This document shows positions 1 through 64,000 of a stretch of 64,000 nucleotides of DNA, piece after piece. The stretch is from Rhodanobacter sp. C01 (GTDB lineage Bacteria > Pseudomonadota > Gammaproteobacteria > Xanthomonadales > Rhodanobacteraceae): assembly GCF_002001045.1 (NCBI RefSeq), contig NZ_MUNR01000006.1, forward strand, positions 1 to 64,000, in the 5' to 3' direction. The notes beneath the pieces are model-generated. The model was not told the origin of the DNA. It did not search any database and saw only the letters and a program-made list of their open reading frames with translations. The position numbers and the translations under genes were made by a program. Positions within the stretch are counted from its first letter, which is position 1. Each line of letters starts with the position of its first letter.

Positions 1-83
1 GCCGTCATGGCGTAGTCCAGCTCAGCATCGTGCTGGGAACCGTAGAACCCAGCAAAGGGTAGGGCAGCAGTGAGCATCTGCAT
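1..83 (-). CDS. Partial unknown protein, first 27 codons
   Basis: On the minus strand an open frame begins with ATG at 83, overlapping the radC-like stop codon (TGATG), and runs off the left edge. The visible residues begin MQMLTAALPFAGFYGSQHD. I do not recognise the family with certainty. The tight coupling to the radC-like gene suggests the two are co-transcribed within an accessory region such as an integrative element. A second ATG at 77 could also be the start. Confidence 0.45.
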   Translation of the reverse strand, partial: MQMLTAALPFAGFYGSQHDAELDYAMT

Positions 84-568
84 CACATCAGCCCTCTGCC
101 GGCCATGCTGACGCACTCGGCACCCACAACAATGTGGTCAAGAATCCGCACGCCAATTAGCCGCAAAGCATCCCGAAGCTCGTGGGTAATTGCACGGTCC
201 GCCGCACTGGGCTCGGCAACGCCGCTGGGGTGGTTGTGCGCAAAAATGGCGGCGCTGGCATTGATGCTCAACGCGGCCCGCACGACTTCCCGGGGATAGA
301 TGTTGGCGCCATCGACGGTGCCGGTAAAGAGCTTCTGACAGTCGAGAATGCGATGGCGGTTGTCCAGCCACAGGACGTGAAACTCCTCGTGAAAAAGAGC
401 ACCCAAGCGCATGCGAAGAAAGTCGTTGGCATCGGTTGGATTGCCGATGCTGCCTTGACGTTCAAGCCTTCCTTTCAGGATGCCTTCGGCCGCGGCGAGA
501 ACGTCCTGCTCTGTCGTTTCGTCAGTGAGCTTGTAGCGAGTGTAGGTCAATGATCGAACAACTTTCAT
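83..568 (-). CDS. radC: RadC-like JAB/MPN domain protein
   Basis: 161 residues, dominated by a RadC-type JAB (JAMM metalloprotease-fold) domain. The metal-binding signature HNHPSG followed by an Asp about ten residues later (SAADRAI) is intact, and EEFHVLWLDNRH is the usual upstream strand. The start at 568 is preceded by AAGGAG with good spacing. Chromosomal RadC is about 220 residues and has an N-terminal helix-hairpin-helix; this short form lacks it. Short radC genes are common on integrative elements and genomic islands, where their role is not established. The following gene starts on its stop codon. Confidence 0.88.
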   Translation of the reverse strand: MKVVRSLTYTRYKLTDETTEQDVLAAAEGILKGRLERQGSIGNPTDANDFLRMRLGALFHEEFHVLWLDNRHRILDCQKLFTGTVDGANIYPREVVRAALSINASAAIFAHNHPSGVAEPSAADRAITHELRDALRLIGVRILDHIVVGAECVSMAGRGLM

Positions 569-595
569 AAGGTGCTCCTTGTGATGTGCACAAAC

Positions 596-629
596 GCATA
601 GAGCCCGGCCGTGAGGCCGGGCTCTATGC
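596..629. terminator. Perfect 15-bp inverted repeat, terminator-like
   Basis: Arms 596-610 and 615-629 are perfectly complementary around a GTGA loop. The repeat lies between the minus-strand gene ending at 703 and the radC-like start at 568. There is no clear T-run on either side, so it is either a factor-dependent terminator for the upstream pair or a structured radC leader. Confidence 0.5.
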
Positions 630-702
630 GAAGTCGTCAGGAAAGATGAAAAGAAATGGGGGCCCGAGCCCGGTTGGCTCGATGCGGCTGGCTTTTGGGG
701 CG

Positions 703-1020
703 CTACGTCAAAACCGGATCAGTGCGATTGGCATCAAATACATGGCCGCAGGCCTGGCAACGAAAGTTGTCGGGTAGGGCTTGGTCAATCGGCGCACCGA
801 TTGCCGAACCTGCTACACAGCCCGCTGCGCCGCCGAGCAGGCCGCCGAGGATCGCGCTAGCAATGACACCCAGCGGATCATCGTTTTCCTTTGCGTCCGT
901 CATCGCGCTGGAGGCACCTTGGATAGCACCAGCGATGCCGCCGATGGCGGCTGCCGTGGTTTGCGCGCGACGTCGAGGGACGACGAACGCGGTGTGGCAC
1001 TGGGGGCATGGTGGCGTCAT
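703..1020 (-). CDS. Zinc-ribbon, glycine-rich membrane-associated protein
   Basis: 105 residues. Two CxxC pairs frame the protein: CPQC near residue 5 and CQAC near residue 88, together a likely split zinc ribbon. Between them is a Gly/Ala-rich stretch (about residues 22-80, including GGLLGGAAGCVAG) of the kind seen in glycine-zipper membrane segments. The product is a hypothetical protein. The start ATG overlaps the stop of the 42-residue gene upstream (ATGA), so the two are probably translated together. Confidence 0.65.
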   Translation of the reverse strand: MTPPCPQCHTAFVVPRRRAQTTAAAIGGIAGAIQGASSAMTDAKENDDPLGVIASAILGGLLGGAAGCVAGSAIGAPIDQALPDNFRCQACGHVFDANRTDPVLT

Positions 1021-1145
1021 ATGTGAGCCACTCCGTTCGGCAACGCCACGGCGTCACCGTTATGGTTGCTCTTAGCCAACAAAAAGCCGATCGAAAATAC
1101 GATCGCGAATGCAAGAAGACATTCGAGTACTGGATAGTTGTACAT
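1017..1145 (-). CDS. 42-residue single-span membrane protein
   Basis: A short frame starting MYNYPVLECLLAFAIVFSIG, with GGGAGA placed well upstream of the ATG at 1145. Residues about 5-24 form one hydrophobic transmembrane segment, followed by a short polar tail ending at TGA 1017. That stop overlaps the start codon of the zinc-ribbon gene, which supports real translation and coupling. No family recognised. Confidence 0.55.
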   Translation of the reverse strand: MYNYPVLECLLAFAIVFSIGFLLAKSNHNGDAVALPNGVAHI

Positions 1146-1333
1146 CACGATTTCTCCCATGGAGTTGGTGCAAGACTGACGGCGTCAGCTCATACGCGAG
1201 AGCTCCTGCTGCTCTCTATGGGGTGATGTAGGGCTGAAATTATTTTCGATCGACCGAGCGCCCACGATTCACTGACTAACAGAGTTGTGTGCGAATGGAA
1301 GTTGGGCCAATCCGACCTCTGTTGAGTGATGAT

Positions 1334-2719
1334 CTAACTGGCGATCAACATCCATATGGCTGCAACGCCCATAAAGACGGTAGAGATCCAGCCGATCCTG
1401 ATGATGAGCCTTGGGGCGGTAAACGTGCCCATGACCGATTTCCTTGAAGCCAGCAGAATAACCACCACCATCAGTGGTACGGCAACGACGCCATTAATCA
1501 CAGCGCTCCAGAACAGGGCCTTCATCGGCGGAATGGACGAGTACTGAATGACCAGGGCCGCAAGTACACTGACGGCGATCACGCCGTAGAACCCACGTGC
1601 ATCCTTGGCCTTGCGTTCCAGGCCCCATTGCCAGCCCATCGCTTCGCAAAGAGCATAGCTGGCGGAGCCTGCGAGAACCGGCACGCCGATCAGGCCGACT
1701 CCGAGGATGCCGAGTGCAAACAGAAGATAGGCAAGATCGCCGGCGAGTGGTCGAAGCGCGCTTGCCGCTTGTGCGGCAGTCGTGATGTCGGTGATGCCTG
1801 CGACATGCAACGTGACCGCCGTGGCAAGAATGATGAAATAGGCAGCGATGTCCGAATAGAACATGCCATTCCAGGTATCCCACTTGATGCGGGTTAATTC
1901 TGACGCCGCGGCACCGGGATCTTGCGTCAACGGTCGCGCTTCGCCTTTCAGGCGCATGTCCTCGACTTCTTCGGACGCTTGCCAGAAGAAAAGATAGGGG
2001 CTGATGGTTGTGCCGAAAATGGCGACTGCCATGGTAGCGGTGTCCGTGTTCGGCACGAAATGCGGCCAAAGCGTGTGCCAGATGACTTCTTTCCATGGCA
2101 CGTGGACGGTAAAGAGCACGGCAGCGTATGCAAGCAACGAAAGCGTCAACCATTTCAGATAAAACACATAGCGGTGGTACGGCACGATGATCTGTAGAGC
2201 GAGCATGCCGACAACAAAGCCGACCGTCATGACGTGCCGGTCGACCGTGGTGACCAGTTCTGCCGCCTCACCCATCGCGGCAATGTCCGCGGCGATATTG
2301 AGCGTGTTTGCGATCAGCAGCAGCACTACAACAGCTTTGAGCACATAAGGCGGAAACGTCGTTTTGATGTTCGCGGCCAGACCTTTGCCAGTCACGCGTC
2401 CGATCCGAGCGCACATGGATTGAATGGCCGCCATCATCGGGAATGCTAGTGGCATGGTCCACAACATGTTGAGACCAAACTGTGCGCCGGCCTGTGAATA
2501 AGTAGCGATGCCACTCGGATCGTCATCGGCGACACCGGTGATCAGTCCGGGGCCAACATGTGCCAACGGGTGCTGCTTCAGGCGATGCCACAAGGTTTTG
2601 TACAAGGACGTGCCGCCAGGATCGACAGCGGGGGTGCTTTCCGATGCGACGTCTTTCCGTATGACCGGCTTGAGCGGTGCTTGGTCCACGCGGGTGTTAG
2701 GATCCCATCGAAAAGGCAT
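1334..2719 (-). CDS. NRAMP-family divalent metal transporter, non-canonical metal site
   Basis: 461 residues with about eleven hydrophobic segments. TM1 carries DDDPSGIATYSQAG, the counterpart of the DPGN metal-binding motif of NRAMP/MntH proteins. The TM6 counterpart of the canonical MPH motif reads TTISPYLFFWQ, so the metal-selective Met and the His are absent. NRAMP-related Mg2+ transporters (NRMT) also lack that Met, so the substrate need not be Mn2+ or Fe2+. The N-terminal tail of about 45 residues is soluble. The gene starts 15 bp after a universal stress protein stop and probably shares its transcript and the dyad at 3378. Confidence 0.85.
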   Translation of the reverse strand: MPFRWDPNTRVDQAPLKPVIRKDVASESTPAVDPGGTSLYKTLWHRLKQHPLAHVGPGLITGVADDDPSGIATYSQAGAQFGLNMLWTMPLAFPMMAAIQSMCARIGRVTGKGLAANIKTTFPPYVLKAVVVLLLIANTLNIAADIAAMGEAAELVTTVDRHVMTVGFVVGMLALQIIVPYHRYVFYLKWLTLSLLAYAAVLFTVHVPWKEVIWHTLWPHFVPNTDTATMAVAIFGTTISPYLFFWQASEEVEDMRLKGEARPLTQDPGAAASELTRIKWDTWNGMFYSDIAAYFIILATAVTLHVAGITDITTAAQAASALRPLAGDLAYLLFALGILGVGLIGVPVLAGSASYALCEAMGWQWGLERKAKDARGFYGVIAVSVLAALVIQYSSIPPMKALFWSAVINGVVAVPLMVVVILLASRKSVMGTFTAPRLIIRIGWISTVFMGVAAIWMLIAS

Positions 2720-2734
2720 GCTCTTGCCCTTAGG

Positions 2735-3226
2735 TTACCGGCAAACCAGTACTGGGATCTTGCTTTGCAGCAGTACCTTTTGCGTTTCGCTACCCAGCAT
2801 CAACCGATTCAAGCCATGCCAGCCATGGGTGGCCATGACGATGAGGTCGCAATGATGCTCGTTGACGGCGTCCAGAATAGCTTGATGGGGGCGCTCGCCA
2901 AAGGCGTAGTGGCACTCGCAGGGCACTTGTGCAGCCTTGGCCAGTGCTTTGGCCTCGTCCAGGTAGCGTGAAGCGGTTTGAACTGCTTGCTGGCTAAAAC
3001 TCAGCTCTGTAGCAGCAAGAAGTTCAGTCATGTAGGCGAAGGAGTTGAATGGTGGCACGACGTGCAGCGCTAGCACTTTGGCGTCAAATGTCTTCGCCAG
3101 TTCGAGGCCCATACTGAAGGCTCGCAGCGAGAGATCCGATCCGTCGATCGGAAGCAGCAAGTGCCGGAATAGCGACTTCGGTTGCGCTTCGGTGGATTCC
3201 CGGTGCATGGCGGTTGCGGCGAACAT
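2735..3226 (-). CDS. Universal stress protein, single domain
   Basis: 163 residues from the ATG at 3226, chosen because GGAGG lies 8 nt upstream; a longer frame to 3325 has no ribosome-binding site. The UspA fold begins at HLLLPIDGSDLS and ends VPVLVCR-like (IPVLVCR). The ATP-loop pattern G-x2-G-x9-GS is present as ATHG...LGSE, with Ala in place of the first Gly. Cytosolic stress proteins of this type are induced by oxygen limitation in many bacteria; their biochemical role is usually unknown. First gene of an operon with the NRAMP-like transporter. Confidence 0.88.
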   Translation of the reverse strand: MFAATAMHRESTEAQPKSLFRHLLLPIDGSDLSLRAFSMGLELAKTFDAKVLALHVVPPFNSFAYMTELLAATELSFSQQAVQTASRYLDEAKALAKAAQVPCECHYAFGERPHQAILDAVNEHHCDLIVMATHGWHGLNRLMLGSETQKVLLQSKIPVLVCR

Positions 3227-3377
3227 GGGTAGAGCCTCCAGAGTCTTAGGGATGCCGCGCCTACGCTCAGGCACGTCGAGTTTCATGATGCCCGGTGCAA
3301 TTGCCGCGATATTGATCGTGGTCAAGTCGTTGAGTAATCCCGTGCCGCGTCGAAAAAGAGGAAATGGTGATGATCAG

Positions 3378-3391
3378 TTGATCAACATCAA
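3378..3391. promoter_or_regulatory. FNR/ANR-type box TTGATcaacATCAA
   Basis: Perfect five-base half-sites with a 4-nt spacer, 152 bp upstream of the universal stress protein start at 3226 and upstream of the plus-strand small ORFs at 3451 and 3654. It matches the FNR/ANR/DNR consensus exactly. Which direction it serves is not clear. Confidence 0.75.
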
Positions 3392-3450
3392 GATGAGCCG
3401 TGCCTGCTTGCCTAAGCTGTCAGCGAGTTGATTGAAAAAGGAGCACCGCT

Positions 3451-3657
3451 TTGAACTTGCTGAAGCATCGGGTACTCGCAAAACGTACCGTCGTAAAGAT
3501 TGAGCGTTTTTGTGGGCAGCTTCGTGCAGGTACGAGCGATTTCTTTTGTCTGAAAAGCGATGGACACGCGCTCAAACGGATGCCGGTAAGAAACGATGAC
3601 GTGTCATGTGACAGTTCGCATGCCGTTGCACCAATATCCAAGCGAGGTGTGCGATGA
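3451..3657 (+). CDS. Possible small protein, TTG start
   Basis: 68 residues from TTG, with AAAAAGGAG seven bases upstream. The stop overlaps the next ATG (ATGA at 3654), which argues for translation. The composition is unremarkable and no family is recognised. It could equally be only a leader for the next gene. Confidence 0.25.
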   Translation: MNLLKHRVLAKRTVVKIERFCGQLRAGTSDFFCLKSDGHALKRMPVRNDDVSCDSSHAVAPISKRGVR

Positions 3658-3839
3658 AAAGCCAATCAACTGCGCCAGCGTTTTCGATGCTCTCGACCGG
3701 TCTTTTGCTTATTGCTGTAGCCAGCGCCCTGATCAGCGTAGTTAGAGGCAACGAATTCACCTGGACAGCGACGGACTGGATCGGCGGCATCTGTTCGGTG
3801 GCACTGGTGCTCAGCCTGATCAACGACGCACGCAAGTAA
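3654..3839 (+). CDS. 61-residue two-span membrane protein
   Basis: Starts at ATG 3654 with GAGG about seven bases upstream. Two hydrophobic segments (about residues 11-29 and 40-56) are separated by a short polar loop containing TWTATDW. No family recognised. It sits 32 bp ahead of a universal stress protein gene in the same direction, so it probably belongs to the same low-oxygen transcript. Confidence 0.55.
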   Translation: MKSQSTAPAFSMLSTGLLLIAVASALISVVRGNEFTWTATDWIGGICSVALVLSLINDARK

Positions 3840-3871
3840 TCCAACGGTCCACCCAGCCTCGGAGGTGCGCG

Positions 3872-4309
3872 ATGTTCAAGAATATCCTCCTGCCCATCGA
3901 CGGATCGGATCAGTCGCTACGGGCTGCCCGCCTTGGCATCGCAATGGCCAAACAGATCGCCGCGCGCGTCCATGCCTTTCACGTATTGGCGCCACTGGCG
4001 GCCGTTTCCTATTTTTCCGATCTGATTCGGCACGCTTCAGATGACTATCACGAGGAAGCGATCGGTCGCGCGCAGCAGCAGCTTGAGGCGATCCACGTAC
4101 TGGCCAGGGAGGCCGATGTGCCGTTTAAAGGCAACTACGCATTCGACGAACGCCCCTATAGCGCCATCATTGGTGCGGCCCGAAAGTACGATTGCGATCT
4201 GATCGTGATGGGGACGCATGGTCGCACGGGATGGGACCATCTGGTACTCGGTAGCGAAACCAACAAGGTGCTGAGCTGCGCCGAAATTCCGTTGCTTGTT
4301 TGTCGCTGA
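3872..4309 (+). CDS. Universal stress protein, single domain
   Basis: 145 residues, a compact UspA domain from MFKNILLPIDGSDQS to PLLVCR. The ATP-binding loop is complete: GTHGRTGWDHLVLGSE fits G-x2-G-x9-GS, so it should be an ATP-binding Usp. GGAGG precedes the start by seven bases. It is closest in style to the protein encoded at 2735-3226, which suggests an old duplication. A tandem Usp gene follows after 21 bp. Confidence 0.93.
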   Translation: MFKNILLPIDGSDQSLRAARLGIAMAKQIAARVHAFHVLAPLAAVSYFSDLIRHASDDYHEEAIGRAQQQLEAIHVLAREADVPFKGNYAFDERPYSAIIGAARKYDCDLIVMGTHGRTGWDHLVLGSETNKVLSCAEIPLLVCR

Positions 4310-4330
4310 TGTCAGAAAAGGAGAGACGTT

Positions 4331-5209
4331 ATGGCTGAACTGCTAGAGATGCCCATTTCCGATCATGATAAATCGCACGTGCGAGGCGCGATGACGATCC
4401 CAAATATCGTGGCTTTTCTGACGGCGAGTACTCCCTGGAGCTCAGCGGCGGTGATGGGCGCTTCGTTGGCTTCACGCTATGGGTCCGTGCTGACAGGCTG
4501 CTACGTCGACCCCATGTTGCGCGATTTCAGTGTGTTGGATGTCGAGTCGACGATGCACGCACTGGGATGCGACGATGTTCTTTTCAGTACACCGACTGCA
4601 GCCGACTTCACGCTTTTTGCTAACCAGAACGGCGTCGCCAAGACGAACTGGGCTGCCGTGCAAGCCGATGTTGGAAGCGCCATCACGCAGCTCGCCGCCT
4701 GGCACGATCTGGCGGTTGTTGAAAGCGACATGATGGAAGCGAACGAGTTGCTGACCTTTCTGACCCATCTTTTATGGGCCTGCCGATTGCCTTGTGTCCT
4801 CCTGCCAAAGCTATGCACAGTCTCGTCGTCCTTCGAACGCATTGTCATCGGCTGGAACGGAAGCCCTCAAGCTACCCGCGCCATTCACGCAGCGATGCCA
4901 TTTCTGCTGGATGCCAAAGAGGTCTGGATCCTGGATGGGACAGACGAGGATGGCGATCACAATGCTGACCTACCCAAGTTCGATCCCTATCGGTTTCTCG
5001 CGCAACATGGTGTAACGGCGCATCAGCGTCGAATTGATGGTGACGTGGCGATCGTCGGTGGCGCTTTGATATGGGAGGCGCAACAGCTTCGTGCCGATTT
5101 GTTTGTGCTTGGCGCATTCAGCCATTCACGTCTTCGTGAACGGGTAGCGGGCGGTGTGTTCAGGTGCATGCTCGAGAACGCGAAGATACCGATGTTGCTG
5201 CAGCACTGA
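4331..5209 (+). CDS. Universal stress protein, tandem-domain type
   Basis: 292 residues, about twice the single-domain length. The N-terminal half (about 20-150) is a divergent Usp domain without a recognisable nucleotide loop. The C-terminal half (about 165-292) has the conserved strand ERIVIGWNGS and a loop GAFSHSRLRERVAGG, in which the second Gly of G-x2-G is Ser. ATP binding is therefore uncertain. GGAGAG precedes the ATG. It probably shares a transcript with the single-domain Usp upstream. Tandem Usp genes of this length also lie at 5443, 7133 and 20940. Confidence 0.9.
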   Translation: MAELLEMPISDHDKSHVRGAMTIPNIVAFLTASTPWSSAAVMGASLASRYGSVLTGCYVDPMLRDFSVLDVESTMHALGCDDVLFSTPTAADFTLFANQNGVAKTNWAAVQADVGSAITQLAAWHDLAVVESDMMEANELLTFLTHLLWACRLPCVLLPKLCTVSSSFERIVIGWNGSPQATRAIHAAMPFLLDAKEVWILDGTDEDGDHNADLPKFDPYRFLAQHGVTAHQRRIDGDVAIVGGALIWEAQQLRADLFVLGAFSHSRLRERVAGGVFRCMLENAKIPMLLQH

Positions 5210-5227
5210 GCGCTTACCGACATCAAC

Positions 5228-5442
5228 GCTTCCTCCCTCCCGCATGGCCATGGCCGCCAATAAATGCCCGAGATGGCGATCCATTCGCGAGGGTGTGAAC
5301 CGGGTTTCTTGATGCTTTTGTAGGCCGTGACGCTAGTGCAAAGAATCGGCGTAATCGACATTGTGTCGATTACGCCGGGAAGGCGTGCCACGTAGGCGGC
5401 CGTGTCGACTGCATATTTGGCGAAGGCACCATTCTGCTTGAA
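5228..5442 (-). pseudogene. Fragment of a zinc alcohol dehydrogenase
   Basis: The minus strand directly after the Usp stop at 5443 translates to KQNGAFAKYAVDTAAYVARL and then ITPILCTSVTAYKSIKK and REWIAISGI. This matches the central part of medium-chain zinc alcohol dehydrogenases (AdhP type), just ahead of the Rossmann GxGGxG. A shift of frame near 5260 restores an IGGHGHAGG-like motif, so the remnant is frameshifted as well as truncated at both ends. No start codon or catalytic zinc region remains. It fills the gap between two converging Usp genes. Confidence 0.65.
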
Positions 5443-6327
5443 TCAGTGTTGCATAAAGACGGGAATGTCGGCGTTCGCCATGACATACCGGGTTGCGCCG
5501 CCGAGCACGCGTTCACGGATACGTGAATGCCCATAAGCCCCCATCACCAGAAGGTCTGCACGCACTTCGTGCGCCTTTTGCAGAAGGCACTTGCCGGCTT
5601 CAATGGACGGCACGTTGATGTAATGTGGCTTTGCGGCAATGCCGTGATGCATCAGGTAGACGATGGGATCCGGTTCCGTCACGCCGACCTGGTCGGCGTA
5701 AGGCGTACGCACTTCACCGTTGACCAGGATCACCTGTTTGGCGAGCTGAAGCAACGGCAACGCGCTATGCAGAGCGCGGGTGCCTTCGACGGTGCCGTTC
5801 CAGCCAATCACGATGCGATCAAAGCTAACAGTATCGTCCCAGTGTGGAGGCAACACGAGGCAAGGTGCACGGCTGCTCAACATGCCTTCACCGAGAATAT
5901 CGAACACGCCTGTCTCACCGACCATGTCGCGTTCGATGATAGCCAGGTCATGCCATGCACCGAGCTTGCGCAGCGTAGGCGCAATCGCCGTATGCGTCAC
6001 GACCCATGAGGTATGTTGCGCGCCGAGCTCCTTGGCGAAGGCATGAAAGGCGGCGGACTCGTCGGGATAGTTGTACTCGCCATCGGTCAACAAGCTTATC
6101 ACTGTGGGATCGGATTCATAAGCGCGCTGTTCGCGCAGGCTGGGAGGTACATAGCAGCCGGTGACATTCGCATTCCACCGTGCCGCGAGATCAATGGCGC
6201 TCAGGAGTGCCGCACTCCACGGACCGGTGGATGTGACAAGGGCGAGGATGTCGTGGAATTGCGACGCGGGGTGCTTTGCCGCGTTCGACTTGGCATAGGA
6301 AGTTTCATGAGATTTGTTGGCGAGCAT
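5443..6327 (-). CDS. Universal stress protein, tandem-domain type
   Basis: 294 residues from ATG 6327, which has GGAGA eight bases upstream; a GTG at 6354 is a weaker alternative. The C-terminal Usp domain carries FDRIVIGWNG and the loop GAYGHSRIRERVLGG, a good G-x2-G-x9-G match. The N-terminal domain is divergent. It is clearly a paralogue of 4331-5209, facing it tail to tail with the alcohol dehydrogenase fragment between them. The upstream neighbour is the GNAT gene, with the dyad at 6990 beyond it. Confidence 0.9.
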   Translation of the reverse strand: MLANKSHETSYAKSNAAKHPASQFHDILALVTSTGPWSAALLSAIDLAARWNANVTGCYVPPSLREQRAYESDPTVISLLTDGEYNYPDESAAFHAFAKELGAQHTSWVVTHTAIAPTLRKLGAWHDLAIIERDMVGETGVFDILGEGMLSSRAPCLVLPPHWDDTVSFDRIVIGWNGTVEGTRALHSALPLLQLAKQVILVNGEVRTPYADQVGVTEPDPIVYLMHHGIAAKPHYINVPSIEAGKCLLQKAHEVRADLLVMGAYGHSRIRERVLGGATRYVMANADIPVFMQH

Positions 6328-6360
6328 GGCGATGTCTCCAGCAGGGGAATGCACGGGCTT

Positions 6361-6909
6361 TCACAGGGTCAGCGAGTACACCGCCGATCGCGGGTCGTCC
6401 GGATGCGATTCGCGCTTGAATCCGAGATACTTGGCGAGTTCACGCATCTGTTCGTTGTTGACGTCGTCGATCGAAAACATCCGGGTCAGCTTTTGCTTGC
6501 GCGCGACGTCGATAAGATGGCGCATCAGAACGACCGCCAAGCCGCGATTGCGCCAGTCGTCGGCCACCGTGATGGCGCATTCGCATTGCTGGCCGTCGCC
6601 GGTGGTCGAATAACGGCTTATGCCGACTTCGCGCAGATGACCGTTGTCGTGCGCCATCGCTATGAAAGCCATGTCGTGGACGTAGTCCACATGCATCAAA
6701 TGGTCGAGCAGGGCCTTGTCGGGCTCCTTGAAGTCACCCAGGAAGCGGAAGCGTCGTGCCTCGGGTGAAAGCCGCTGAATGAACTCTTCTTCCATGGCGC
6801 GATCCTTCGACTGTAGTGGCCGCACCAGCACTCGCGTTCCGTCACGCAGGGGTTCGATCCAGTGATCACCTTCAAGAGCGGCCTGGGGTTGTTTTGTAGT
6901 GGAAGACAT
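6361..6909 (-). CDS. GNAT-family N-acetyltransferase
   Basis: 182 residues from ATG 6909, with GAGG at a suitable distance; an extension to 6957 is possible but lacks a ribosome-binding site. The GNAT fold spans most of the protein: DGTRVLVRPLQSKD at the N terminus, the acetyl-CoA pyrophosphate loop as DDWRNRGLAVVLMRHL (the Q/R-x2-G-x-G/A pattern), and a final strand after LGFKRESHPDD. Related GNAT domains occur alone or fused to acyl-CoA synthetases and act on protein lysines, but the substrate here is unknown. It lies upstream of the Usp gene at 6327 in the same direction. Confidence 0.85.
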   Translation of the reverse strand: MSSTTKQPQAALEGDHWIEPLRDGTRVLVRPLQSKDRAMEEEFIQRLSPEARRFRFLGDFKEPDKALLDHLMHVDYVHDMAFIAMAHDNGHLREVGISRYSTTGDGQQCECAITVADDWRNRGLAVVLMRHLIDVARKQKLTRMFSIDDVNNEQMRELAKYLGFKRESHPDDPRSAVYSLTL

Positions 6910-6989
6910 GGCGAAGACCTCGCGACTTGGTAGGAAGCCCTTTGCTAGGGGCCACACTTATCTTTTAGCGGGCTGGCGCTTGTAAGCAC

Positions 6990-7003
6990 TTGACGACGGT
7001 CAA
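6990..7003. promoter_or_regulatory. FNR/ANR-type box TTGACgacgGTCAA
   Basis: The core lies in a perfect 8+8 dyad (CACTTGAC and GTCAAGTG, 6987-7006). It is about 81 bp upstream of the GNAT start at 6909 and so probably drives the minus-strand GNAT-Usp pair. Confidence 0.7.
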
Positions 7004-7058
7004 GTGAAACAGGAATCGCACCTATGGATCCCGCTTATCGGTGTCGCGTCGACAACGG

Positions 7059-7072
7059 TTGACCCAGATCAA
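7059..7072. promoter_or_regulatory. FNR/ANR-type box TTGACccagATCAA
   Basis: Both TTGA and TCAA halves are intact. The box is centred about 67 bp upstream of the Usp start at 7133, a usual place for an activating site. With the box at 6990 it makes a two-site divergent promoter region. Confidence 0.75.
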
Positions 7073-7132
7073 GACGCATTACCAGCGCCTGGATGAATGT
7101 TGGTATGTCGATCCTGCTTAAGGTGAGCCGTT

Positions 7133-7936
7133 ATGTTCGAGATCCTCGTCAACACTGAAGAGATGAGCAACGACAATCCCGTAGTGCGAACGGGCTTGGC
7201 ACTGGCAAGCCGCCATAATGCCTATGCGACGGGGCTCAATATCGTCGAGGTCTTTCCGTCTTCCATGTACATGCCCGATGTTATGGCTGTGCTGGATGCG
7301 GAGGAGGTTGAAGCCAAGCAATGCGATGCCTGGTGGATGAACCTATGCCGCGAACACGGTGTTCAAGGTGGCTGGGAGGTGATCCGCGGTGTGTACGTAC
7401 CGATACTGGCGCGGCGTTCGTGCATGGCGGATATCACGGTTAGCCGCTTGCCGAATCGTGAGGCCGGCTACCCCTCGGGCATGGACTATGTGACGCGTGT
7501 GTTGCTTTCAGCCGCCTCACCGATGTTGCTCGTTCCGCCCAAGTGGGAGGGAAACTTCCGTCAGGAAAGAATCGTGGTGGCCTGGAACAGCACGCAGGAA
7601 TCCATGCGCGCATTGCGCGCCGCCGTGCCATTCCTTCGTGAGGCCGAAATGGTGTGCTTGATCGATGGTTCGAGCGACGAGTTGCCTGGTTTCGCGCCGC
7701 CGCCGCTCCCGGTGCGTGATTGGCTCACGAGGCAAGGCATCAAGTTGCATTCGACTCAGCCGTTTCCGTCGACGGCCAAGGCCGGTGAAGCGCTGCTCAA
7801 TGAGGCGTATGCCATGCATGCGGACCTGCTGGTGATGGGCGCCTGGGGTCACTCGCGGATGACTGAGCTGATTCTCGGTGGCACGACGCGCCATATACTC
7901 GAACACGCCCAATTGCCGGTGCTCATGGCGCATTGA
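7133..7936 (+). CDS. Universal stress protein, tandem-domain type
   Basis: 267 residues. The C-terminal domain has QERIVVAWNST and the loop GAWGHSRMTELILGG; the N-terminal half is divergent and has lost a nucleotide loop. The start ATG at 7133 is preceded by AAGGTGAG. It is monocistronic and sits directly behind the box at 7059. It is shorter than the paralogues at 4331 and 5443 and has its own divergent N terminus (MFEILVNTEEMSND). Confidence 0.9.
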   Translation: MFEILVNTEEMSNDNPVVRTGLALASRHNAYATGLNIVEVFPSSMYMPDVMAVLDAEEVEAKQCDAWWMNLCREHGVQGGWEVIRGVYVPILARRSCMADITVSRLPNREAGYPSGMDYVTRVLLSAASPMLLVPPKWEGNFRQERIVVAWNSTQESMRALRAAVPFLREAEMVCLIDGSSDELPGFAPPPLPVRDWLTRQGIKLHSTQPFPSTAKAGEALLNEAYAMHADLLVMGAWGHSRMTELILGGTTRHILEHAQLPVLMAH

Positions 7937-8094
7937 TTGCGTTCGCAATTCGAGCGAAAGCCGCGCGCAGCAAGGGAGTATCCACGTAACGCGCAACCTT
8001 CGCCGGAACCGTGTGGTGCCTTGGCATCGGTGCTGAGCATGGCGCATGGCGCGTTATGCAGGCGAATACTCTCCAACGCGTGGTGAGAAACGAC

Positions 8095-8526
8095 TTAGTC
8101 GAGTTCACGTTCGTCCGTGAGTGCGCGCGAGGCGCGCTGCATCAGTTCGGCCAGCGCAGCCATCACATCATCCAGGCACACGATGCCAATCAACTGGCCT
8201 TCGTCGTCCACAATCGGCACGCGCCGGACGTGGCTGCCCAGCATCATGCCGACGAGCTCATCGATTGTCGCGTCTGCGTGACACGTCACCAGCGGCAGCG
8301 ATTGAATGTCGTGCAAGTTTTTTTCATCGCCTAGGTCTTTGGCCAGAAAACGGATGGCCAGATCACGGTCGGTCACGATACCGCTGGGAAGTACACCTGC
8401 CAGGGTGTTCTTCATCGTCACCACGCAACCCACATCGTGCTGGCGCATGGTGCGGGCGGCTTCGTTGATGGTGGACGATTCGTTCAATTGGATGACGCGG
8501 GAAGTCCCGATATCGGCGGCGCGCAT
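8095..8526 (-). CDS. Tandem CBS-domain protein
   Basis: 143 residues from ATG 8526, chosen for GGAGA seven bases upstream; ATG 8553 is an alternative with a weak AGGA. It holds two CBS motifs that make one Bateman module: DIGTSRVIQLNESSTINEAA to GIVTDRDLAIRFLA, and LPLVTCHADATIDELVGMM to GIVCLDDVMAAL. Stand-alone CBS modules bind adenine nucleotides and modulate partners. It is divergent from the FNR-like regulator gene, with one dyad between them. Confidence 0.87.
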   Translation of the reverse strand: MRAADIGTSRVIQLNESSTINEAARTMRQHDVGCVVTMKNTLAGVLPSGIVTDRDLAIRFLAKDLGDEKNLHDIQSLPLVTCHADATIDELVGMMLGSHVRRVPIVDDEGQLIGIVCLDDVMAALAELMQRASRALTDERELD

Positions 8527-8582
8527 GGCGGTCTCCAAGCTGAAATACGCCATCAATCCTAGGCCGGCCCGATAGGGGTGGC

Positions 8583-8596
8583 TTGACGCGCATCAA
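8583..8596. promoter_or_regulatory. FNR/ANR-type box TTGACgcgcATCAA
   Basis: Lies between the divergent CBS gene (start 8526) and regulator gene (start 8725). It is 64 bp from the centre to the CBS start, so it more likely drives the CBS gene, but auto-control of the regulator is possible. Confidence 0.72.
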
Positions 8597-8724
8597 GCGT
8601 CGATCGAGTCGGAGTGCTGTTACACACCGTTACAAACCGTTGCCGAGTCGAACTAATGCCGTTACGGGCAGCACCTAGAGTCACCCCCGTAGTCGAGATG
8701 AACTGCAGCTCGGGGGTACGTGTC

Positions 8725-9462
8725 ATGACATTGCTAGCAACAGACGTTCGCACCACACCGGTAGGCAAGCCTTACGCGTCCATGGCTTTGGCAGCCACCT
8801 GCAACGATCTGGGGATCGACATCGAAGCGATTCGCAAACACGTTCCGGTCCGCCGCTGCAAACATGCCGCCGGACAGGGCATTTATCACGCCGGCCAGCC
8901 GTTCCAGGCGATCTATCTGGTACATGCCGGTTCCTACAAGACCTGCGAACTGGCTGAGGATGGGCGTGAACAGGTGACCGGATTCCGCATGCGCGGCGAC
9001 CTCATCGGTGTGGAGTCGATTGGCTTGAACACCTATTCCAGCGATGCGATCGCCTTGGAAGACAGCGAAGCCTGGGAACTGCCATATCCGGCGGTGTTGC
9101 GGGCCTGTCTGCACATGCCGGAGCTGCAATCACGCCTGACTTCAGCATTGGCGGCGGAAATTCGTTGCGACCGTTCATGGATGCTGATGCTGGGCACGCT
9201 GGCCGCCGAACGCCGCGTTGCCGCCTTTCTGCTCGACGTGGCTGCACGCTATGCACGCCTGGGCTATAGCGCGAAGCATTTCATCTTGCGCATGAGCCGT
9301 ATCGACATGGCCAGTTTCCTGGCCCTGAAGCATGAAACCGTAAGCCGGGCACTGTCGCGCCTACACGATCAAAGCTACATCGACGTGCAGCGCCGCGAAG
9401 TACGGGTGTTGGATGTCGATGGGCTGCGCTCGATGGCCGGGATAAGCACCGCGCTGAACTGA
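8725..9462 (+). CDS. FNR/CRP-family transcription regulator without an FNR Cys cluster
   Basis: 245 residues from ATG 8725 (GGGGG upstream); a GTG at 8614 would add 37 residues of unlikely sequence. The length matches FNR (about 250). An N-terminal cyclic-nucleotide-binding-like beta barrel (about 35-125) is followed by a dimer helix and a C-terminal helix-turn-helix. The recognition helix KHETVSRALSRL has the E-x2-SR residues that in FNR read the TTGA half-site. The FNR Fe-S signature C-x2-C-x5-C is absent; scattered cysteines are at about 26, 45, 74, 128 and 148. What it senses is therefore open (a DNR-like haem/NO sensor or another ligand). It is a natural candidate reader of the dyads in this window. 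Confidence 0.88.
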   Translation: MTLLATDVRTTPVGKPYASMALAATCNDLGIDIEAIRKHVPVRRCKHAAGQGIYHAGQPFQAIYLVHAGSYKTCELAEDGREQVTGFRMRGDLIGVESIGLNTYSSDAIALEDSEAWELPYPAVLRACLHMPELQSRLTSALAAEIRCDRSWMLMLGTLAAERRVAAFLLDVAARYARLGYSAKHFILRMSRIDMASFLALKHETVSRALSRLHDQSYIDVQRREVRVLDVDGLRSMAGISTALN

Positions 9463-9468
9463 GCGATA

Positions 9469-11502
9469 TCAGGTACTGACGTCCCGATCCAGCACACGAC
9501 GCATGGCCGCACCAAGCTGTTCGCGGCGATAGGGTTTGCGTAGAAGTTCGAAGGCGCCGGAAGCAGAGGTATCGATATCCATTGCGGCGTATTCGTACCC
9601 GGAAGTGAAAAGCACGGGAAGATGTGGATACCGCTCCCGTGCCAGCGCTGCAAGTTCGAAACCCGTCATGTCTCCGCCCAGCACGATATCCGTAAAGAGC
9701 AGATCGATTTCCGGATGTTCCGCCAATCGCTCAAGTGCGGTGGTGGCGTCGTTGGCCTCGAAAGTCGGGTGGCCCAGCGTGCGCAGAAAAGCGATAGCCA
9801 CGCGCCGTACTTCCGATTCGTCTTCCACCACCAGTACTGTTTCGTGGCCCTGGCGCGACGTCATGACCAATGGTTCTTCGGTATGGGCTGAGACAGCAAC
9901 AGGCAGATAAAGCTCAACGCGCGTGCCGAAACCTAGCTGGCTCTCGATATTGAGGTGTCCACCTGACTGTTTTACGAAGCCGTATACCATGCTGAGGCCG
10001 AGTCCGCTGCCTTTGCCGGCTTCTTTGGTCGTGAAAAAAGGCTCCAGCACATGCGCCAGGATTTCCGGCGGCATACCCACACCGTTATCCGATACCGCAA
10101 AGACTACATACGAGCCAGGCTGTAGCTTGGCATCTTCCTCGACACTGACGACGTTATGAGAGCGTGCCGTGATGCCGAGGCGTCCACCGCGCGGCATCGC
10201 ATCGCGCGCGTTGAGTGCCAGATTGATCAATGCCGCTTCCAGTTCTCCCGAATCCGCGTATACCGCAGGCGTAGTTTTGGCGCACTCGGCGGTCACCACG
10301 ATACGTTCGCCCAACGTACGGCCCAGCATGTCGCTCAGATCGGCCAGCAATTGCACTGTTTGGACGGCATGCGGCAACAGATGCTGGCGGCGTGAGAAGG
10401 TAAGCAGTTTGCGGGTGAGTGCCGCACCGCGCTCGACGGCGCGTGAAGCGCTTTCGACGGTTTCCCGCGTTGCCTGATCGTCCGGCATGTCGGCCTCCAG
10501 CAGCTGCAGGTTGCCGGAAATCACCGTCAGCAGATTGTTGAAATCATGCGCAATGCCGCCAGTGAGCTGACCGAGCGCATCGAGGCGCTGCGCATGTGCC
10601 AGCTGTTCTTCACTGCGTTCACGCTGAATGGATGCGGCCAGAATGTTCGCGACTGATTGTAGAAAATTCAGTCGATCCCGGTCGAAATAGCCCTTCTGGT
10701 GAGCCAGCGCCAACAGCAGCCCCAAGGGTCCATGCCTATCGGGCAAAAACACGAGAGCGGCGTCTTGGTAATCGCCGCTCAAGGAAGGGCATATGCGGCG
10801 AAGGCTTTCGATGACGGCGCCTTGCGCGGGTGGTTGATCATCGACATCCGGCGTCGCGCTACGTGTCATGGCATGCAGCGCGGGATCGCCCGACAAGCTC
10901 TCCAGCACGGCTTGAGGCAGACCCATCGAGGCGGGGACTTGCAAGCGGACATGGCGCGGGTCGGTCAGCAGAATCGCCATTGCGGGAATATCGAGGGTAG
11001 TTGCCACTAACTCGGGCATTTCGCCGATGGCTTGTTTGTGATGCGTGGCCTCAAGCAGACGCCGACCCATCTGGGCCATGGCAGCGTCAAAGCGGGCGCG
11101 TTCCAGGGCCTGGCGTGCACGCTGCGTTTCGGAGATATCGCGGATCGATGCCGCATACAGCGTTCCCATCGATGCAGCGACCGGGCTCAAGCCGATTTCC
11201 ACGGGAAAGGATTGGCCGTCAGCGCGTACGCCGGTCAGCTCGTAGCCGGCGCCCATCGGACGCTCGCGCGGGTTGGACATGTAATGGGTGCGATGTGCGA
11301 TGTGCGCTTGCCGCAGCGCCGCCGGCAGCAGCGCTTCCACCTTCAAACCGGCAAGCGTACCTGCTCCATAGCCGAACAGGCGCTCCGCATGCGCATTGGT
11401 CAGCACGATGACACCCTGCCGATCGACCACGATCATCGCGTCCGGTGCCATCTCGAATAATGAACGGAACAGGTTCGCGTCCGGAGCTTGCTTGCTGAAC
11501 AT
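9469..11502 (-). CDS. Hybrid PAS-GAF histidine kinase with receiver domain
   Basis: 677 residues and no membrane span, so cytosolic. The order is PAS (about 10-130, LFEMAPDAMIVVDRQG), a GAF-like region (about 145-300), a HisKA dimerisation helix with the phospho-acceptor GGIAHDFNNLLTVISG near residue 320, an HATPase domain (NLALNARDAMPRGG, DNGVGMPPE, GKGSGLGLSMVYG), and a C-terminal receiver domain (VLVVEDESEVRR, acceptor Asp in DLLFTDIVLGG). The OmpR-type regulator lies just upstream with a 9-bp gap, so they are one operon. Its stop converges with that of the FNR-like gene. Confidence 0.93.
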   Translation of the reverse strand: MFSKQAPDANLFRSLFEMAPDAMIVVDRQGVIVLTNAHAERLFGYGAGTLAGLKVEALLPAALRQAHIAHRTHYMSNPRERPMGAGYELTGVRADGQSFPVEIGLSPVAASMGTLYAASIRDISETQRARQALERARFDAAMAQMGRRLLEATHHKQAIGEMPELVATTLDIPAMAILLTDPRHVRLQVPASMGLPQAVLESLSGDPALHAMTRSATPDVDDQPPAQGAVIESLRRICPSLSGDYQDAALVFLPDRHGPLGLLLALAHQKGYFDRDRLNFLQSVANILAASIQRERSEEQLAHAQRLDALGQLTGGIAHDFNNLLTVISGNLQLLEADMPDDQATRETVESASRAVERGAALTRKLLTFSRRQHLLPHAVQTVQLLADLSDMLGRTLGERIVVTAECAKTTPAVYADSGELEAALINLALNARDAMPRGGRLGITARSHNVVSVEEDAKLQPGSYVVFAVSDNGVGMPPEILAHVLEPFFTTKEAGKGSGLGLSMVYGFVKQSGGHLNIESQLGFGTRVELYLPVAVSAHTEEPLVMTSRQGHETVLVVEDESEVRRVAIAFLRTLGHPTFEANDATTALERLAEHPEIDLLFTDIVLGGDMTGFELAALARERYPHLPVLFTSGYEYAAMDIDTSASGAFELLRKPYRREQLGAAMRRVLDRDVST

Positions 11503-11511
11503 GGCGCTGCC

Positions 11512-12267
11512 TTATACCCGCTGGACCGTCGACGAAAACAGATAGCCCGTGCCACGGATCGACTTGATCCGTTGAGGACGGGCGGGATCGGGCTCAATCT
11601 TGCGGCGCAGGCGGCCGATCTGCACGTCGATCGAACGATCAAACGGTCCCGCATCACGGCCATGGATATGCGTCATCAACTGGTCGCGGGTAAGGACCTG
11701 ATTGGCGTGTTCCACGAAAACCCCGAGCAACGTGAATTCGCCGCTGGTCAGCAGAATCGGTTCGCCTTGCGGTCCGGACAAGGTGTGCGATCGCGGATCG
11801 AGCACATAGCCATCGAACGACAGACGCCAGGGATGGCCTGCTTTGACGTCTGATGCCTTGGCTGGCGGTGCAGTGCGACGTAGGACGCTGCGCACGCGTG
11901 CCAGCAACTCGCGCAGATCAAACGGTTTGGTGACGTAGTCGTCCGCGCCTAGTTCCAGGCCCACGACGCGATCCACCGACTCGCCGCGTCCGGTCACGAT
12001 AATCACCGGGCCATGCCAATGCTCACGCAGATGGCGGGTGAGGGTGAAGCCATCTTCGCCAGGCAACCCCAGATCGAGCATGACGATATCCACGGCTTCG
12101 CTGTCCAGAACGCGGCGCATCTGGGCACCGTCACCGGCCGTGCTGACACGAAAGCCATGGCTGCCGAAGTAGCGGCTGAGGATCTGGGCAATCTCGGTAT
12201 CGTCATCAACGACCAGCAGATGTGTCGGCGCCATCGCAGACGACGCAGGACTAAGCGACATGGCCAT
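11512..12267 (-). CDS. OmpR/PhoB-family response regulator
   Basis: 251 residues from ATG 12267 with GGAG eight bases upstream. The receiver domain (about 15-130) has the acidic pair VVDDDTE, the acceptor Asp in IVMLDLGLPGEDG and the Lys in YVTKPF. The C-terminal winged helix (about 150-248) ends with DVQIGRLRRKIEPDP and the wing IRGTGYLF. First gene of the operon with the hybrid kinase downstream. The divergent ABC exporter operon begins 168 bp away and is a plausible target. Confidence 0.94.
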   Translation of the reverse strand: MAMSLSPASSAMAPTHLLVVDDDTEIAQILSRYFGSHGFRVSTAGDGAQMRRVLDSEAVDIVMLDLGLPGEDGFTLTRHLREHWHGPVIIVTGRGESVDRVVGLELGADDYVTKPFDLRELLARVRSVLRRTAPPAKASDVKAGHPWRLSFDGYVLDPRSHTLSGPQGEPILLTSGEFTLLGVFVEHANQVLTRDQLMTHIHGRDAGPFDRSIDVQIGRLRRKIEPDPARPQRIKSIRGTGYLFSSTVQRV

Positions 12268-12387
12268 CTGAAACTCCGATCCCCCGTGGTGCCTGATTCA
12301 ACGGAACACTCCGACCAGAGCATACGCTAGCGCCGGTTGGCTTGCAGTAGCTGCCTGATGCACGCGGCAACTTGAATGCGAATTCAA

Positions 12388-12401
12388 TTGACTTCGCTCA
12401 A
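12388..12401. promoter_or_regulatory. FNR-type box core TTGActtcgcTCAA
   Basis: Both TTGA and TCAA halves are present with a 6-nt centre, but the outer C/C pair is not symmetric. The site is only 41 bp from the ABC exporter start at 12436. Weaker than the other boxes. Confidence 0.5.
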
Positions 12402-12435
12402 ATGGGCCAGGGCCGCGGCTGCCTAAAGTTACGCC

Positions 12436-13131
12436 ATGGAAAACGCGGCCATTCAAGCTACCGGTCTGACCAAGTCGTTCGGCGAAGGGGCTGCCGCGAC
12501 GCTGGCCGTGCGCGGGGCGACCTTTGAAGCGCATTACGGCGAGATGCTTTTCATCGTTGGTCCGTCAGGCAGCGGTAAGACGACTTTGCTCAGCATGATC
12601 TCGGGCATCCTGCGCCCCAGCTCAGGTACCGTGAAAGTCAAGGGTGCCAACCTGTGGCAGCTCAGCGCCAACGATCTTGCTGAATTCCGGCTACGAACGA
12701 TCGGCTTCGTATTTCAGGACTTCCATCTGTTTCCCAAGCTCACCACGGCTGAAAACGTGGCGATTCCGCTGGTGCTGCGCAGGGAAGACTGGAATGCGTC
12801 GCTGAGTAAGGGTGAGCGGATGCTGGCCATTGTCGGCCTGAAGGATCGTGGGCAATTGCCGCCGGTCAAGCTGAGTGGCGGTGAGCAGCAGCGTGTCGCC
12901 ATCGCTCGTGCGCTGGTTGGTGATCCGGAATTGCTGATACTCGATGAGCCAACCGCGTCGCTTGATGGCGATACCGGCCGCATGATCGTGCAGTTCGTGC
13001 GTGAGCACGTACTCAATCCCACCCGTTGTGTCCTGATTGTCACCCATGACGCGCGGATTCTCGAATTCGCGGACCGTGTCGTGCACATGGAAGACGGATG
13101 CATCACGGCTGGGACGGAGAAAGCCTTATGA
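12436..13131 (+). CDS. ABC exporter ATPase (MacB/DevA/LolD type)
   Basis: 231 residues. Walker A GPSGSGKTT, Q-loop FVFQDFHLF, signature LSGGEQQRVAIARAL, Walker B LLILDEPTASLD and the switch His in VTHDARI are all intact, so it should hydrolyse ATP. It powers the permease at 15693 and works with the adaptor and outer-membrane channel between them. Stop and next start overlap (TTATGA). Related systems export peptides, macrolides or glycolipids; the substrate here is unknown. Confidence 0.93.
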   Translation: MENAAIQATGLTKSFGEGAAATLAVRGATFEAHYGEMLFIVGPSGSGKTTLLSMISGILRPSSGTVKVKGANLWQLSANDLAEFRLRTIGFVFQDFHLFPKLTTAENVAIPLVLRREDWNASLSKGERMLAIVGLKDRGQLPPVKLSGGEQQRVAIARALVGDPELLILDEPTASLDGDTGRMIVQFVREHVLNPTRCVLIVTHDARILEFADRVVHMEDGCITAGTEKAL

Positions 13132-14213
13132 GAAACCGGATCATTTTCCTGGTGGCCGCCCTGGGTGCGTTGATAGCGATCGCCAGCGCCTACTTCTACG
13201 GCCGGGAGCAGGCGGCTCAACCACCCGTGTTCAGTCCGGCCACCAACTCCTACGCGAATGGCATCTACGCCAACGGCATCGTGGAAAGCTCTCAGGGCAG
13301 CGGCGAGAACATCAATATCTACCCGGATGTGTCCGGGCGCATCACGCAGATCCAAGTGCACGAAGGCGATCACGTCGCCGCTGGACAGCCCTTGCTGGTG
13401 ATCGACAACTCGGTGCAGCTGGCTCTGGCCGAGCAACAGAAGCGTCAGGGCGACGCAGCGCTTGCCACTCTGCAGGAACTGCAAGCGCAGCCGCGCAGGG
13501 AAACGCTGGCGGTCGCCACCGCGCAGGTTGCGCAGGCCGAGGCCAGTCAGAAAACAGCCAGCGATACCTTCGAGAAGCAGCGTCTTTCCTATGCGATCGA
13601 CCCGCGCTCAGTCAGCAAGGACACCCTCGACAACGATAAAGATGCACTGGAAGTTGCCAAGGCCAATCTCGGCTTTGCACGCCGCCAATACGAACTGACC
13701 AAGGCCGGCGCGTGGAGCTACGACATCCGCAACCAGCAGATGCAATACAACGCCCTGGAACAGGCCTACCAAGCCTCCGATGCGCTGCTGCAGAAATACA
13801 CGATACGCGCGCAGGCCGACGGCATCGTGCTGGCCATGAATACGGCACTGGGCAGCTATGTATCGGCGCAAGGCGCGTACGACGCCTATACCCAGGGTTA
13901 CGACCCGATCATCGTGATGGGCGGACCGCAAGGTTATCTGTCCGTGCGCTGCTTCATCGACGAAATTTTGGTCGACCGCCTGCCGTCGCTGGCGCATATA
14001 AAGGCGGAGATGTCGGTACGCGGTAGCAACCTGAAAATTCCGCTCGAATTCGTGCGCATGCAGCCGTATGTGACACCCAAGATCGAGCTTTCCGACCAGC
14101 GCCTGGAGCGCGTGGACCTGCGCGTGCTGCCGATCATCTTCCGCTTCAAGAAACCCGCCGATGCGGCCATCTATCCGGGGCAACTGGTCGATGTCTACGT
14201 GGCTAAAAAATAG
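13128..14213 (+). CDS. Periplasmic adaptor (HlyD/DevB family)
   Basis: 361 residues from ATG 13128, chosen for GGAGAAAG upstream and the ATGA overlap with the ATPase gene. An N-terminal membrane anchor (about 5-22) is followed by the biotinyl-lipoyl-like half motif VSGRITQIQVHEGDHVAAGQ, a coiled-coil hairpin (about 100-215, AEQQKRQGDAALATLQELQA) and the second lipoyl half YTIRAQADGIVLAMNTALGS. This is the membrane-fusion part that links the permease to the TolC-like channel. Confidence 0.9.
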   Translation: MRNRIIFLVAALGALIAIASAYFYGREQAAQPPVFSPATNSYANGIYANGIVESSQGSGENINIYPDVSGRITQIQVHEGDHVAAGQPLLVIDNSVQLALAEQQKRQGDAALATLQELQAQPRRETLAVATAQVAQAEASQKTASDTFEKQRLSYAIDPRSVSKDTLDNDKDALEVAKANLGFARRQYELTKAGAWSYDIRNQQMQYNALEQAYQASDALLQKYTIRAQADGIVLAMNTALGSYVSAQGAYDAYTQGYDPIIVMGGPQGYLSVRCFIDEILVDRLPSLAHIKAEMSVRGSNLKIPLEFVRMQPYVTPKIELSDQRLERVDLRVLPIIFRFKKPADAAIYPGQLVDVYVAKK

Positions 14214-15696
14214 TATCGCCGCGGCGGTTACCGTGCTGCTGTTGGGCGCCTGCACTGTCGGGCCGGATTTCACGAAGCCGTCCGCGCCCGCTGTCGCGCG
14301 TTACTTGCCGAGCGGCGACCTACCGGGGGACGTGACGGCGATCGGGCAGACCCAGCATTTCGATCTGTCGCAGTCACCTGACGCGGATTGGTGGCACCTG
14401 TTTGGCTCATCCGAGCTCGATCAATGGGTCAGTACGGCTATCGCCGGCAATCCGAGCCTGCAGTCGGCTCAGGCCAGTCTGCGCGAAAGCCAGGACAACC
14501 TGCGCGCAGGGCAAGGCATTTTCTTCCCCCAATTGGGTGTGGGTGCCGATGCTACGCGTGAGCGAACATCTCCTTCCATGCTCGGCCAGCATGGCATCGG
14601 CGGTATCTTCAATCTCTTCACCCTCAGCGCTACCGTCAGCTATGCGCTGGATCTGTTCGGCAGCGAGCGCAGGACGGTAGAGGGCCTGCACGCCGCAGTA
14701 GACATGCATCGATACACCATGGAAGGCACCTATCTGACCTTGACCGGCAATGTGGTGAATACTGCGATCGCACGCCAGGCCTATGCCGACGAAATCGACG
14801 TGATGCATGGGTTGGTATCGTTGCAGACGCAGCAACTCGGGCTGGTCGATACACGCATACAGTCCGGTGCCGAGGTTTACAGCGACTTGCTCACCTTGCG
14901 CAGCGCACGTGCATCGAACCTGGCGCAACTGGCATCGCTGGAACTGAAGCGCGATCAGGCTGATCACTTGCTGCACGCTTTATTGGGGCAAAGCGCCGGC
15001 GAGTCGCAGCTTCCCGCCATTCGCTTCGAAGCGCTGCATCTGCCCGCCAGCTTACCGGTCAGCCTGCCTTCCGATCTGGTGCATCAGCGACCGGACATTC
15101 TTGCCGCCGAAGCCCAGTTGCATGAGGCCAGCGCCGAAATCGGCGTTGCTACGGCCGCGATGTTTCCGAGCATCACGCTGGGCGGTGATGACGGATCAGC
15201 CGCCAATACTACCGGCGCGCTCGGCAAGAGCCAGGGCCGTTACTGGAGCGCAGGGGCAGATATCAGCATGCCGGTTTTCCAGGGTGGCACGCGCTGGTAC
15301 AACCGCAAGGCGGCGATCGACGCCTACCAGAAATCGCTGCAGGACTATCGCGGCACCGTGCTCACCGCGTTCGAGCAGGTCGCCGACGTGCTCAAGGCGT
15401 TGCAGCACGATGCGGAAGCGATGCAGGCCAATGACGAGGCCGCCCGCGATGCTGCGCAGGCATTGAGCCTGATCCAGGCCAACTATACGGCTGGCCTGGT
15501 GAACTATGTGGATGTGCTGATCGCCGATGAACAGTACCGGCAGAGCAAGATGGCTTATGTGCAGGCGCTGGCCCAGCGCTATCAGGATGCCGTCGCACTT
15601 TATGTGGCGCTCGGCGGCGGCTGGTGGAAGGCGCCGCATACCGAGGCGATGCCTGCATCGACACATGCCGCGCAGGCGAGCAGGGTGCAGCCATGA
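14191..15696 (+). CDS. Outer-membrane efflux lipoprotein (NodT/OprM family)
   Basis: 501 residues from ATG 14191, overlapping the adaptor gene by 23 bp. A lipoprotein signal ends in LLLGAC, with the acylated Cys near residue 23 and the family start CTVGPDFTKP behind it. Two OEP repeats follow (about 60-260 and 275-470), with typical DWWHLFGSSELDQWV and GLVNYVDVLIADEQYRQS segments. It forms the trimeric exit duct for the ABC system. Having a dedicated channel inside the operon is less usual for MacAB/DevBCA-type exporters. Confidence 0.92.
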   Translation: MSTWLKNSIAAAVTVLLLGACTVGPDFTKPSAPAVARYLPSGDLPGDVTAIGQTQHFDLSQSPDADWWHLFGSSELDQWVSTAIAGNPSLQSAQASLRESQDNLRAGQGIFFPQLGVGADATRERTSPSMLGQHGIGGIFNLFTLSATVSYALDLFGSERRTVEGLHAAVDMHRYTMEGTYLTLTGNVVNTAIARQAYADEIDVMHGLVSLQTQQLGLVDTRIQSGAEVYSDLLTLRSARASNLAQLASLELKRDQADHLLHALLGQSAGESQLPAIRFEALHLPASLPVSLPSDLVHQRPDILAAEAQLHEASAEIGVATAAMFPSITLGGDDGSAANTTGALGKSQGRYWSAGADISMPVFQGGTRWYNRKAAIDAYQKSLQDYRGTVLTAFEQVADVLKALQHDAEAMQANDEAARDAAQALSLIQANYTAGLVNYVDVLIADEQYRQSKMAYVQALAQRYQDAVALYVALGGGWWKAPHTEAMPASTHAAQASRVQP

Positions 15697-16835
15697 AATA
15701 CGCGGGTATCTTCAAGCTCGCCTATAAATTGCTGGTCAACGACCGCGGCAAGTTCTCGGCCTTGCTGCTGGGCATCACCTTCGCGGTGTTCCTGATGGTG
15801 ATGATGACCTCACTGTTCGCCGGCATCCTTTCGCGTTCGGCGTCCACGGTTACCAATGTGGGCGCTTCGATATGGGTCATGGATCCTGCCGTGCAGACGG
15901 TTGCCAGCAGCATCCCGATGCCCGATTACCTGCTCGATGCAGTGCGCAGCATCGACGGTGTGCACTATGCCGTGCCGCTGTACTCCGGCGGCGCCCTTGT
16001 CAAATTGCGCAACGGCACTTATCAGGCGGTGACGGTGATGGGCCTGGACGACACCAGCCTGGTTGGCCGCCCCAGGCTGGAGCAGGGCAATGTCGAGGAC
16101 ATCTACGCCGACAACGGGTTTTTCGTGGTCGACGATGCCGAGTACGGCAAGTTGGGCAGTCCGGGGCTGGGACAGGAATTCGAGCTCAATGACAATCGCG
16201 GCGTGGTGGTCGGCATCGCCAAGGTGAATTCCTTCGGCCTGTTCGGCATACCGACGCTCTACACCACCTACAGCCGCGCCATCGAATACATCCCCAGTAC
16301 GCGTTTCACGATTTCCTACATCCTGGTCGAGCCGAAGAGCCCTGGCGATATTCCGGAAATCAAGAAGGAGGTCGCGCAGTTGGGCTATCTGGCATTGACC
16401 AAGGACGAGTTCGACCAGCGTATTGCGGACTTCTACAAATACCAGACCGGCATCGGCACCAATATCATGCTGATGACGATCATCAGTTTCATCGTCGGCC
16501 TGTCGATCTCGGCGCAGACCTTCTACACCTTCGTGCTGGAAAACCTGGACAAGTTCGGTGCGTTGAAGGCCATCGGCGCCAAAGGCTACGAACTGACCTA
16601 CATGATCCTGTTCCAGGTGACCTTCACCAGCCTTACCGGTTATGGCCTGGGTATCGGACTGTGCACGTTGTTGATTGCTGTAGCCAAGGCTCGGCTGCCT
16701 GACTATGCGGCGCTGGTCACCATGGCCAACCTCGGGCTTGCGTTGGGCATGGTGGTGCTGATTGCTGCGGTCTCGAGCTACATCAGCATCCGCAAGGTGC
16801 TCAAGGTCGAGCCGTTCGATATCTTCCGTGGTTAG
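15693..16835 (+). CDS. ABC exporter permease (FtsX/MacB/DevC type)
   Basis: 380 residues from ATG 15693, overlapping the previous stop (ATGA). The topology is one N-terminal span (about 20-42), a large periplasmic domain (about 45-255) and three C-terminal spans (about 262-285, 310-340, 350-370), as in the FtsX/MacB fold. It completes the four-gene exporter. The missing C-terminal ATPase domain separates it from MacB itself and makes it closer to DevC-like permeases. Confidence 0.88.
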   Translation: MKYAGIFKLAYKLLVNDRGKFSALLLGITFAVFLMVMMTSLFAGILSRSASTVTNVGASIWVMDPAVQTVASSIPMPDYLLDAVRSIDGVHYAVPLYSGGALVKLRNGTYQAVTVMGLDDTSLVGRPRLEQGNVEDIYADNGFFVVDDAEYGKLGSPGLGQEFELNDNRGVVVGIAKVNSFGLFGIPTLYTTYSRAIEYIPSTRFTISYILVEPKSPGDIPEIKKEVAQLGYLALTKDEFDQRIADFYKYQTGIGTNIMLMTIISFIVGLSISAQTFYTFVLENLDKFGALKAIGAKGYELTYMILFQVTFTSLTGYGLGIGLCTLLIAVAKARLPDYAALVTMANLGLALGMVVLIAAVSSYISIRKVLKVEPFDIFRG

Positions 16836-16851
16836 AACATCGACGCATTGC

Positions 16852-16865
16852 TTGACCTTGGTCAA
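16852..16865. promoter_or_regulatory. FNR/ANR-type box TTGACcttgGTCAA
   Basis: Perfect dyad (CTTGACC/GGTCAAG core) between the permease stop and the reductase start at 16968, about 110 bp upstream of that start. Confidence 0.7.
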
Positions 16866-16967
16866 GAAGAGCACTGCATCCCAATGGCATCGTCCACTCA
16901 ATACGACGGAGTGCGATGTGACGATTTTTCAAGATGTTCAACAACGCGGCCGCTGGGGAGGCAGGTC

Positions 16968-17714
16968 ATGACCACTAAGCATGTGGCCTTGGTGACTGGT
17001 GGCATGGGGGGCATTGGCGAAGCGATCGCCAAAGTCTTGCACGATGCCGGTGATACCGTGCTGGTGACGCATTCACCCTGCAATGATCGTGTCGGTGCGT
17101 GGCTGGACCATCAGGCTTCGTCGGGATACCAGTACAAGGCCTATCCGGTAGATGTCGCCGAATTTGCTTCATGCCAGCGCATGGCCGAGGCAATTGCGAA
17201 GGATGGCCACAAGGTAGACATCCTGATCAACAACGCCGGCATCACCCGCGATGGGCGGTTTTTGAAGATGAGCAAGGACGATTGGGAAGCCGTCATGCAT
17301 ACCAATCTCGATTCCATGTTCAACGTCACCAAGCAGTTCTGCGGCGGCATGGTGGAGCAGGGCTGGGGGCGCATCGTCAATATCGGTTCGATCAATGGCA
17401 CCAGGGGGCAGTTTGGTCAATGCAATTACGCAGCGACCAAGGCTGGCATTCATGGCTTTTCCGAGTCACTGGCGCTGGAAGTCGCGCGCCACGGTGTCAC
17501 TGTGAACACGGTATCGCCTGGCTATACCGCGACGCGTATGGTGTCGGCGGTGCCCAAGGAGGTGCTGGAGTCGAAGATCATTCCGCTGATTCCGGTGGGG
17601 CGACTGGGGCAGCCGGAGGAAATCGCGGCATTGGTGGGCTTTATCTGCAGTGATTCGGCGGCGTTCATGACAGGAAGCAATGTCGCGATGAACGGCGGTC
17701 AGCACATGTACTGA
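16968..17714 (+). CDS. phaB: Acetoacetyl-CoA reductase (short-chain dehydrogenase)
   Basis: 248 residues from ATG 16968 with GGGGAGG upstream; a longer frame to 16848 is rejected because it runs through the regulatory dyad. It has the SDR cofactor motif TGGMGGIGEAIA, the NNAG motif and the catalytic Ser-Tyr-Lys (NIGSINGTRGQ, NYAATKAG). The substrate-side residues and overall pattern fit PhaB, which makes (R)-3-hydroxybutyryl-CoA with NADPH for polyhydroxybutyrate. No PHA synthase is in the window. Under low oxygen it would also act as a sink for reducing power. Confidence 0.85.
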   Translation: MTTKHVALVTGGMGGIGEAIAKVLHDAGDTVLVTHSPCNDRVGAWLDHQASSGYQYKAYPVDVAEFASCQRMAEAIAKDGHKVDILINNAGITRDGRFLKMSKDDWEAVMHTNLDSMFNVTKQFCGGMVEQGWGRIVNIGSINGTRGQFGQCNYAATKAGIHGFSESLALEVARHGVTVNTVSPGYTATRMVSAVPKEVLESKIIPLIPVGRLGQPEEIAALVGFICSDSAAFMTGSNVAMNGGQHMY

Positions 17715-17801
17715 AAGCTGTGTTGCCGTCCGCATGTCGGCAAAGCCCATCGAACCGAAATAACCCATGGACGATATGCATCTATTACGAGGAAGCAAGT
17801 C

Positions 17802-18134
17802 ATGAGCGCCATGCCCTTTGCACCGTTCGCCTTCCAACCACCCGAACTACTGGCCCTGATCGGTAGTCAGATCGGCCCCTTCGCGTCGCCCGTGCTTACC
17901 TGGACAGATCCCGTCGCCAATGCCACCAGCCTCATGACGCAATGGGTGATGCCTGCAGCCAACCCTTACGCGGAGTGCCTCAACGCATGGGCGACACTCA
18001 CTTTGGCGATGTTTGGCATGGGCAACATGGTGTATTCCAGGCGTGAGGAACAGGGAGGATCGACAAGTCCCGTCACGCTGTCGCCATCGCGTTCCTTGGA
18101 ACAGGGCAAGGCTGCATGCGCCAAGGCACGTTAG
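17802..18134 (+). CDS. Unknown 110-residue protein
   Basis: Starts at ATG 17802 with GAGG well placed. The first 75 residues are rich in Pro, Ala and aromatic residues with two weakly hydrophobic stretches; the tail (about 78-110) is polar. I recognise no family. Its position right behind the acetoacetyl-CoA reductase suggests a link with polyhydroxybutyrate metabolism, for example a granule-associated protein, but there is no sequence proof. Confidence 0.6.
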   Translation: MSAMPFAPFAFQPPELLALIGSQIGPFASPVLTWTDPVANATSLMTQWVMPAANPYAECLNAWATLTLAMFGMGNMVYSRREEQGGSTSPVTLSPSRSLEQGKAACAKAR

Positions 18135-18209
18135 TTTGGCGAAAATAAAACGGGGAAACGGATATCAACCCAGCGAATGTCGGTGGTCAGCAGCCACCTC
18201 GATGACACT

Positions 18210-19409
18210 TCAAACAGGTGACCGCGCGTTTTGCAGTACATGCGCAGTGTGAGAAGCGATCATCGCTTCCTCATCGGTGGGGACGATGAACACCGGCACA
18301 CGGCTGTTCGAAGTGCTGATCTGTGCTGCATGGCGACTGTTGGCCTCTGCATCACACTCGATCCCCAGCCAGCCGAGCCTGGCACAGACTGCGGCGCGTA
18401 TCGGCGCCGCGTGCTCGCCGATGCCGGCGCTGAAGACCAGGGCATCGATGCCGCCGAGGGTGGATATCAGCGCACCAGTTTCCCGTGCGATGCGGAAGAC
18501 GAAAAGATCAATGGCTTCACGCGCGCAGGCATCGTCACTGGTCAGAAGCATGCGCATGTCACTGCTGATGCCAGACACGCCCAACAGCCCGCTGTCGTGA
18601 TAGAGCATGTGTTCGACATCGGTCGCCGAGAGGCCGTGGGCCTGTTGCAGATAGAGCACTGCACCGGGATCCAGGTTGCCGCAGCGCGTGCCCATCACTA
18701 GTCCATCGAGCGTGGTGAATCCCATCGTAGTGTCGACGCTTTGACCGTTGTGCATAGCACACAGGCTGGCCCCATTGCCCAGATGCGCCGCGATCACCCG
18801 ACCGGCCGCCAATCCTGGAGCCTGCTCACGCAAACGGCCAGCGATATATTCGTAGGAGAGCCCATGGAATCCATAGCGCCGCACGCCTTCTGCCGCGTAC
18901 CTGCGCGGCAACGCCAGTCGTGCGGCGTCCGCCGACAGGCCATGGTGAAACGCGGTATCGAAGCACCCCACCTGCGGAAGCTCGGGGCGCAATTGCGCAA
19001 TCGCGCGGACCGCCGCGAGGTTGTGCGGTTGATGCAAGGGGGCGAGTGGCGTCAGCTTCGTCAGGTCGGCGACTACCTGCGCATCCAGATAGACCGGCCG
19101 GTTATAGGTACTGCCGCCGTGGACAATACGATGCCCGACCGCGCATAGCGCCTCCTGCCCCAGATGCGTGGTAATCCACGCAAGCAGCGGCGTGAGCAGC
19201 GCCTCGTGCTCCAGCGTGGCGCTCGATGTCCAGCGGTACTCGCTCAACACGGTGCCATCCGTGGCCCGGGCGATGAAATGTGGCGCGACGCCAATGCTTT
19301 CGATCTGGCCGTGCGATACCTGTTGCAGTGCCACGCCGGCGTCGAGCTTATACAGCGCGAACTTGATGCTGGAGGACCCCGCGTTGAGCGTGAGGATAGC
19401 CTTGGGCAT
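18210..19409 (-). CDS. ackA: Acetate kinase
   Basis: 399 residues, full family length. Conserved blocks: LTLNAGSSSIKFALY at the N terminus, GHRIVHGG, the catalytic HLGNGAS block, and FSAGIGEHAAPIR near the C terminus. It turns acetyl phosphate plus ADP into acetate plus ATP. It lies 3 bp behind the phosphotransacetylase fusion gene and is on the same transcript. With phosphoketolase at 23963 as a second acetyl phosphate source, it gives ATP by substrate-level phosphorylation without respiration. Confidence 0.95.
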   Translation of the reverse strand: MPKAILTLNAGSSSIKFALYKLDAGVALQQVSHGQIESIGVAPHFIARATDGTVLSEYRWTSSATLEHEALLTPLLAWITTHLGQEALCAVGHRIVHGGSTYNRPVYLDAQVVADLTKLTPLAPLHQPHNLAAVRAIAQLRPELPQVGCFDTAFHHGLSADAARLALPRRYAAEGVRRYGFHGLSYEYIAGRLREQAPGLAAGRVIAAHLGNGASLCAMHNGQSVDTTMGFTTLDGLVMGTRCGNLDPGAVLYLQQAHGLSATDVEHMLYHDSGLLGVSGISSDMRMLLTSDDACAREAIDLFVFRIARETGALISTLGGIDALVFSAGIGEHAAPIRAAVCARLGWLGIECDAEANSRHAAQISTSNSRVPVFIVPTDEEAMIASHTAHVLQNARSPV

Positions 19410-19412
19410 CGC

Positions 19413-20840
19413 TCAGTGCTCGGCTGCTGCAGGCGTCCCGGCACGCGCACGGGCGACGAGTACCGCCACCGCGCAGGAGGCGATGCGTGCACGCGGCGTA
19501 TCGGCGCGGCTGGTGAGGATGATCGGCACACGGGCACCCATCACTACACCGGCGGCGTCGGCACCGGCCAGAAAGGTCAATTGCTTGGCCAGCATGTTGC
19601 CCGATTCCAGGTCGGGCACGACCAAGATATCAGCGTTACCGGCCACGGGCGAAACAATGCCCTTCTGGCGTGCCGCATCACTGTCGACCGCGTTGTCGAA
19701 GGCCAGCGGGCCATCGACGATACCGCCTTCGATCTGCCCGCGCTCGGCCATCTTGCAGAGCGCGGCTGCATCGACCGTCGAGGGGATCGCGGGATTGACG
19801 GTTTCCACCGCCGAAAGGACGGCCACACGCGGCGTTGCAATACCCAAGATCTGGGCTAGGTCGATGGCGTTCTGGATGATGTCGCGCTTGTCGGCCAGCG
19901 ACGGTGCGATGTTGATCGCGGCGTCGGTGATCAGCAGCAGACGCGCGTAATCGGGGACATCCATCAAGTAGATATGACTGAGCCGGCGCGCCGTACGCAA
20001 TCCGGTATCGGCGGCGACCACCGCGTGCATCAGTTCATCGGTATGCAGGGCGCCTTTCATCAGCAATCCAGCCTCACCATTGCGTACCAGGGCCACCGCT
20101 TGCATCGCGGCGGCATGACTGTGCGGCGCATCGATCAGTCGATAGCTGCCGATCTCCAGACCGCCACGCTCGGCGGCCGCGTGGATTTTCGCCGCGGGGC
20201 CGACCAGGATCGGCACGATAAGCCCCGCCTTTGCCGCCTCGATCGCTGCGATGAGTGATACGTCATCGCAGGGATGGGCAATGGCGGTTGGCACGGGAGT
20301 GCCACCGGCGGCACGTGCGATCAGCGCATGGAAACGCTCATGGTCGATGACGCGTACTTCTGGCAACGTGTCGTATGCAAAGCAAATCTTCTCGGTAGGT
20401 GCGAGTACGACGGCCGTGCCGAGGATCACGTCCTGATCATGCTGGTTGCTGCAGCGGCAGTCGAACGTGATGCGATGCTTTGCCGGATCCTTTTCCCTGG
20501 CGACGACGCTGACGGTGATCGTGTCACCCAGGCTGACAGGTGCACGGAAGTGCAGATCCTGCGAAAGGTAGATCGTGCCCGGCCCAGGAAGCTGGGTGCC
20601 GAGTACGGTGGAGACCAGCGCGCCACCCCACATGCCGTGGGCGATCACATGGTGAAACATATCCGTGCGCGCGTAGGCAGGGTCCATCTCGGCCGGGTTC
20701 ACGTCGCCCGACATTGCCGCGAACAATTCGATGTCACGCTGGGTAAGCGTGCGCTTCAGACTGGCGCTGTCGCCGATGGCAATCTCGTCGAAAGTGCGGT
20801 TCTCGATCAGCGGCCGCACCAGGGAAGTCGAAGCGTTCAT
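19413..20840 (-). CDS. MaoC-phosphate acetyl/butyryltransferase fusion
   Basis: 475 residues in two domains. Residues about 10-150 are a MaoC-like hotdog hydratase domain (ERTLTQRDIELFAAMSGDVNP and HGMWGGALVSTVLG). Residues about 165-470 are a phosphate acetyl/butyryltransferase domain (LIVPILVGPAAKIHAAA, GLLMKGALHTDELM, DAAINIAPSLADKRDI, VVMGARVPIILTSRAD). It would interconvert acyl-CoA and acyl phosphate; the MaoC part may hydrate enoyl-CoA. This bifunctional architecture is known in proteobacteria. The ackA gene follows immediately. Confidence 0.9.
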   Translation of the reverse strand: MNASTSLVRPLIENRTFDEIAIGDSASLKRTLTQRDIELFAAMSGDVNPAEMDPAYARTDMFHHVIAHGMWGGALVSTVLGTQLPGPGTIYLSQDLHFRAPVSLGDTITVSVVAREKDPAKHRITFDCRCSNQHDQDVILGTAVVLAPTEKICFAYDTLPEVRVIDHERFHALIARAAGGTPVPTAIAHPCDDVSLIAAIEAAKAGLIVPILVGPAAKIHAAAERGGLEIGSYRLIDAPHSHAAAMQAVALVRNGEAGLLMKGALHTDELMHAVVAADTGLRTARRLSHIYLMDVPDYARLLLITDAAINIAPSLADKRDIIQNAIDLAQILGIATPRVAVLSAVETVNPAIPSTVDAAALCKMAERGQIEGGIVDGPLAFDNAVDSDAARQKGIVSPVAGNADILVVPDLESGNMLAKQLTFLAGADAAGVVMGARVPIILTSRADTPRARIASCAVAVLVARARAGTPAAAEH

Positions 20841-20899
20841 CAGTAGGTGACCTCAACCCCTGAGCAAGTTAATTCTGAGAGGCCATCGAGGCTACACTA

Positions 20900-20913
20900 T
20901 TGATCGGCATCAA
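20900..20913. promoter_or_regulatory. FNR/ANR-type box TTGATcggcATCAA
   Basis: Perfect half-sites, centred about 66 bp upstream of the MaoC-phosphotransacetylase start at 20840. It is the likely promoter element of the pta-ackA operon. Confidence 0.8.
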
Positions 20914-20939
20914 GTTGGCCTCTTGATGTGCTAGATCCA

Positions 20940-21767
20940 TCAATGCCGCATGAACACAGGAATGTCGGCGTGATTGAGCACGTGGCGGGTGGCACCGCCG
21001 AAGATCCATTCGCTGAAACGGGTGCGGCCATAGGCACCCATAACAAGCATGTTGGCTCCAACCGCTTTCGCGGAAGCGAGCAGTGCTGCACCAGCGTCTT
21101 CGTCATTGGCCATCAGAGGCTTCTCCTCGGCGCGAATGCCATGACGCTGCAGATAGTCGGACAGCTCGAACTCCGGCTTCCAGCCAATCTCGCTTATGGC
21201 ATCCCGCGATGCCCCACGTAATACCACCACCCGCTTGGCGCGTGCCAGGAACGGTTGCGCTGCATGAATGGAACGGATCGCTTCGGGCGACCCGTTCCAG
21301 GCCAGAGCAATGCAGTCAAGCGATAACGACGGGGCCTTCGTCGATGGGGCAATGAGGCAGGGCAGCCTGCTTTTCAGTATGACCTGGCCAAGCAGTGGGG
21401 TGCTTTCCAGCGGCCACTCAGTTGTGCGGTCGATCACGAGCAAGTCGTGCCAATTACCGATGTTTTCCAAGACGTGCGGTACATCTCCTTCGGCCACTTG
21501 CCAGGCTGCTTTTTGCACGCCGAGCTTTGCCGCCCAATTGATGAACGACGTCCGCGCTGCGCACGCGCTCTGCTCCAATCGACGGGTGTTTTCGATGGTG
21601 TACGTCAGAAAGTCGGCCGCCACATAGGTAGGCGCTATCGGCAATGGCGCGGGGTAGATATAGATGCCTGTCAGTGCAGCGTCGAAGGAGGCGGCAAGAC
21701 GTGCCGCGTACTCCAGGCCCGGCGACCATGATTCGAAACTATTGGCATAGGCCAGAATGTCTCTCAT
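20940..21767 (-). CDS. Universal stress protein, tandem-domain type
   Basis: 275 residues. The N-terminal domain starts MRDILAYANSFESWSPGLEY and is better conserved than in its paralogues. The C-terminal domain has DCIALAWNGSPEA and the loop GAYGRTRFSEWIFGG (G-x2-G-x9-G). The ATG at 21767 has GGAGAG upstream. It is monocistronic behind an imperfect dyad at 21822 and ends just before the promoter of the pta-ackA operon. Confidence 0.9.
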   Translation of the reverse strand: MRDILAYANSFESWSPGLEYAARLAASFDAALTGIYIYPAPLPIAPTYVAADFLTYTIENTRRLEQSACAARTSFINWAAKLGVQKAAWQVAEGDVPHVLENIGNWHDLLVIDRTTEWPLESTPLLGQVILKSRLPCLIAPSTKAPSLSLDCIALAWNGSPEAIRSIHAAQPFLARAKRVVVLRGASRDAISEIGWKPEFELSDYLQRHGIRAEEKPLMANDEDAGAALLASAKAVGANMLVMGAYGRTRFSEWIFGGATRHVLNHADIPVFMRH

Positions 21768-21821
21768 GTCTGCTCTCCTCGCTGGGTGTAAATAGCCTGA
21801 TGAGCGGGCAACGCCTCACGC

Positions 21822-21835
21822 TTGATGTCGATCCA
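21822..21835. promoter_or_regulatory. Imperfect FNR/ANR-type box TTGATgtcgATCCA
   Basis: One half-site is perfect and the other has a single mismatch (ATCCA for ATCAA). Centred about 61 bp upstream of the Usp start at 21767, which is the usual distance in this window. Confidence 0.5.
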
Positions 21836-21945
21836 TCGGAAAACGTGTCCGCTCCGACTCGGCCAGAATCAAGGCGTCTGGTTCACGATGAGGCATTTCC
21901 GGCCTGTGTTCGCCTGTTGCACGGCGCTCCATGGTGGTCAATCAC

Positions 21946-23334
21946 TCAGAATGCCAGCCACGTAAATAGATAGAGCGTGTTGTTGTCAGTCGCCCTTCGG
22001 CCTGCGCCATCCACGTTGTAAACAAGCCCGCTGAAGCGCGTGTAGAAGGTGTACTGGAGGCCGAAGCGGACATTGACGAAAGGCTCGGCCCAGGAGCTGG
22101 CTTGGCCATACGGGTTCCAGTTCAACTCGACAACGCCACCGTTGGTATTGGGGCTGCCGTTGTTGCCGTACAGCGTGACGTCACGACTGCCATCGTTGGT
22201 GAACGCACCGAGCGTTGCACCCCAGGTGTTCTTGTACCAGTAGCTGCCGTTGATATTGATGGCATGCATGGTGTTGTCCAGATTGGACGACCCTCCCGCC
22301 GCATAGGTGGCATCCAGTCGCTGGTGCTCCCCCAGGTAGAGCGCATTGACCGTGAAGAGGTGATTGCCGCCGTTCAAGAACTGGTAGCTTGCATCAATAC
22401 CAAGGTCACGAAACTTGTCTGTCGGACCGGAGATCGCTACGGCGTCACCAACAGCATTGGTACCAGGCAAGCCACGCCGCGCGTCCAAGGCAAAGCTACC
22501 CAGTTCGAGATTTCCTTTGGGAAGGTTCCAGGTGTAGGCAACACGTGCATAAGGCGTAATGCCGGCCAGGCGCCCATTGAAATCGCCATTGACGGTGCGC
22601 AGGAAGGACGGTGACAGCGAGCGATAGGCGCCCGCTTCGACATACAACGCACTATCGATCTGCGCATACCCGTTTATGCCCACCACTTGCTGTGCAAGGC
22701 CGCCCATCAAGATCGGCGCCGCAGGTGCACCGGGCGCCAAGTCCGGTGCCGTATAGGGAAACTGCCAGGCAGGCGCGGTGTTGAACACATCCGTAAGGCT
22801 CGGATTGTTGTTGAGCGACACGCCCCAGATTGTGGTGTGACTACCCGTGGTCAACGTGCGTGCATAACGCACGTCGGAGTTGTCCCATCCGAGCAGGCCG
22901 CCGTTCTGCGAATAGGTTGCCTGCGCGAGCGCACCGAGGTGGTCGGTGAGCGGACCTGCGAAAAAGAGCGATGCCTGTTGAAGCTCGGTGTTGTCATTCG
23001 TGCCAAAGCCGCTTGCAGGGGGTGCAGTCTGAGCCTTTTGCGTATGTGTGAACGACTCGATCAGCATCGTCGACAGGGGCACCTTGGCGTCATTGCCCAC
23101 TTTCAGGGTGTAGCCGAGCAACTTGAACTGGCGCCCAAACGGGGTCAGCTGCGGTCCGAAGCCTCCCACATGGCAGGCCACACAGGGCTGATGCGTCTGC
23201 CTGGCAAAAGCAGGCACGGCACGGACGCGTGTCGAAAAGAAAATCAGCACCACAAGCACACAAAGACCAAACGCCAGCATGATGCGGCCGGTTCGGCCAA
23301 ATGAATCACGAAGGGATGTGCTATCGACGGCCAT
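21946..23334 (-). CDS. Monoheme outer-membrane porin-cytochrome, Cyc2-like
   Basis: 462 residues. A signal segment (about 17-38) is followed by PAFARQTHQPCVACHVGG, a single c-type heme site (CxxCH), and then LTPFGRQFKLLGYTL. The remaining 390 residues alternate in short amphipathic strands with many aromatic and Gly residues and end in an aromatic residue (LFTWLAF), as in outer-membrane beta barrels. A heme plug at the N terminus of a barrel, with the FARQ..CxxCH..FGxxFK pattern, is the architecture of Cyc2, the outer-membrane Fe(II) oxidase of iron-oxidising bacteria. Homologues also exist in heterotrophs with no proven role. The start at 23334 has GGGGAAG upstream. A HiPIP is encoded divergently. 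Confidence 0.75.
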   Translation of the reverse strand: MAVDSTSLRDSFGRTGRIMLAFGLCVLVVLIFFSTRVRAVPAFARQTHQPCVACHVGGFGPQLTPFGRQFKLLGYTLKVGNDAKVPLSTMLIESFTHTQKAQTAPPASGFGTNDNTELQQASLFFAGPLTDHLGALAQATYSQNGGLLGWDNSDVRYARTLTTGSHTTIWGVSLNNNPSLTDVFNTAPAWQFPYTAPDLAPGAPAAPILMGGLAQQVVGINGYAQIDSALYVEAGAYRSLSPSFLRTVNGDFNGRLAGITPYARVAYTWNLPKGNLELGSFALDARRGLPGTNAVGDAVAISGPTDKFRDLGIDASYQFLNGGNHLFTVNALYLGEHQRLDATYAAGGSSNLDNTMHAININGSYWYKNTWGATLGAFTNDGSRDVTLYGNNGSPNTNGGVVELNWNPYGQASSWAEPFVNVRFGLQYTFYTRFSGLVYNVDGAGRRATDNNTLYLFTWLAF

Positions 23335-23442
23335 GTTCTTCCCCGATGCGGTTACATTTCAGTGCAATACGGTGTGTCCGGAGCGCCGAGCACGGTGTGG
23401 AAGCAGTCGCATGAAAGTCTGCCGCGACCAAAGGCGAGACGT

Positions 23443-23456
23443 TTGATCTAGATCAA
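23443..23456. promoter_or_regulatory. FNR/ANR-type box TTGATctagATCAA
   Basis: Fully palindromic 14-mer between the divergent porin-cytochrome (start 23334) and HiPIP (start 23564), nearly equidistant from both (about 115 bp), so it could control both. Confidence 0.8.
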
Positions 23457-23563
23457 TCAAGTACGGGCGCAACGCAAATATCGTGGCCATCAAGCCCATC
23501 GCAAATGTGCGCCAGCCCCGTGCACGCGAGCCCCGATCAACCGAGTACTGATGGAGAACACCC

Positions 23564-23896
23564 ATGACATATCGTGAGAGAAATCTGGAGTCCCGCCGTC
23601 AATTTCTGAAGATGACGGTGGTCATGTCCGCAACGGCCGCCCTGACGAGCATCACAGGGCTTGTGCGCGCTTCCGACTTGCTGCACGTAACCGATTCCGA
23701 CCCTACCGCTAAGGCGCTTGGTTATGTCGAGGATGCAAGTACAACCAAGAACACCCTGTATAAGGCCGGGAGCACTTGCGCCAACTGCCAGTTCTACTCA
23801 GGTGCAGCAGACGGCTATGGCCCCTGCCAGTTGTTCCCGGGCAAGGCCGTCAATGCGAAAGGCTGGTGCAGTTCGTATACACAGAAGAAAGCTTGA
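23564..23896 (+). CDS. High-potential iron-sulfur protein (HiPIP), Tat-exported
   Basis: 110 residues. An N-terminal Tat signal with SRRQFLK is followed by a hydrophobic stretch to about residue 35. The mature part has four cysteines in the HiPIP order: CANC, then GPCQLFPGK, then GWCSSY. HiPIPs are small periplasmic [4Fe-4S]3+/2+ electron carriers. GGAG precedes the ATG. In acidophilic iron oxidisers the HiPIP Iro and the porin Cyc2 take part in Fe(II) oxidation, so the divergent pairing here is suggestive. A second HiPIP lies at 36969. Confidence 0.9.
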   Translation: MTYRERNLESRRQFLKMTVVMSATAALTSITGLVRASDLLHVTDSDPTAKALGYVEDASTTKNTLYKAGSTCANCQFYSGAADGYGPCQLFPGKAVNAKGWCSSYTQKKA

Positions 23897-23910
23897 TACG
23901 AACCGCATGT

Positions 23911-23942
23911 GATGTGCACATCAGCATGGGATGTGCACATCA
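23911..23942. repeat. Tandem pair of the palindrome GATGTGCACATC
   Basis: The 13-mer GATGTGCACATCA occurs at 23911-23923 and again at 23930-23942, 19 bp apart. Each copy contains a perfect 12-bp palindrome. The pair lies in the 66-bp gap between the converging HiPIP and phosphoketolase genes. It could be a bidirectional terminator or a protein-binding site; no T-run supports intrinsic termination. Confidence 0.6.
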
Positions 23943-23962
23943 ATTTGGCTACAGAAAAGCGA

Positions 23963-26335
23963 TTAACGCGCGGGGCCATGTGCCGGCCAATGCCACGCAG
24001 CCACCTCGGGCATATCTTCGCCATGCTCGCTGATATAGAGCTTGTGCCGTTCCATGATTGCCCAGTACCGCTCGGTAGCCTGTTGGACATAAGGACCGAA
24101 GCGGTGCACGCGCGTGATGGCATCCAACGCTAGCTGATAACGGTCGAGATTGTTCAATACCACCATGTCGAACGGCGTGGTGGTGGTGCCTTCGTCCTTG
24201 TAGCCGCGCACATGGATATTGTCATGATTGCGCCGACGATAAGTCAGCTTGTGAATCAGTGATGGGTAGCCGTGGAAGGCAAAAATCACCGGCCTGTCCG
24301 TGGTGAACAACGCGTCGAAATCGCGCTCCGACAGTCCGTGCGGATGTTCGGATTGCGGCTGCAGCACCATCAGATCCACGACGTTGACGACGCGGATCCG
24401 GATGTCCGGAATGAAGCCGCGCAGCAGGGTCACGGCGGCCAGGCATTCGAGCGTCGGCACATCTCCCGCGCAGGCCATCACGACATCTGGGTTGCCACCA
24501 TCGTTGCTCGCCCATTCCCATACGCCGGCGCCGGCGGCGCAGTGCTTCGCGGCGTCGTCGATATCCAGCCACTGCCATTCCGGTTGCTTTCCGGCCACGA
24601 TCAGGTTGATGTAGTTGCGGCTGCGCAGGCAATGATCGGCCACCGATAACAGGCAGTTGGCGTCTGGCGGCAGGTAGATGCGCACCACTTCCGACTTCTT
24701 GTTCGCAACGATATCGATGAAGCCGGGATCCTGGTGCGAGGAGCCGTTATGGTCCTGCCGCCATACATGCGAAGTAAGTAGGTAGTTCAATGACGCTACG
24801 GGTGAACGCCACGGAATGTGGCGCGCGACCTTCAGCCACTTGGCATGCTGGTTGAACATCGAATCGATGATGTGAATAAATGCTTCGTAGCAGGAAAAGA
24901 AACCATGGCGGCCGCTGAGCAGGTAGGCTTCCAGCCAACCCTCGCATAGATGCTCGCTCAGAACTTCCATGACACGGCCATCGGCGCTGAGATGGTCATC
25001 GACCGGATCGATGTCGGCCATCCATTCCTTGCCTGTAACTTCATAAACCGCATCCAACCGGTTGGATGCGGTTTCGTCCGGCCCGAACAGGCGGAAATTC
25101 CGGCTGTCCAGGTTGAGACGCATGACTTCGCGCAGAAAGCCGCCGAGCACACGTGTCGCCTCGGCTTCGACGGAACCCGGCGCGTTGACAGCTACCGCAT
25201 GATCGCGAAAATGCGGCATCACCAACGGCTCCAGCAGTTCCCCGCCATTGGCGTGCGGATTGGAGCCCATGCGGCGGTGTCCGGTCGGTGCGATTGCGGC
25301 CAGCTCGTGGCGGAACTGGCCGGTGCCATCGAAGAGTTCTTCCGTGCGATAGCTCTTCATCCAGGCTTCGAGCTGAGCGACGTGCTCGGGTTTGTCGAAC
25401 TGCGCAATCGGCACCTGGTGCGCACGCCAGGTGCCTTCGACCGGCAGGCCGTCGACGGTCTTGGGCCCGGTCCAGCCTTTTGGAGTGCGGAAGATCAGCA
25501 TCGGCCAGCGCGGGCGCTGGATCGTTCCGCTTTTCGCGCGTGCTGCCTGCTGAATGCTCTGGATCCTGGCGAGGATCTCATCGAGCGTGGCGGCAAGATC
25601 CTGATGAACGGCGGCTGGGTCGCTGCCTTCGACGAAATAGGGCTCGTAGCCATAGCCGCGGAACAGGTTCACCAATTCCTCACGGCTGATGCGCGCGAGA
25701 ATGGTCGGATTCGCGATCTTGAAACCGTTCAGATGAAGAATCGGCAGCACTGCACCGTCGCGCGCGGGATTGAGAAACTTGTTCGAATGCCAGCTGGTCG
25801 CCAGCGCTCCGGTTTCCGCTTCGCCGTCGCCCACCACGCAGGCGACGATCAGATCCGGATTGTCGAACGCCGCACCGAACGCGTGCGCAAGCGAGTAGCC
25901 CAGTTCGCCACCTTCATGGATCGAGCCGGGCGTATCCGGGGAAACATGGCTGGGCACGCCGTACGGCCAGGAGAATTGGCGGAACAGTCGTCGCATACCA
26001 TCGCGGTTACGCTCGATCGCCGGATAGCGTTCGGTATACGAGCCTTCCAGATAGGTCTGTGCCACCAGTCCTGGTCCACCATGGCCTGGGCCGGTGATGA
26101 AGATCATGTTGAGATCGTTTTGCTTGATCAGCCGGTTTATATGCACGTACAGCATGTTCAGGCCCGGCGTGGTGCCCCAATGACCGAGCAGGCGCGGCTT
26201 GATGTGTTCGCGCTTCAACGGCGTTTCCAGCAACGGATTGTCGCGCAGATAGATCTGGCCAACGGACAGGTAATTGGCGGCGCGCCAATAGGCGTCCATT
26301 TTCTGCAGTTGTTTGGCGGACAAGGGGTTTGGCAT
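23963..26335 (-). CDS. xfp: Xylulose-5-phosphate/fructose-6-phosphate phosphoketolase
   Basis: 790 residues, full length for the family. Thiamine-diphosphate enzyme blocks are clear: [10 protein letters not shown] near the N terminus, [30 protein letters not shown], and in the second half [14 protein letters not shown] and [11 protein letters not shown]. It cleaves xylulose 5-phosphate (or fructose 6-phosphate) with phosphate to acetyl phosphate and glyceraldehyde 3-phosphate (or erythrose 4-phosphate). Acetate kinase at 18210 can turn the acetyl phosphate into ATP. A box lies about 87 bp upstream (26416). It contains a 30-bp perfect palindrome at 25045. Confidence 0.96.
25045..25074. repeat. 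30-bp perfect palindrome inside xfp
   Basis: Two 15-bp arms (AAACCGCATCCAACC and its complement) meet without a spacer. The palindrome is in codons for roughly NRLDAVYE of phosphoketolase. Such length is very unlikely by chance in one site, although coding constraint may contribute. It could form a hairpin in the mRNA or in single-stranded DNA. Confidence 0.7.
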
Positions 26336-26415
26336 AGGACCTCCCGGTTAGATGGGTTGTGTGGTGATCACCACGCGTCACTGCCATCTTTTAAGCCCTA
26401 TGGGCGAGGGGCGGT

Positions 26416-26429
26416 TTGATTTGCGTCAA
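26416..26429. promoter_or_regulatory. FNR/ANR-type box TTGATttgcGTCAA
   Basis: Both TTGA and TCAA halves are intact, centred about 87 bp upstream of the phosphoketolase start at 26335. Probable promoter element for xfp. Confidence 0.7.
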
Positions 26430-26495
26430 GGGGAGGCGTGCCTTTCGTACCCGTAATCTGCTGCGCACGCGGCGCCGTTGGAATGTGCTGCAAGG

Positions 26496-26509
26496 TTGAT
26501 CTAGATCAA
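26496..26509. promoter_or_regulatory. FNR/ANR-type box TTGATctagATCAA
   Basis: Core of a 16-bp perfect palindrome (26495-26510), identical in its 14-bp core to the box at 23443. It lies 121 bp upstream of the BON-domain gene at 26624 and divergent from xfp. Confidence 0.8.
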
Positions 26510-26623
26510 CACGCGGACATGTCCCATTTCTAAAGTGACTACGCATCGATTGCGACCTTCCACTTCGCATCGACCTGCTTGTGCCTGCAATGCATTCACT
26601 GATCAAATATTTGAGGAAAGCTC

Positions 26624-27274
26624 ATGAAAAATGATCGTCAACTTCAAGAAGACATCCTGAACGAGCTCGACTGGGAGCCCTCGGTGGAAACCAGTCGCAT
26701 CGGCGTGGAGGTATCGGGAGGGGTCGCTACCTTGTCGGGTCATGTCGACAGCTATTCGCAGAAATGGGCCGCTGAGCGGGCAGCGCAGCGCGTCGCGGGC
26801 ATCAAGAGCATTGCGGTCGAACTCGACGTGGTTTTGCCAGGCCCACATCAGCGCAGCGATACGGAAATTGCTTGGGCGGCCGCCCAAGCCATCGATTGGA
26901 ATGCTTCGATTCCAAAGGATACGGTCAAGCTTGTAGTCGAAAATGGTTGGGTCACGCTCTCTGGCGAAGTCGAATGGGCTTTCGTTCGAAACGCTGCAGA
27001 AGCCAGTGTTCGCAACCTGTATGGCGTTAAGGGCGTAGTCAACAAGATCATCATGCGCCCGCGAATCGAGCCACGTGGTGTCAAGACCAAGATTGAAGCA
27101 GCGCTGTATCGTCGCGCTCATTTCGATGCTACCGCCATCACGGTTGGCGTGGAGGAGGGAACGGTGACGTTGACGGGTGAGGTCGATTCGTTGGCCGAGC
27201 GCAGTGCGGTCGAATGGGCTGCCTGGAGTGCGCCTGGCGTACAGAATGTTATCGATCATCTGGTCGTCGCTTAG
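26624..27274 (+). CDS. Triple BON-domain protein
   Basis: 216 residues with three BON repeats, at about 4-70, 78-146 and 148-215, each with the G-V-x-L-x-G-x-V pattern (GVATLSGHVDS, GWVTLSGEVEW, GTVTLTGEVDS). There is no signal peptide, so it is probably cytosolic, unlike OsmY. GAGG precedes the ATG. BON domains are thought to bind phospholipid or membrane surfaces. A strong intrinsic terminator follows directly, so the gene is its own transcription unit behind the box at 26496. Confidence 0.9.
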   Translation: MKNDRQLQEDILNELDWEPSVETSRIGVEVSGGVATLSGHVDSYSQKWAAERAAQRVAGIKSIAVELDVVLPGPHQRSDTEIAWAAAQAIDWNASIPKDTVKLVVENGWVTLSGEVEWAFVRNAAEASVRNLYGVKGVVNKIIMRPRIEPRGVKTKIEAALYRRAHFDATAITVGVEEGTVTLTGEVDSLAERSAVEWAAWSAPGVQNVIDHLVVA

Positions 27275-27296
27275 TCACTTCCTTTGTTTGGAGAAG

Positions 27297-27327
27297 GAGA
27301 TCGCTTCGATGCGATCTCTTTTTTTTT
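27297..27327 (+). terminator. Intrinsic terminator after the BON gene
   Basis: The stem GAGATCGC/GCGATCTC (27297-27304 and 27311-27318) has a 6-nt loop and nine consecutive T residues. It sits 22 bp behind the BON stop and is the clearest rho-independent terminator in the window. Confidence 0.93.
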
Positions 27328-27380
27328 CGCTCTATTGCCATGCTTAAGCTGCATCACCTCGGGCTTCAGGCAGCCTTCAA

Positions 27381-27394
27381 TTGATGAAGGTCAA
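27381..27394. promoter_or_regulatory. FNR/ANR-type box TTGATgaagGTCAA
   Basis: Both halves are intact, centred about 70 bp upstream of the phosphorylase start at 27458, right after the BON terminator. Probable promoter element of the three-gene nucleotide operon. Confidence 0.78.
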
Positions 27395-27457
27395 GTCGAC
27401 CACCCCTGAAGCGGCGTAAACATTCCCGGAACACGATTATTACCTGCCTGAATATCC

Positions 27458-29002
27458 ATGTCCGCTCAAACAACAGGGCTCGAAACGTTTCCCGGGGCGC
27501 GCCTTGAAGCTGGTCACATACGCCGGCTTGGCATCGACACCGGGCATGAGCATGTCGTGTACCTCAATAAGGATTCGCCCGTTTGCCGCAGTGAGGGATT
27601 CGGCGCGCATTCTCGTCTTGAGCTCCGCGTGGGTACGCAGCGAGTGCTGGCGACATTGAACATCGTTCAGGACGGCTTGCTAGGCGCGGATGAGGTCGGG
27701 TTATCCGAGTCGGCATGGCTTTCCTTGCAGCCTGGCGCCGACGAGCGCGTGATCATTGCTCATCCGCCGAGCGTGGACTCATTGGCTTCGGTTCGGGCGA
27801 AGATCTACGGCCAGGAACTGGATGAGTCTGCACTGCACGGAATCATCCAGGACATCGTCGGCAATCGTTATTCCACCATTGAAATGGCGGCCTTCATCAC
27901 CGCCGGCGGCGGCAATCGCCTGAGTATCAAAGAAGTCATCGCGCTGACGAAAGCCATGGTGCAGACCGGCACACAGCTGCATTGGCGGCAACCCCTGGTT
28001 GTCGACAAGCACTGCATCGGCGGGCTCGCAGGCAATCGCACCACACCCATCGTGGTGGCAATCGCGGCAGAACTGGGGCTTACGATACCCAAGACGTCTT
28101 CGCGTGCGATTACCTCGGCGGCAGGTACCGCCGATACCATGGCAATGCTGGCGCCGGTCGATCTGAACGAAACGCAGATACGCCGCGTCGTGGAAACCTG
28201 CGGCGGCTGCATCGCCTGGGGCGGCGCCATGAATCTGGCTCCCGCTGACGACAGGCTGATCCGCATCGAGCGTGCACTGGACGTCGACAGCGCCGGACAG
28301 CTGGTTGCGTCCGTGCTGTCGAAAAAAATAGCGGCAGGCTCCACCCACGTGGTGATCGATGTCCCGGTCGGGCCGACCGCCAAGGTGCGCGATCAAGCGG
28401 AAGCAGAGTCGCTGGCTACATTGCTGCAGCGAGTGGCGGCCGCGTTCGGCTTGCAGCTGCGCGTGTTGATCAGCGATGGTAGCCAACCGATAGGGCGCGG
28501 CATCGGCCCTGCGCTGGAAGCGCACGATGTCCTGGCGGTGCTGCGCAACGAACCGCATGCCCCGGCTGATCTGCGTGTTCATGCCCTGACTGTCGCCGCC
28601 GCCGTATTGGAGCTGGGTGACATTGCGAGCGCCGGCTCCTCGCTTGCGATGGCGACAGCCTGCCTGGAGACGGGCAGGGCGTGGCAGCGCTTCCAAGCCA
28701 TTTGCGCCGCGCAGGGCGGTATGCGTACACCGGGGAAGGCCGCTTATCAGCAAGTTGTTCCGGCCGCGCAGCCAGGGCGTGTGAGTGCGATCGACAATCG
28801 CCGCTTGTCCCGCGTCGCCAAGCTGGCCGGTGCGCCTGCCGCACCGCTAGCCGGGCTGACGCTCGACGCGCATCTCAGTGAAGTGGTGGTGGCCGGGCAA
28901 CCACTTTTCACGATCCACGCGCAAAGTCCCGGTGAGCTGGCTTACGCGATGGAATACATATCCCGGCATCCCTGCATCGTTTACGTCGAGGCGTCCACAT
29001 GA
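27458..29002 (+). CDS. Thymidine/AMP phosphorylase family enzyme
   Basis: 514 residues, longer than E. coli DeoA (440) because of an N-terminal domain of about 90 residues, as in the archaeal AMP phosphorylases. Family blocks: EMAAFITAGGGNRLS, VDKHCIGGLAGNRTTPI (glycine-rich phosphate site), TSSRAITSAAGTADTMAML. Archaeal relatives phosphorolyse nucleoside monophosphates to ribose 1,5-bisphosphate; bacterial homologues are often just called thymidine phosphorylase. The substrate here is therefore either nucleosides or NMPs. The next gene starts on its stop (ATGA). Confidence 0.85.
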   Translation: MSAQTTGLETFPGARLEAGHIRRLGIDTGHEHVVYLNKDSPVCRSEGFGAHSRLELRVGTQRVLATLNIVQDGLLGADEVGLSESAWLSLQPGADERVIIAHPPSVDSLASVRAKIYGQELDESALHGIIQDIVGNRYSTIEMAAFITAGGGNRLSIKEVIALTKAMVQTGTQLHWRQPLVVDKHCIGGLAGNRTTPIVVAIAAELGLTIPKTSSRAITSAAGTADTMAMLAPVDLNETQIRRVVETCGGCIAWGGAMNLAPADDRLIRIERALDVDSAGQLVASVLSKKIAAGSTHVVIDVPVGPTAKVRDQAEAESLATLLQRVAAAFGLQLRVLISDGSQPIGRGIGPALEAHDVLAVLRNEPHAPADLRVHALTVAAAVLELGDIASAGSSLAMATACLETGRAWQRFQAICAAQGGMRTPGKAAYQQVVPAAQPGRVSAIDNRRLSRVAKLAGAPAAPLAGLTLDAHLSEVVVAGQPLFTIHAQSPGELAYAMEYISRHPCIVYVEAST

Positions 29003-29919
29003 ACTCGCTCTATGCCATGCCCGGCAATGAGGCTTTTGCCGAATTGTTGTCGCTGCATACGGGTTATCAACGCCGGCAGCTGTTGCTGCACCATTTCCCG
29101 GATAGCGAAACGCTGGTTCGAATGGCACCACCAACCCCGGGCGGCGACGCCGTGATCGTATGCACGCTGGATCGCCCGGATCCCAAGGCACTCCCTTTGA
29201 TGATGGCGGCAGCGACCGCGCGCGAACTGGGTGCGGCGCGCGTCGGCCTGGTAGCCCCTTATCTGGCCTATATGCGCCAGGACACGCGCTTCCATCCTGG
29301 CGAAGCCATTTCCGCCAAGATCTTCGCTGATTGGCTGGGTCACACCTTCGATTGGTTGGTCACGGTGGACCCGCATCTGCATCGCTACGCGACGCTTGCC
29401 GAGGTATATCCGAACGCTGCGCACGTCGTGCATGTGGCATCGCAACTGGCTGTCTGGATCGATGCCCACGTAACAATGCCGCTGATCGTCGGGCCAGATC
29501 AGGAAAGTGCGCAGTGGGTGACGGCGGTGTCGAACCTGCTGTGTGCACCGAGCGTGGTGGCGCACAAGGAACGCCATGGCGATCGCGATGTGGAAATCCT
29601 TCTGCCTGAGATGGACAAGTGGCGGGATCACACGCCGGTCTTGGTTGACGACATCATCGCCAGCGGCGAGACCATGGTTCAGACGCTGCGCTGCCTGCAT
29701 GCAAGGACATCCTTGCCGCCTGTGTGCGTAGCCGTGCATGGCGTATTCGCCGAGGGTGCACTTGAAGGTCTGCTCGCTGAGGGAGCCGGGCTGGTTGTCA
29801 CCAGCAACAGCGTCATCACCGACACGACGCAGATCGACATCAGCAAGCCGGTCGCCGAAGCGATGGTCAGCCTGTGTGAGGCTAACCCGACCGAGACAGC
29901 GAGGAGGACACCAGCATGA
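28999..29919 (+). CDS. Ribose-phosphate pyrophosphokinase-like protein
   Basis: 306 residues, PRPP-synthetase fold in two phosphoribosyltransferase-like halves. Blocks: the RQDTRFHPGEAISAK flexible loop, DPHLHRY, and the PRPP loop VLVDDIIASGETM. The canonical enzyme makes PRPP from ribose 5-phosphate and ATP. It is divergent from housekeeping Prs, which suggests an accessory enzyme that may run on the products of the neighbouring phosphorylase. Overlaps both neighbours (ATGA at each end), so the three genes are translationally coupled. Confidence 0.85.
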   Translation: MNSLYAMPGNEAFAELLSLHTGYQRRQLLLHHFPDSETLVRMAPPTPGGDAVIVCTLDRPDPKALPLMMAAATARELGAARVGLVAPYLAYMRQDTRFHPGEAISAKIFADWLGHTFDWLVTVDPHLHRYATLAEVYPNAAHVVHVASQLAVWIDAHVTMPLIVGPDQESAQWVTAVSNLLCAPSVVAHKERHGDRDVEILLPEMDKWRDHTPVLVDDIIASGETMVQTLRCLHARTSLPPVCVAVHGVFAEGALEGLLAEGAGLVVTSNSVITDTTQIDISKPVAEAMVSLCEANPTETARRTPA

Positions 29920-31343
29920 GTACCGAAAAGATCATCTATAGTTGCCACGGGGCGGCCAGGGAGGTTACTGGCTCATGTCATCTTCTGCGTTGTGGCGATC
30001 GGCACGTGCTGATCGACTGCGGCCTTTTCCAAGGCGGCCGCGAGCAGGAACGGGCCAATTTCGAGCCTTTCGGATTCGATCCCGCCAGCATCGACGTTCT
30101 GCTGCTGACCCACGCGCACCTCGACCATTGCGGGAGAATCCCCAAACTGATTCGTGAGGGATTTCACGGACGTATCCTGGCTACAGCGGCGACTCGTGAC
30201 CTCGCTCGCGTCGTAATGTTGGATGCAGCGGGCCTGCAGGAAGAGGATGCGCGTCGTGCGCAACGTAGCGGGCGGCGGCGCGATGAAGCATACAGCGAGC
30301 CTCTCTATACCTTGGACGATGCATTGCATGCCATGGACTATTTTGCCGATCCGGTGGCCTACGACATGGACGTGCCTGTTATCGACGGTGTCCGCGCACG
30401 TTTTCAGGATGCCGGTCATATTCTTGGTTCGGCGTCCATCCTGGTCACCATCGAGCAGGGGGCGCAGCCACTGCGCATACTTTTCTCCGGTGACCTGGGG
30501 AACCCAGGACGGCCCATCTTGCGCAATCCGGTTCCCGCACCTGAAGCGAATTACGTGGTGATGGAGACCACGTATGGTGATCGGCCGCATCGCGCGCTTC
30601 CCGATTCTGTCGATGAACTGTATCGCGCGATACAACAGACATTGGCACGCGGAGGCAATGTCATCATCCCCACGTTTGCACTGGAGCGCGCTCAGGAAGT
30701 TCTCTATTACCTTCATCGAGGCATCCAGGGAGGCCAGGTTCCCGCGCATACGCCGGTATTTATGGACTCCCCGATGGCCATCTCGGCCACTGAAATATTC
30801 CGTCGCCATGCTGAGTGCTTTGACGATGATTTTCGCAAGGAGCTGGAGCAAAGCGATCCTTTTGCCATGCCGAATCTTCATTTTTGCCGGGACACTGCGG
30901 AATCGATGGCGATCAATCATATTGAAAGCGGTGCCATCATCCTGGCAGGCTCAGGCATGTGTACTGGCGGCCGAGTGCTTCATCATCTGAAGAACAACCT
31001 TTGGCGCCAGCGCAGCAGTGTGGTTTTCGTCGGCTACGCTGCGAATGGGAGTTTGGCCAGACGGATCGTCGATGGCGCGAAAAGCGTGCGCATCTTCCAC
31101 GAAGAAATAAACGTGAATGCGCAGATCTGGACCATCAATGGATTTTCGGCACATGCCGATCAATCTGCGCTGCTGGATTGGCTCGGCAACACAAGTCGCA
31201 AACGCGTGCTGCTCGTCCATGGAGAGTACGAGCGAGGTATGCGGGCTATGGAGACATGCCTCGAAAAACTGGGTTTCGCCTGCCAGATCCCGCAGGCGCA
31301 AGAGGCTGTGGTACTGGCTGAATCGATAACGGAACTTACATAG
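29916..31343 (+). CDS. Beta-CASP metallo-beta-lactamase nuclease
   Basis: 475 residues. The metallo-beta-lactamase part has HAHLDHCGRIPKL (motif HxHxDH), GHILGSASI, and FSGDLGNPGRPIL. A beta-CASP insert (about 210-380) includes SGMCTGGRVLHHL. The C terminus has FSAHADQSALLDWL with the last His ligand, then VHGE. Proteins of this kind (CPSF73/RNase J relatives) cut or trim RNA. Third gene of the operon with the phosphorylase and PRPP synthetase-like gene; it could supply nucleotides from RNA for them. Confidence 0.9.
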   Translation: MSTEKIIYSCHGAAREVTGSCHLLRCGDRHVLIDCGLFQGGREQERANFEPFGFDPASIDVLLLTHAHLDHCGRIPKLIREGFHGRILATAATRDLARVVMLDAAGLQEEDARRAQRSGRRRDEAYSEPLYTLDDALHAMDYFADPVAYDMDVPVIDGVRARFQDAGHILGSASILVTIEQGAQPLRILFSGDLGNPGRPILRNPVPAPEANYVVMETTYGDRPHRALPDSVDELYRAIQQTLARGGNVIIPTFALERAQEVLYYLHRGIQGGQVPAHTPVFMDSPMAISATEIFRRHAECFDDDFRKELEQSDPFAMPNLHFCRDTAESMAINHIESGAIILAGSGMCTGGRVLHHLKNNLWRQRSSVVFVGYAANGSLARRIVDGAKSVRIFHEEINVNAQIWTINGFSAHADQSALLDWLGNTSRKRVLLVHGEYERGMRAMETCLEKLGFACQIPQAQEAVVLAESITELT

Positions 31344-31360
31344 GGGCATATGCCTGCTTC

Positions 31361-31374
31361 TTGATCGCGATCAA
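31361..31374. promoter_or_regulatory. FNR/ANR-type box TTGATcgcgATCAA
   Basis: Fully palindromic, extending to CTTGATCGCGATCAAG (31360-31375), 178 bp upstream of the alcohol dehydrogenase start at 31552. Confidence 0.75.
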
Positions 31375-31551
31375 GATGTTGTCGTTTCGATGTTGCCATT
31401 GTGTGTTCGCAGCCATACGGCTGACACGGTCGAGCCTGTTCACTGATGCCGAAGTCAGGCAACTCGAGTCGACTGGGCCATCGCGCACCGGGCCCGAGGC
31501 TTTTCAGTGCTTCGCGTCCACTGCCGGCACAACGAACTTACGAGGTTCATT

Positions 31552-32589
31552 ATGAAAGCGCTTGTTTACCTGGAGCCGGGGAAGAAGGCTCTCGAAGATC
31601 GCCCGATACCGGAGATTACTGCACCCACGGACGCCATCATCAAAATCCTCAAGACGACGATCTGCGGAACGGATCTGCACATCCTCAAAGGCGATGTGCC
31701 TACCTGCGCGCCAGGCCGGATACTCGGTCACGAAGGCGTCGGCGTTGTCTCAAAGGTCGGTTCCGCTGTCACCGCTTTCAAGCCAGGCGACCATGTGATC
31801 ATCTCGTGTATCTCGTCGTGCGGGAAATGTGATTACTGCCGCAAGGGGATGTACTCGCACTGCGTCAATGGGGGCTGGATCCTCGGCAACACGATCGACG
31901 GCACGCAGGCCGAATACGTTCGCATTCCCTACGCCGACACCAGCCTTTACCACATTCCCGTCGACGCTGACGAAGAGGCCTTGGTGATGTTGAGCGACAT
32001 TCTGCCCACTGGCTTCGAATGCGGCGTGCTCAACGGCAAGGTGCAGCCGGGATCAACCATCGCGATCGTGGGTGCCGGACCCATCGGATTGGCAGCGCTG
32101 CTGACGTCCCAGTTCTATTCGCCAGCGGGAATCATCATGGTCGATCTGGACGACAACCGCCTGGAAGTGTCCCGGCGATTTGGTGCCACCGCGACTATCA
32201 ACAGCGCCGATGGCAAGGCGGTCGAGAAAGTGCTGCAGCTGACGAACGGCCGGGGCGTCGATACCGCGATCGAGGCCGTTGGCGTCCCACCCACCTTCGA
32301 GCTGTGCGAAGAGATCGTGGCACCTGGTGGCATCATCGCCAACATCGGCGTGCATGGCACCAAGGTAGATCTTCATCTGGAGCGTTTGTGGGATCGGAAC
32401 ATCGCGATCACCACGCGGCTCGTCGATACCGTGACAACACCGATGCTTCTTAAAACCGTGCAATCTCGGAAGATCGACCCGACGCGGCTGATCACACACC
32501 GATTCACTCTCGCCAAGATCATTGATGCATACGAAGCATTTGGCCACGCCGCGGAGACCCATGCGCTCAAGGTCATCATCGAGGCATAG
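31552..32589 (+). CDS. Zinc-dependent alcohol dehydrogenase
   Basis: 345 residues of the medium-chain dehydrogenase family. Catalytic zinc ligands appear as CGTDLHILKG, the GHE motif (LGHEGVGVV) and the later region; structural zinc is bound by CGKCDYCRKGMYSHC. The cofactor motif VGAGPIGLAAL follows. The start ATG has GAGG upstream. It resembles the Zn-ADH annotated beside universal stress proteins in low-oxygen loci; it would reoxidise NADH by reducing an aldehyde. It is not the same type as the AdhP-like fragment at 5228. Confidence 0.9.
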   Translation: MKALVYLEPGKKALEDRPIPEITAPTDAIIKILKTTICGTDLHILKGDVPTCAPGRILGHEGVGVVSKVGSAVTAFKPGDHVIISCISSCGKCDYCRKGMYSHCVNGGWILGNTIDGTQAEYVRIPYADTSLYHIPVDADEEALVMLSDILPTGFECGVLNGKVQPGSTIAIVGAGPIGLAALLTSQFYSPAGIIMVDLDDNRLEVSRRFGATATINSADGKAVEKVLQLTNGRGVDTAIEAVGVPPTFELCEEIVAPGGIIANIGVHGTKVDLHLERLWDRNIAITTRLVDTVTTPMLLKTVQSRKIDPTRLITHRFTLAKIIDAYEAFGHAAETHALKVIIEA

Positions 32590-33304
32590 GGTTGGTTTTT
32601 TGGTGCGTATGGGGATCCCGGTTACTTCTTCCAGGCTATACGCGGACATCACGATCGGATTACAGGTCTGCTCCATTGTCGTTTTTGCATCGGTGGTACC
32701 ACATGCAGGGTCAGCACCCTCCGCAGAATTCGGTCAGGACGTGATCATCCAAAACCAGGGCAGCGGTTTCAAGGCAGGAGAGTTGCGTCATGAGATCGTG
32801 CCCGCTCTTTGGGCACGTGTGCGACCCTGATACATCTGCCAAATCTCGCGAACTGTTGGTGCCTGCACCAGATTTTGCCATCTCGTAAACGCAAAATCGC
32901 GGGAAGCGCAACGCGTTATCATGGTCTTGACCGTCTCGCAGACAGCACGCCCGCGTTGTTCGCAGAGACGATACGGACGAATCACTAAGGGCCGATTTCT
33001 CCACCTTAGGCCGCCACAAATACAGGGATAAGGTCACATCCATCAACCTGTGCATGGCCGGAATCTGGTGCGGCTTGAGCAGTGACGGCAGGCGTCGCAA
33101 CAACACGTTGGTGCGACCTGTGTGGACCTTGGTAAATGAATACCTATTGATTGCGAGATCGAAAGCTGCCACCAGCACCGAGCCGAGGGGTGGCATTCGC
33201 GACCACAGCGAACTCCAAGGCCATCATGTCAACCTATATTTACGGCTCTACTCAGACAAGCCGGCGATAATTTGTTTCCGAGCCTATAAATGAGTTTCTT
33301 AGTC
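32590..33304. other. Intergenic stretch with decayed sequence
   Basis: No complete gene. It is more AT-rich towards 33200-33300. On the minus strand about 32800-32920 reads FAFTRWQNLVQAPTVREIWQ, which resembles the beginning of small helix-turn-helix regulators found in Xanthomonadales, then breaks off. The rest shows nothing I recognise. It separates the fermentation block from the TlpA/barrel pair. Confidence 0.4.
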
Positions 33305-33871
33305 TCAATATTCTTGATTCAACAGTGGAGTAATCACTTGTTCGAGACGTATGACTGTCCATGCTGCTGAGTCGTCTTTCCAGCCATCGTCGACTAATCG
33401 CCCCTTTCGATCGATGGTGAAGCTGACTGGCAGACGCCAGATGCGACCGTAGCCTTGCACATGTGGGTCGCCGAGTAGACCCACTGGAAAGCTCAGGGTG
33501 CCCGCCGCGGCGCGGACCTGGTCGAGTTCATCCGGTGTGTTGAGGCTGAAGCCGAGTACGACCAAACCTTGCTGCGCATGGTCCCGTGCATAACGCGAGA
33601 GCAGTGGTAACTCCTCCCTGCACGGTTGGCACCACGTTGCCCAGAAAGTCACGATCACCACTTTGCCGCGCAGATCGTGAGTATCAATCTGCTTGCCGTC
33701 GAGTGTGGTTAGTGTGATCGGAGGCGCCGTCTGGCCAATGACAAGTGTGTTTGCCTGTGTAGGTGAGAAAGTTGAAAGTGCCAGTGCCAACGCAGTCGCG
33801 AGCACGATGCGAGGCCAAAACACCTTTGTGGTGAATATCGGTACTCGCACAGCAGGGCGATCCTCAAACAA
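33305..33871 (-). CDS. TlpA-like thioredoxin, periplasmic
   Basis: 188 residues. An N-terminal hydrophobic segment (about 19-38) serves as signal or anchor. The thioredoxin fold follows with the active site FWATWCQPCREELP and the cis-Pro in LPVSFTIDRKG. TlpA/ResA proteins reduce disulfides in cytochrome c or copper-site maturation. The upstream gene in the same direction encodes a Cys-containing barrel, 63 bp away. It may help to mature that protein or copper proteins of the neighbouring nos system; this is inference. Confidence 0.87.
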   Translation of the reverse strand: MFEDRPAVRVPIFTTKVFWPRIVLATALALALSTFSPTQANTLVIGQTAPPITLTTLDGKQIDTHDLRGKVVIVTFWATWCQPCREELPLLSRYARDHAQQGLVVLGFSLNTPDELDQVRAAAGTLSFPVGLLGDPHVQGYGRIWRLPVSFTIDRKGRLVDDGWKDDSAAWTVIRLEQVITPLLNQEY

Positions 33872-33934
33872 GATGCGAACCGCTATGTGGCGGCACTCCG
33901 AATCTAACTGGTACGCACGTTACGATTTGCATAG

Positions 33935-35005
33935 TCACAACGCCAAGCTGATTCCCATCGTGCCGGTCCAGCCCGGAAACAGCTGGTAGCCCGCCAAATG
34001 GCTGTAGACCGGGACCTGCACGAAGGCGTAGAGCTGCAACTTTTTAGTGATGCTCGCACTGATGCCCGGGCTGAGGTAAGCCACCGTGCCGGCAGTGTCA
34101 GGCTGGTCGGCTAGCGCACCCTGATCCGCACTCTTGTGCAGCAGGTTGATCTGCAATTGAGGGACCCAGTTTGCGTGCGCCTCATAGCGCACACCAAAGC
34201 TCATGGTGGCCAGGTTGCCGGGCCGATAGTTGCCACCAGCGGAGCTGAGCTCTTCGGAAATCGCTGCTTGAAACTGACCGTCTATGAAGGCGTCAAAGTT
34301 CTGACTGATCGGTTGGAAGTAGTAACCGCCGACGATCAGATCGGTGCTTCCAGTGCCCGCCTGCAAGCTTGTATCAAGGGATTGGCCGACGCCGGGACCA
34401 TTCTTGAACAGCACGGGAGTACCGACCAAGCGGCCATCGGCGGTCTGACCACCGTAGTTGCCGGTCGGTAGCTTGACGCCGAACTGGATGCCGAGATTGT
34501 GTGTTGGCAAGAATCCTTGATAGCTGCCAAGTAGCTTCATGTCGCCCAAGCCGGATACGCTGGCATTGCTTAGCTGATCGGGTGCACTTTCAGCGGATGT
34601 GTAAGGCTGAAGTTGAGTGCCGTACGTGGAGTGGTCGCGCGTTACGTAGGGAATCAACAGCGAGACTCCCCAATCCGCATTAAAGCGATAGTCCACGGAA
34701 AGGTTCACATACTGGTTGGCCGTGCCGTGCTCGATTTCACCGCCGCCAAGCGAGGGATCGGAGGGTTGATTGACCACTTGCTCGAGGTTTGCCCTGTGGC
34801 TACCGGTGCGAAGCTCATCCTGATCGATATAGGTGTAGTCGACGTTGATACGCCAGCCCGACTCCGATGAGTAACCGGTCGCAGCGTCTGTGCTCAAAGT
34901 GCAGCCGCACGTCGCACATGCCTCTGCGGTGAGCGGTATACCACTTAGCATCAGTACCCCAAGGGCGACAACCAATGGTTTGGTAATTAGTGGCATGAAT
35001 GGCAT
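33935..35005 (-). CDS. Outer-membrane beta-barrel protein with CATCGC motif
   Basis: 356 residues from ATG 35005 (GGA upstream); TTG 35020 is less likely. A signal peptide ends near TAEA, and the mature protein begins with CATCGCTLSTD, a CxxCxC cluster. The remainder is made of alternating amphipathic strands (INVDYTYIDQDEL, NLSVDYRFNADWG, SFGVRYEAHANW) and ends ISLAL, as in an outer-membrane barrel. Function unknown. The TlpA-like gene downstream suggests that the cysteines need reduction or bind metal. Confidence 0.7.
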   Translation of the reverse strand: MPFMPLITKPLVVALGVLMLSGIPLTAEACATCGCTLSTDAATGYSSESGWRINVDYTYIDQDELRTGSHRANLEQVVNQPSDPSLGGGEIEHGTANQYVNLSVDYRFNADWGVSLLIPYVTRDHSTYGTQLQPYTSAESAPDQLSNASVSGLGDMKLLGSYQGFLPTHNLGIQFGVKLPTGNYGGQTADGRLVGTPVLFKNGPGVGQSLDTSLQAGTGSTDLIVGGYYFQPISQNFDAFIDGQFQAAISEELSSAGGNYRPGNLATMSFGVRYEAHANWVPQLQINLLHKSADQGALADQPDTAGTVAYLSPGISASITKKLQLYAFVQVPVYSHLAGYQLFPGWTGTMGISLAL

Positions 35006-35793
35006 CACGGTCTGATCCAAAGGACGGCGTCAATTTTCATGGGGTGATCACGGGTTCCAGCAGATCTATGGTCATAGCGCAAATAAACCTCGGCTAAGCG
35101 TTGACATTTCCGTGCAACCTCCTTGTCAATCCAGCGAGGATGCGTTTTCTCAATCTGAAAATTGGATTATGTGATCCCTTGATTGCTACTACCTGGCCAG
35201 CGCCAGTGGGAAGGTCAGTGGCTAGTGAGCAGCAGCAAGGGGGCTTCAGGTGGTACTCCTTGTGCGGTCTGCAAGCATTCTGGTGAGTGTCATCACCAAG
35301 ACTCTTGACCGACGTCATATTCAGTTGCGAAAACGTCGGCACTGCGACCCAATGCCACATCTCTCGCACATGAATACATGGATGGAAAATACGAACTGTT
35401 TCCACCGCGGTAACTGTGGAGTTGCCGCTCAGATCGCTTATTGCATATCTTCAGCGAGGAAATCCGCGCGCGTGGTCAAATAGCGATCTGATTGGCGCGG
35501 CGGCGCTAGCTGTTCCTCGAGCATTTTGGCGAGTTTTTGTTCACGTCGCCGTCATTGGCGAAATGGAAAGCTCCTTGAGCTTGGCCGCCCGCATTGGATG
35601 GTCGGAAACCACTTGTTGTCAACGGTATATGGCTTCGCTGCCGTATCGCGTGGTCGTGCCCGAAATAAATCCTTTGGTGTGGCATTCGGTCACGGGCCGA
35701 GAACGGTTGAAATTGATCGATATCAAGAACAGACGCGTCGTGGTCGCGCAGACTTCTACCCACGTGGTGAATTCGCAAGAGGTGTGTATTTCA
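35006..35793. other. Long upstream region of the nos operon
   Basis: About 790 bp between the divergent barrel gene and the flavoprotein gene. The plus-strand frame stays open from 35416, but its N-terminal 125 residues have no recognisable character and cross a perfect FNR-type box, so I read it as a non-coding leader. Nothing else is recognised, apart from the box at 35713. Confidence 0.5.
35713..35726. promoter_or_regulatory. FNR/ANR-type box TTGATcgatATCAA, nos promoter
   Basis: Perfect dyad about 75 bp upstream of the flavoprotein start at 35794. Being the only such box between 31.4 and 47.3 kb that I found, it is the likely control site for the entire nos operon. DNR/FNR control of nos genes is known in denitrifiers. 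Confidence 0.8.
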
Positions 35794-36906
35794 GTGTGCG
35801 AAAGGTCGATTTGTACAGATGCGGTTATCGTTGGAGCCGGCCCCGTAGGGTTATTCCAGGTGTTCGAGCTTGGCCTGCTCGGGGTCAGCGCGCACATCAT
35901 CGACTCGATGCCACAGGTTGGTGGTCAATGCATCGAGTTGTACCCCGACAAACCGATTTACGACATCCCGGCGGTACCGGTGTGCAGTGCACGTGAGTTG
36001 ATCGAGCGGCTTCAGGCACAAATTCGACCGTTCGCCCCGCAATTCCACTTGGGCGAGACGTTGACCACGGTCGATCGCTTGGAAAGTGGGCGCTTCAAGG
36101 TAACCACCAGTGCTGGGACCACGTTCAACACCGGAGCACTGATAATAGCTGGCGGTCTCGGGGCATTTGCGCCTCGCAAGCTCGCATTGCCTGACATCGA
36201 AGGTGTGGAGGGTCACGCGGTCCACTACAAGGTTATCGACGCCAGCAAATTTGATGGTAAGGACATTGTGATTGCCGGCGGCGGTGACGCAGCACTGGAT
36301 TGGTCACTGGCACTGGTCGATCGTGCCAATAGCATCGTGCTGGTGCATCGTTCGACCAAGTTTCGGGCGGCACCCGCCCACGTCAAACGCATGCAGGAAC
36401 TGTGCGACGCCGGTCGCATGCAATTCTTCGAAGGCGACATCGTGGGACTGGATGCGCCGGAAGGCGAGCTGAAGTGGGTACGTGTACGGGCACGCAGTGG
36501 TGTGGTGCAACGGATCGAGTCTGAGCAATTGCTGGTCTTCTGGGGATTGCATCCGGCACTCGGGCCGATCGCGGAGTGGGGCTTGCAACTCGATCACCAG
36601 CAGATCGTGGTCGATACGGCCACGTTCCAAACATCGAAAGGCGGCATCTATGCAGTTGGCGACGTGAGCACCTATCCCGGCAAGAAGAAACTGATTCTTT
36701 CTGGTTTTCACGAGGCGGCGTTGTGCGCCTTCGCCGTAAAGGAACACCTCAATCCTGGTGAGAAGGTGCATCTGCAGTACACCACGACCAGCCCAATTAT
36801 GCACAAGCGCCTAGGCGTTGTGGTTGGTGCCGATGGCGCACCCATCGTGCCCGCGGCCAGTCCGGCCAGCGCCGGCTTGACCACCGATGTCGCCAGCAAT
36901 ACGTGA
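35794..36906 (+). CDS. Ferredoxin/flavodoxin-NADP reductase, thioredoxin-reductase-like type
   Basis: About 370 residues from GTG 35794 (AAGAGG upstream; GTG 35782 possible). The FAD motif VIVGAGPVGLFQVFELG, VGGQCIELYPDKPIYDIP and GAFAPRKL are typical of the TrxB-like ferredoxin-NADP reductases (YumC type). The NADPH motif IAGGGDAALDWSLAL and the C-terminal GDVSTYPGKKKLILSGFHEAA are present; a CxxC redox pair is absent, so it is not a thioredoxin reductase. First gene of the nos transcript, 62 bp ahead of a HiPIP. It may feed NAD(P)H electrons towards the N2O pathway or NosR; this is inference. Confidence 0.85.
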   Translation: MCERSICTDAVIVGAGPVGLFQVFELGLLGVSAHIIDSMPQVGGQCIELYPDKPIYDIPAVPVCSARELIERLQAQIRPFAPQFHLGETLTTVDRLESGRFKVTTSAGTTFNTGALIIAGGLGAFAPRKLALPDIEGVEGHAVHYKVIDASKFDGKDIVIAGGGDAALDWSLALVDRANSIVLVHRSTKFRAAPAHVKRMQELCDAGRMQFFEGDIVGLDAPEGELKWVRVRARSGVVQRIESEQLLVFWGLHPALGPIAEWGLQLDHQQIVVDTATFQTSKGGIYAVGDVSTYPGKKKLILSGFHEAALCAFAVKEHLNPGEKVHLQYTTTSPIMHKRLGVVVGADGAPIVPAASPASAGLTTDVASNT

Positions 36907-36968
36907 AATGCGTGCCAGCACGCGGTATGCGTGTGTGAAATGAAGCGACACAGTCCCAGGAGAAACCC

Positions 36969-37271
36969 ATGAAAGAGAACAGCAATGAATTCGATGCTAG
37001 CCGTCGCACCCTGCTGAAGAGCGGCCTGACCATGGCGGCAATCGGGGCCGTGGCAGCCACCGGTCTGCTGAAATCCGCACCGGCGCATGCACAAGCCTTG
37101 GCCCCCCAGGCCACGATGATGTACCAGTCCACACCGCACGGTAAGGATCAATGCGACAACTGCATCCACTACGTCCCGGGCAAGACGCCAAAGTCCAACG
37201 GAACCTGCAAAGTTGTTGCAGGAAGTATTAGCCCCACCGCATGGTGCGTCGCCTATGCGCGTAAAGCCTAA
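36969..37271 (+). CDS. High-potential iron-sulfur protein, Tat-exported
   Basis: 100 residues with a Tat signal (SRRTLLKSG then a hydrophobic stretch ending near AHA at 40). Four cysteines in HiPIP order: CDNC, GTCK, AWC. AGGAG lies upstream of the ATG. A HiPIP inside a nos operon suggests that it carries electrons to NosZ in the periplasm in place of, or besides, cytochrome c or azurin. It is the second HiPIP in the window (the other is at 23564) and clearly a paralogue. Confidence 0.88.
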   Translation: MKENSNEFDASRRTLLKSGLTMAAIGAVAATGLLKSAPAHAQALAPQATMMYQSTPHGKDQCDNCIHYVPGKTPKSNGTCKVVAGSISPTAWCVAYARKA

Positions 37272-37339
37272 AGCAGCGCGTCAAATGCTTTCCTGAAGAT
37301 ACTGTCTGGTTCGTTTTGCAGCCACTGGAGGCTGACGTC

Positions 37340-38407
37340 ATGCATGTCCCGGAAAAAGCTGACGAGCCTCGGTCGCCCGGTCGCCGAAAACTCCTCAAGG
37401 CCTTCGTCGGTGTGGCAGCGGCCGGAGGATTGGTCGGAGGATCAGGCTGGTTCGTGCTCAAACGGGGACGGAACCTGTTCGAGGTGCGTCGTGAGCAGAC
37501 GCTTATGCAGACTTCGGTAGCAATCACCTGCCTGGCCGACGACGTTGACAAGGCGGGCGTCGCCATTGACGCCGCGTTTCAGCGAATGGCCAGTACTGTT
37601 GCGGTGCTGACGCGCTTCGACCCGGCCGGTCCGGTGGCGCGCCTGAACCGTGATGGCCGTCTGGAGAATTTGCCGCCGGAACTCAGGGACGTTTTGCATC
37701 GCTCATTGGCGATTTCAGCGGTGACTGACGGTGACTTCGATATCAGCGTGTTGCCCGTCCTGGAGTACTTCGAATCGATGCGCCAGCCCGCCGTACTCGA
37801 TGCGGGTGATCGTGTACAGATAGGGGAGCGAGATCATCTGATCAATTATCGCCGAATCGCGCTGGATGCGCAGGGCGTACGGTTCACCCATCCGGGTATG
37901 TCCGTCACATTGGACGGGCTGGCGAAGGGGTACGTCATCGACCAGGGGATTGCCTCGTTGAGAGAGTCGGGTATCGAAGACGCCCTGGTGGATGCAGGTG
38001 GCGATCTGCGTGCGATCTCCGGTAGCGATTTCAACCGTCAGTGGCACATCGGCATCGTTGATCCCGGCGACATCAACAAGGTTGCAGCCGTCGTGACAAT
38101 ACGCAATGCCGCACTTGGCACGTCCGGCAATTACCGGATCTTCTATTCGTCCGACAAGACGCTGTTCCATGTGATCAATCCACATACGGGTTATTCCCCA
38201 CTGAATTACTCCAGCGTCACGGTCATGGCGGAGACCTCGGTGGATGCCGATGCAATGAGCGTCGCCGCCGCTTCGATGCCGGTGCCGCGGTTGCGCGAAG
38301 TGATGGCCTCGCAGAACGATCAATGGCTGGTCTTCTCCAGGGACGGTAGCAGGAGCTGGCGTTCGAAGGATCTCCCGCAAGTTTCGGGCAATCCGGAGGT
38401 GGTCTGA
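37340..38407 (+). CDS. nosX: FAD:protein FMN transferase (ApbE/NosX)
   Basis: 355 residues from ATG 37340 with GGAGG upstream. A Tat-type N terminus (GRRKLLKAFVGVAAAGG) exports it. ApbE landmarks: SVTLDGLAKGYVIDQG, VDAGGDLRAIS, TSGNYRIFY, and HVINPHTGYSP. ApbE attaches FMN to a Thr of a periplasmic flavoprotein. The target is almost certainly the N-terminal FMN domain of NosR, the next gene, which holds a matching acceptor motif. The name nosX is used for this ApbE homologue in nos clusters. Confidence 0.92.
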   Translation: MHVPEKADEPRSPGRRKLLKAFVGVAAAGGLVGGSGWFVLKRGRNLFEVRREQTLMQTSVAITCLADDVDKAGVAIDAAFQRMASTVAVLTRFDPAGPVARLNRDGRLENLPPELRDVLHRSLAISAVTDGDFDISVLPVLEYFESMRQPAVLDAGDRVQIGERDHLINYRRIALDAQGVRFTHPGMSVTLDGLAKGYVIDQGIASLRESGIEDALVDAGGDLRAISGSDFNRQWHIGIVDPGDINKVAAVVTIRNAALGTSGNYRIFYSSDKTLFHVINPHTGYSPLNYSSVTVMAETSVDADAMSVAAASMPVPRLREVMASQNDQWLVFSRDGSRSWRSKDLPQVSGNPEVV

Positions 38408-38408
38408 C

Positions 38409-40610
38409 GTGCGCACACGGCCACCCGAAAGCCCTGGTCTTTCCGGGGTATTGCACACGGCCAAACTCGCCAGGAGGCTGCTCCTGCTTTGTGTGACCTG
38501 CCTGCTGATGCTTGTTTCCATGGAAGCCATCGCAGGCGTCGATCAGAAATTTCCCGAAGTGCGTGGCTACTTTCCCAGCGCAACCCGATTCGCGGATATC
38601 TCCGGCAAGCCGCCGGCAGCACCGGTCTACGACGGTGACAAGGTTATCGGCTACGTGTTCGAGTCGGTGATGGTAGCGCCGGTTCCGGCGTATTCCGGTG
38701 ATCCAATCAATATCCTCGTGGCGATTGACCAGACTGGCAAGATCCTCGGCACCAAGGTTCTCGAGCAGCATGAGCCGATCCTACTGGTCGGCATTCCGGT
38801 GCAGCGACTTTACGATTTCGTTGAGCGTTATGTCGGCCACAGCGTCAAGGACAAGATCGTCGTCGGTGGAAGCGATGTTCCCGGGACTACAAAAATTGAT
38901 GCGATCAGCAGCGCCACCGTCACCTCGATGGTGGTCAATGAGACGATCATGAATGCAGCGCTGGAAGTAGCCGTGTCGCGGCATCTGGTGACCGGTATGC
39001 CGGCCACCGAAAATGCGCTGGCCACCATCCGGGCCGACTATCTCAAGAAGGCTAATTGGCAGCAGCTGACGGGGAACGGGGCTTTCCGCCAGTTGAACAT
39101 CACTCGAGGGACGGTCATCGATGCCTTCAAGGGGCAGCCCGAGAGCGGCTTGGTCGACGATCCGACCGCACCATCACCGGGTCATGAGAACGACACGTTC
39201 ATTGACCTCTATTACGCCGACATCACCCCGCCGACTGTAGGCAGAAACCTGCTCGGCGACGCCACCTACAAAGCGATGATGCAGAACCTCAGTCCCGGCG
39301 ATGAAGCGATTGCGGTCGTCGCCAACGGTGTCTATTCGTACAAGGGATTGGGCTACGTGCGCGGCGGCATCTATGACCGGCTGCATATTGTCCAAGACAG
39401 CAAGTTGTTCCTTTTCAAGGATACTGATTACGTGGCGCTCGACAACCCGGAACTGGCCGGGATGCCGAGCTTTAACGAGAACGGCATTTTCATCCTGCAC
39501 CATGGACAGGGGTTCAATGCCGGTGGCCCATGGACGCTGCAGCTGCTGGTCAGGCGGCAGATCGGGCCGCTGAAAAGCATCTACAGCACGTTTAGCGGGG
39601 GCTACCAGATCCCTGCCGACTACGTCATCCAGCCGAAGGTCAACAGCAGTCCGATTCCTGATGACGCTCCATTGTGGGTGAAGGTCTGGTACGGCAAGCG
39701 CTTCGAGATTGCCGTGCTGGTAGCCGGACTGCTCTTCCTGTCGCTGATCCTGATTTTCCAGGACTGGGTGGTCAAGCGTCCAAAGCTGCTGGAACGCGTC
39801 CGTGTCGGCTTTCTGATCTACACCGTCGTGTTCATCGGCTGGTACGGCCTGGCGCAGCTTTCGGTGGTGAACATCCTGACCTTCGTCAATGCGGTGATCC
39901 ACGGCTTCCACTGGTCCATCTTCCTGATGGATCCCCTGATCTTCATCCTGTGGACCTTCGTGGCGGTGTCCCTGCTATTGGTGGGGCGGGGCGTGTATTG
40001 CGGCTGGCTGTGCCCGTTTGGCGCCATGCAGGTGCTGATCAACAAGGTGGCGTTGAAGTTCAAGGTGCCGCAACTGGAACCACCACCGTATGTGCATGAG
40101 CGGTTGTGGGCGATCAAGTACATCATCTTGCTGTTCCTCTTTGGCCTGTCGCTGCAGTCGGTGGGTCTGTCCGAGCGCTTCGCGGAGGTCGAGCCGTTCA
40201 AGACTGCGGTCAATCTGCACTTCATGCGCTCCTGGGGCTTTGTTCTTTACGCGGTGATCCTGCTCGTCGCGGCAGCGTTCATCAACAAGTTCTTCTGCCG
40301 CTACATCTGTCCGCTAGGTGCCGGCCTTGCTGTTTCAGGGCGCTGGCGCCTGTTTGAGTGGCTGCGTCGGCGCAAGGAGTGCGGACATCCCTGCCAGATC
40401 TGCGCCAACGAGTGCGAGGTCAGGGCGATCAGTCCGCTGGGTCCGATCAACTACAACGAGTGTCACTACTGCCTGGACTGCCAGGTGACCTACGAAGACG
40501 ACCACAAGTGCCCACCTCTGGTCGAACATCGAAAGAGAAAAGAGAAGGCGTCACGCCCGTTGCCAACGCGTGTCGTCACCACAGATGCACAGGCAGAAAG
40601 ACCTAGGTAG
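38409..40610 (+). CDS. nosR: NosR, membrane flavoprotein/polyferredoxin of N2O reduction
   Basis: 733 residues from GTG 38409, directly after the nosX stop. A signal segment (about 17-40) is followed by a periplasmic FMN-binding region with the acceptor motif ISSATVTSM near residue 167 (the S/T-G/S-A-T-x-T pattern flavinylated by ApbE). Several spans follow from about 430, with CGWLCPFGAMQ and CRYICPLGAG, and a cytosolic pair of [4Fe-4S] motifs, CQICANECEV and CHYCLDCQVTY. NosR passes electrons from the quinol pool and is needed for NosZ activity in vivo. Confidence 0.96.
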   Translation: MRTRPPESPGLSGVLHTAKLARRLLLLCVTCLLMLVSMEAIAGVDQKFPEVRGYFPSATRFADISGKPPAAPVYDGDKVIGYVFESVMVAPVPAYSGDPINILVAIDQTGKILGTKVLEQHEPILLVGIPVQRLYDFVERYVGHSVKDKIVVGGSDVPGTTKIDAISSATVTSMVVNETIMNAALEVAVSRHLVTGMPATENALATIRADYLKKANWQQLTGNGAFRQLNITRGTVIDAFKGQPESGLVDDPTAPSPGHENDTFIDLYYADITPPTVGRNLLGDATYKAMMQNLSPGDEAIAVVANGVYSYKGLGYVRGGIYDRLHIVQDSKLFLFKDTDYVALDNPELAGMPSFNENGIFILHHGQGFNAGGPWTLQLLVRRQIGPLKSIYSTFSGGYQIPADYVIQPKVNSSPIPDDAPLWVKVWYGKRFEIAVLVAGLLFLSLILIFQDWVVKRPKLLERVRVGFLIYTVVFIGWYGLAQLSVVNILTFVNAVIHGFHWSIFLMDPLIFILWTFVAVSLLLVGRGVYCGWLCPFGAMQVLINKVALKFKVPQLEPPPYVHERLWAIKYIILLFLFGLSLQSVGLSERFAEVEPFKTAVNLHFMRSWGFVLYAVILLVAAAFINKFFCRYICPLGAGLAVSGRWRLFEWLRRRKECGHPCQICANECEVRAISPLGPINYNECHYCLDCQVTYEDDHKCPPLVEHRKRKEKASRPLPTRVVTTDAQAERPR

Positions 40611-40657
40611 GCCAGCAATCTGGTTGGGATGCCACTAATTTTTGAGGAGCGATAGCA

Positions 40658-42634
40658 ATGAGCGACAAGACAAACGAACAGAATCCGGAATTGAAAGCCG
40701 GCCAGTTCAGAGCGCTGACGGAAGAGGAGATTGCCTCGCTTCCTGGTTCGCCGGGGAACCTTGGCCGCCGTGGTTTCATGAAAATGGGCGCACTGGCGGG
40801 TCTTGCCGGCGTCGGTGGCACGCTGCTAGCCGGATGCGGCCGCGCGTCGACGGGCGAACAGCCCGTGTCGAGTAAGGCCCCCGCCCCTGCAGCCACGGGC
40901 ATGCCGGAGGATCACGTTGCGCCGGGCAAACTGGACGAATACTACGGTTTCTGGAGCGGCGGCCAGTCCGGCGAAATGCGTATTCTGGGCCTGCCGTCGA
41001 TGCGTGAACTGATGCGCATCCCGGTGTTTAACACCGACTTCGCCATCGGCTGGGGCATCACCAACGAGAGCAAGCGGGTATTAGGCGAGAACTTTCCCCG
41101 AGGTGGTGACCTTCATCATCCGCATATGAGTCAGACGAACGGTCATTACGACGGGCGCTACCTGTTCATGAACGACAAAACGGGCTGTCGTATCGCACGC
41201 ATCCGCTGTGATGTGATGCGCACCGACAAGATCACCAGCATTCCCAATGTAGCGGACGTCCACGGCCTGCGCGTGCAGCGTGAGCCACGCACCGGTTACG
41301 TGTTCGCCAACTCGGAATTCAGAGTTCCCAGTCCCAACGACGGCCGTGACCTGGACGATCCGAAGAAATACCAGTGCGTTTTCACGGCGGTGAACGGCGA
41401 CACCATGGAAGTGGCATGGCAGGTCATCGTCGATGGGAACCTGGACAATACCGATTGCGATTACGACGGCAAATACGTGGCCTCGACCTGCTACAACAGC
41501 GAGGGGGCCGTGGATCTTGCCGGCATGATGCAGGGCGAGCGCGACTGGGCCGTCGTGTTCAACATCAAGCGCATAGAGGCGGCAGTCAAGGCCGGCAAAT
41601 TCAAGACCATCGGCACGTCCAAGGTGCCAGTGGTGGACGGACGCCATGGTTCGGAACTGACCATGTACATCCCGGTCCCGAAGAACCCGCACGGCCTCAA
41701 TTCCAGCCCGGACGGCAAGTATTTCGCTGCCGCCGGCAAGTTGTCGCCGACGGTCACCCTGATGGCGTGGAGCAAGGTCGACGACTACTTTGCCGGCAAG
41801 CTCAAAGATCCGCGTGATGCTGTGGTGGCCGAGCCACAACTGGGCCTAGGGCCATTGCATACGGCTTACGACGGTCGTGGCAATGCGTACACCACGCTGT
41901 TCATCGATAGCCAGATCGTAAAATGGAACATCCAGGACGCGATCGACGCCTATGCGGGCAAGAAGGTCAACTACCTGCGCCAGAAGCTCGATGTCGCCTA
42001 CCAGCCTGGCCACAACCACACGTCGCTGGGCGAAACGCGCGATGCGGATGGCAAGTGGCTGGTATCGCTGAACAAGTTCTCGAAGGATCGTTTCCTGGCG
42101 GTCGGCCCACTGCATCCGGACAACGATCAATTGATCGACATTTCCGGCGACCAGATGGTGCTGGTGGCGGATGCACCGGTCTTCTCGGAGCCCCATGATT
42201 CCGTGATCATTCCGAGCCGACTCATGGCGGGCAAGATCAAGCGCATTTGGGATCGCAAGGACCCGTTCTTTGCCGAAACCGTCGCCCAGGCGACGAAGCA
42301 CGGCATCGTTTTGGAGAAGGACAGCAAGGTCATCCGCGAGGGCAAGAAGGTCTTTGTCTACATGACCAGCTCTGCGCCGACGTTCGGTCTGAACAGCTTC
42401 ACGGTGAAGAAAGGCGACGAAGTGACTGTGGTGGACACAAACATCGACGACATCGAGGATCTGACCCACGGATTCTGTCTCAGCAACTATGGCATCAACA
42501 TGGAGATCAGCCCGCAGGAGACTTCGTCCGTCACCTTCATCGCTGACAAGCCAGGAGTCTACTGGTACTACTGCACGTTCTTCTGCCATGCGCTGCACTT
42601 GGAGATGAGAGGCCGGATGTTGGTGGAAGCGTGA
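40658..42634 (+). CDS. nosZ: Nitrous oxide reductase, clade I (Tat) type
   Basis: 658 residues. A Tat signal ([19 protein letters not shown]) makes this the Tat-exported clade I type; a lipobox-like LLAGCG follows it, so a lipid anchor is possible. The seven-bladed propeller carries the CuZ histidines ([51 protein letters not shown]). The C-terminal cupredoxin domain has the CuA site [12 protein letters not shown]. It reduces N2O to N2 in the periplasm. GAGGAG lies upstream of the ATG. Confidence 0.98.
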
Positions 42635-42701
42635 TGAACGGCTGGATCCGCCGGAGCCTGTGTTCTGGCGGGTCAGCCTCATCCTCAGCTCGAGGTGTCC
42701 G

Positions 42702-43991
42702 TTGAACTTCCGCAGCCTTTGGCCTCTGCTCTTTCTCCTGCTTGCTGCATCTGGTCTCTGCCTGGCGGCGCAAGCGCCGTATTCCCTTGAGAAGACAATC
42801 GCCGAGGCGACGGCGGGGACGGTGGTTAACGTACCCGCGGGTGTTCACCATGTGCACCTGCACCTGAACAAGTCGATATCGCTCGTGGGCAGCCCCGGAG
42901 CAGTGCTTGATGGTGATGGTTCAGGCGATGTGATACGCGTGTCAGCATCTCATGTGCGTATCAATGACCTGACGATCCGCCACTCCGGTACGGACCTGAC
43001 CGCGATGAATGCCGGTATCTACATTGACCGTGCGGTGGATGATGTGGGCGTCTCAAACAACAGGATCGAGAACGTGCTGTTCGGTGTCTATCTGGACGGT
43101 GCCAACCATGTGGTGGTTAACGCCAACACCATCGTTGGCGTGCCGCAATTGCGCGTGTCGGATCGGGGTGACGGGATTCACCTGTGGAATGACACCGGGT
43201 GCACGATTTCCGGGAATGACGTGAGCAAGACCCGGGACGGCATCTACGTCTACGTTAGCCCGGACAACAAGATCGAAAACAACCGGATCCATGACGTGCG
43301 CTACGGCGTCCACTACATGTATTCCAAACAGAATTTGTTAGAGGGAAACATTAGCTCCGGCAACACCGCAGGCTTCGCCTTGATGGCATCCGATCATCTG
43401 CGAGTCAAAGGCAATCAGGCGTATGACGACATGTCTTACGGGTTCCTGCTCAACTACATCAATTACAGCGAGATTCGCGGCAACGAGGTGCGCAACATCC
43501 AGGGACAATTCGATACCGATGGTCAGGTCGTCGACGGTGCCGAGGGCAAGGCAATCTTCGTGTACCTCTCCCAGGGCAATACGATCACGGACAACCTGCT
43601 GGAGCGTTCGCGTATCGGCATCCATGTCACCGCAGGTTCTGACCAGAACAATATCTACGGCAATGCCTTCGTCGACAACCAGACCCAGGTCATGTATGTG
43701 CAGAACAATTCGGAGGAATGGTCACAGCACCACCGAGGTAATTACTGGAGCAACTATTTGGGCTGGGATCTCAACGGTGATGGCATCGGTGATGTCCCTT
43801 ACCGGCCTAACGATGGCGTCGATGTACTGCTGTGGAGATATCCGAGCGCACGGGTATTGATGTCGAGCCCCTCGATCCTGCTGATGCGTTATGTGCAGCA
43901 CGCGTTTCCAGTGTTCACTCCGCCCAGTGTGCAGGACAGCTTTCCTCTGATGAGGATTCCCGAAAACTTGAGAGCGCGAGCAAATGATTAA
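42702..43991 (+). CDS. nosD: NosD, periplasmic copper-site maturation protein
   Basis: 429 residues from TTG 42702, chosen because GAGG is seven bases upstream and a clean signal peptide follows (LWPLLFLLLAASG); a GTG at 42660 would spoil it. The mature part is a right-handed beta helix of CASH/PbH1 repeats (NDLTIRHSGTDL, NNRIENVLFGVYLDGAN, GNDVSKTRDGIYVYVS). NosD works with NosF and NosY to supply sulfur or assemble the CuZ centre. Its end overlaps nosF by 8 bp. Confidence 0.94.
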   Translation: MNFRSLWPLLFLLLAASGLCLAAQAPYSLEKTIAEATAGTVVNVPAGVHHVHLHLNKSISLVGSPGAVLDGDGSGDVIRVSASHVRINDLTIRHSGTDLTAMNAGIYIDRAVDDVGVSNNRIENVLFGVYLDGANHVVVNANTIVGVPQLRVSDRGDGIHLWNDTGCTISGNDVSKTRDGIYVYVSPDNKIENNRIHDVRYGVHYMYSKQNLLEGNISSGNTAGFALMASDHLRVKGNQAYDDMSYGFLLNYINYSEIRGNEVRNIQGQFDTDGQVVDGAEGKAIFVYLSQGNTITDNLLERSRIGIHVTAGSDQNNIYGNAFVDNQTQVMYVQNNSEEWSQHHRGNYWSNYLGWDLNGDGIGDVPYRPNDGVDVLLWRYPSARVLMSSPSILLMRYVQHAFPVFTPPSVQDSFPLMRIPENLRARAND

Positions 43992-44922
43992 CGCTATTGA
44001 TATTTCCGCTCTCGGCAAGCAATACAAGGGCGTCGCTGCCTTGGCCGGTGTCTCGGCGACCGTGCCAATGGGTAAGGTGGTTGGTTTGCTGGGCCACAAC
44101 GGCGCCGGGAAATCGACCCTGATTAAGCTGATCCTGGGACTCATCGCACCGACCAGCGGTCACGTTGAGGTGTTGGGTCAATCCCCATGGGGGAGCAACG
44201 CGGTCTCGCTGCGTCGTCGCATCGGCTATCTTCCCGAGAGCGTGGCGTTCTACGGAAACCTCACCGGAAATGAGGTGATCAACTACCTCGCGAGCCTGAA
44301 GCGTGCATCGCGGGAACAGGCGAGTAAGCTGCTAGAGCGCGTCGGCATCGCGTATGCCAGGGATCGCCGGGTCTCCACCTATTCCAAGGGAATGAGACAG
44401 CGTCTGGGCCTAGCGCAGGCGCTGCTGGCAACTCCCGAACTCGTCGTGCTGGATGAACCCACCGGGGGACTCGATCCGCAGGCTACGCGCGAGCTCTATG
44501 ACATAGTCGGCGAGTTGCGTGCCGAAGGGCACAGCGTGCTGGTGTCGTCACACGTGCTGGCTGAGCTTGAGCCGCACATCGACAGCGCTCTGATCTTGCG
44601 CCAGGGCCAGCTGCTCGCGGCGGGCAGCGTTGGCGATCTTCGCCGGCAGTCAGGGTTGCCCGACATCGTCGTGGTGCAGCTGAAAGACGCTGCCGATCCG
44701 GTCGCCTTTGCTCGGGGACTGGATACATTCGCGCTGACACACGATGTGCGGTTCGACGGCCTGTTCGAGATCCAGATCGCCGAAGGGGGCAAGCTGGCCC
44801 TGCTGCAACGGCTTGTAACAGACCCTGCTGTCGAGGACATTGTGGTCAAAGAGGCATCGCTGGCGCGCCTGTATGACTATCTTGGCGCAGGCACAAAACA
44901 GCAGGGGAAGCAAAAGCCATGA
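43984..44922 (+). CDS. nosF: NosF, ABC ATPase of the NosDFY complex
   Basis: 312 residues. Walker A GHNGAGKSTL, a signature variant YSKGMRQRLGLAQALL, Walker B LVVLDEPTGGLDP and switch His in VSSHVLAELE are intact. It energises NosY for CuZ maturation. The last 80 residues form an extra C-terminal domain usual for this subfamily. It overlaps nosD before it and nosY after it (ATGA), so the operon is tightly coupled. Confidence 0.95.
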   Translation: MINAIDISALGKQYKGVAALAGVSATVPMGKVVGLLGHNGAGKSTLIKLILGLIAPTSGHVEVLGQSPWGSNAVSLRRRIGYLPESVAFYGNLTGNEVINYLASLKRASREQASKLLERVGIAYARDRRVSTYSKGMRQRLGLAQALLATPELVVLDEPTGGLDPQATRELYDIVGELRAEGHSVLVSSHVLAELEPHIDSALILRQGQLLAAGSVGDLRRQSGLPDIVVVQLKDAADPVAFARGLDTFALTHDVRFDGLFEIQIAEGGKLALLQRLVTDPAVEDIVVKEASLARLYDYLGAGTKQQGKQKP

Positions 44923-45752
44923 GCAGCATCCTGATCATTGCCAGGAAGGAGTTTCGCGACGACTTCCGCAATCGCTGGACGATTGCCGTGGCGTTGCTGT
45001 TCGCCGTGCTGGCCCTAAGCATTGCCTACTTTGGAGGCGCCGCGGCCGGCAAGATAGGCTTTACCTCGTTCGACGCGACTTTGGCCAGCCTGACCACGCT
45101 GGCGGCCTTCGTGATTCCGTTGATCGGCCTGTTGATCGCCTATGACATGGTGGTTGGCGAACAGGACAACGGCACTCTGTTACTGGTACTCAGCTACCCG
45201 ATATCGAGAGTCGAACTGGTCGCAGGCAAGTTCGTGGGTCACTGCTGTGCGCTGGCGACGGCTACCCTGGTGGGGTTCGGCGTGGCGGTGGTGATCATTC
45301 AGATCATGCAGCCCGAGGCGCGAACCTCAGGGGCCTGGCTCAACATGGGGAATTTCGTGCTCAGCGCTTCAATGCTCGGGGCAAGCTTCGTCGCATTGGC
45401 CAGCGTGATCAGCGTGATTACCCACGACAAGGCGCGTGCGGCAGGCTTGGCCCTGGTGACTTGGTTGGGCACGGTGATCATTTTTGACCTCTGCCTGCTG
45501 GCCATCCTGGTCTTCAGCGGCGGCAACGAGTGGGAGCAATCTCTCTTCCCACATTTGCTCTACCTGAATCCGATCGACGTCTTTCGGCTGATCAACCTGA
45601 CCACGCTCGGATCGGGCAGCGGCAACGAGCTGTTCATGGGAATGACGGCGACCCACGTGTATCGCCCTTGGGTGCTCTACCTGGTCATGTTGCTGTGGAT
45701 TGTCATTCCGTTTGAGCTGGCGCAGTTTCTGTTTCGTCGAAAGGAGGTATGA
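44919..45752 (+). CDS. nosY: NosY, membrane permease of the NosDFY complex
   Basis: 277 residues with six hydrophobic spans. The N-terminal IARKEFRDDFRNRW and the loop GEQDNGTLLLVLSYPISR are the hallmark of ABC-2 type NosY proteins. Starts on the nosF stop and ends with AAAGGAGGT, which serves as ribosome-binding site for nosL. It forms the transmembrane part that couples ATP hydrolysis by NosF to NosD. Confidence 0.94.
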   Translation: MSSILIIARKEFRDDFRNRWTIAVALLFAVLALSIAYFGGAAAGKIGFTSFDATLASLTTLAAFVIPLIGLLIAYDMVVGEQDNGTLLLVLSYPISRVELVAGKFVGHCCALATATLVGFGVAVVIIQIMQPEARTSGAWLNMGNFVLSASMLGASFVALASVISVITHDKARAAGLALVTWLGTVIIFDLCLLAILVFSGGNEWEQSLFPHLLYLNPIDVFRLINLTTLGSGSGNELFMGMTATHVYRPWVLYLVMLLWIVIPFELAQFLFRRKEV

Positions 45753-46483
45753 AAATGCACACGTCGCGCCCGCGCTGCAAGGGGAAGGGCGGGGCCCTCG
45801 AGTTCTTGTTGGTAGCCTTTGTTGTCCTTTCATTGGCTGCTTGTGAGAGCAGGCAAGCGCCAGCACCACAGGTCGCGGTGGACATCCATAAAGGCGATGT
45901 CTGCGCGGTCTGTGGGATGTACATCGAGGCCGGCCCCGGGCCGCGTGGGGAGGCCTATGTTCAGGGTGACAAGTTCCCCCTGAAATTCGGCTCAACCCGT
46001 GATTTCTTTGCCTATATCCTGCAACCGGAAAACATGACAAGGCTGCAGCATCTGCTGGTGCAAGACAGCGCCCGAATCAATTGGCAGCACCCCTCCAACG
46101 AGGCCAATACGTTTGTCGATGCGCGTAAGGCCTACTACGTGGCTTGGCAACCACTGAGTGGCTTGATGGGACCAACGTTTGCATCGTTTGCCTCCAGGCA
46201 GGATGCCGAGGCATTCGTTAGCAAGCACGGCGGAGAAGTATTGCGATTTCCCGACGTGACTCCCGAGCTGACCTCGATGCTTGGGTATAGCTGCCCGACT
46301 CAAGGCTCACCGGAATTTGCCTTGGCCAAAGCTTGTATTAGGCCACCTCATTCTGCTGATTCGCCGTGGGCTAAGCAGGAAGAACTCCCTGATCTGCTGC
46401 GCATGTCGAACTCTGCTCCGCATGAGATTGATTCAGGGCAGCGAAAGAGGCAGCTCCCTCTGCTTGACGGGAAATCGCACTGA
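45749..46483 (+). CDS. nosL: NosL, copper chaperone lipoprotein
   Basis: 244 residues. A lipoprotein signal ends in LSLAAC (Cys near 32). The copper-binding motif CAVCGMYIEAGPGPR is intact, followed by the NosL fold to about residue 180 (FGSTRDFFAYILQPENM, WQHPSNEANTFVDARKAYYV). The C-terminal 60 residues after the usual end are not typical and have no recognisable domain. NosL delivers Cu(I) to apo-NosZ. A second, frameshifted nosL lies at 63099. Confidence 0.93.
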   Translation: MKMHTSRPRCKGKGGALEFLLVAFVVLSLAACESRQAPAPQVAVDIHKGDVCAVCGMYIEAGPGPRGEAYVQGDKFPLKFGSTRDFFAYILQPENMTRLQHLLVQDSARINWQHPSNEANTFVDARKAYYVAWQPLSGLMGPTFASFASRQDAEAFVSKHGGEVLRFPDVTPELTSMLGYSCPTQGSPEFALAKACIRPPHSADSPWAKQEELPDLLRMSNSAPHEIDSGQRKRQLPLLDGKSH

Positions 46484-46618
46484 CATAGAAGGTACCTCTG
46501 TTGCGTGCGAACGCTAGGCTGATGCAATGGCGGCAGTATTCTGCCTGGTTACCGTCGGCTCGCTGACGTCAAATGCCTATTAGATTGGCGAGTGGCCTAT
46601 TCGCGAATTCTTTCAATC

Positions 46619-46788
46619 TTGAACATTTGGCATCGAATCATCCTTGTAGTCGTGGTTGTGTTGGTTTTTGATGCAAGCAAGTTGAGCCGTATGGGCCGGA
46701 TTTGGGGTCAGCTATTCGGAGGCTTAAGAAAAACATGAATGGTGAGGAAGGGCGGGATCTTGGGGCGCAAGACCAGTTGGCGGCATAG
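46619..46788 (+). pseudogene. Decayed tatA remnant
   Basis: Starting at TTG 46619 the frame reads NIWHRIILVVVVVLVFDASK, which matches [20 protein letters not shown] of the intact TatA at 63620. Near 46700 the match moves to another frame, DLGSAIRRLKKNMNGEE, against [16 protein letters not shown] of the intact copy, and ends at TAG 46788. One frameshift, a lost ATG and lost Gly residues mark it as dead. It lies between nosL and the tatB remnant, the same order as at the right end of the window. Confidence 0.8.
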
Positions 46789-46854
46789 GCTCTGTCTGAA
46801 AGCAGTGTTGGACAAGACAATCGTGGAAGCATCAGCAAGCCTTAGGGGTGTCTG

Positions 46855-47150
46855 ATGTTTGTTGCCAATATTGGCAAACTGATTTTTCTTGTGTTGATTG
46901 CGCTGATCGTTCTTGGCCCCGAAAGCGGCCCATCGCAGCGCACGCCGTAGGTGAGGCTATGCGTCGAACGCGGGCGGCTGGAATAGCGTTCGTGCCGAGC
47001 CCTGGTGAACCTATTCTAACGAAGCTTCGCCGTACGTTACGCGGATGCAGTTCGAGAAGCACCGGCAAGCCGATCCGACCAAACAAGCCGCCACTGATCA
47101 CGATTATGAGGTGGAAAATTTAGGAGCAAGGTCAACCAGCAGCAGACCCT
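46855..47150 (+). pseudogene. Decayed tatB remnant
   Basis: ATG 46855 opens MFVANIGKLIFLVLIALIVL followed by GPE, clearly the TatB membrane helix and hinge (the intact copy at 63858 has [15 protein letters not shown]). A frameshift then gives a stop; the amphipathic helix continues in another frame as IAAHAVGEAMRRTRAAG, and there is a further shift near 46980. Similarity fades beyond about 47100. A short IVDHIECTFGQAVCS stretch at about 47180-47220 could be a trace of tatC, but this is weak. Confidence 0.78.
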
Positions 47151-47336
47151 AGAGGTACTCGATTCAGCGAAAGTCACACGGGATCGTTGACCACATCGAG
47201 TGCACGTTTGGTCAAGCGGTGTGTTCGCTAGCGACAGTCAGGCGAATCTGACGATCTTCACGCAAGTGAGATGCCGTCGTCAGTCGGTATCGCACAAGTT
47301 GCGCTGCGGTTGAAATTCCAAAGATATTGCTGTGGT

Positions 47337-47350
47337 TTGATCTGCATCAA
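47337..47350. promoter_or_regulatory. FNR/ANR-type box TTGATctgcATCAA
   Basis: Perfect half-sites about 59 bp upstream of the first gene (47402) of the plus-strand operon that runs to ubiD. It places that operon under low-oxygen control. Confidence 0.8.
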
Positions 47351-47401
47351 TGGGACTACGCCCTGTGTGGACCAGGATATGCACATTCTCTGAGATGTGC
47401 G

Positions 47402-47587
47402 ATGAGCAGTGAAAATGTGAAAATTCACGTCATAGGCCATAGTGTGCTGACAGCGTTGGGTTGGGTTCCGCTCGAGCTATCTCGTGTGGATCGCGCGCGT
47501 GCGGATTTGCTCACTCAGCAGAAAGGTAAGGTCACGGTCGAATATTGCGATCTGACTTCTGGCAGGACATGCGAGAGGCTCCTATGA
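47402..47587 (+). CDS. Small unknown protein heading the operon
   Basis: 61 residues from ATG 47402 (GAGATG upstream), starting MSSENVKIHVIGHSVLTALG. No membrane span, no cysteine cluster; family not recognised. Its stop overlaps the next start (ATGA at 47584), and it follows the FNR-type box directly, so it is very likely translated as the first gene of the operon. Confidence 0.5.
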   Translation: MSSENVKIHVIGHSVLTALGWVPLELSRVDRARADLLTQQKGKVTVEYCDLTSGRTCERLL

Positions 47588-49572
47588 GCGCAGCACAGCC
47601 GTTCTCGGCATTGGAGTCACGCGACCACACGCTGGATGCTTGCTTTCTTGGTCCCTATGGTGAGAACGACGCACTTTTGGAAAGGTTGATCGTGGAGTTC
47701 CTGCGCGACCACGTGTATTGGCGGCGCAATTTTCATCCGGAGGATCCACCGGCTATTGCCACCGGCGCAGCCCAACACCCCGACTACCTCGCTTTTGAAT
47801 CGCGCATGCGTCGCGAGCTCCATCTTTTGTCCGCGGCACTGAAGAAATCAGTGCCGTTCCACAGCCCTCGTTACATCGGGCATATGGCTTCGGACCTTCT
47901 GTTACCAGGGCTGGCAGCACAGATACTGACGCTGCCGTACAACCCCAATAACGTCAGCGAGGACGCTGCGCCGGTCACGGTTGATATGGAGGTGCAGGTT
48001 GGACTTCAACTGGCACGCATGCTCGGTTATCCGCACGATCCGGTGCAGCCGGCCTGTGCCTTCGGGCATCTGACCTCGGGCGGTACGTTGGCGAACTACC
48101 AGGCGCTGCGACTCGCACTTGCGCTAAAGGCATTCCCGGTTGCGCTTCGTGCGGCGCGTGTGCCGCAACTTGAATTGCCACCAGATGATTGGAGCGCCTT
48201 CAATCTTTCTCATGCTGATGGCATCGCAGTTCTGGAAGCGTGGCAAACCTGGCTGGCGGCGCAGCCGCCGACCGAGCGGGCGCACTGGCTGAAACGAGTG
48301 GACGATGAGCGCGTCGAACAACGCGGTCTGGTCGGCTTCTTCGCCGCGCACCCGCAGCTGCGCGTGCCACTAGTGCTGGCGCCGGTAACCGCGCACTACT
48401 CATGGAGCAAGGGGCTGAAGCTCCTAGGCCTCGGGCGCGACCAATTGGAGCTTCTGCCGACCCGAGGCATGCGGTTGGATCCTTCTGCATTGCGGGGCAC
48501 CCTGGAACGCTGCGTCCGCATCCGGCAGCCGGTGCTGATGTGCGTGGCAGTGTTAGGCAGCACAGAGTACGGCACGATTGATCCGATAGATGAGGTTCTA
48601 GCTGCACGCACGGAAGCTCAAGCACATGGGCTCGGCTTTTCGGTACATGTGGATGCAGCTTGGGGTGGCTACTTGGCCACGTTGTTCCGTAACGAGAATG
48701 GCACCCTGCGCAGGCGAGAAGAGGTAGCCACTGAGTACGTACAGTTCCCAACGCCAGCGGTGCATGCGGCATTTGCCGCACTGGGCGACACTGACTCGGC
48801 TACAGTAGATCCGCACAAGCTTGGTTACTTACCCTACGGCACGGGCGCCTTCATTTGCCGTGACCATCGCGCGATGGCGTTGCTGGCCGAGCGCGCTGAC
48901 TACGTGTTCCATACCAGCACGCCCAGCGACTACCTGGCTCGTTACCGTAGCCTCGGCCAGTTCATTCCAGAAGGTTCCAAGGCTGGCGCGGCGGCGGCCG
49001 CGGCGTATGTGACCCACAAGGTACTGCCGCTGGATCACCGCCATTTCGGCCGCTTGCCGCGCGCCACCATACGTGCCGCCGAGGCGTTCTACGCACGTGC
49101 GCAGCGGTTTGCACTGGATCTGGCTGACTGCGTGCACGCGCTGGTGCCGTTCGCGCCGGACAGTAACTTGGTCTGTCTTGCGCTCAATCCGCGCGGCAAC
49201 ACATCGCTGGCTGGTGCCAATGCATTCGTCGGTGCGCTGCACGACACCTTGCGCTGTGATCCAGGCCAGCCGCTGCAATTGAAGGAATTCTTCGGCTCGG
49301 TAACCAGTCTGCGGCCGGAGGAGCTGGGGCTGGTGGAGACGGCACGCATTCTCAATGCCTTGGGGTTGGATCTGGCTACTCTCAATCATGACGGCGAAAA
49401 CAGACGCCTGCTGATACTGCGTCATACGCTGATGAACCCGTACCTGATCGATCATGAGAACGGCATCAGTTATATCGATCGCTACTTTGAATTCCTCGGC
49501 CGGCGCGTGCAGTCGCTGACCGTTACTGACGCCTCTCGCCCGACGTTGATCAGGAAGGCGGGCATTGGATAG
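47584..49572 (+). CDS. PLP-dependent group II decarboxylase
   Basis: 662 residues from ATG 47584, set by the ATGA overlap. The fold type I core has SGGTLANYQALRLAL, HVDAAWGGYLATL (PLP-stacking and Asp) and DPHKLGYLPYGTG with the Schiff-base Lys. It belongs with glutamate/aspartate/tyrosine decarboxylases, but about 100 residues longer than most; the extra part is around 190-290. The substrate is unknown. The gene is fused in translation to a cysteine-synthase-like gene (8-bp overlap), which suggests that the two enzymes act in sequence on an amino acid. Confidence 0.85.
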   Translation: MSAAQPFSALESRDHTLDACFLGPYGENDALLERLIVEFLRDHVYWRRNFHPEDPPAIATGAAQHPDYLAFESRMRRELHLLSAALKKSVPFHSPRYIGHMASDLLLPGLAAQILTLPYNPNNVSEDAAPVTVDMEVQVGLQLARMLGYPHDPVQPACAFGHLTSGGTLANYQALRLALALKAFPVALRAARVPQLELPPDDWSAFNLSHADGIAVLEAWQTWLAAQPPTERAHWLKRVDDERVEQRGLVGFFAAHPQLRVPLVLAPVTAHYSWSKGLKLLGLGRDQLELLPTRGMRLDPSALRGTLERCVRIRQPVLMCVAVLGSTEYGTIDPIDEVLAARTEAQAHGLGFSVHVDAAWGGYLATLFRNENGTLRRREEVATEYVQFPTPAVHAAFAALGDTDSATVDPHKLGYLPYGTGAFICRDHRAMALLAERADYVFHTSTPSDYLARYRSLGQFIPEGSKAGAAAAAAYVTHKVLPLDHRHFGRLPRATIRAAEAFYARAQRFALDLADCVHALVPFAPDSNLVCLALNPRGNTSLAGANAFVGALHDTLRCDPGQPLQLKEFFGSVTSLRPEELGLVETARILNALGLDLATLNHDGENRRLLILRHTLMNPYLIDHENGISYIDRYFEFLGRRVQSLTVTDASRPTLIRKAGIG

Positions 49573-50683
49573 GATCCTGAAATTGGTCAATCCACAACGC
49601 GAGTTCGAACGATGCTGGGTGCACAACGCGCTGGCGAAGCTGGCGCAGGAGTCGGCCCGCTCGGCCGACACGCATCTACTCAAGCTTAACTTCCCCGGCT
49701 TTCACGGAATCGACTTCTACTTTAAGGACGAAGCCGCGCACCCCTCCGGTAGCCTCAAGCACCGGTTGGCACGCTCGCTGTTCCTGTACGCACTGTGCAA
49801 TGGCCGACTGTGCGAAGGGCAAACCGTGGTCGATGCCTCCTCTGGCAGCACTGCAATTTCGGAAGCATGGTTCGCGCGATTGCTTGGACTACCGTTCATC
49901 GCAGTGATGCCAGAGGGTACTGCGCCAGGCAAGATCCGCGACGTGCATGCGCTCGGAGGCGAGTGCGACCTCGTCAATGACCCGTCGCAGGTACATGAGC
50001 GGGCGATTGCGCACGCGAAGCGCGGCGCCTGTCATCTTGACCAGTTCGGCCTGGCCGAGCGGGCTACCGACTGGCGTGGCAACAACAATATCGCAGAATC
50101 GATCATCGGCCAGCTCGTTTTGGAGCCCAGACCGGTGCCAGCGTGGATCGTCTGTGGTGCCGGAACTGGTGGTACCTCCGCCACCATCGGGCGCTACCTG
50201 CGCTACCGTCGGCTCTATACGCAGCTGTGCGTAGCCGAGCCGACGGGCAGTGGCTTTGTGCATGGCTGGCGCAGCCGGGATCCCAACGTCAGGGCAAGCC
50301 AGCCGACGTTGATCGAAGGCATTGGCCGGCCACGGGTAGAGCCAGGATTTTTGTTTGATTTGGTCGATCGGGTGATCGAGGTACCCGATGCCGCCTCGAT
50401 CGCCGCCGCTTGGCTTCTGGAGGAGCTGTTTGGCCATCGCTACGGAGGCTCGTCCGGTACAAATTTGGTTGCTTGCCTGAAGCTTGCCGCATCGATGAGG
50501 GCCCACGGCGAACATGGCAGCATTGTCAGCCTGCTGTGCGACCGTGGTGAACGTTACGCGCAGACGCTGTTCGATCGAAAGTGGCTGGCCGCACGTGGTA
50601 TCGATATTTCGACGTGGGACGCCGCACTGCGCTCTACCCTGCAAGATGGCCGCTGGCGCATCCCGGGCAATGGCGCGATATGA
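49565..50683 (+). CDS. Cysteine-synthase-family PLP enzyme
   Basis: 372 residues, fold type II PLP. The Schiff-base Lys is in HPSGSLKHRLARS, the substrate loop is SSGSTAISEAW, and the phosphate loop is GAGTGGTSATIG. The N terminus VNPQREFERCWVHNA is like that of the long Cds1-type L-cysteine desulfhydrases rather than CysK. It may make or break a C-S bond or join two amino acids by beta-replacement, as SbnA does. With a decarboxylase beside it, a small amine metabolite is possible; this is inference. Confidence 0.82.
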   Translation: MDRILKLVNPQREFERCWVHNALAKLAQESARSADTHLLKLNFPGFHGIDFYFKDEAAHPSGSLKHRLARSLFLYALCNGRLCEGQTVVDASSGSTAISEAWFARLLGLPFIAVMPEGTAPGKIRDVHALGGECDLVNDPSQVHERAIAHAKRGACHLDQFGLAERATDWRGNNNIAESIIGQLVLEPRPVPAWIVCGAGTGGTSATIGRYLRYRRLYTQLCVAEPTGSGFVHGWRSRDPNVRASQPTLIEGIGRPRVEPGFLFDLVDRVIEVPDAASIAAAWLLEELFGHRYGGSSGTNLVACLKLAASMRAHGEHGSIVSLLCDRGERYAQTLFDRKWLAARGIDISTWDAALRSTLQDGRWRIPGNGAI

Positions 50684-50750
50684 AACGCAATCAATACGTC
50701 TACATGCTGCCTGCCGTCATATGCCGCCGCGCCGATTCGAGAAAGCCGAC

Positions 50751-50999
50751 ATGTCGTTAGCCAACTTAGGCTTTGGCCGCTTCGGCAGGACCCTGTGCGA
50801 TCTGCTCATCTACGATGTGCAGGATGGGCGTGCCTATGATTCCTGTATGGCGCTGCCTGCTAGGCCTGCCGAGGCCTCCGCAGCCGAGGAGGAGCGCGTG
50901 CGCTTGCTGGCCGAGCTGGAATTGATCCATCAGCAACTCATAGATCATGCCAGTGATGAGAGTCTGGCCATTCCCCAGCCACCGCAGGCATCGCCGTGA
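50751..50999 (+). CDS. Small unknown protein before ubiD
   Basis: 82 residues from ATG 50751 (GAGAAAG upstream); a longer frame to 50670 is possible. The N terminus ([20 protein letters not shown]) is mildly hydrophobic and residues about 43-70 form a charged, probably helical stretch. Its stop overlaps the ubiD start (GTGA). Family not recognised. Confidence 0.5.
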
Positions 51000-52477
51000 G
51001 CTTTCACAACCTGCGTAGCTTTCTCTCGCGACTGGAGGGAGATCGACAGCTAATCCGTGTGAATGAAGCGATTGATCCGTACCTGGAATCAACCGCGCTT
51101 AGCGAGCGCGCACTACGCGAAGGTGGCCCGGCATTGTTGATGGAGCGGCCGCTGGGTGCTTCGCACGCGCTGCTTGGCAATCTGTTTGGCCATCGCTCAA
51201 GGATCGAGACAGCGTTGGCCGGAAGGCCATTAGCATCCCTGCGTGAATTGGGGCAGCTTCTGGCTTCGATCAAGGAGCCGCGCTGGCCATCCAGTCTGCG
51301 CCAAGCCCTGGCGACATGGCCGGAGCTGGCGCAACTAGCCCACGTCGCACCTCAGTACGTGCATGAGGCTGCCTTCGAGTACGAAGGTGTAGAAGGCGGC
51401 GACATCGACCTCTCGCGCCTGCCAATCCAGCATTGCTGGCCCGGGGATGCAGGGAAGCTGATCACGTTCGGCCTAGTGGTCACCCGTGGCACGCGCAAGG
51501 CACGGCAGAATGTGGCGATCTACCGGCAGCAGGCGATCGGAACGAATCGAGTAATCATGCGTTGGCTGCCGCATCGTGGGGGTGCGCTGGACTATGCCGA
51601 CTGGGTTGCCTCGCATCCGGAGCGCCCATTCCCTGTGCTGGTGGCGGTCGGGGCTGATCCGGCGACAATGCTGGCGGCGGTGGCGCCGGTGCCAGACACG
51701 TTGTCTGAATTCGAATTCGCCGGTTTGCTACGTGGCCAGCGCACCCGCGTATGGCGCAGCGAGCTGACCGGCCTTGATGCGCCGGCCGGTGCCGAAATAC
51801 TGTTGGAGGGTTTCATCTACCCGGGCGACACCGCGTTGGAGGGGCCGTTCGGTGACCACACGGGCTACTACAACGCGCAAGATCACTTTCCCGTATTCAC
51901 GATCGAACGCATGCGCTTGCGCCGGGACGCGATCTACCATGGTAGTTATATGGGACGCGCGCCGTACGATGAGCCATCTGTGCTATCGATGGCGTTGAAC
52001 GATATCTTCGTGCCGATTCTGCAGAAGGTATTTCCGGAGATCGTCGATTTCTTCCTGCCGCCGGAAGCATGTTCCTATCGCATCGCGGTGGTCAGCATCC
52101 GCAAACAGTACGCTGGTCACGCACGGCGAGTGATGATGGGCGTGTGGTCCTATCTGCGCCAGTTTACGTATACCAAGTTCGTGATCATCACTGACGACGA
52201 CATCGACGTACGCGACTGGTCGGCCGTGATCTGGGCAATTTCCACCCGTGTCGATCCAGCACGCGACACGATGCTGGTCGAGAATACTCCGATCGACTAT
52301 CTGGATTTTTCGAGCCCTTCCGCCGGCATCGGCTCGAAACTCGGTCTCGATGCGACCAACAAATGGCCGTCCGAAACGGTGCGTACATGGAGTAGGCCGA
52401 TCGTGCCGGATGCCGCCGTTGCACAGCGCATTGACGTGATGTGGGCCGCAATGCAGGCCACCCGCGTGGCCGGTTAG
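50996..52477 (+). CDS. ubiD: UbiD-family prenyl-FMN decarboxylase
   Basis: 493 residues, the length of E. coli UbiD (497). Blocks: [43 protein letters not shown], the [12 protein letters not shown] active-site region and DDDIDVRDW. UbiD removes the carboxyl group of polyprenyl-4-hydroxybenzoate using prenylated FMN. UbiX, which makes that cofactor, is not in the window. The step needs no oxygen, and the gene is placed with ubiU, ubiV and ubiT. Starts with GTG on the previous stop. Confidence 0.9.
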
Positions 52478-52682
52478 GCGTCGCAGGCTTCCAGCTCAAG
52501 GGCTCGCAGTGGGCGTAGCGGTCCGCGAGCTCGACCTGCATTGTGCGGTAGGGTGCTTCCACTGGCCATGGCGGAGTGCCAACCATGCCCACTGTGAAAG
52601 TACCGACTGTGCCGAACCGCAGCGACGTCGGCGAGCATGAGTTTCACCAAGCCAACTACCCTATCTGATGACCATGCCCGAT

Positions 52683-52696
52683 TTGACGCACATCAA
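52683..52696. promoter_or_regulatory. FNR/ANR-type box TTGACgcacATCAA
   Basis: In the 279-bp gap between ubiD and ubiU, centred about 67 bp upstream of the ubiU start. E. coli ubiUV is known to be activated by FNR, and this site would do the same here. Confidence 0.8.
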
Positions 52697-52756
52697 GGCA
52701 ACTGCTACCTGCACGCGCCATGATGCGGTCTGTTCGATTTCCCAAGGTGCGTGCGT

Positions 52757-53755
52757 ATGCAACTGGTCTGTCCCGCAGGCAATTTGCCGGCATTGCAGGC
52801 GGCAATTGATGCCGGTGCGGATGCGGTCTACGCGGGCTTTCGCGATCAGACCAACGCGCGTGCCTTCCCTGGTCTCAATTTTAGTGACGAAGAGCTGAGT
52901 GCAGGGATCGACTACGCGCATGCGCGTAGTCGCAAGGTCTATCTGGCGCTCAACACCTATCCAGATAGCGTACGGCTGGCGCACTGGCAGGCGGCTGTGG
53001 ACAAGGCGGCGGAATTTGGTTGCGATGCGATCATTGCGGCTGAGATGGCGGTGCTCGACTACGCCACACGTACCCATCCAGGGCTGGCGCGACATCTATC
53101 GGTGCAGGGTTCGGCTACCACTGCGCCCGCGTTGCACTACATGTACGAGCGCTTTGGCATCAGTCGTGCCGTATTGCCACGGGTACTTTCTATCCAGCAG
53201 GTGGAGCGACTGTGCATGAATTCGCCGGTGCCTTTGGAAGTCTTCGGATTCGGCAGTCTATGCATCATGGTTGAGGGGCGCTGTCAGCTGTCGAGCTATG
53301 TCACTGGTGCTTCGCCGAACCGTCACGGCGTGTGTTCGCCGGCCAGCTTTGTACGCTGGGAGGAGGAGCAAGACGGCCGACGCAGTGTCCGCCTGAACAA
53401 GGTGCTGATTGACCGATTTGAGCCCGCGGAGCCAGCGGGCTACCCCACAGTGTGCAAAGGACGCTTTGACGTCGGCGGTGAGGTATTTCACGCACTTGAG
53501 GAGCCGACCAGTCTCAATACCTTGGAGTTGCTTCCTCGGCTCGCTCAGGCAGGGGTGACGGCTCTGAAGATCGAGGGCCGCCAACGCGGTGTGGCCTACG
53601 TGAGTTCGGTCACTCGCACTTGGCGTGATGCACTGGATCGTTACCACAGATCACCGCAGGACTGGCAGCTGCAAGCGGACTGGCGACGCTCGCTGTCAGC
53701 ACATGCCGAGGGTCACCAGACCACGCTCGGCCCCTATCACCGTCATTGGCACTGA
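52757..53755 (+). CDS. ubiU: UbiU, O2-independent ubiquinone hydroxylation factor
   Basis: 332 residues from ATG 52757 (AAGG upstream; GTG 52751 also possible), matching E. coli UbiU (331). U32 peptidase-like fold starting [20 protein letters not shown]. The four [4Fe-4S] cysteines are in place: [10 protein letters not shown], then HGVC, then TVC. UbiU with UbiV carries out the ring hydroxylations of ubiquinone with prephenate as oxygen donor when O2 is absent. ubiV follows after 4 bp. Confidence 0.95.
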
Positions 53756-53759
53756 ACCG

Positions 53760-54650
53760 ATGAATACGATGAAACTAAGCTTGGGACCATTACAGTATTT
53801 TTGGCCCCGCGAGCGCACTTTGGCCTTTTACCGTGAGGCAGCGCAATGGCCCATTGATATCATCTATCTCGGTGAGACCGTATGTAGCAAACGGCGAGAG
53901 ATGAGCACTGGGGGCTGGATCGCACTGGCTGCGGAACTTAGCGAGAGCGGTAAGCAAGTCGTGTTGTCATCATTGGCACTGATCGAAGCCGAATCTGAAC
54001 TCGGCGCACTAAAACGGTTGGTCAGTGACGGTAACTGCTGGATCGAGGCGAACGATCTCTCCGCAGTGCAGTTGTGCCGCGAGCGTGGCGTGCCCTTCGT
54101 TGCCGGTCCATCGCTCAATGTCTACAACCATCGAGCACTCGCATTACTGATGGAAGATGGTCTGCATCGCTGGGTTCCTGGCGTGGAGCAGGGCGAAGTG
54201 CTGTTGCGTGAGCTTCGCGCGGCGATGCTCGCTGAGAACCTCACGATGCCGGAACTTGAGGTGATAGCGTTTGGTCGATTGCCACTGGCTTACTCAGCGC
54301 GCTGCTTCACCGCGCGTGCCCTAGATGTTGGCAAAGATCAATGCGATTTTCGTTGTATTGAATACCCCGATGGCATGCCGCTGGCCACTCGCGAGGGTAG
54401 ACCGTTCCTACGCATCAACGGCATCCAGATCCAGGGCGAGGAAGTCACCGATCTCGGTCCCCAGTTGCCTGCACTTCGCGAACTTGGCGTCGACGTGCTT
54501 CGTTTATATCCGCAAGTTAGTGGCATGGCCGATGTCGTGGCGCACTTTCACCTTGCGCGTCGCTCGCCAGTGGCGCCGCCGCGGATCGGTATACGCAACG
54601 GCTACTGGCACGGCGAGCCGGGAATGCAGATGCTCCACACCGCTGTCTGA
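53760..54650 (+). CDS. ubiV: UbiV, O2-independent ubiquinone hydroxylation factor
   Basis: 296 residues from ATG 53760 (ATG 53769 also possible), near E. coli UbiV (292). Starts [20 protein letters not shown]. The Fe-S cysteines are conserved: ETVC near residue 41, and C-x12-C-x3-C in [21 protein letters not shown]. It is the heterodimer partner of UbiU. The end of the gene forms a hairpin with the downstream gap, where the operon meets the converging haemolysin-like gene. Confidence 0.95.
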
Positions 54651-54663
54651 GGGCAGCGGTGTG
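54636..54663. terminator. Hairpin at the ubiV/haemolysin-like convergence
   Basis: CACACCGCTG and CAGCGGTGTG pair perfectly around an 8-nt loop that includes the ubiV stop. There is no T-run. It lies in the 36-bp gap between converging genes and could serve as a two-way factor-dependent terminator. Confidence 0.5.
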
Positions 54664-54686
54664 GGCAGGCGCAATCTTCTCGTCGA

Positions 54687-55346
54687 TCAAAACGCGTAAA
54701 GCAGCACTGCAAAGAAATGGCATGTTGTGCCGGCAAGGACAAACAGATGCCAGATGAAATGGCTGTATCGAATCCTACCGTCTAGCACGAAGAACACCAC
54801 GCCCAGGGTATAAGCCAAACCGCCAGCTCCGAGCCAAAGCAGTCCATTTGCCGACATGTGTAGCCACAGCGGCCGGATGGCGATCATCACCACCCATCCC
54901 ATGGCGACGTACATAAGGGTGGACACGCGTGGAAATCGCGGACCTACCATGGCCTTGAACACCAGCCCCGCCAGAGCCAGGCTCCAGATTACGCCGAGCA
55001 TGGTCCAACCCCAGCCTCCGTGAAGCACGCCCAAGGTGATTGGCGTATAGGTTCCAGCGATCAGCAAATAGATGGCTGCGTGATCCAGCGCTCGGAAGAT
55101 GGCCTTGAGCCGTTGGTGTGAGATTGCGTGGTAGAGGGTTGAAGCAAGATAGAGCAGGACGGCGCTGCTGCCGAATATCGCCGCTCCCACGATCGCCGAG
55201 ATGCCACCCACGTGCTGCGCATGAATGACCAGGATGGGTAGGGCGGCGATAGCCAGCAACAAGCCAAATCCGTGACTGAGACTGTTGGCGATTTCCTCGC
55301 CGAGGGTTTGGTGCCGCGTGATGGCGCTGACTGACGTTCGTGGCAT
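54687..55346 (-). CDS. Haemolysin III/YqfA-type membrane protein
   Basis: 219 residues with seven spans. Family marks: GEEIANSLSHGFGLLLAI, LYLASTLYHAISHQ, LDHAAIYLLIAGTYTP and YSHFIWHLFVLAGTTCHF; the conserved His and Asp/Ser form the PAQR-type metal site. E. coli YqfA has been linked to membrane energetics, and PAQR proteins in general to lipid or membrane fluidity. Its position beyond fabB and fabA suggests a link to membrane lipid adjustment. No box directly upstream. Confidence 0.88.
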   Translation of the reverse strand: MPRTSVSAITRHQTLGEEIANSLSHGFGLLLAIAALPILVIHAQHVGGISAIVGAAIFGSSAVLLYLASTLYHAISHQRLKAIFRALDHAAIYLLIAGTYTPITLGVLHGGWGWTMLGVIWSLALAGLVFKAMVGPRFPRVSTLMYVAMGWVVMIAIRPLWLHMSANGLLWLGAGGLAYTLGVVFFVLDGRIRYSHFIWHLFVLAGTTCHFFAVLLYAF

Positions 55347-55574
55347 GTGATATTGGCCCTTGCTATGAATTTCAAAATGAATCTATTTGTGCGGCACGGA
55401 AGGGACAGATCTGATATCAGAGTCCCTGTCATCAGCCGGGTTTGGAGCGCAGCTCATCGGCTCGACTGAGCTGCCGCCACCGTAGCGATCGCCAGATTTC
55501 AGCAAATGCAAATGGTAGGGATAGTCTTGCAAGGGGTGACACGTGGGTGCCCCCGCCCAGGCAGCTGATAGCTG

Positions 55575-56783
55575 TCAAACCCGCGCAAATACCAAGCTAG
55601 CGTTGGTGCCACCGAAGCCGAAGCTGTTGGACATCACGGTGTTCAACGTCGCCTGACGCGTCTCTCGCAGGATGGGAAATCCCTCGACGCGCGGATCAAG
55701 CTCGACGATGTTGGCGGACCCTGCCATAAAGCCATCCCTGAGCATCAATAGGCTGTAAATTGCCTCATGCACGCTCGCCGCGCCGAGCGAGTGCCCCGTC
55801 AAAGCCTTGGTTGAGGAGATTGCCGGTACGGATTCTCCGAATACCTCGCGGACAGCCCTCAATTCCACAATGTCGCCCATCTGGGTGGCGGTGCCGTGGG
55901 TGTTGAGGTAGTCGATTGGCAACGTCACGCCCTGCATTGCCATCCTCATGCAACGCACTGCGCCTTCGCCTGATGGCGACACCATATCGGCTCCGTCCGA
56001 GGTCACCCCATAGCCGACCAGTTCGGCATGGATGCATGCTCCCCGCGCCTTTGCATGCTCGTATTCCTCCAGCACCAGCATGCCGCCACCGCTGGCGATG
56101 ACGAAGCCGTCGCGACCCGCATCGTAGGGGCGCGATGCGGTTTGCGGCTCGTCGTTATAGTTACTGGACAAAGCGCCCATCGCATCGAACTGCGCGGTCA
56201 TACCCCAGTTCAGTTCTTCGCCGCCACCAGCAAACATTACATCCTGCGCACCATGACGGATCAGGTCTGCTGCCGCGCCAATGCAATGGCCCGAGGTGGC
56301 ACATGCCGCGGCGATCGAGTAGCTCAGGCCGAGAATGCCGAAAGCGGTGGCGAGTGTTGCTGACACTGTGGAACACATCGTGCGGGGTACCATGTATGGA
56401 CCGATCTTACGTACACCCTTCTCGCGCAGAAGGTCAGCAGTCTCAATCTGCCACTGTGCTGAGCCACCGCCGGAGCCGGCGATCACACCGCTGCGCGGAT
56501 GGCATATCTGTTCGATGGCAAGACCAGCATCGGCAATGGCCGCTCGCATCGCCACGTACGCATTGGCCGCTGCATCACCCATGAAGCGTTTCAACTTACG
56601 GTCTATCACCGCATTGAGATCGATCTGCGGCACGCCGGCGATTTGGCTGCGTAAGCCGCGAACGGCATATTCTGGAACGGCGCGAATTCCGCTGCGTGCT
56701 TCGCTCAGTGCGCAAGAGACAGCATCCGCGGCGTTGCCAAGGCAAGACACGATGCCCATGCCGGTTACCACTACGCGGCGCAT
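55575..56783 (-). CDS. fabB: 3-oxoacyl-ACP synthase I
   Basis: 402 residues. The catalytic triad is complete: Cys in [14 protein letters not shown], His in [14 protein letters not shown], His in [15 protein letters not shown]. It elongates the cis-3-decenoyl-ACP made by FabA and so keeps the double bond in long-chain unsaturated fatty acids, without O2. It overlaps fabA by one base, a classic fabA-fabB pair. Confidence 0.95.
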
Positions 56784-57304
56784 CAGAAGCCCTCCGTCGA
56801 CTGGAACAGGCCAACTCGCATGTCGGTGGCTACGTATATAAGCCGGTCATCGACATACGTTTTGCCATCTGCAATCACCATGGACAGCTTTCCACGTAGC
56901 ACTCGGCGGATATCGATCTCATAGCGGATTAACTTTGCACTCGGCAATACCTGTCCGGAAAACTTCACTTGGCCCACGCCAAGCGCCCGACCGCGACCGG
57001 GCTCACCCAGCCATGGCAGGAAGAACCCACTGAGTTGCCACATCGCGTCCAAGCCAAGACAGCCTGGCATCACAGGGTCACCGTCGAAATGGCAGCCGAA
57101 AAACCACAGGTCAGGCCGGACATCCAGCTCTGCAAGGATGACGCCCTTGTCGGAAGCGCCACCATGTTCATCAATACGGGTGATGCGGTCGAACATCAGC
57201 ATGGGTGGCGACGGTAGACGAGCGTTGCCGGGACCAAAAAATTCACCGCGGGCACAGGCAAGCAGTTGAGCGTAGTCGAACGAAGAAGGTCGGTTCATGG
57301 CCAT
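56783..57304 (-). CDS. fabA: 3-hydroxydecanoyl-ACP dehydratase/isomerase
   Basis: 173 residues, the FabA length. The active site is [20 protein letters not shown], with the catalytic His and Asp as in E. coli FabA, and the FSGQVLP motif follows. It introduces the cis double bond in the C10 intermediate, the oxygen-independent route to unsaturated fatty acids. An imperfect FNR-type site is about 58 bp upstream at 57355. Confidence 0.95.
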
Positions 57305-57354
57305 GTTTGCAGAGGAAGACCTAACCAGTCTGCGAGGCTTTCCACCCGGGCACC

Positions 57355-57368
57355 ATGACGCTGGTCAA
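57355..57368. promoter_or_regulatory. Imperfect FNR/ANR-type box, minus strand TTGACcagcGTCAT
   Basis: Plus-strand ATGACgctgGTCAA has one mismatch to the TTGAC half. It is centred about 58 bp upstream of fabA, in the only sizeable gap between nadB and fabA. Confidence 0.45.
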
Positions 57369-57422
57369 GGGGGTGCAAACATACGCCAGCGTCTGTTTTA
57401 GGCGTGCGGCACAATCGCGCAG

Positions 57423-58874
57423 TCAAGCTGGCATGACGGCATCGGTGCGATAGTGAGCCCCGAGACTGTGAGTGCGCGATAGGGCTGCCTCAAGCACCCG
57501 TTGTGCGAGGCGAGCCTGCCAACCTTCATCGGCCCAAGCCAGACATGCCTTCAGCGCGTTCTGCAAGCCAGTTGCCTCACGTTCCGGTCCTGCGGTCTGC
57601 CATAGCAACATGCGCAGAGCTTCCAGCCGCGACTGTGGCAGGCTCGCGGCACGCCCAACCCAGCGATATGGACCGCTGCTTGCTGCTCGCAAATCCATGG
57701 TGGCCAACATCAAACCCAGGCGTTGACCACACAGCACGCCTTCGAGCAGCGAGTTGCTGGCCAGTCGGTTAGCGCCATGCACGCCGCTGCAGGCTACCTC
57801 ACCGACGGCATACAAACCGGGCACACCTGTACGGCCATCTGCATCTGCCGCAATTCCGCCCATATGGAAATGAGCCACTGGCGTCACCGGGATCGGCTGC
57901 AGTCGTGGATCGATGCCTTCGGCAAGACATGCCGCCAAGACGGTGGGAAAGCGCCGCTCCCACTCACCATCCACTTCGCGTGCATCCAACCATGCGGAGC
58001 CGTCATCGCGGCATGCCTGCCACACGCGACGGGCCACCACATCGCGCGGTGCCAAATCACCCAGCGGATGTTGATCGGCCATCAACAGCTGACCGGTAGC
58101 GCCGTACAGACGCGCGCCGGCACCGCGCAGGGCCTCGGTGATCAGCGGCAAACAATGGACGCCCGCAACGTTAAGCGCGGTCGGATGAAATTGAACGAAC
58201 TCGAGGTCGCGAGTTCGCGCGCCGGCGGACATGCCTAGCGCCAAACCGCTGCCGTCTGCACCGGGAGGATTACTGGTGCGCGCATACAACGCACCGATAC
58301 CACCGGTGGCCAGCACAACTGCGGCGGCCTCCATTTCATGCCGATGGCCGCGCGTATCGTGGGTACACACGCCGCAGACAGCATCGCCGCGCAGCAGTAG
58401 TCCATCCACGTCCATATCGCCGCGCCACTGGATATGGGATGACTGTTGCGCGCGTTGACGTAACGCCTGAACTAGCGCCACACCACTGGCATCACCGCCT
58501 GCATGCACGATCCGTGCGGCAAGATGTCCGCCTTCGCGGCCAAGGTGCAGATGTCCGTCCGCATCTCGGTCGAATGCAACGCCCTGCGCCTGCAGCCAGC
58601 CGATGGCCGCCGGTGCCTGCGAGCAAAGCCACTGCACCATCGCAGCATTATTGTGGTGCGCCCCGGCGGTGAGTGTGTCGAGGGCATGCATGGCGGGGCT
58701 GTCACTTGGATCAAGAGCGGCAGCGATACCGCCTTGCGCCAGCGCGCTGGCCGTGCCGCTGCCATCATGTGCGCGGCAAAGCAGGCGTACCGGCGTTGGC
58801 GCCAACGCCAGCGCTGTGGTCAGTCCGGCTACACCACCACCCACCACCACTACAGGTGGCCTTGCGCGCGTCAT
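57423..58874 (-). CDS. nadB: L-aspartate oxidase
   Basis: 483 residues, a flavoprotein of the succinate dehydrogenase/fumarate reductase family. FAD motif VVVGGGVAGLTTALAL, ALAQGGIAAALDPSD, HLGREGGH, EFVQFHPTAL and LYAVGEVACSGVHGANRLASNSLLEG are all present. It oxidises aspartate to iminoaspartate for NAD synthesis and can use fumarate in place of O2. The start overlaps the nadA stop (ATGA). nadC is not in the window. Confidence 0.94.
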   Translation of the reverse strand: MTRARPPVVVVGGGVAGLTTALALAPTPVRLLCRAHDGSGTASALAQGGIAAALDPSDSPAMHALDTLTAGAHHNNAAMVQWLCSQAPAAIGWLQAQGVAFDRDADGHLHLGREGGHLAARIVHAGGDASGVALVQALRQRAQQSSHIQWRGDMDVDGLLLRGDAVCGVCTHDTRGHRHEMEAAAVVLATGGIGALYARTSNPPGADGSGLALGMSAGARTRDLEFVQFHPTALNVAGVHCLPLITEALRGAGARLYGATGQLLMADQHPLGDLAPRDVVARRVWQACRDDGSAWLDAREVDGEWERRFPTVLAACLAEGIDPRLQPIPVTPVAHFHMGGIAADADGRTGVPGLYAVGEVACSGVHGANRLASNSLLEGVLCGQRLGLMLATMDLRAASSGPYRWVGRAASLPQSRLEALRMLLWQTAGPEREATGLQNALKACLAWADEGWQARLAQRVLEAALSRTHSLGAHYRTDAVMPA

Positions 58875-59896
58875 ATCGTTTCCTGCCGGCCTATCGCAAG
58901 CATCCGCATCAGTGCCGTCCTGGCCCGTACAGCGATGTCAGTGGGTACCCTGACCTCATGCCGCAGGTCGCGCAGACAGGTGTAGATTTTCTGCAGGGTG
59001 ATTCGCTGCATGTGCGGGCAGAGGTTGCATGGCTTGATGAATTCGGTGGCTGGGAACTGTGCACGCAAGTTGTCCGCCATTGAACATTCAGTGATCAGTG
59101 CCACGCGTTCCGGCCTTTCCTTAGCCAGCCAGCGAACCATCGCGCTGGTAGAGCCGACGAAATCGGCCTCAGCCCATACCTCTGGGGGGCACTCGGGGTG
59201 TGCTATCAGTTTGGCGTGGAAGTATTCGCGTGCGTGCCGAGCCTGTTGTGCAGTAAATTTTTCGTGTACCTCGCAGCGGCCGGTCCACAGCAACAGCTCC
59301 ACCTTGGTCTTGCTCGCGACGTAATTTCCAAGGAAGCGGTCGGGCAGGAAGATCACCTGGTTCGTTCCCATCGCCTCTACTACTTCAACCGCATTGGCCG
59401 AAGTGCAGCAGGCATCAGACTCAGCCTTCACTTCAGCCGAAGTGTTGACATAGCTAACTACAGGTACTCCAGGATATTTCGCTCGCAAGGCGCGCACGTC
59501 AGCAGCGGTGATCGACGCAGCTAGTGAACAACCGGCCTCTAGATCAGGTATCAAGACCGTCTTTTCCGGGGCCAGGATCTTTGCGCTCTCAGCCATGAAA
59601 TGGACTCCGCACAGCACAATCAGGCGGCCCTCACAGTCCGCCGCCGCCTGTGCCAGTGCGAGCGAGTCGCCGGTGACGTCTGCCACGCCGTGAAAGATCT
59701 CAGCTGACTGATAGCTGTGCGCCATGATCACGGCGCCACGCTGTTTCTTCAGCCGGTTGATAGCCTCGATCCAGGGTAGGTGAAATGGCCATTCAAGGCA
59801 GGGCACCAAGTGTTCGAGGCGTGCACCGAGTTCGGCATATTCATGCTCAAGTGCGTCACGCCAGATAGGCAATGGCAACGTGTCGGGGTCGGTCAT
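58871..59896 (-). CDS. nadA: Quinolinate synthase
   Basis: 341 residues. The three [4Fe-4S] cysteine regions are seen (VLCGVHFMAES, ESDACCTSANAVEVV, KPCNLCPHMQRITL). It has the pattern AHSYQSAEIFHGVADVTGDS near residue 58. NadA condenses iminoaspartate with dihydroxyacetone phosphate to quinolinate; its cluster is oxygen-sensitive, in keeping with this neighbourhood. Upstream in the same direction is the UbiT fusion gene with a 48-bp gap. Confidence 0.94.
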   Translation of the reverse strand: MTDPDTLPLPIWRDALEHEYAELGARLEHLVPCLEWPFHLPWIEAINRLKKQRGAVIMAHSYQSAEIFHGVADVTGDSLALAQAAADCEGRLIVLCGVHFMAESAKILAPEKTVLIPDLEAGCSLAASITAADVRALRAKYPGVPVVSYVNTSAEVKAESDACCTSANAVEVVEAMGTNQVIFLPDRFLGNYVASKTKVELLLWTGRCEVHEKFTAQQARHAREYFHAKLIAHPECPPEVWAEADFVGSTSAMVRWLAKERPERVALITECSMADNLRAQFPATEFIKPCNLCPHMQRITLQKIYTCLRDLRHEVRVPTDIAVRARTALMRMLAIGRQETI

Positions 59897-59944
59897 GGCG
59901 ATCCGCAGAGGGAATGTAGGAGAAACACGTGCCGCAGCAACCTG

Positions 59945-60805
59945 TCAGGCTGCCTCACGTCGATGCGCCGCCCGGGCGGCGCGCGTGAAGCGGGCGCTCC
60001 GGTTCAGCAAAATGCGCAGGCCGAGCGGTATCGCCTCCCACGGTAGCCGGTCGAGCATATTGCGCGCCGTAAGACCAAGCTCCGTGTCGCCAGTGAGTAC
60101 CAGCCGGCGTTGGAAGAAGAGCGTGTCGGCGTCTTCCAGCCGGCAGGCCAGTAACAACAAGTCCGCGACGCTACCGCGCACACTGGCCTCTGGCGCGTCA
60201 TTGGTCACACGCAAACGTCCTTCACGTAACTCCAGCACCCAGCGGATACGCAGGTCGCTCACCTCGATGGCTAGTCGTCGTCCAAGCATGAAGTCGAGTG
60301 CGCCCACGCGCAAAGGAGTGGCAAGTACATGCGCCATCCCTGCCTCGAGTAAAGTGTGCTGCCAGCGCGATGGCGCGACATGCAGCAGCGGAGCTATCCT
60401 CTGTGGTGGCGGCAACAGGCGCAGCAGACGTGGAGCAAGGGAGGATAAATGTGGGGGGCTAGGCATAGTGGACGCCATTATTGAAGCAGAGTCGCGAGCA
60501 CCGCTCTGATCCACGTCAACAATCAATCCTTGCTGGCGACAAGCATCGCCGATGGCCAGGTCCAGTAGATCCTCTGCGGTGGACGATGGCAGATTGAGTC
60601 GCGCTGCTAGTTTCTGCGCACGGTCGCGTACCCGACGCTCCCGCGCCGGATCGCGCAGTGGTACTCCCGCACGTGGCTTGAGAGCCGCCACCACGTGCAC
60701 CATCCGACGGCGTGCGGCCAGCAGAAGAATTAAGCCGTCATCGACACGATCAATCACGGCGCGCGCCCGCGACAGGGCGAAATGCTCAGGAAGATGTCGA
60801 TACAT
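59945..60805 (-). CDS. ubiT: UbiT fused to an AroQ-type chorismate mutase-like domain
   Basis: 286 residues. Residues about 10-92 read like an AroQ (type II) chorismate mutase: LSRARAVIDRVDDGLILLLA, RRRMVHVVAALK, the DPARERRVRDRA block and a final helix ending ACRQQGL; the conserved R, K, R-E and Q positions of that fold are visible. Residues about 135-270 are an SCP2-type lipid-binding domain with DTLFFQRRLVLTGDTELGL and NMLDRLPW, the UbiT signature. E. coli UbiT is only the SCP2 part (about 174 residues). UbiT is required for anaerobic ubiquinone synthesis with UbiU and UbiV. The joined domain could act on or bind chorismate, which precedes both 4-hydroxybenzoate and prephenate; catalytic activity is inference. 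Confidence 0.85.
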   Translation of the reverse strand: MYRHLPEHFALSRARAVIDRVDDGLILLLAARRRMVHVVAALKPRAGVPLRDPARERRVRDRAQKLAARLNLPSSTAEDLLDLAIGDACRQQGLIVDVDQSGARDSASIMASTMPSPPHLSSLAPRLLRLLPPPQRIAPLLHVAPSRWQHTLLEAGMAHVLATPLRVGALDFMLGRRLAIEVSDLRIRWVLELREGRLRVTNDAPEASVRGSVADLLLLACRLEDADTLFFQRRLVLTGDTELGLTARNMLDRLPWEAIPLGLRILLNRSARFTRAARAAHRREAA

Positions 60806-61202
60806 CGACCGTCTCCCCGGTGGCGGCCGCTGGCAGCGCTAACAGCGCTCGTGCTGCCGGAAGCACCTTGTCCAGATAGACGCGTCGTGCTTCGGTGGCA
60901 TCGAAATCGGCATGCTGGCGTTTCTTTACGCCATAGTCGGACAGAACTAGATGTGTGTCGGCCACCACGCCCGCGTTGGTCAGACAGGCCGAGGCACATT
61001 TTAGTATGCAGCCGTCGAGCGCGAGGATGCGTCGCCCGCTTTGTGCGGTGCGGACCAGTCCAGTCACGCCGCCACCAACGCCGGCGATGCACGACATCTC
61101 CGCGACGCCTGCGCGGTCCAGTTGCAGTGCGAGGTGATTGGCCATCTGTGCCGCACTGGAACAGCCAGAGCAGGAATAGACGAGCGGCGGCCTACCAGTC
61201 AT
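60786..61202 (-). CDS. DGC-domain putative zinc-binding protein
   Basis: 138 residues. Cysteines occur as YSCSGCSSAAQ at the N terminus, SCIAGVGGG in the middle, and LDGCILKCASACL, the Asp-Gly-Cys motif that names the DGC family. The role of the family is not established; members often accompany anaerobic or selenium/sulfur genes. It overlaps its neighbours on both sides (NnrS-like upstream, UbiT fusion downstream), so it is embedded in the operon. Confidence 0.85.
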   Translation of the reverse strand: MTGRPPLVYSCSGCSSAAQMANHLALQLDRAGVAEMSCIAGVGGGVTGLVRTAQSGRRILALDGCILKCASACLTNAGVVADTHLVLSDYGVKKRQHADFDATEARRVYLDKVLPAARALLALPAAATGETVDVSTSS

Positions 61203-62455
61203 GGATGATCCTCCATATTAAGCAGAAAGCGGTTTGCGCGTCGGCGCACGCCATCAAGAGTTAGCCAAAGGCAAAGCCATGCCAGTAGCATCGCCAGCCC
61301 GGCTGAACGCGCCAGCCAAAGGCGTGGCCACAACACAGCCGCTGGTAGCAGAAATGCCTGCGGCAGTTGCGCCAGCAGCACACGGGCCTTGTCCAATTCA
61401 GGCAGAAGCCGTTGTATGCCGGGTATCCGCACGCCACGACTGACACGACGGTGTAAGGCGATCCAGCCGAGAAAGGCCACAATCTCCAGCAACATACCGT
61501 TCACCAGCAATGGCAGGGCGATACACAGCCCCAATGCGCCAGCCAATAATTCGTTCCGTGTATCCCAGAGAAGGATAAGCGCGGTAATCGCTAGTGCGCC
61601 CAGTCCGGCCTGCCAACTCCAAAGCAAGGGTCCTCGCCGTGACCGCGGCGCCCGCCATTGCAGCCACAGTGCAGAGCAAGTAAACAGCAGTGCATGGATA
61701 GCTAGTGCTAAGCGTAGCCATGAGGCATCGTCGCGTAGCAGCCGTAGCCACGCCCCAGCGAGCAACGCCAACAGCAGGCTCATCAGCCATGCAGCTTGTG
61801 CCGCCGCCGGTACCACGGAAGTTCCCTGGAACATGGGCATCACTACGCGCGCCACGCTGGCGATCAGCAGTACGGTCCACCCCAGTAATCCCCAGCTTGC
61901 ATGCACGTCGACCAGCGCAGCTAGCGGTATCTCCAACCAGCCACCAAGACCCAGTGCCAGGCAACCGCCAAGCAATGCTGTAGACAAAGCAAACACCAGT
62001 GATACGCCAATACCTGCCCGCAAAAGACGTTGGCCAACAGCCGAGAGCGTGCCCGGCAAAGTCATCGCGCATAGCAGCACGAATGTTGTCGGAAGCAGCA
62101 CGCCAGCAGCCAGAAGGCCGAGGCGCCAACCAGCAAGCAGTCCCGTCATCAGCAGGGCTAGGCCGAGATTGAACAGTACGTGCAACCAAGGCCCGAGCGA
62201 TGTACTGCCACGCACGTGTACGCCAGCCGCTGCCGGCAGGAATTGCAACACGCTGCCGAACATCGCATTGCCGAGAACACCGAGAGTAAATGCGTGCACC
62301 AGCGCTAGAGTTTCCGGCAGCCAACGCGTGCGCAGAAGTGCATCACCGTCGACGACTAGAAGTATGCCTGCGAACATTCCCCACAGCGGTACGCTGAGCA
62401 GGAAACGGCGCGGCAACGCCGTCGGCGGTGCCTTCTCAAGCGCCAGCTGTACCAT
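61199..62455 (-). CDS. NnrS-like multi-span membrane protein
   Basis: 418 residues with about twelve hydrophobic spans. Conserved-looking His residues occur in spans: LVHAFTLGVLGNAMFGSVLQ and VDVHASWGLLGWTVLL, in a pattern like that of NnrS and haem-copper oxidase subunit I relatives. NnrS is a haem- and copper-containing membrane protein linked with NO stress in denitrifiers. I cannot confirm the family, but the DUF2249 neighbour supports a denitrification or NO context. Overlaps both adjacent genes. Confidence 0.65.
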   Translation of the reverse strand: MVQLALEKAPPTALPRRFLLSVPLWGMFAGILLVVDGDALLRTRWLPETLALVHAFTLGVLGNAMFGSVLQFLPAAAGVHVRGSTSLGPWLHVLFNLGLALLMTGLLAGWRLGLLAAGVLLPTTFVLLCAMTLPGTLSAVGQRLLRAGIGVSLVFALSTALLGGCLALGLGGWLEIPLAALVDVHASWGLLGWTVLLIASVARVVMPMFQGTSVVPAAAQAAWLMSLLLALLAGAWLRLLRDDASWLRLALAIHALLFTCSALWLQWRAPRSRRGPLLWSWQAGLGALAITALILLWDTRNELLAGALGLCIALPLLVNGMLLEIVAFLGWIALHRRVSRGVRIPGIQRLLPELDKARVLLAQLPQAFLLPAAVLWPRLWLARSAGLAMLLAWLCLWLTLDGVRRRANRFLLNMEDHP

Positions 62456-62720
62456 CGTGATCGGGTCGGGAAATCAACACACGCATGCCACCGGAAGCCA
62501 GTGCGTACACTCTGGTCTGAAGGCCGCGTGCGTCCAGAACTTCAAGCAGTGGCGTTGGCCACAGTGGGGTGAGTACACACACGCTCTCCCCCGGCTCCAA
62601 CGCGTCGGAAAATTCGAGTGCACGTTGCATCGGTTCGGGGCAGGGACGCCCTCTCAGGTCGTATTCAGGCCACTTCACGTCAGTGGCAACCTGCTGAATG
62701 GGACGGCTAACGTGATGCAT
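62436..62720 (-). CDS. DUF2249/TusA-like protein
   Basis: 94 residues. The motif YDLRGRPCPEPMQRALEFSD and LTPLWPTPLLEVLDARG fits DUF2249, a small fold related to the sulfur carrier TusA, with the CPEPM Cys present. Such proteins are often encoded beside NO reductase and other denitrification genes. First gene of the minus-strand operon that probably runs on to nadA and nadB; a near-perfect FNR-type box lies about 42 bp upstream. Confidence 0.82.
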   Translation of the reverse strand: MHHVSRPIQQVATDVKWPEYDLRGRPCPEPMQRALEFSDALEPGESVCVLTPLWPTPLLEVLDARGLQTRVYALASGGMRVLISRPDHDGTAGA

Positions 62721-62755
62721 AATCGGTATTGCAGCACACGTATCACGTTGACGCG

Positions 62756-62769
62756 CTGATCTGGATCAA
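62756..62769. promoter_or_regulatory. Near-perfect FNR/ANR-type box CTGATctggATCAA
   Basis: One mismatch in the outermost base of the left half. It is centred about 42 bp upstream of the DUF2249 start and is the likely promoter element of the minus-strand operon with ubiT and nadAB. Confidence 0.62.
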
Positions 62770-62969
62770 ACGACATCCAATTGTCGTGTCGACGAGACGT
62801 TCGACCTTCGGTCAGAGAGCGTTATCCAGTACTCCCTAACCACGCCATTCGGCTCAGTGCGAAACTTTGTAGTATCAATCGGGGCTGACGATTTGCGTAT
62901 TTGGGCCCAGCGAGATCCAGGAGCCTTGGGCGCCTGTGACACTTTGCCATTCGTGCCGGTGCGTGCCAG

Positions 62970-62983
62970 TTGACAAAGGTCAA
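62970..62983. promoter_or_regulatory. FNR/ANR-type box TTGACaaagGTCAA
   Basis: Perfect dyad about 122 bp upstream of the GTG of the second nosL copy at 63099, facing the nosL2-tatA-tatB genes. Confidence 0.72.
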
Positions 62984-63098
62984 TATGATTGATTACGTCA
63001 AGGCCTAGCATGAGCGCCATGGAAGGCTTGTCTTGGCAGGTTCACGTGATTCTCGGCGACGATAAGCGTTGACCTTCCATTTTTCGCCACAGGGAAGT

Positions 63099-63518
63099 GT
63101 GAAGTTCGACGTGAAGGCCGCTATTGCAAGATGTACGAGCCTCGCGTTCGTCTTCCTTCTCGTCGGCTGTGGGGACCATCAATCCCTACCACCCCAGAGG
63201 CCCGTGGCCATTTTGAAAGATGACGTTTGCGAGATATGCGGAATGTATATCGAAGCATCATCCGGACCTCGCAGTGAGGCCTGTTTGAAGAGCAGCGATA
63301 AACCATTGAAGTTTGATTCGACGCGATATTTCCCTGCCTATGTGCTACGGCCGGGAAATGAACTGCGACTGGAGCACTTTTTTTGCAGGAGAGTGAGGGT
63401 ATTGACTGGAATCATCCGTCGAACGCCACCGAGGGGAAAAGTGATGCAGCTGCCAACGGCCTGTAGCGGGTTCCATATCACGTGGATAAAGTTACAGACC
63501 GCGCTGTCATGTTGCTAA
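63099..63518 (+). pseudogene. nosL: Second nosL, frameshifted
   Basis: From GTG 63099 a lipoprotein signal ends FLLVGC, and the copper motif CEICGMYIEASSGPR is intact. Similarity to the first NosL (45749) holds to LRLEHFF. After the run of seven T at 63378-63384 the frame is lost; the next frame reads LQESEGIDWNHPSNAT, the equivalent of VQDSARINWQHPSNEA in the intact copy, and then a TAG follows. One indel in the T-run explains the break, so this is a recent-looking pseudogene (or a sequencing error in a homopolymer). Confidence 0.85.
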
Positions 63519-63619
63519 AAAGTGGATTGATGGACCTCCCATCGGGGTGAACGCAGTCTCGTCGAAGTATTGAAATCAACCGCATCGCGCATTTAGCGCT
63601 GCAAGTTGTGAGGTGATCT

Positions 63620-63853
63620 ATGTTTGGTCTTGATAGTATCTGGCACTGGGTGTTGGTGCTTGTCATCGTCCTGGTGTTCTTTGGCACCGGAAAGTTACGC
63701 AATGCTGGCGGCGATCTTGGCGCGGCCATTCGTGATTTCAAAAAAGGTATGAAGGGTGGTGTTGAAACCGGCCCGTCCGAGCAGCTAAAGGCCGACCCTC
63801 CTGTAGATACCTCCGCGCAAGTCAAGAACGCCGAACGCGAACGCGTGTCGTAG
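63620..63853 (+). CDS. tatA: TatA, Tat translocase subunit
   Basis: 77 residues. [20 protein letters not shown] is the membrane helix, with the [14 protein letters not shown] hinge and the amphipathic helix [13 protein letters not shown] behind it; the tail is acidic and polar. It multimerises to pass folded Tat substrates. GAGG precedes the ATG. Local Tat substrates include NosZ, ApbE and both HiPIPs. A decayed copy lies at 46619. Confidence 0.92.
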
Positions 63854-63857
63854 CCTT

Positions 63858-64000
63858 GTGTTTGGAATCGGCTTCAATGAGCTTCTTCTGATTGCCGTGC
63901 TGGCGTTGATCGTGCTTGGTCCCGAGCGTCTGCCGGGAGTTGCACGCACCGTCGGTGCGATGGCGCGGCGTGCCCGTTCCGTCTGGGCCGACGTTCAGGC
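63858..64000 (+). CDS. tatB: TatB, partial at the window edge
   Basis: Starts at GTG 63858, 4 bp after the tatA stop, and runs off the right end with 47 codons visible. [20 protein letters not shown] then [19 protein letters not shown] is the TatB membrane helix, Pro hinge and amphipathic helix. It binds the twin-arginine signal with TatC. A decayed copy lies at 46855. Confidence 0.92.

Follow-up and report, generated by a model that had tools for sequence, protein, structure and literature searches.

Why should a chorismate mutase (CM) be joined to UbiT, an accessory factor of O2-independent ubiquinone synthesis? The question is raised by one open reading frame in a 64,000-nucleotide stretch of DNA from Rhodanobacter sp. 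C01 (GCF_002001045.1, NZ_MUNR01000006.1, positions 1 to 64,000; hereafter the window), which an earlier note, made from the letters of the DNA, had read as a CM-like domain fused to UbiT. According to part of a 2024 review (PMC11574389), which cites a PNAS paper on the point, the hydroxyl groups of anaerobically made ubiquinone come from prephenate, in line with the premise of that note that prephenate is the oxygen source for the UbiU-UbiV reaction. A passage of the same review still calls direct use of prephenate by UbiUV undemonstrated, and in part of a 2023 paper the role of prephenate in anaerobic ubiquinone synthesis is still a hypothesis (PMC10470549). A U32 hydroxylase of E. coli, TrhP, requires prephenate (PMC6599085, in part).

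The frame and its parts are as follows.

59945..60805, minus strand: CM-UbiT fusion open reading frame, 286 aa, ATG start (ORF list and Pfam/NCBIfam profiles)
60530..60775, minus strand: chorismate mutase domain, aa 11-92 (CM_2 profile, alignment and model)
60425..60529, minus strand: linker, aa 93-127, coding and probably also a promoter
59948..60424, minus strand: UbiT/SCP2 domain, aa 128-286 (Pfam, NCBIfam and model)
60813..60818, minus strand: GGGGAG, resembling a ribosome-binding site, 5' of the full-length start

The N-terminal half matched Pfam CM_2 (PF01817; aa 15-91, E = 3.6e-14, 53.2 bits against a cut-off of 27), while the C-terminal half matched Pfam SCP2 (aa 169-252, 49.9 bits against 21.3) and exceeded the NCBIfam UbiT threshold (NF047962, 125.1 bits against 46.9), with an SCP2/UbiT span of aa 142-257. 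Each half thus passed a curated cut-off in the domain search, and the earlier observation of a CM joined in frame to UbiT is confirmed at the level of sequence. The CM half scored below the cut-off of every NCBIfam CM model listed (PRK09239.1, PRK06285.1, CM_mono_cladeE and others; best, 48.2 bits against 120) and is therefore not filed in any of those subfamilies. In Rhodanobacter sp. C03, B04 and C05 the CM domain is 100% identical to that of the window.

The genes and boxes around the fusion that bear on its role are listed below.

60786..61202, minus strand: DGC-domain protein, overlapping the CM-UbiT start (Pfam)
61199..62455, minus strand: 418-aa protein, next upstream gene, no Pfam match, kept in 34 of 57 fusion loci
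62436..62720, minus strand: DUF2249 protein, first gene of the presumed operon (Pfam)
62756..62769, minus strand: Fnr-type box TTGATCCAGATCAG, 36 nt ahead of the DUF2249 start (box scan)
58871..59896, minus strand: NadA, next gene downstream (Pfam and NCBIfam)
50996..52477, plus strand: UbiD-family decarboxylase (TIGR00148, 464.5 bits, cut-off 244.85; under the NF008175 cut-off)
52683..52696, strand not assigned: Fnr-type box 54 nt ahead of ubiU (box scan)
52751..53755, plus strand: UbiU (NF047963, 527.7 bits, cut-off 440)
53769..54650, plus strand: UbiV (NF047965, 351.4 bits, cut-off 275)

On one strand the order is DUF2249, 418-aa protein, DGC-domain protein and CM-UbiT, followed by NadA, NadB, FabA and FabB; the UbiD-family, UbiU and UbiV genes (50996-54650) lie on the opposite strand. 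An NnrS-like identity for the 418-aa protein was considered and is unsupported, the protein having no Pfam match. NadA, NadB, FabA and FabB occupy 55575-59896 in the window, and the 57 fusion loci described below include 41 with NadA, 36 with FabA and 35 with FabB. The whole window holds 20 Fnr-type box positions (36 matches on both strands against 0.97 expected) and looks, from its sequence, like an anaerobic or denitrification regulon. Example boxes lie at 3312, 8583, 23443 and 47337, and a Crp/Fnr-family regulator is encoded at 8614-9462 with a box just ahead of the gene. An open reading frame at 63069-63518 looks broken and is similar, by eye, to the beginning of the NosL-like protein encoded at 45749-46483.

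The fusion is not unique to this genome. A GTDB genome scan with a CM profile, which favours finding fusions because fused CMs served as the profile, returned 58 loci; in 57 of these a single open frame runs through CM and UbiT, and the remaining locus (L139) is truncated at a contig end. The linkers of the 57 fusions come in 19 different lengths, every one of them in frame, which together with the 57 single-frame loci rules out a chance or misassembled fusion. One match was returned twice in the complete genome of Dyella jiangningensis (L099 and L100, CP007444.1), near both ends of the record, as a duplication or an assembly artefact. A lineage is named in 47 of the 57 fusion records, all of them Lysobacterales genera or families, and the other ten state only Proteobacteria or Pseudomonadota. 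The genera are Rhodanobacter, Frateuria, Dyella, Oleiagrimonas, Dokdonella, Mizugakiibacter, Stenotrophomonas, Lysobacter, Thermomonas, Pseudoxanthomonas, Xanthomonas and Arenimonas, with further records at the level of Rhodanobacteraceae, Lysobacteraceae and Lysobacterales; a taxonomy look-up confirmed the placement of seven genera in Lysobacterales, and the remaining ones we take to belong there.

Among 100 relatives, UbiT exceeded the cut-off in 38 and was fused to CM in 29, the nine UbiT-only genomes being three of the same family (G001, G008 and G051) and six from four other families of the order. A phylum sample contained UbiT in 153 of 397 genomes, 148 of these outside the order. The CM_2 search covered 80 of these 148 (every one of the 60 belonging to the class, plus 20 of the 88 others, picked for long frames), and no CM was found within 50 kb of UbiT in these 80 genomes when positions were compared by eye; the closest pair on the same contig, in G370, was separated by about 57 kb. 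The fused CMs formed one clade of 61 rows (support 98/87) in a tree built from 81 short rows, in keeping with a single origin of the fusion.

The distribution of the fusion follows that of the hydroxylase. UbiU or UbiV was present in the DNA around 45 of the 57 fusions, on the opposite strand in 44, and 11 of the remaining 12 genomes encode UbiU at another place, so that UbiU or UbiV accompanies 56 of the 57 (exception, L088). UbiU exceeded its cut-off in 40 of the 100 relatives. These comprise the nine UbiT-only genomes, four genomes in which UbiT was not detected, and 27 of the 29 with the fusion; the two fusion genomes lacking UbiU are drafts (82% and 91% completeness). Among 32 chosen relatives, the fusion was found in 15 of 18 genomes with UbiU and in none of 14 without, one of which is G058 (see below). 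The source genome has two CM_2 matches, CM-UbiT itself and a 363-aa frame that also holds a prephenate dehydratase (PheA). That the fused CM might be the sole CM of G012 and G045 was considered and dropped, as the whole of pheA is absent there (no prephenate dehydratase match), through an assembly gap or loss.

Genomes that lack a complete fusion bear on how tightly its halves are bound together. G001 (L030), G008 (L031) and G051 (L028) keep UbiT, UbiU and UbiV and have lost the CM half, which is therefore dispensable; in the first two the linker with its Fnr-type box still stands ahead of UbiT, and G051 has part of the 418-aa protein from upstream joined to its UbiT. These three relatives are what would be expected if the CM half just raised the general anaerobic supply of prephenate, or of phenylalanine and tyrosine, with the link to UbiT an accident of gene order and UbiT acting alone from an internal start. 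The likely internal promoter for free UbiT (below) fits the same explanation, as does the need of other U32 enzymes, such as TrhP, for prephenate (PMC6599085, in part). An accident of gene order, however, sits poorly with a reading frame kept through 19 linker lengths, with the tracking of UbiU by the fusion across the order (27 of 29 among the 100 relatives) and with G058, which has neither UbiT nor UbiU and keeps just a CM stub between the upstream operon and FabA (L082, 7549-7887) in which Lys39 is replaced by Arg. We consider general supply unlikely, though it is the alternative that deserves most attention.

The linker between the two halves carries three further elements.

60506..60519, minus strand: Fnr-type box TTGACGTGGATCAG (box scan and DNA alignment)
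60477..60482, minus strand: -10-like hexamer AATAAT
60464..60466, minus strand: proposed internal start codon, Met114, for a free UbiT of 173 aa

At the DNA level the linker pattern is the palindrome TTGAY-N4-RTCAR or a near form. It was found in 61 of 71 fusion rows and was missing from ten, the 71 rows representing 61 different CM stretches with species that overlap because two collections were used; the row counts here and below are not independent because the rows are related. All 61 boxed rows have a hexamer 37-42 nt from the box start with A38 (position 2) and T42 (position 6) invariant, and 60 of the 61 have an in-frame ATG at offset 50 or 53. The anchor of a codon test was the protein motif D-x-[DG]-[QH], which 55 of the 71 rows contain, with the expectation taken from codon use in the same genes. 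The codon before D ended in T in 55 of 55 cases (5.8 expected) while encoding ten kinds of residue (V, I, P, L, S, D, A, T, N or F), the D/G codon ended in T in 55 of 55 (17.6 expected), and the linker Gln was CAA in 36 of 53, though CAG is the usual codon. A purely peptide-level motif (D-x-D/G-Q) is ruled out by the fixed third bases and the ten residue kinds before D; since the third codon bases are fixed while the residue varies, it is the DNA and not the peptide that is conserved.

In sequence terms, these elements are typical of a promoter of the Fnr type whose leader is very short or missing. The linker box of the window, which matches the palindrome, has its centre 30.5 nt from the hexamer start, one more than the 29.5 nt that the spacing rule of a class II promoter gives for a -41.5 site. 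A scan of 59900-63000 for generic sigma-70 promoters missed the linker site; its rule of a -35 element and a 16-18 nt spacer does not extend to activator-dependent promoters. As box, hexamer and in-frame ATG are conserved in the DNA, the linker probably doubles as a promoter from which free UbiT (173 aa) is expressed anaerobically, and not every UbiT would then carry a CM. The same promoter might also serve NadA, NadB, FabA and FabB, because NadA, FabA and FabB accompany many fusion loci. As far as the searched literature goes, a linker with this dual use is undescribed, and it does not appear in the earlier note.

If free UbiT were the sole anaerobic product, the upstream CM reading would be incidental and the fused product rare or unimportant, a reading in line with the fixed spacing of linker box, hexamer and ATG and with the two relatives that retain box and UbiT without CM (G001 and G008). 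Against it stand the purifying selection on the CM half reported below, the Fnr-type box that in the window precedes the upstream operon, and the named loci without the inner box. In four of the eight such loci (in Pseudoxanthomonas, Xanthomonas chitinilytica and, for two, Lysobacter) a box precedes the CM region, and thus the whole fusion, by 83-119 nt, which would put the whole fusion under anaerobic control; the other four have none. The figures for comparison are 227 of 2282 background windows and, among loci possessing the inner box, 11 of 49. That free UbiT is the only product of consequence therefore seems to us improbable.

Whether the CM half is still an enzyme was judged from its residues, fold and rate of change. 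With the list and numbering of E. coli CM active-site residues that we assume (R11, R28, K39, D48, R51, E52 and Q88), the alignment places R15, R32, K43, D52, R55, E56 and Q92 of the window protein at the corresponding positions. All seven are thus present, and the outcome that the earlier note had named as fatal to its reading, an N-terminal domain lacking its active-site residues, was not found. Across the 71 fusion rows, R11, R28, K39, R51 and E52 are kept in 71, Q88 in 70 and D48 in 68, with Asn in the three exceptions. Of the 82 columns of the CM half only 15 are kept in at least 95% of rows, and all seven active-site residues are among these (hypergeometric, 1.7e-6). The pattern used in the profile search for the named loci ended two residues before R28, so none of the seven was imposed by the search. 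All 29 pairs gave a dN/dS below 1 for the CM half (0.00-0.52 for the ten with the lowest synonymous change; up to 0.96 in distant pairs, which are near saturation), indicating that purifying selection acts on it.

A single-chain AlphaFold2 model of modest quality (mean pLDDT, 69.2; pTM, 0.42; linker and domain placing not predicted) has the three AroQ helices (residues 5-46, 53-69 and 74-91), and its CM half superposes on E. coli CM (1ecm) with a TM score by target of 0.86 and an rmsd of 1.2 over about 84 columns. The top structure match for the whole model was UbiJ-SCP2 (6h6p), which is also closest for the second half, with E. coli CM closest for the first half. The assignment of the two halves, to AroQ-type CM by profile, active-site residues and fold and to UbiT/SCP2 by two curated cut-offs, therefore stands as first proposed. 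A degenerate CM is ruled out by the residue conservation in the fusion rows, and the CM half is probably a catalytically competent mutase. That the CM fold now serves as a dimerisation or chorismate-sensing module of UbiT and is an enzyme no longer is very improbable, for although AroQ CMs are dimers, the position of E. coli CM Ser84 is Ala in the window protein and in 67 of the 71 rows, and the CM half falls under the NCBIfam CM cut-offs, the seven catalytic positions are far better kept than the rest of the CM half.

The reading we favour, and consider probable, is that CM-UbiT is a bifunctional protein providing a dedicated, anaerobically expressed CM that gives prephenate to UbiUV. The N-terminal AroQ CM would convert chorismate to prephenate, and the C-terminal UbiT domain would hold or organise prenylated intermediates for UbiU-UbiV, which would take oxygen from prephenate. 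CM-UbiT would be a second CM beside that of PheA, expressed anaerobically from the Fnr-type box ahead of the upstream operon. The PheA enzyme is feedback-controlled by phenylalanine, and a second CM tied to UbiT may raise prephenate for UbiUV without drawing on it. The linker would once have been the ubiT promoter and would have retained its box, -10-like element and start codon; since these elements are still there, free 173-aa UbiT is likely made too.

The fusion, the intact active site, the single clade, the co-occurrence with UbiU and the DNA-level conservation of the box can be read directly in the genomes, while CM activity, promoter activity and a supply of prephenate to UbiUV are what these features suggest. 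Least certain is a direct hand-over, rather than simply more prephenate. The functional idea of the earlier note, that a protein making prephenate where the lipid is held would feed the hydroxylation, is plausible and better supported than before: an intact AroQ CM is joined to UbiT, nearly always in the company of UbiU. Speaking against a strict need for the CM, G001, G008 and G051 lost the CM half, nine of the 38 UbiT genomes among the 100 relatives are unfused, and the 80 genomes searched outside the order have no CM near UbiT. A fuller account can be offered tentatively, as one that may well be wrong in part: an anaerobically induced CM-UbiT would make prephenate at the UbiU-UbiV lipid scaffold, an Fnr-driven, nearly leaderless transcript from the linker would add free UbiT, and the fusion would have arisen once in Lysobacterales by read-through of the old ubiT promoter, whose signal was kept while turning coding.

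A CM joined to an accessory factor of prephenate-dependent hydroxylation lends the idea of an organic oxygen donor independent support from evolution, and for in vitro studies of UbiUV the construct already exists in CM-UbiT. The linker would be a clear case of regulatory DNA turned coding with its signal still under selection, and the two-product gene is directly testable. The searched literature, outside which Ferizhendi 2024 (PNAS) falls, held no paper with both chorismate mutase and UbiT; searches for UbiT, UbiU and UbiV together with chorismate mutase, and for chorismate mutase with fusion and SCP2, likewise found none, nor was a CM-UbiT fusion found in the main text of PMC11707229 or PMC13386864. 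The earlier note, which knew of no description of this fusion with such a function, agrees with the literature searched.

Among known systems, E. coli UbiT (YhbT) shares with the Rhodanobacter protein, which is over the NCBIfam UbiT cut-off, the SCP2 domain and the company of UbiU and UbiV, but lacks its CM half; E. coli UbiT is 174 aa long (PMC6747719, in part), against 173 aa for the free form proposed here. PheA (CM-prephenate dehydratase) and TyrA (CM-prephenate dehydrogenase) also join an N-terminal AroQ CM to a prephenate-handling partner, whereas here the partner is a lipid-binding accessory factor and the fused CMs form their own clade. The UbiT-UbiU fusion of Zymomonas mobilis is, as here, a gene fusion within the O2-independent pathway (PMC6747719, in part), though it has no CM and its partner is the hydroxylase. 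Lastly, the Fnr-dependent ubiT and ubiU promoters described in parts of two studies (PMC10470549, PMC11707229) have, as in the window, an Fnr-type box ahead of ubiT and of ubiU; unlike in those known ubiT promoters, the ubiT box in Rhodanobacter lies inside an open reading frame.
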